Assembly (NCBI GenBank): GCA_013695505.1
Contig: JACDAH010000518.1
Span: 1 to 11,196, forward strand
Length of the DNA: 11,196 nt
Reading direction: 5' to 3'
From: Chloroflexota bacterium
GTDB taxonomy: Bacteria > Chloroflexota > Limnocylindria > Limnocylindrales > CSP1-4
Part shown: positions 1 through 11,196 of the stretch, piece by piece
Numbering within the stretch: the stretch's first letter is position 1
Layout: the number at the start of each line of letters is the position of its first letter
Notes under the pieces: generated by a model
Told to the model about the DNA's origin: nothing
Seen by the model: the letters and a program-made list of their open reading frames with translations, nothing else
The model's database searches: none
Translations under genes and position numbers: made by a program

Positions 1-365
1 GCGCCAACCTGTGCGGCCCGGCCCGGCTCCGCCTGGCCTGCCGGCGCCGACCTCCGCTGACCCGGCCCCGTCCACTTTCGCCGAATGCTTGCCAGGCGAG
101 CGTTAGCCGCCCGAATCGGCGGCCGCGGCGGAAATCCACGCCAGAATCAGCCGCGGGCAGCTAACTCTCATCGCAGATGACGCCGTCGGCTGCGCTAATG
201 CGCGCCCGGCGGGCGCATGGCAGCTTCGGGAGTCGCGCGTGGCGGCGCATCGCAGGTTCGGGGTCGCGCCTGGCGGCGCCTGGCAGGTTCGGGATAGCGC
301 CTGTGGCGGCGCATGGCAGGTTCGGTTTACCGCCGCCGCCCAAGACCAGGTCAGCTGCCGGAACG
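1..365. other. GC-rich non-coding stretch downstream of rplI
   Basis: I see no convincing gene here. Short open frames exist on both strands, but they are rich in Pro, Ala, Arg and Gly, lack a ribosome binding site and are what GC-rich DNA gives by chance. The stretch contains a perfect inverted repeat, GCCGCC-CGAATC-GGCGGC (106-123), and the tandem repeat listed separately. It lies beyond the 3' end of the minus-strand rplI transcript, but no hairpin followed by a T-run marks where that transcript ends. Confidence 0.6.
213..326. repeat. Imperfect ~32-bp tandem repeat, 3 full copies plus a partial one
   Basis: Copies begin at 213, 245, 276 and 309 with unit lengths of 32, 31 and 33 bp and share the core GCGCATGGCAGGTTCGGG. 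Copies differ by single substitutions and one- or two-base indels. The indels break the reading frame, so this is not a protein repeat. Neighbouring units can pair locally, for example GCGCC-TGGC-GGCGC at 266-279. It sits about 40 bp beyond the rplI stop, so it may be copied into the 3' end of that mRNA. Confidence 0.75.
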
Positions 366-812
366 CTAGCCCTTCGGCTCGACGACGATCGTGACCTCGG
401 GCGAGAGCCCGCCGTAGACCTTGATCGCGACCTTGTAGGTTCCGAGCGACTTCAGCGGCTCGTCCAGCTCGACCTTGTGGCGGTCGACCTCGATCCCGCG
501 CCGGGCAAGGGCGTCGGCGATGTCCTTCGAGGTGATCGAGCCAAAGAGCTTGCCGCCCTCACCGACCTTGACGCCCATCGTGAGCGTCGTCGAGGCGATC
601 CGGGTGGCCGCGATCTCGGCGTCGGCTCGCTCGCGGACGCGCTTGTCCTCGCGGCTGGCGATGTCGTGCTGCCACGCCCGATAGGCCCCGCCCGCGGCAG
701 GAACCGCGACCCGATTCGGGATGAGGAAATTCGTGGCGTAGCCGTCAGCCACCTGCTTCATCTCGCCACTCTTGCCGAGCTTGTCGACGTCCTTGGTCAG
801 GATGACCTTCAC
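366..812 (-). CDS. rplI: 50S ribosomal protein L9
   Basis: A 148-residue protein, the usual length for bL9, which binds 23S rRNA and bridges the large subunit through a long connecting helix. The N-terminal domain is typical: it opens with KVILTKDVDKLGKSGE, followed by VADGYATNFLIPN, the rRNA-binding loop. A charged helix at about residues 45-75 leads to a C-terminal domain containing GKLFGSITSKDIADAL, also characteristic. The start is GTG at 812-810, chosen because translation begins with the family motif and AGGAGG (complement of 823-828) lies 10 nt upstream. The start overlaps the stop of the upstream DUF1232 gene by four bases (GTGA), which implies translational coupling. In many bacteria rplI lies next to dnaB in the same orientation. 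Here dnaB is nearby but on the other strand, beyond lexA. Confidence 0.97.
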   Translation of the reverse strand: MKVILTKDVDKLGKSGEMKQVADGYATNFLIPNRVAVPAAGGAYRAWQHDIASREDKRVRERADAEIAATRIASTTLTMGVKVGEGGKLFGSITSKDIADALARRGIEVDRHKVELDEPLKSLGTYKVAIKVYGGLSPEVTIVVEPKG

Positions 813-1324
813 GCGGTTCGTTCCTCCTTGTTGACCCAGTCGCGGACCTTCGGGCCCACGCCCGACTGCTGGATGGCGGCCGCGGCCTGGCCGAGCAGGT
901 CCGGGATCCGCTGGATCGTCTTGCGGACCGGGCCCGGCGTCAACCGCCGGATCCGGGCGATGTCCTGGTCGAACGCGACCCGATCGATGTCGAGGTCGGC
1001 GAGCTTCTCGTCGAGGAGCTCCTGTGGGACGCCGTCGAGGAAGAGATCGACGGCGAGGACGACGACGACGAGATCGTCGAGCTGGCCGAGGACCGGGATG
1101 TCGTCGGGGATCAGGTCGCGCCCGACGACCAGGTAGCCCGCCGCGCCAGCGAGGAGCGCCTTCCGGGAGCCAGGCGTCCGCTCGTCGACGAGCAACGCAA
1201 GCATGAGGCGCGCGTACAGCGGCGCCCGGCTCGCAAGTGGCATGAACGCCATCAGCCCGAGCGCCCGCCCGAGCGTGCTCGACCGCCGACTGTTGCCCTG
1301 GTTGCCCTTCGTTTCGCGCGCCAT
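809..1324 (-). CDS. DUF1232 (YkvA-type) family protein
   Basis: A 171-residue protein. Residues about 52-92 match the DUF1232 signature: a hydrophobic segment, then DLIPDDIPVLGQLDDL, then a Val/Leu-rich segment. The family occurs as small, probably membrane-associated proteins, and I know of no established biochemical role. Residues 22-45 (ALGLMAFMPLASRAPLYARLMLAL, read as two parts) form another hydrophobic stretch. The C-terminal third is charged and helical, including QDIARIRRLTPGPVRKTIQR. ATG at 1324-1322 is chosen because a purine-rich AGAAGGGA precedes it at suitable spacing, and reading further upstream gives only arginine-rich non-conserved sequence. It ends four bases inside rplI, so the two genes form an operon in which the DUF1232 product is made first. 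A possible minus-strand -35, TTGACT (1443-1438), has no good -10. Confidence 0.88.
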   Translation of the reverse strand: MARETKGNQGNSRRSSTLGRALGLMAFMPLASRAPLYARLMLALLVDERTPGSRKALLAGAAGYLVVGRDLIPDDIPVLGQLDDLVVVVLAVDLFLDGVPQELLDEKLADLDIDRVAFDQDIARIRRLTPGPVRKTIQRIPDLLGQAAAAIQQSGVGPKVRDWVNKEERTA

Positions 1325-1571
1325 GCGATCCCTTCTCCGTCGTCGGTGCCGTCGCGCGCACGCGCGGCGGAGCCCCGGGGATCGGGAGTCTATCAGCACC
1401 GCGTCACTGCGCCTTTCATGCCATCTGATCACCATCAAGTCAACAGGAGTGGTCTCAGCCCGCCCAGGGACCAGTATCAGCTGCGGGCGGCTGAATCGGG
1501 GCGGCAACGCCTCCGTGGCGATCACCTGACAGGTCCGCGCCTGCGATGTCACAGACAACGGGCGTGTCTCC

Positions 1572-1599
1572 TTGACATCGAACGTCCGTTCGGTATCAT
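1572..1599 (+). promoter_or_regulatory. lexA promoter (TTGACA-N16-TATCAT)
   Basis: A perfect -35 TTGACA (1572-1577) and a good -10 TATCAT (1594-1599) are separated by 16 bp. The predicted start near 1606 leaves only about 14 nt before the GTG start, just enough for the ribosome binding site at 1608-1614. The rest of the 295-bp gap back to the DUF1232 gene shows no other clear element apart from a small dyad, ACCTG-A-CAGGT, at 1524-1534. Confidence 0.85.
1579..1592. promoter_or_regulatory. SOS (LexA) box
   Basis: CGAAC-GTCC-GTTCG is a perfect match to the LexA operator form CGAAC-N4-GTTCG known from Bacillus and Actinobacteria. It fills the spacer between the lexA -35 and -10, so bound LexA would block RNA polymerase directly. 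This indicates classical autoregulation of lexA. No second full match was seen in the window. Confidence 0.92.
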
Positions 1600-1619
1600 G
1601 GCCGGACAAGGAGGCGCCG

Positions 1620-2270
1620 GTGACCAAGCACGATGCGGACCGCAAGGTCAGGATCCTGGATTACATCGCAGCGACACTGCGAGCCCGGGGGTTCCCGCCG
1701 TCGGTCCGTGAGATCGCGAAGGCGGTCGGGCTCGCCTCTACGTCAGCGGTCCACCATCACCTCCAGATCCTCGAGCGGGACGGCTACCTCGAGCGTGGTG
1801 CGGCCCAATCGCGGGCGATCCGACTGACCCCGTTCGCGGCGATGCGCCTTGGCTTGGCGGCGGAGCTCGTGCCTCAGTCGGTGACGATGGAAGCCCACGT
1901 CCTCCCGGTGATCGGCGAGGTCGCCGCCGGCGGACCGATCGAAGCCTACGCCGATGCGTCGGAGACGATCGGGATCCCGGAAATGCTTGCGCCGTCCGGC
2001 GATGCGTACGTGCTGAAGGTCCGTGGCGACTCGATGATCGAGGCCCACATCGCCGATGGCGACTTCGTCCTGATTCGGCCGCAGAACACGGCCCGCAATG
2101 GCGACATCGTCGTCGCTCAGGTCGAGGAGAACGCGGTCACCCTCAAGCGCTTCTTCAAGGAGAAGGACCGGATCCGTCTCCAGCCGGCCAACCCGGACTA
2201 TCCGCCGCAGTTCTACGACGACGTCCGGATCCAGGGGAAGCTCATCGGGGTCATCCGCCGCCTCGACTGA
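1620..2270 (+). CDS. lexA: LexA repressor (SOS regulator, self-cleaving)
   Basis: A 216-residue LexA. The N-terminal winged helix-turn-helix is at about residues 8-60 (PPSVREIAKAVGLAS, then the recognition segment SAVHHHLQILERDGYLER). The C-terminal latent peptidase S24 domain has all key parts: the Ala-Gly cleavage site in EVAAGGP (A103-G104), nucleophile Ser138 in GDSM and general-base Lys176 in AVTLKRF. It represses DNA-damage genes until RecA-stimulated self-cleavage. GTG at 1620 is chosen because AAGGAGG (1608-1614) lies 5 nt upstream and the family N-terminus starts there. The longer frame from TTG 1572 would begin inside the -35 box and run through the operator, so it is rejected. A hairpin follows the stop. 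Confidence 0.97.
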   Translation: MTKHDADRKVRILDYIAATLRARGFPPSVREIAKAVGLASTSAVHHHLQILERDGYLERGAAQSRAIRLTPFAAMRLGLAAELVPQSVTMEAHVLPVIGEVAAGGPIEAYADASETIGIPEMLAPSGDAYVLKVRGDSMIEAHIADGDFVLIRPQNTARNGDIVVAQVEENAVTLKRFFKEKDRIRLQPANPDYPPQFYDDVRIQGKLIGVIRRLD

Positions 2271-2279
2271 GCGGAGGGT

Positions 2280-2312
2280 CTCGCGGGCGCACCCCAGCAT
2301 TGCGCCTGCGAG
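2280..2312 (+). terminator. Hairpin after lexA, probable terminator
   Basis: CTCGCGGGCGC (2280-2290) pairs with GCGCCTGCGAG (2302-2312), giving 11 base pairs including one G-U, with an 11-nt loop. It starts 10 nt after the lexA stop. There is no T-run, so it could be a weak or factor-assisted terminator, or an mRNA 3' stabiliser. Confidence 0.5.
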
Positions 2313-2388
2313 CCCGCACTGCAGCACCATGGGGCGCTCCCGTGGTCGTCGGCGCCCTGCGCTGAGACCACCGGCTACTTCAGGAGCT

Positions 2389-2454
2389 TCATCCACACGT
2401 TTTCCACACTGGGCAGTGCGGATCGGGCACTTCGTGGACGGAGTCTGGGGATAA
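2389..2454. promoter_or_regulatory. Cluster of three DnaA-box-like 9-mers upstream of dnaB
   Basis: Compared with the DnaA box TTATCCACA, three sites each have one mismatch: TCATCCACA (2389-2397), TTTTCCACA (2400-2408) and, on the opposite strand, TTATCCCCA (complement of 2446-2454). The first two are direct repeats with starts 11 bp apart, about one helical turn. They could be an operator by which DnaA controls dnaB, or a DnaA-titrating or origin-like site. No AT-rich unwinding region is visible. Confidence 0.5.
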
Positions 2455-2461
2455 CGCCCTA

Positions 2462-2499
2462 CCGGCCGATGGCCGGCGGCCATGACACTGAAGGTGTCA
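2462..2499. promoter_or_regulatory. Two adjacent dyads just upstream of dnaB
   Basis: CCGGCC-GAT-GGCCGG (2462-2476) and TGACAC-TGAAG-GTGTCA (2483-2499) are perfect 6-bp-arm inverted repeats ending 13 bp before the dnaB start. The second has the shape of a protein operator. Either could also fold as a 5' UTR hairpin. No strong Shine-Dalgarno sequence precedes dnaB, so structure here may matter for its translation. Confidence 0.4.
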
Positions 2500-2512
2500 C
2501 AGCCTGACGCAA

Positions 2513-3877
2513 TTGTTCGAGGTGCCCGTGATCGATCGTTTGCCGCCCCAGAGTCTCGAGGCCGAGCAATCGGTCCTCGGCGCGATCCTCATCGACCGTG
2601 ATGCGGTCGTCGAGGTGGCGGAGTTCCTCCGGCCGGCGGACTTCTATCGCCAGGCGAACGGGAAGATCTTCGAGGCGGTCCTCGAGCTGTTCGAACGTCG
2701 CGAGCCGATCGACATCGTGACCGTCTCGGAGGCGCTCGAACGGAGCAACGAGCTCGAGGGAGTCGGCGGTCGGGCGTACCTCTCGAGCCTCTCGAATTCG
2801 ACGCCGACGGCCGTTCATGCCGTCCAGTACGCCCGGATCGTCGAGCGCAAGGCGGTCCTCCGGAACCTGATCGGCGCTGCGGGAAGGATCGCAGGGATCG
2901 GCTACGAGGATTCCCCTGAGATCCAGGAATCGATCGACCGTGCCGAGGCCGAACTGTTCGCTGTCAGCCAGAAGCGCGTCGATTCCGGCTTCCAGCAGCT
3001 CAATTCCCTTCTCCATCAAGCCTATGACCGCCTGGACTATCTCCACGCCCATCGTGGAGAGATGAGTGGTGTCCGGACGGGCTTCATCGATCTCGACGGC
3101 CTCACCACCGGACTTCAGAAGAGCGACCTGGTCATCCTGGCGGCGCGGCCCAGCGTCGGCAAAACCAGCTTCGCGCTGAATATCGCCGAACATGCAGCGG
3201 TGAAGGAGAAGAAGGTCGTTGGCGTATTCAGCCTCGAGATGAGCAAGGAGCAGCTCGTGCTCCGACTGCTCTCGTCGGTTGCGAACATCGACAGCCAGCG
3301 CCTGCGCACTGGATTTCTGGAGGAGCTGGACTTCGCGCGAATCGCCCCGGCCATGAATGCGCTCTCCGAGGCATCGATCTACATCGACGACACGCCGAGC
3401 ATCAGCACGATGGAGCTCCGAACCAAGGCCCGTCGATTGCATGCCGAGGCCGGACTGGACCTGGTCATCGTCGACTATCTCCAACTCATGCAGGCAGGCA
3501 CGACCAGTCGCGACGCCAATCGCGTGCAAGAGGTTTCGGAGATCTCACGCGGACTCAAGGCCCTCGCCCGCGAGCTCAGCGTTCCGGTGGTCGCACTGTC
3601 TCAGCTCAGTCGGCAGCCGGAGATGCGGAACGAGAACGAACCGAGACTGTCTGATCTGAGGGAGTCGGGCGCGATCGAGCAGGATGCCGATCTCGTCATG
3701 TTCCTGTACCGCGACAAGGAGCGGCCCGCCGACGAGGCCGACAGTGATGGCGAGGTCATTCACCTCAAACTCGCAAAGCACCGGAACGGACCCACGGGCA
3801 GCGTTGACCTTTGGTTCAAGAAGAGCCAGACGCGGTTCGTCTCGTACGCCGGCGAACGATTCGCAAACGCCGGCTAG
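2513..3877 (+). CDS. dnaB: Replicative DNA helicase DnaB
   Basis: A 454-residue hexameric 5'-3' helicase of the replication fork. The N-terminal DnaB domain (about residues 8-110) opens with RLPPQSLEAEQSVLGAIL, the usual start of the family. A linker leads to the RecA-like C-terminal domain (about 180-450). Visible motifs are Walker A ARPSVGKT (211-218), FSLEMS (239-244), Walker B with DLVIVDYLQLM (316-326), the sensor-like ALSQLSR (361-367), SGAIEQDAD (385-393) and the arginine-finger segment KHRNGPTG (422-429). All appear intact and no intein is present. The start is uncertain: TTG 2513, GTG 2522 and GTG 2528 are in frame within six codons, none has a good ribosome binding site, and I use the most upstream. 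It follows lexA by 242 bp and probably has its own control region. Confidence 0.97.
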   Translation: MFEVPVIDRLPPQSLEAEQSVLGAILIDRDAVVEVAEFLRPADFYRQANGKIFEAVLELFERREPIDIVTVSEALERSNELEGVGGRAYLSSLSNSTPTAVHAVQYARIVERKAVLRNLIGAAGRIAGIGYEDSPEIQESIDRAEAELFAVSQKRVDSGFQQLNSLLHQAYDRLDYLHAHRGEMSGVRTGFIDLDGLTTGLQKSDLVILAARPSVGKTSFALNIAEHAAVKEKKVVGVFSLEMSKEQLVLRLLSSVANIDSQRLRTGFLEELDFARIAPAMNALSEASIYIDDTPSISTMELRTKARRLHAEAGLDLVIVDYLQLMQAGTTSRDANRVQEVSEISRGLKALARELSVPVVALSQLSRQPEMRNENEPRLSDLRESGAIEQDADLVMFLYRDKERPADEADSDGEVIHLKLAKHRNGPTGSVDLWFKKSQTRFVSYAGERFANAG

Positions 3878-3909
3878 GTATCCAATGGCGGTAGGCGGTG
3901 CCTCCGCAC

Positions 3910-4113
3910 CTAGCCCTCGTACTCGAACCCGATCTTGACCTCAACACGGTATTCGACGATCTCGCCGTCGCGGACCTCGGCCGTCGATTTCACGACCTCG
4001 ACGGTCTGGATGTTGCGGACCGTCTTCGACGCCGTCTCGACGGCACGGCGGGCCGCGTCACTCCACGATTGGGGGCTCCGCCCAACCATCTCCCGGATGA
4101 TGATGACGCCCAT
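3910..4113 (-). CDS. Dodecin family flavin-binding protein
   Basis: A 67-residue protein matching dodecin in length and pattern: a first strand ending in REMVGRSPQSW, the helix DAARRAVETASKTVRN, then VEVVKSTAEVRDGEIVEYRV and a closing strand KIGFEYE. Dodecins form hollow dodecamers that store or sequester flavins. The SPxSWxxAAxxAVxxASKT segment and the aromatic Trp in it, which stacks on the flavin in characterised members, are present. ATG at 4113-4111 has AGGAGG (complement of 4125-4130) 11 nt upstream. It converges on dnaB with only 32 bp between the stops. It lies downstream of the zinc-ribbon gene but behind a strong hairpin, and I found no complete promoter of its own. Confidence 0.92.
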   Translation of the reverse strand: MGVIIIREMVGRSPQSWSDAARRAVETASKTVRNIQTVEVVKSTAEVRDGEIVEYRVEVKIGFEYEG

Positions 4114-4167
4114 GAGCTCGATGTCCTCCTGTGTGCACGTGGCGAGAGTCTAGTCGTCGGATTCCAA

Positions 4168-4193
4168 GAGGCCGGTCCCCTCAGACCGGCCTC
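4168..4193 (-). terminator. Strong hairpin terminator after the zinc-ribbon gene
   Basis: GAGGCCGGTC (4168-4177) and GACCGGCCTC (4184-4193) form a perfect 10-bp stem with a 6-nt loop. On the minus strand it comes 43 nt after the zinc-ribbon stop and is followed by TTGG, so the U-tract is minimal. It separates this gene from the dodecin gene and could fully or partly terminate transcription. Confidence 0.7.
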
Positions 4194-4236
4194 CTGGTGC
4201 CTGGTGATGCATTCGATTGTGCGCTGGGCGAACGAC

Positions 4237-4542
4237 TCAGACGATGGCAGTGACCGGGCCGGATTCTGCCCGGACCTTGTCGAAGCAGGTGCTGCAGTAC
4301 ACGGGCCGGTCGTTGCGGGGTGCGAACGGGACCATCGCCTGGCCACCGCAGCTGCCGCAGATGGCTGCATGGAATTCGCGCGGTGCTCCGACCGTCCGCG
4401 CGCGCTTGGCGACGGCCCGACATGCCGGACATCGCTGGGGGTCGTTGAGCAGGCCCTTGCTGGCGAAGAAGGTCTGCTCACCACTGGAGAACGTGAACTC
4501 ACCCGCACAGTCGCGGCAGGTGAGGGTCCGGTCCTGGAACAC
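4237..4542 (-). CDS. Two-module zinc-ribbon protein (CxxC-x17-CxxC type)
   Basis: A 101-residue protein with eight cysteines in four CxxC knuckles. The first module, C9-RD-C12 with C38-PA-C41 around EFTFSSGEQTFFASKG, resembles the zf-trcl type of 'probable zinc-ribbon' proteins. The second is C62-GS-C65, exactly 17 residues, then C83-ST-C86, fitting the CxxC-x17-CxxC domain. All metal ligands are present, so two structural zinc sites are expected. The family's role is not known to me; nucleic-acid or protein binding in the cytoplasm is plausible but unproven. The GTG start (4542-4540) is supported by AGGAGG (complement of 4554-4559) 11 nt upstream, the same spacing as for dodecin. It is probably monocistronic or partly co-transcribed with dodecin. 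Confidence 0.88.
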   Translation of the reverse strand: MFQDRTLTCRDCAGEFTFSSGEQTFFASKGLLNDPQRCPACRAVAKRARTVGAPREFHAAICGSCGGQAMVPFAPRNDRPVYCSTCFDKVRAESGPVTAIV

Positions 4543-4889
4543 GCTGGCCCGTTCCTCCTGTTAGGCGCGGTCGCCCCGGCTTGCGTCGCGGCCCCGCGCC
4601 GAGTCAGTCGATCCGGCGGCGCCGACAGGAGGCGCACCGACGGGTCAAACCGGGCTCGGTCCCGGAACTCATGTGGGGCACAATAACCGCCCCGTCAAGC
4701 GGCAAACGGCCGTGAACTCGCACGGCGTCGACCGATTCCCGACGACATTCGCAGTCCCATGCGTAATCGACCCCACGACCCCGGTTCTCCGAGATCGCCC
4801 CCGGTTCCCCGGTTCGCTGGTTCCGGCCTCGTGCGAACCCACAGAAAACGATCCGGGAACCTCGCGGGGAGCCGCGGCGTCGGGGCGCC
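4543..4889. other. Intergenic region between divergent zinc-ribbon and lipoprotein genes
   Basis: No gene is supported in these 347 bp. The stretch should hold divergent promoters. On the minus strand TTGACG (4698-4693) could be a -35, but no convincing -10 follows. On the plus strand I see none. A run of CGGTTC/GGTTC motifs at about 4781-4823 is noted without interpretation. Confidence 0.5.
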
Positions 4890-5834
4890 ATGCCAACTCC
4901 AACGCGGCGCATGCGCGCCACCCGTCGATCGATCGCGCTTCTTTCCGTCACGCTCGCGATCTCAGCGTGCTCCGGTACCGCCTCGACGCAAGCGCCCAGC
5001 GGCTCGCCCGGATCGTCCGGCCAGACATCGGGCGCGAGCGTTCCACCAAGCGCCGACCCCGCGGTCGGCGCAATCGACCACAAGACCGGCGCCGCCGATG
5101 TGCTCCTGCGGATCGAGCAGGGCGGCGGCTTCGTCGCGATGGAGTTCCGTGCCACCCAGGCGCCCGCCTTCACCCTCTATGGCAACGGCGTGATCGTCTT
5201 CCAGCAGACCGTGACGACCTTCCCCGCGCCGGACGCGAATGGCGTCATTCGAGGCGTCCCTTGGCGGATCGGCTCGCTCGACGAGACCCAGGTCCAGGAT
5301 CTCCTCGAGTTCGCACTCGGGAGCGGTGGTCTGGGCGCGGCCCGCGATACCTACATGGCCAACGGCATCGCCGACGCACCGGACACGATCTTCACGATCC
5401 ATGCCGGCGGCGTCGACAAGACCGTCGTCGTCAATGCCCTCGCGGAGGAGGTCCAGCCCGGGCCCGATGGCCTCGCCCGCTCGGCCTTCTCCAAGCTCGC
5501 CAAGCGCCTGCAGAACTTCGATCAGGGCGGGTCCATCCCGTCCGACGTCTACAGGGCCGATCGGTACCGGGGAGTCCTGATCGAGCGCGAGGTCCAGCCC
5601 GGCATCGTCACGACCGCGTGGCCGTGGGCCGGCCTCCAGCCGACGGACTTCAAGGAGCCCGCGAATGACGGCACCTCGCCGGCGTTTCCATATCGGTCGC
5701 TGACGACCGACGAGATTGCGGAGCTGAAGCTGGCCGACATCGAGGGCGGCGTCCAGGGCATCACCCTCAAAGCACCGAACGGCAAGCTCTACTCGTTCAT
5801 CCTGCGGCCGCTCCTGATTGACGAAACGCAATAG
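4890..5834 (+). CDS. Secreted lipoprotein of unknown function
   Basis: A 314-residue protein with a lipoprotein signal peptide: basic RRMRATRRS, hydrophobic IALLSVTLAI, then the lipobox SAC with Cys27 as the predicted acylated residue. A low-complexity Ser/Gly/Pro/Thr linker (about 28-58) would lift the domain off the membrane. The remaining ~255 residues form one globular domain with alternating beta-like segments (VLLRIEQGGGFVAMEF, FTLYGNGVIVFQQ, TIFTIHAGGVDKTVVVNAL). I do not recognise the fold or family. No catalytic motif is obvious, so a binding or structural role is possible. ATG 4890 and ATG 4911 are both possible starts and neither has a clear ribosome binding site. The second would still leave a complete signal peptide. 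It stands alone between divergent and regulatory genes. Confidence 0.85.
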   Translation: MPTPTRRMRATRRSIALLSVTLAISACSGTASTQAPSGSPGSSGQTSGASVPPSADPAVGAIDHKTGAADVLLRIEQGGGFVAMEFRATQAPAFTLYGNGVIVFQQTVTTFPAPDANGVIRGVPWRIGSLDETQVQDLLEFALGSGGLGAARDTYMANGIADAPDTIFTIHAGGVDKTVVVNALAEEVQPGPDGLARSAFSKLAKRLQNFDQGGSIPSDVYRADRYRGVLIEREVQPGIVTTAWPWAGLQPTDFKEPANDGTSPAFPYRSLTTDEIAELKLADIEGGVQGITLKAPNGKLYSFILRPLLIDETQ

Positions 5835-5964
5835 CCGGCGGCGCGCGAAGCGCTATGACACACGGCAAGGCTCGGGCCAAGTCGGGGAGCACTCCCAGAT
5901 AAGCGGCCGGTGAGCCCCGATTGCCACCATGGGCCGATGCCCGACCAGCCCAGACTCCGCCTCA

Positions 5965-5994
5965 TTGACAGTCGCCGATCCGCGTCCGTATCGT
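5965..5994 (+). promoter_or_regulatory. Putative promoter of the STAND regulator gene
   Basis: TTGACA (5965-5970), 18 bp, then TATCGT (5989-5994). The -35 is perfect and the -10 matches 4 of 6. The predicted start near 6001 gives a leader of about 120 nt. The element lies inside the longest open frame of the regulator (from GTG 5910), so a start further downstream fits better. The spacer length equals that of the 9395-9424 promoter. Confidence 0.45.
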
Positions 5995-6122
5995 TCGCGC
6001 CGCCCGATCCGGTCAAGCCCGGTGCACATGGCCGGAAACCCCATCGTGCGCCGATCGCCGTCGGCCCGGGGCGCGTGGAGAACGCGGCGCCCAATCGCGT
6101 CGGTGCCGAGCCAAGGGGCGGC

Positions 6123-9100
6123 GTGACCTACCCGATCCAGCCCGGCAAGATCCAGGTACCCGCCCTGCGTGAGGAAACGCTGGCACGGACGCGCCTGCTT
6201 GACTGGCTGCACGTCAAGATCCACAGCCGGGTCGTCTTCGTGATCGCCGACGCCGGATATGGCAAGACCACGCTCCTCGCCGACTTCTCCCGGCGGACGC
6301 GGCTGCGGACGATCTGGTATCGCCTGGACGAGGACGATCGCGACTGGGTCGGCTTCCTCGCCCACCTCGTCTCGGCCGGCCGCGAGTACGACGCAGAGTT
6401 CGCGCCCAGGACCGCTGCGATCCTCCGATCGCTCGAATCGGGTGGACCGACCCGCGAGGACGCGATCGACACATTTGTCGAGGAGTTGCCTTCGATCGTC
6501 GACGACGGGGCCGCCCTGGTACTCGACGACTTCCATCTTGGCGACGAGGTCGCCGACATTCGGCAAATCGTCCGAGAGATCGTCGCCCGCGCTCCCGAGC
6601 GCCTTTCGATCGTGTTCGCCAGTCGCCGCCCACCGGCGATCCCCGTGGCCAAGCTCCGGTCGCTCGGCGAGCTCGCGGAGCTCGGGATCGCGGACCTTCG
6701 CTTCTCGGACACCGAGATGGAGCAGCTGTTCCGCGAGACGTACGGGCGACCGCTCGAACCCGACGTCCTCACGGAACTCGCCCGTCGGACGGAGGGATGG
6801 GCAGCTTCACTGACCTTGATCCAGGCGGCGCTCCGCGAGCGGTCCCCAGCGGAGACCCGCTCGTTCGTCCGTAGCCTCTCGGGTGCGCGTGACGAGCTCC
6901 ACGACTATCTCGCCGAGGAGGTCGTCGGCGACTTGCCGGAGGTCCAGCAGCAGTTCCTGATGCGGACCTCGATCCTCCAGCGCGTGACGACCGAGCTGGC
7001 TCAGGTCGCCTCCGGCTTCAGCGCGATGGAGGTCCAGTCGATGGTCGCGGAGGCGGAGCGGCTGGGCCTTCTCGGTAGGCGCGCTCGGCGCCGATCAGCC
7101 GAGCAGCGCTACCACCCATTGGTGCGCGAGTTCCTTGAGGATCGCCTCCGCCGCGAGGTTGGCCCCGACGGCGTGACCGCATTGCACGTAACCGTGGCGC
7201 GCTGGGCTGAACCCACCGACTGGCAGACGGCGGCGCACCACTATGCGAGCTGTTACCTGTGGGCGGATCTCCGGAGAGTTATCGAGGCCAACATCGCAAC
7301 GATCGTTGCTTCTGGCGCGTTCGTGACCGCAGCTGACCTTGTTGCTCTGGTTCCGGGCTTCCCAAACACGGTGTCGTTCGAGATCGTCAAGACGCGCGTG
7401 GCAAGTCTTGTCGGGGATCTCGACATCATGCTTCGGCATGCCAGTCGAGCCGTTGAACTGGAGCCGGCGTCTGATATCGCGCTGAGCAATCTCGTGCACA
7501 CGATGTATCTCGCGGGCGACGGCGGTGCAACGTCGGAACTGGCCGGGCGCCTTGCAGCGACTGCAAAGTCCGGCGTCCTTCGGGAACTGGGCGCAGCAAC
7601 TCAGCTGACGCTCGCTGCCTCGATGGACGGCAGTCTTGTGGAACTCACGAATCTGCTGACCGCCTTAGCTGAGCGCAATCGAGAAAGTGGTCATCACCAC
7701 TATGAGGGGGTGAGTCTGCTGAACGCGTCACTCGCCCTCCTGGCGCGGGGTGACGGTGATGCTGCGCTGCGGGTGTCCTCCGATGCCATTGACGCCCTGA
7801 CTCGAAGCTCTTCGGGTTCGGAGCTGGTGTCTGCGAATTTGGCAAAGGCCCGCGCCTTGGCGTGGCAAGGCCAGATCGACGTTGCTCGCGGCGTCTTCGA
7901 GGAGCTTGGCCCCAACCAGCGACATGCCATGCGAGTGGAGCTCGACTTCGAAATTGCCGACATGGAGGTGGAACTGGGAGCCGAAGAGCGCGCAAGCCGC
8001 GCGATCAGAGATTTGAACAGCCGACCCAGCCTCAGGGCCTTCGCTGAGCTAGTGAAAATCCCGGCCGCGCTATTGTGCCTGCGCGAGCGCGACTACGACG
8101 CGGCCGATAGGATCCTCGCCGAGGCAATTGAGAGGGAGCCCACCCTCGAGCCGGGCCGCCAGAGTCGCTTCCTGGCCGTTCGCGCCTACCTCGCAACGAT
8201 GACTTCGGAGCCAATGGCACCGTCCTTGTCGAGGCACGCTGTCACCTTTGCCGACCGCCAGGGAGCAGATCGTCACCGTCAGTTGGCCGCCTTGGCTCTC
8301 GCGGCATGCGAGGACAGTCTGAGCCTCGAAATTTCCTCTATGCCAACGCGATTGACGCCGGTTCTGTCGGTTGGAGCCGAGCTGATCGTCGATAGGCTGG
8401 ACGGCTTATCGCCGGACGCTGACTCGATCGTGACGCGCGAAGCGACTTTGCGACCCGAGCGTTGGCGCCAAGCTCTTCGTAGGATCCTGCCGAGCGGCCT
8501 AGCCCACGTATCAAGGCTCCATGCTGCGCGACTGCTCGATGTCATTGGCGATCGATCAGATATCCCAGTCCTACGTAGGATCGCGCGGGAACCCCGACGT
8601 GCGGCGAACGATCGAACGCTCGGGCGCGGTTTGGCGCGGCGATTGGCTCCGAGGATCGTGGTCCATGACTTAGGACGCGTTCGCATCGCTATCGGCGAAG
8701 TGGAACTTAGCGGCGGGACAATACGCCGCAAGGTTCTTGCATTGCTCTGTTTCCTGCTAACCAGACCCCAACTCGCGGCAACGCGCGAAGAGGTAATGGA
8801 GGCCTTGTGGCCGGATATTGATCCAACGGCAGCTTCGAACTCTTTGAATCAGACGATCTACTTCCTTCGACGGGTCTTTGAAGCGGAGTACGACGAAGAG
8901 CACTCTCCGGGATACCTCCGACAGGAGTCAGATCTTGTCTTCCTCGACGAAGAGCTGGTCCAAGCGGCAAGCGCAACGTGTGTTTCGATCGTGAGGCGAC
9001 TAGACCGCCAGCCGTCCGTCGAAGATGTGGACGAACTCAGTCAGGCGTACGTTGGCCGCTTCGCGTCAGACTTTGCCTACGAAGACTGGGCGGTGGACTT

Positions 9101-9365
9101 CCGCGATTGGCTGCATGTCGCTTACCTGCAGATCATGGAAAGGGAGATCACTGCGGGGATCGAGACGGGCGAGTTCAACCGAAGCGTCACTCTGGCGCGA
9201 CGCGCACTCAGCGTCGACCCGCGCCTGGATACCTTGGGCTTGTCGCTCCTGAAACTTCTCAAAGGGGTTGGAGCTCACTCCGCAGCCGCGGAGCAATATG
9301 AGCACTACGCCTCGCTCCTTCGATCAGAGATCGGCGTCGATCCGCCACCATTCGAATCCATCTAG
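6123..9365 (+). CDS. MalT-like STAND ATPase/TPR transcriptional regulator with C-terminal wHTH-BTAD (SARP-type) module
   Basis: A 1080-residue signal-responsive regulator. Order: short N-terminus (YPIQPGKIQVPALREE); P-loop ATPase with Walker A ADAGYGKTTL (Lys48) and Walker B ALVLDDFH (Asp135-Asp136); the MalT-type segments RRTEGWAASLTLIQ (about 221-234) and RYHPLVREFL (about 329-338); an alpha-helical TPR-like region (about 360-830); a winged helix of OmpR/SARP type (about 846-935, with REEVMEALWPDIDP); and a BTAD domain to the end (ARRALSVDPRLD). MalT relatives usually end in a LuxR-type helix-turn-helix; here it is replaced. Such proteins switch on ATP plus an inducer bound by the TPR region. 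GTG 6123 has AAGGGG 4 nt upstream and places the ATPase at the usual distance. The frame is open from GTG 5910 (1151 residues), but the extra part is low-complexity and contains a promoter. Third-position GC drops inside the gene near 7150-7250. Confidence 0.9.
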   Translation: MTYPIQPGKIQVPALREETLARTRLLDWLHVKIHSRVVFVIADAGYGKTTLLADFSRRTRLRTIWYRLDEDDRDWVGFLAHLVSAGREYDAEFAPRTAAILRSLESGGPTREDAIDTFVEELPSIVDDGAALVLDDFHLGDEVADIRQIVREIVARAPERLSIVFASRRPPAIPVAKLRSLGELAELGIADLRFSDTEMEQLFRETYGRPLEPDVLTELARRTEGWAASLTLIQAALRERSPAETRSFVRSLSGARDELHDYLAEEVVGDLPEVQQQFLMRTSILQRVTTELAQVASGFSAMEVQSMVAEAERLGLLGRRARRRSAEQRYHPLVREFLEDRLRREVGPDGVTALHVTVARWAEPTDWQTAAHHYASCYLWADLRRVIEANIATIVASGAFVTAADLVALVPGFPNTVSFEIVKTRVASLVGDLDIMLRHASRAVELEPASDIALSNLVHTMYLAGDGGATSELAGRLAATAKSGVLRELGAATQLTLAASMDGSLVELTNLLTALAERNRESGHHHYEGVSLLNASLALLARGDGDAALRVSSDAIDALTRSSSGSELVSANLAKARALAWQGQIDVARGVFEELGPNQRHAMRVELDFEIADMEVELGAEERASRAIRDLNSRPSLRAFAELVKIPAALLCLRERDYDAADRILAEAIEREPTLEPGRQSRFLAVRAYLATMTSEPMAPSLSRHAVTFADRQGADRHRQLAALALAACEDSLSLEISSMPTRLTPVLSVGAELIVDRLDGLSPDADSIVTREATLRPERWRQALRRILPSGLAHVSRLHAARLLDVIGDRSDIPVLRRIAREPRRAANDRTLGRGLARRLAPRIVVHDLGRVRIAIGEVELSGGTIRRKVLALLCFLLTRPQLAATREEVMEALWPDIDPTAASNSLNQTIYFLRRVFEAEYDEEHSPGYLRQESDLVFLDEELVQAASATCVSIVRRLDRQPSVEDVDELSQAYVGRFASDFAYEDWAVDFRDWLHVAYLQIMEREITAGIETGEFNRSVTLARRALSVDPRLDTLGLSLLKLLKGVGAHSAAAEQYEHYASLLRSEIGVDPPPFESI

Positions 9366-9367
9366 AC

Positions 9368-9394
9368 GATGGTGAGGATAGGTAGGATGACGTA
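9368..9394 (+). repeat. Three 9-bp direct repeats abutting the 9395 promoter
   Basis: GATGGTGAG, GATAGGTAG and GATGACGTA follow one another without gaps and end exactly at the -35 TTGACC. The first two share 6 of 9 bases and the third is weaker. Activators with SARP-type winged helices bind direct repeats next to the -35, so this is a possible site for the adjacent regulator, though known SARP sites usually have about 11-bp spacing. Confidence 0.3.
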
Positions 9395-9424
9395 TTGACC
9401 GGTTTACTGACGCGTCCCTATAGT
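9395..9424 (+). promoter_or_regulatory. Promoter for the leader RNA and mini-ORFs (TTGACC-N18-TATAGT)
   Basis: The -35 TTGACC (9395-9400) and the -10 TATAGT (9419-9424) each have one mismatch to consensus, with an 18-bp spacer. It starts 30 bp after the regulator stop. The predicted transcript begins near 9431, about 180 nt before the first mini-ORF. The long spacer is typical of promoters that need an activator. Confidence 0.7.
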
Positions 9425-9467
9425 CCGGTCGACTTCCCAGTACGGAGGTACTAGGAAGAGAAGTTAA

Positions 9468-9491
9468 GACGCTCGGACGCGCAGACGCTCC
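9468..9491 (+). repeat. Three 8-bp direct repeats in the leader
   Basis: GACGCTCG, GACGCGCA and GACGCTCC lie head to tail with an 8-bp period. All share GACGC. They fall downstream of the predicted transcription start, so they could be a repressor site, an RNA-protein binding element, or a chance slip repeat. Confidence 0.45.
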
Positions 9492-9537
9492 ACCTGAAAT
9501 GGGCACTTAGGGTGGCGCTGAGCGATTAGTGCAACCG

Positions 9538-9563
9538 ACCGACCATCGTGTCAGGTCGGTTTT
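9538..9563 (+). terminator. Terminator-like hairpin ahead of the mini-ORFs
   Basis: ACCGACC (9538-9544) pairs with GGTCGGT (9554-9560) around a 9-nt loop, followed by TTT and then CGTGTT. The stem is perfect and GC-rich, with a short T-run, which makes it the best intrinsic terminator on the plus strand. It lies 46 nt upstream of the first mini-ORF, so mini-ORF expression from the 9395 promoter would need read-through. This suggests attenuation, unless the mini-ORFs have another promoter. Confidence 0.6.
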
Positions 9564-9566
9564 CGT

Positions 9567-9623
9567 GTTCTCGGAGGGAGGATGCGGAGGCCGGAAGGAG
9601 GAACGAGCGTGTTTCCCGAGAAC
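9567..9623 (+). promoter_or_regulatory. Inverted repeat enclosing the first mini-ORF start
   Basis: GTTCTCGG (9567-9574) is perfectly complementary to CCGAGAAC (9616-9623). The 41-nt loop contains AAGGAGG and the GTG start of the first mini-ORF, and the right arm lies within its codons 3-5. Ribosomes on this ORF would melt the stem, so translation and structure are probably linked. Confidence 0.45.
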
Positions 9624-9641
9624 TCCGTCAAGGGCTGGTAA
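9609..9641 (+). CDS. Mini-ORF 1, 10-residue peptide ending in SVKGW
   Basis: GTG start with the best Shine-Dalgarno sequence of the region, AAGGAGG (9595-9601), 7 nt upstream. The peptide reads MFPENSVKGW and then TAA. A longer version from ATG 9582 (19 residues, with GGAGG 4 nt upstream) is also possible. It has no signal sequence. Its last five residues are identical to those of the next ORF, which begins 4 nt after this stop in another frame. It may be a second source of the same peptide, or a leader peptide whose translation controls the downstream ORF. The AAGGG within it (9630-9634) could serve as the ribosome binding site for ORF 2, 11 nt before its ATG. No family is recognised. Confidence 0.5.
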   Translation: MFPENSVKGW

Positions 9642-9737
9642 TCCGATGAAGAATCGCTTGATCCGGATCGCCATTTCCCTAGGAACCGTCGCCTCTCTGG
9701 CCATCGCCGGGGGCGCCTCGGTCAAGGGCTGGTAATC
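9627..9737 (+). repeat. 17-bp direct repeat pair at the ends of the two mini-ORFs
   Basis: GTCAAGGGCTGGTAATC occurs at 9627-9643 and again at 9721-9737, 94 bp apart. The preceding codons are TCC and TCG, both Ser. The match therefore covers codons S-V-K-G-W-stop plus two bases, in the correct frame in both copies, although the two frames differ. Confidence 0.9.
9646..9735 (+). CDS. Mini-ORF 2, 29-residue secreted pro-peptide candidate ending in SVKGW
   Basis: ATG to TAA, 29 residues. The product has the form of a signal peptide: positive MKNRLIR, hydrophobic IAISLGTVASLAIA, then GGASVKGW at the C-terminus. Signal peptidase could cut after AIA (leaving GGASVKGW) or after GGA (leaving SVKGW). 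It lies 4 nt after mini-ORF 1 and has only AAGGG 11 nt upstream as a ribosome binding site, so it is probably translationally coupled. Peptides of this size with the active part at the very C-terminus, encoded just downstream of a TPR regulator, are known as pheromones in Gram-positive bacteria (PapR, NprX, Phr). The same role here is inferred. Alternatively it is a small membrane peptide. Confidence 0.6.
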   Translation: MKNRLIRIAISLGTVASLAIAGGASVKGW

Positions 9738-9739
9738 AG

Positions 9740-9801
9740 TACGTTTGGACGCTAACGTCAGCGGCTTCGGAGGGATACAGTCGCCGCCGACATCCAACGT
9801 A
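9740..9801. promoter_or_regulatory. AACGT/ACGTT dyads upstream of the HD-GYP gene
   Basis: Three AACGT-type motifs occur: ACGTT (9741-9745), AACGT (9754-9758) and AACGT (9796-9800). The first two form a dyad with an 8-bp loop. TACGTTTGGA (9740-9749) also pairs with TCCAACGTA (9793-9801) with one bulged base. GCTAACGTCAGC (9751-9762) is a near-palindrome. An operator or a 5' UTR structure is possible; no promoter hexamers are clear. Confidence 0.3.
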
Positions 9802-9812
9802 CAGGGGCTTCA

Positions 9813-11196
9813 ATGCCTAGGTCCCTAAAGCTCTACATCACATCGCTCGTGGCTTTCAGCGCGTTGGCGCTGGTCGTCACGAGCTTTGTGTATGGAGTCC
9901 GCCCGGCGATCGCCCTCGAACTGGACGGCCAGACAGGCGCCTCAAGCCCGGAGACTGCCCTTGGGCTTCTCTTCTGGACGGCGGTCACCGCATTGGCTTC
10001 GGCTCTGCCCGTGCGAATGCCAAAAGGGATGTTGGTAACCGTATCCATTGCGCCGGTCCTCGCCGCGACCGCATTGGGTGGACCAGCAGCCGGCGTCTGG
10101 ATCGCGCTGGTCGGCTCGACTGAACTTCGCGAGTTGCGAGGGCGCGTCCCTTGGTACGGGACTCTCGCGAATCACGCTGGCATCGTTCTCCCCGCCGCCG
10201 TCGGAGGCGTCGTAATTGAGCTGATCCGCGGCACTTCTTCCTGGGTGCTACTCGACTTCATTGCGACCATCCTCGGTGCGATCGCCTATTTCGCCCTCAA
10301 CCTATTCCTCGTTTCGATCGTTCTGCACCTTCGGACGCAGCAGCGCCTCGCTGAACTCTTCATGGGGGACGTGCGCGCCTTCTGGGGAAATCTGTTCGCC
10401 CTAGCGCCGCTTGGATGGCTCATGGCGCGCATGTATTCGCTCCCCGGTGCGGGATGGTGGGCAATGCTGCTGTTCGCAGTTCCGCTCTACACGACTCGCG
10501 TTGCGTACAACCGGTTCGTCGAGATGCGCGAGATGTTCACCCAGACCATCGGTGCGTTGGCCGAGGCGGTGGACAAGCGGGATCCGTACACCAGCAAGCA
10601 CAGCCACAACGTGAAGCTGATCGCCGTCGACATCGGGCGGGAGATGCGGGTCAGCGCGTCGGAGCTCGAGGCGCTCGAGTGGGGCGGCCTGCTTCATGAC
10701 GTCGGCAAGATCGGCGTCCCGGACTCGGTCCTCTTGAAATCCGACCGCCTGACTCGGGACGAGCGGATGCTGATGAACGCCCACCCGGTGCTCGGCGCCC
10801 AGATCATCTCGCCGGTCACCAAGCTCGCCCCGGAGCTTCCGATCATCCGACACCACCACGAGTGGTACAACGGCTCGGGCTATCCGGACCGCCTGATCGG
10901 CGACGAGATCCCGAAGCTCGCGCGGATCCTCCACGTCGCCGACGCGTTCGAGGCAATGACTGCGGTCCGCCCGTACCGGCTGACCCCGCTCTCCAACGAG
11001 CAAGCCCTGAGCGAGCTTCGGAAGTTCGCCGGCATCCAGTTCGACCCCGCCGTCGTGGACGCGTTCGTGAAGACCGATTGGGTCCATGGAGTGAGCGACG
11101 CGGGTCGTCGCGAGGAGCCGCGCCAGATCCCGCTGATCGCCCACGCCGCGAACCGGATGACCCAGGCCACGACGGTCGGGTCGGTCGCATCGGCGT
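9813..11196 (+). CDS. Membrane-anchored HD-GYP protein (cyclic-di-GMP phosphodiesterase), 3' end beyond the window
   Basis: An open frame of 461 complete codons reaching the window edge without a stop. The N-terminal ~230 residues hold about seven or eight hydrophobic spans (for example 8-28, 46-66, 144-172, 211-227), an unnamed membrane sensor. The HD-GYP domain spans about 240-425: KHSHNV (262-267), catalytic HDVGK (295-299), HP (324-325), HHHE (347-350), GYP (356-358) and VADAFEAMT with RPYR (375-389). All metal ligands and the GYP signature are present, so hydrolysis of cyclic-di-GMP is likely. ATG 9813 has AGGGG (9803-9807) 5 nt upstream. It follows mini-ORF 2 by 77 bp in the same direction and could be co-regulated. 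Third-position GC rises from about 73% in the membrane part to about 93% in the HD-GYP part, with the change near 10515. Confidence 0.92.
   Translation, partial: MPRSLKLYITSLVAFSALALVVTSFVYGVRPAIALELDGQTGASSPETALGLLFWTAVTALASALPVRMPKGMLVTVSIAPVLAATALGGPAAGVWIALVGSTELRELRGRVPWYGTLANHAGIVLPAAVGGVVIELIRGTSSWVLLDFIATILGAIAYFALNLFLVSIVLHLRTQQRLAELFMGDVRAFWGNLFALAPLGWLMARMYSLPGAGWWAMLLFAVPLYTTRVAYNRFVEMREMFTQTIGALAEAVDKRDPYTSKHSHNVKLIAVDIGREMRVSASELEALEWGGLLHDVGKIGVPDSVLLKSDRLTRDERMLMNAHPVLGAQIISPVTKLAPELPIIRHHHEWYNGSGYPDRLIGDEIPKLARILHVADAFEAMTAVRPYRLTPLSNEQALSELRKFAGIQFDPAVVDAFVKTDWVHGVSDAGRREEPRQIPLIAHAANRMTQATTVGSVASA

Follow-up and report, generated by a model that had tools for sequence, protein, structure and literature searches.

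The window, which is the whole 11,196-nucleotide stretch of DNA that we analysed, contains two mini-ORFs, mORF1 and mORF2, located 3' of a c-di-GMP-II riboswitch and 5' of a gene encoding a MASE9 domain and an HD-GYP domain. Sequence comparison showed that the order of the module is conserved in these little-known Chloroflexota bacteria: a gene for a SARP-like STAND regulator, then a promoter, the riboswitch, mORF1 and mORF2, and then the MASE9-HD-GYP gene. Together, the mini-ORFs resemble a peptide signal of a new type. The explanation that we regard as the best, with confidence just short of even, is that they would form a peptide signal of a c-di-GMP circuit, in which the HD-GYP enzyme would be the likeliest target and the riboswitch would provide feedback.

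All features described here are on the forward (+) strand. mORF1 (9609..9641; GTG start at 9609, TAA to 9641) encodes ten residues, MFPENSVKGW, without a signal sequence, and is preceded by the Shine-Dalgarno sequence AAGGAGG (9595..9601); a Shine-Dalgarno match of at least 4 nt was found at 61 of 63 mORF1s. mORF2 (9646..9735, from ATG at 9646 to TAA at 9735) translates as MKNRLIRIAISLGTVASLAIAGGASVKGW, a signal-peptide-like product of 29 residues that a possible cleavage would divide into MKNRLIRIAISLGTVASLAIAGGA and SVKGW. It matched the mORF2 profile with E 1.1e-13, the window row being itself part of that profile. No Pfam or NCBIfam family matched mORF2 of the window, and mORF1 was too short to scan. 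The two ORFs and their different frames, as described in a sequence-only reading of this DNA, were confirmed from the sequence, as was the exact 17-bp repeat GTCAAGGGCTGGTAATC at 9627-9643 and 9721-9737, with Ser codons TCC and TCG in the two copies. That reading had further held that the arrangement is more than chance. Consistent with this, 54 of 66 homologous regions (strict regular expression, window included) contained a short ORF (6-14 codons) with a Shine-Dalgarno sequence and a tail of the form [KR]-x-[WFY]-stop. Such an ORF occurred in 0.03% of dinucleotide shuffles, in which alone Ns were converted to A, and was absent from all 4015 other 120-nt segments taken from these loci.

The genomes compared were mostly or all metagenome bins, and the window itself comes from a 2.5 Mb bin that is 61% complete. 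Families and genera are given numeric labels (f1 to f5; g1, g2 and so on), and f1 is the family of the window. The main table of 66 loci, window included, was built on mORF2 profile matches, so that mORF2 is present there by construction. It was derived from 73 loci with a profile match, from which 7 duplicates were dropped; 11 loci gave no match, namely ten loci with GAG/GCG-type aptamers and L012, which was too short. Further, L060-L089 (repeat fetches of the same places), L100-L117 (named records), L098 (at a contig edge, with the mORF2 tail only), L099 and L132-L135 were left out of the table. Counts independent of the mini-ORFs were obtained from two other sets, one picked by the aptamer and one by the HD-GYP gene; two loci of the latter set (L210, L211) were also matched by the mORF2 profile in a survey of the phylum. 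The aptamer-picked sample comprised 48 loci with an RF01786 match and the aptamer core, of which 47, including the window, had downstream sequence. L134 stops 5' of the HD-GYP gene, and L208 and G042:C39 are at contig edges.

mORF2 was found in all 47 aptamer-picked loci and mORF1, defined as an ORF ending in [KR]-x-[WFY], in 45 of them (all except L013 and L049). Among the 66 table loci, mORF1 was found in 63, or in 64 when L130 was added on inspection. In L013, mORF1 is one base out of frame and the HD-GYP frame also contains a stop; in L097, two Ns fall within mORF1. The length of mORF1 was nearly constant (10 aa in 47 of 59), and the 47 ORFs of 10 aa gave the consensus M-x-P-[ED]-x-x-x-[KR]-[GP]-[WFY]. 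It was shortened to MIKSW (L047) and MAIKSW (L048) in genus g8 and extended one residue beyond Trp in L169, L170 and L049. The length of mORF2 was nearly fixed within each family (25, 28-29 or 32 aa), and its tail deviated in L006 (IRL) and L094 (HVV). The gap between the mORF1 stop and mORF2 ranged from 4 to 61 nt, so that all three relative frames occur. Four f1 loci that were picked by the HD-GYP gene and missed by the profile (L169-L172; aptamers of 35-46 bits, below the cut-off) all contained mORF1, with tails RVWC, RVWL, KPW and KPW, and three of them contained mORF2. The fourth, L172 (genome G038), has an aptamer of 46.3 bits, the mORF1 MKPDSSIKPW, the regulator and the HD-GYP gene, and mORF2 is missing.

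Both ORFs are under purifying selection at the protein level, as judged from their substitution patterns. The dN/dS of mORF2 was 0.27 across 151 within-genus pairs (0.15 in the last nine codons) and that of mORF1 was 0.44 across 101 within-genus pairs; the same DNA read in shifted frames gave 1.4-2.2. Similarly, pN/pS of mORF2 in 11 f3 loci was 0.36 versus 1.5 and 2.2 in the shifted frames. Arg at position -3 of mORF2 is encoded by all six codons, and both ORFs use all three stop codons. The last five residues of mORF1 and mORF2 were identical in 11 of 63 loci, compared with 3.4 expected from within-genus shuffling and 0.5 from free shuffling, and none of 5000 shuffles reached 11 in either scheme. 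Eight of these 11 loci belong to genus g14 and the others to g1 (the window), g6 and f4; the codons of the matching tails mostly differ, such as Ser AGC and TCG in L034 and L054. The match was weak when the last residue alone was considered within genera (p 0.07), as was the tail-3 match when one locus was taken from each of 25 genera (mean of 4.2 matches, mean p 0.09). In genus g3, mORF1 occurs as in-frame tandem copies of a 27-bp unit that encodes units of nine residues such as SPEQNTRPW (L095, L097, L119). mORF1 of L095 reads MSLDQNTRPW-LPDQNTRPW-LPDQNTRPW, with 2.8 perfect copies of the unit; L119 has 4.3 copies (with two Ns) and L097 has 2.5 in its N-free part, and the remaining g3 loci have a single unit. 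This tandem expansion fits a peptide product.

The sequence-only reading had claimed that the C-terminal peptide itself is selected and had proposed an alignment of homologous loci, in which a C-terminal motif conserved with synonymous substitutions would support the claim. Such a motif was found: the tails are conserved, they match beyond within-genus shuffling and they do so with different synonymous codons. The claim stood for the motif as a peptide, and identical SVKGW tails proved to be one instance of a motif that varies. The 17-bp identity is local, for the congeneric L004 ends in GSKGW/SLKGF and L090 in VGKGW/SLKGF. It is the peptide motif, and not the DNA repeat, that is conserved. 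That the two copies in the window are exactly alike as DNA, stop codon included, would be expected if the repeat had arisen by chance or served as an element of DNA or RNA, with the ORFs being incidental. However, the DNA is not conserved in congeners, codons differ while residues stay, the relative frames vary, and dN/dS is low in the coding frames only; we therefore rejected this reading as extremely improbable. A case that had been named as speaking against the peptides, a 17-bp repeat kept irrespective of frame, was likewise not what the congeners contain.

mORF2 was found beyond the loci with a riboswitch. The MASE9 part, used as a protein query, had homologs in 98 of 177 genomes of the class. 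Families f3 and f5 have a 25-aa relative of mORF2 (e.g. MRRIVAVLVALAALVLGGGAGGQGF) ahead of the HD-GYP gene, as was seen in all 18 of the 18 loci with upstream sequence (17 from the HD-GYP list, and L135, which had previously been matched by the mORF2 profile). It is located approximately 150-215 nt 5' of the estimated HD-GYP start, starts with TTG in L179, and has a tail that lacks the K/R of the motif. In the same 18 loci, neither an Rfam aptamer (at E 0.1) nor an aptamer core was detected, and none had a mORF1-like ORF within 260 nt upstream. Among the distant MASE9-HD-GYP paralogs listed, the four that were read, all in f1, lacked such an ORF. When 400 genomes of the phylum were surveyed, the mORF2 profile matched at E 1e-3 in 34, all belonging to f1, f3, f4 and f5 of this class. 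These comparisons indicate that mORF2 is the wider-spread part of the module and that it alone accompanies the MASE9-HD-GYP gene in f3 and f5. Together with L172, they show that either ORF can be absent where the other stays. Thus the expectation of the sequence-only reading that homologous loci keep the ORFs held for most loci, which have both, and failed in L172 (no mORF2), f3/f5 (no mORF1) and L013 (frameshifted mORF1). Wherever this HD-GYP ortholog was examined and the upstream sequence was long enough, at least one of the two ORFs was present. Two f3 genomes (L134, L135) share a common leader, GTATCGGACCTAGGTAGGCCCTTAAGTC..., 5' of mORF2, which had no Rfam match at E 0.1.

The composition of mORF2 is that of a short pre-peptide. 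Its first eight residues carry 1-4 net positive charges and are followed by a hydrophobic core with a mean KD of 2.1-2.3 over 17 residues. Toward the C-terminus, Gly-Gly occupies positions -8/-7 (58 and 64 of 65), Ala position -6 (64/65), and Ser, Gly or Thr position -5 (64/65). Signal peptidase I favours features of this kind, and mORF2 may therefore be secreted. In the explanation that we favour, mORF2 would be a pre-peptide, and a cut after Gly-Gly-Ala would release a pentapeptide of the form [SGT]-hydrophobic-[KR]-[GP]-aromatic (SVKGW in the window); the cut at Ala -6 would free exactly the five residues that match mORF1. Alternatively, a cleavage site Ala-x-Ala at -11/-9 would release GGASVKGW. 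mORF1 would encode a ten-residue peptide that lacks a leader, stays inside the cell and ends in a C-terminus of the same type, and both tails would be read by one kind of binding site. A pheromone role, as suggested in the sequence-only reading, is plausible.

The pairing of mORF2 with the MASE9-HD-GYP gene in f1, f3, f4 and f5, its near-fixed length in each family and its hydrophobic core could also be explained if mORF2 were a stable one-pass membrane micro-protein that binds MASE9 and tunes the phosphodiesterase, being neither cleaved nor released. We consider this distinctly unlikely, because it leaves unexplained the tail shared with a soluble mORF1 of 5-10 aa and the tandem copies, and because Gly-Gly-Ala six residues from the end resembles a cleavage site.

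The riboswitch was absent from the sequence-only reading. Its aptamer (9466..9549), approximately 60 nt 5' of mORF1, matched Rfam family RF01786 over the full length with 64.9 bits (gathering threshold 53.5; E 5.5e-13) and thus belongs to the c-di-GMP-II family. In an alignment of 37 f1 leaders, the aptamer pairs, including the pseudoknot, were kept in 96.8% of cells and six pairs had two-sided changes, with covariation in P2; six f4 rows, three loci set aside by hand and genus g3, excluded by rule, were not used. Upstream of the aptamer is a putative sigma-70-like promoter (9395..9424) composed of TTGACC (9395-9400), an 18-bp spacer and TATAGT (9419-9424). The promoter block CGTATTGACC...CCTAtAGTCC was conserved in 40 f1 loci aligned on the -10 element (g3 excluded); 4 other loci had no -10 match to align on. 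The promoter is followed by an inverted repeat, or 5' RNA hairpin, CTTCCCAGTAC-GGAG-GTACTAGGAAG (9433..9458), and by eye most of the f1 loci printed have GTAC-n4-GTAC arms.

Two further hairpins follow the aptamer. H1 (CCGACCGAC/GTCaGGTCGG followed by UUUU; 9535..9563) is terminator-like; its 5' arm overlaps the 3' arm of aptamer helix P1 and its 3' arm reads GTCnGGTCGG across loci. H1 was paired in 98.5% of cells of the 37 loci and is mostly invariant, and because it hardly varies it has little support from covariation. H2 (9557..9593), a candidate antiterminator, overlaps the 3' arm of H1 and ends right before the Shine-Dalgarno sequence. It was paired in 93.6% of cells, and three of its pairs had two-sided changes, a number reached by 57 of 500 shuffles; its covariation score was reached by none of 500. 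P1, H1 and H2 are mutually exclusive by overlap. Overlapping in this way, the helices suggest that the terminator does not form when c-di-GMP is bound, so that the riboswitch would be an ON switch. High c-di-GMP would stabilise P1, block H1 and allow H2 and read-through, and the peptides would then be made.

In genus g3 (L118, L119, L123-L130), nine loci have an aptamer of 34.6-45 bits, which is under the Rfam cut-off, and L119 has no match; the ligand of the riboswitch may have changed there. Both ORFs remain in this genus. Weaker RF01786 matches in L002, L003, L050, L053, L051, L052, L055 and L056 were set aside as c-di-GMP-II-GAG/GCG aptamers 5' of other genes, as were L041 and L046, judged by eye to be of the GAG/GCG type. 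Aptamers of the c-di-GMP-II-GAG and -GCG types thus occur 5' of other genes in the same genomes (L002, L003, L050-L053, L055, L056), two of them divergent in L052, and some relatives have up to 13 RF01786-type matches.

The gene downstream of mORF2 (9813..11196) runs off the window and encodes a MASE9 membrane domain (Pfam, E 1.1e-9) and an HD-GYP domain (HD_5, E 5.3e-37), a predicted c-di-GMP phosphodiesterase. A homolog follows in 65 of the 66 loci, the window being counted among them; the exception, L047, ends at a contig edge. A terminator-like hairpin, GCTCGTGGC...GTCACGAGC followed by TTTGTGT (9845..9884; -27.9 kcal/mol), is located within the first HD-GYP codons. When longer hairpins and 220 nt were allowed, in a count made without a shuffle control, 60 of 62 f1/f4 loci had a hairpin at -15 kcal/mol or lower, which in 54 of them falls within the HD-GYP frame. 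The inverted repeat in the start of the HD-GYP gene is thus kept in 54 of 62 f1/f4 loci although the stretch codes for protein. In f3/f5, a T-tailed hairpin is located before the HD-GYP start: within 150 nt after mORF2, 16 of 18 loci had one at -15 kcal/mol or lower (22 of 108 shuffles) and 12 of 18 at -20 kcal/mol or lower (3 of 108 shuffles). By this f3/f5 rule, 35 of 63 f1/f4 loci had a hairpin at -15 kcal/mol or lower. The idea that the hairpin after mORF2 is specific to f3/f5 was dropped when control runs found those of f1/f4, mostly inside the HD-GYP frame. A second conserved block (9736-9812; GTACgttgGtcCcAT ... TAGAGT/TACAGT), also present in relatives, echoes the GTAC arms of the 5' hairpin and, from its sequence, looks like a promoter or operator of the HD-GYP gene itself.

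Transcription of the peptides may stop, or be attenuated, where the HD-GYP gene begins. Because of the terminator-like hairpins in the first HD-GYP codons and the promoter-like block before the gene, co-transcription of the HD-GYP gene with the peptides is uncertain, and the riboswitch may mainly serve the peptides. If the hairpin is passed, the phosphodiesterase would be made too, giving a feedback loop that carries the peptide signal. The f1/f4 hairpins slightly lowered our confidence in the favoured explanation, from even to just below it, and slightly raised that in another, which had appeared very unlikely and is now quite unlikely: mORF1, and perhaps mORF2, would be a leader peptide whose translation, stalling or reinitiation controls downstream expression via the output of the riboswitch or the HD-GYP hairpin. 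Reinitiation at leader genes has been proposed (PMC4833913). The strong Shine-Dalgarno sequence, the near-constant length of mORF1, its stop shortly (4-61 nt) before mORF2 and its co-occurrence with the riboswitch would fit a leader; further, mORF1 shrinks to five or six residues in the two g8 loci, and ribosomes could decide the folding of hairpins inside the HD-GYP frame. However, a leader peptide predicts neither the shared tail, nor the within-genus matching, nor the amplification of whole 9-aa units. Arrest is less likely for mORF2 because in f3/f5 it has neither a riboswitch match nor a neighbouring mORF1, and a terminator-like hairpin lies between it and the HD-GYP start; a leader or ribosome-arrest role of mORF2 therefore appears unlikely from these comparisons. 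mORF1 may have a leader role.

The regulator gene (5910..9365) encodes a MalT-like STAND/AAA ATPase, a middle region, and a C-terminal winged helix and BTAD (SARP-like). In Pfam, BTAD (E 2.6e-10) and Trans_reg_C (26.8 bits) were above the cut-off and AAA_16 (26.8 bits) was below its cut-off of 32.6; the MalT-like NCBIfam match at residues 78-447 was also below the cut-off. With precomputed Pfam domains of homologs taken into account, BTAD, winged helix and STAND ATPase are combined in one protein, as in SARP-STAND (AfsR-like) regulators. Counting the window, 63 of 66 loci have a regulator homolog upstream, even where its identity is 27-32%, as it is in five of the six f4 genera-level loci and in others. 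Among the other three, L025 is at a contig edge, and L058 and L128 have none. A search of the genomes of L058 (97% complete) and L128 (84%) with the C-terminal 350 aa of the window's regulator, which a very divergent homolog could escape, returned no match at E 1e-3; both loci keep the riboswitch, both ORFs and the HD-GYP gene.

In RNPP systems, the peptide gene usually adjoins the gene of a TPR-type receptor. By analogy, the peptide genes beside a large regulator gene, with the homolog so regularly upstream, would fit a reading in which the STAND-SARP regulator is the receptor: the exported pentapeptide would be re-imported and bind the middle domain, mORF1 would act from inside, and both tails would meet in the cytosol. 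For the related STAND-SARP protein AfsR, a passage of one paper states as unknown whether any inducer binds the TPR domain (PMC10936776). We consider this reading unlikely. L058 and L128 keep the rest of the module in genomes with no regulator match; mORF2 persists in f3/f5, where none of the 14 loci tested (L134 included) has a regulator match; and three f2 loci with distant regulators (L149 and L151-L153 left out) have no mini-ORFs. Pfam and NCBIfam identified MalT-like STAND and BTAD parts and no RNPP-type HTH in the regulator, which is not of the RNPP/Rgg (HTH and TPR) type.

The HD-GYP gene is the only partner never seen missing, and the regulator is unmatched in two genomes that keep the peptides; we therefore ranked the HD-GYP enzyme first and the regulator second. 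In the favoured explanation, the likeliest target would be the neighbouring MASE9-HD-GYP enzyme, and the STAND regulator would be a second or alternative receptor where present. Since mORF1 has no export signal, a receptor outside the cell could not see it without a transporter. A more specific form of this explanation, which we put forward tentatively as possible but rather doubtful, is that the exported pentapeptide sets the activity of MASE9-HD-GYP, while the riboswitch senses c-di-GMP and controls both the exported copy and the leaderless cytosolic one.

Known systems share parts of this arrangement. The aptamer resembles other c-di-GMP-II riboswitches (RF01786) in its full-length match above threshold and its location near a c-di-GMP turnover gene, and differs in that the first cistrons are two micro-peptide ORFs. 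AfsS of Streptomyces is a small protein. The regulator described here joins SARP-type DNA-binding and STAND ATPase parts, as in AfsR-AfsS with its small target gene, afsS being a direct target of AfsR in the cited passage (PMC10936776); unlike that system, the SARP part is C-terminal, the peptides are of 10 and 29 aa, and the unit includes a riboswitch and an HD-GYP gene. As in RNPP, Rgg-SHP and Phr systems, the predicted pre-peptide is very short, its N-terminus is signal-like, its tail has the size of a pentapeptide, and it is encoded next to a large regulator gene; here, in contrast, the phylum is different, there is a leaderless twin, two genomes have no regulator match and HD-GYP is the constant partner. 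Leader and arrest peptides are similar in that a short ORF with a strong Shine-Dalgarno sequence lies between a riboswitch and an enzyme gene with a hairpin at its start, and dissimilar in the matching tails, the tandem amplification and the f3/f5 mORF2 without a riboswitch match or mORF1. A literature search, with most subscription journals outside its scope, returned no description of these ORFs, and the word MASE9 was absent from the literature searched.

MASE9-type c-di-GMP phosphodiesterases and STAND-SARP regulators are the two classes of protein for which the peptides provide candidate ligands. If the favoured explanation is true, peptide communication in a little-known phylum would be wired to c-di-GMP via a riboswitch; in its more specific, rather doubtful form, the same chemical word would be spoken outside and inside the cell. 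The module also illustrates that genes of 10 and 25-32 codons, conserved across a class, can sit between larger genes. At three loci (L104, L105 and L106), a membrane-like protein starting with (M/V)LIGGI is encoded 3' of the HD-GYP gene on the same strand.
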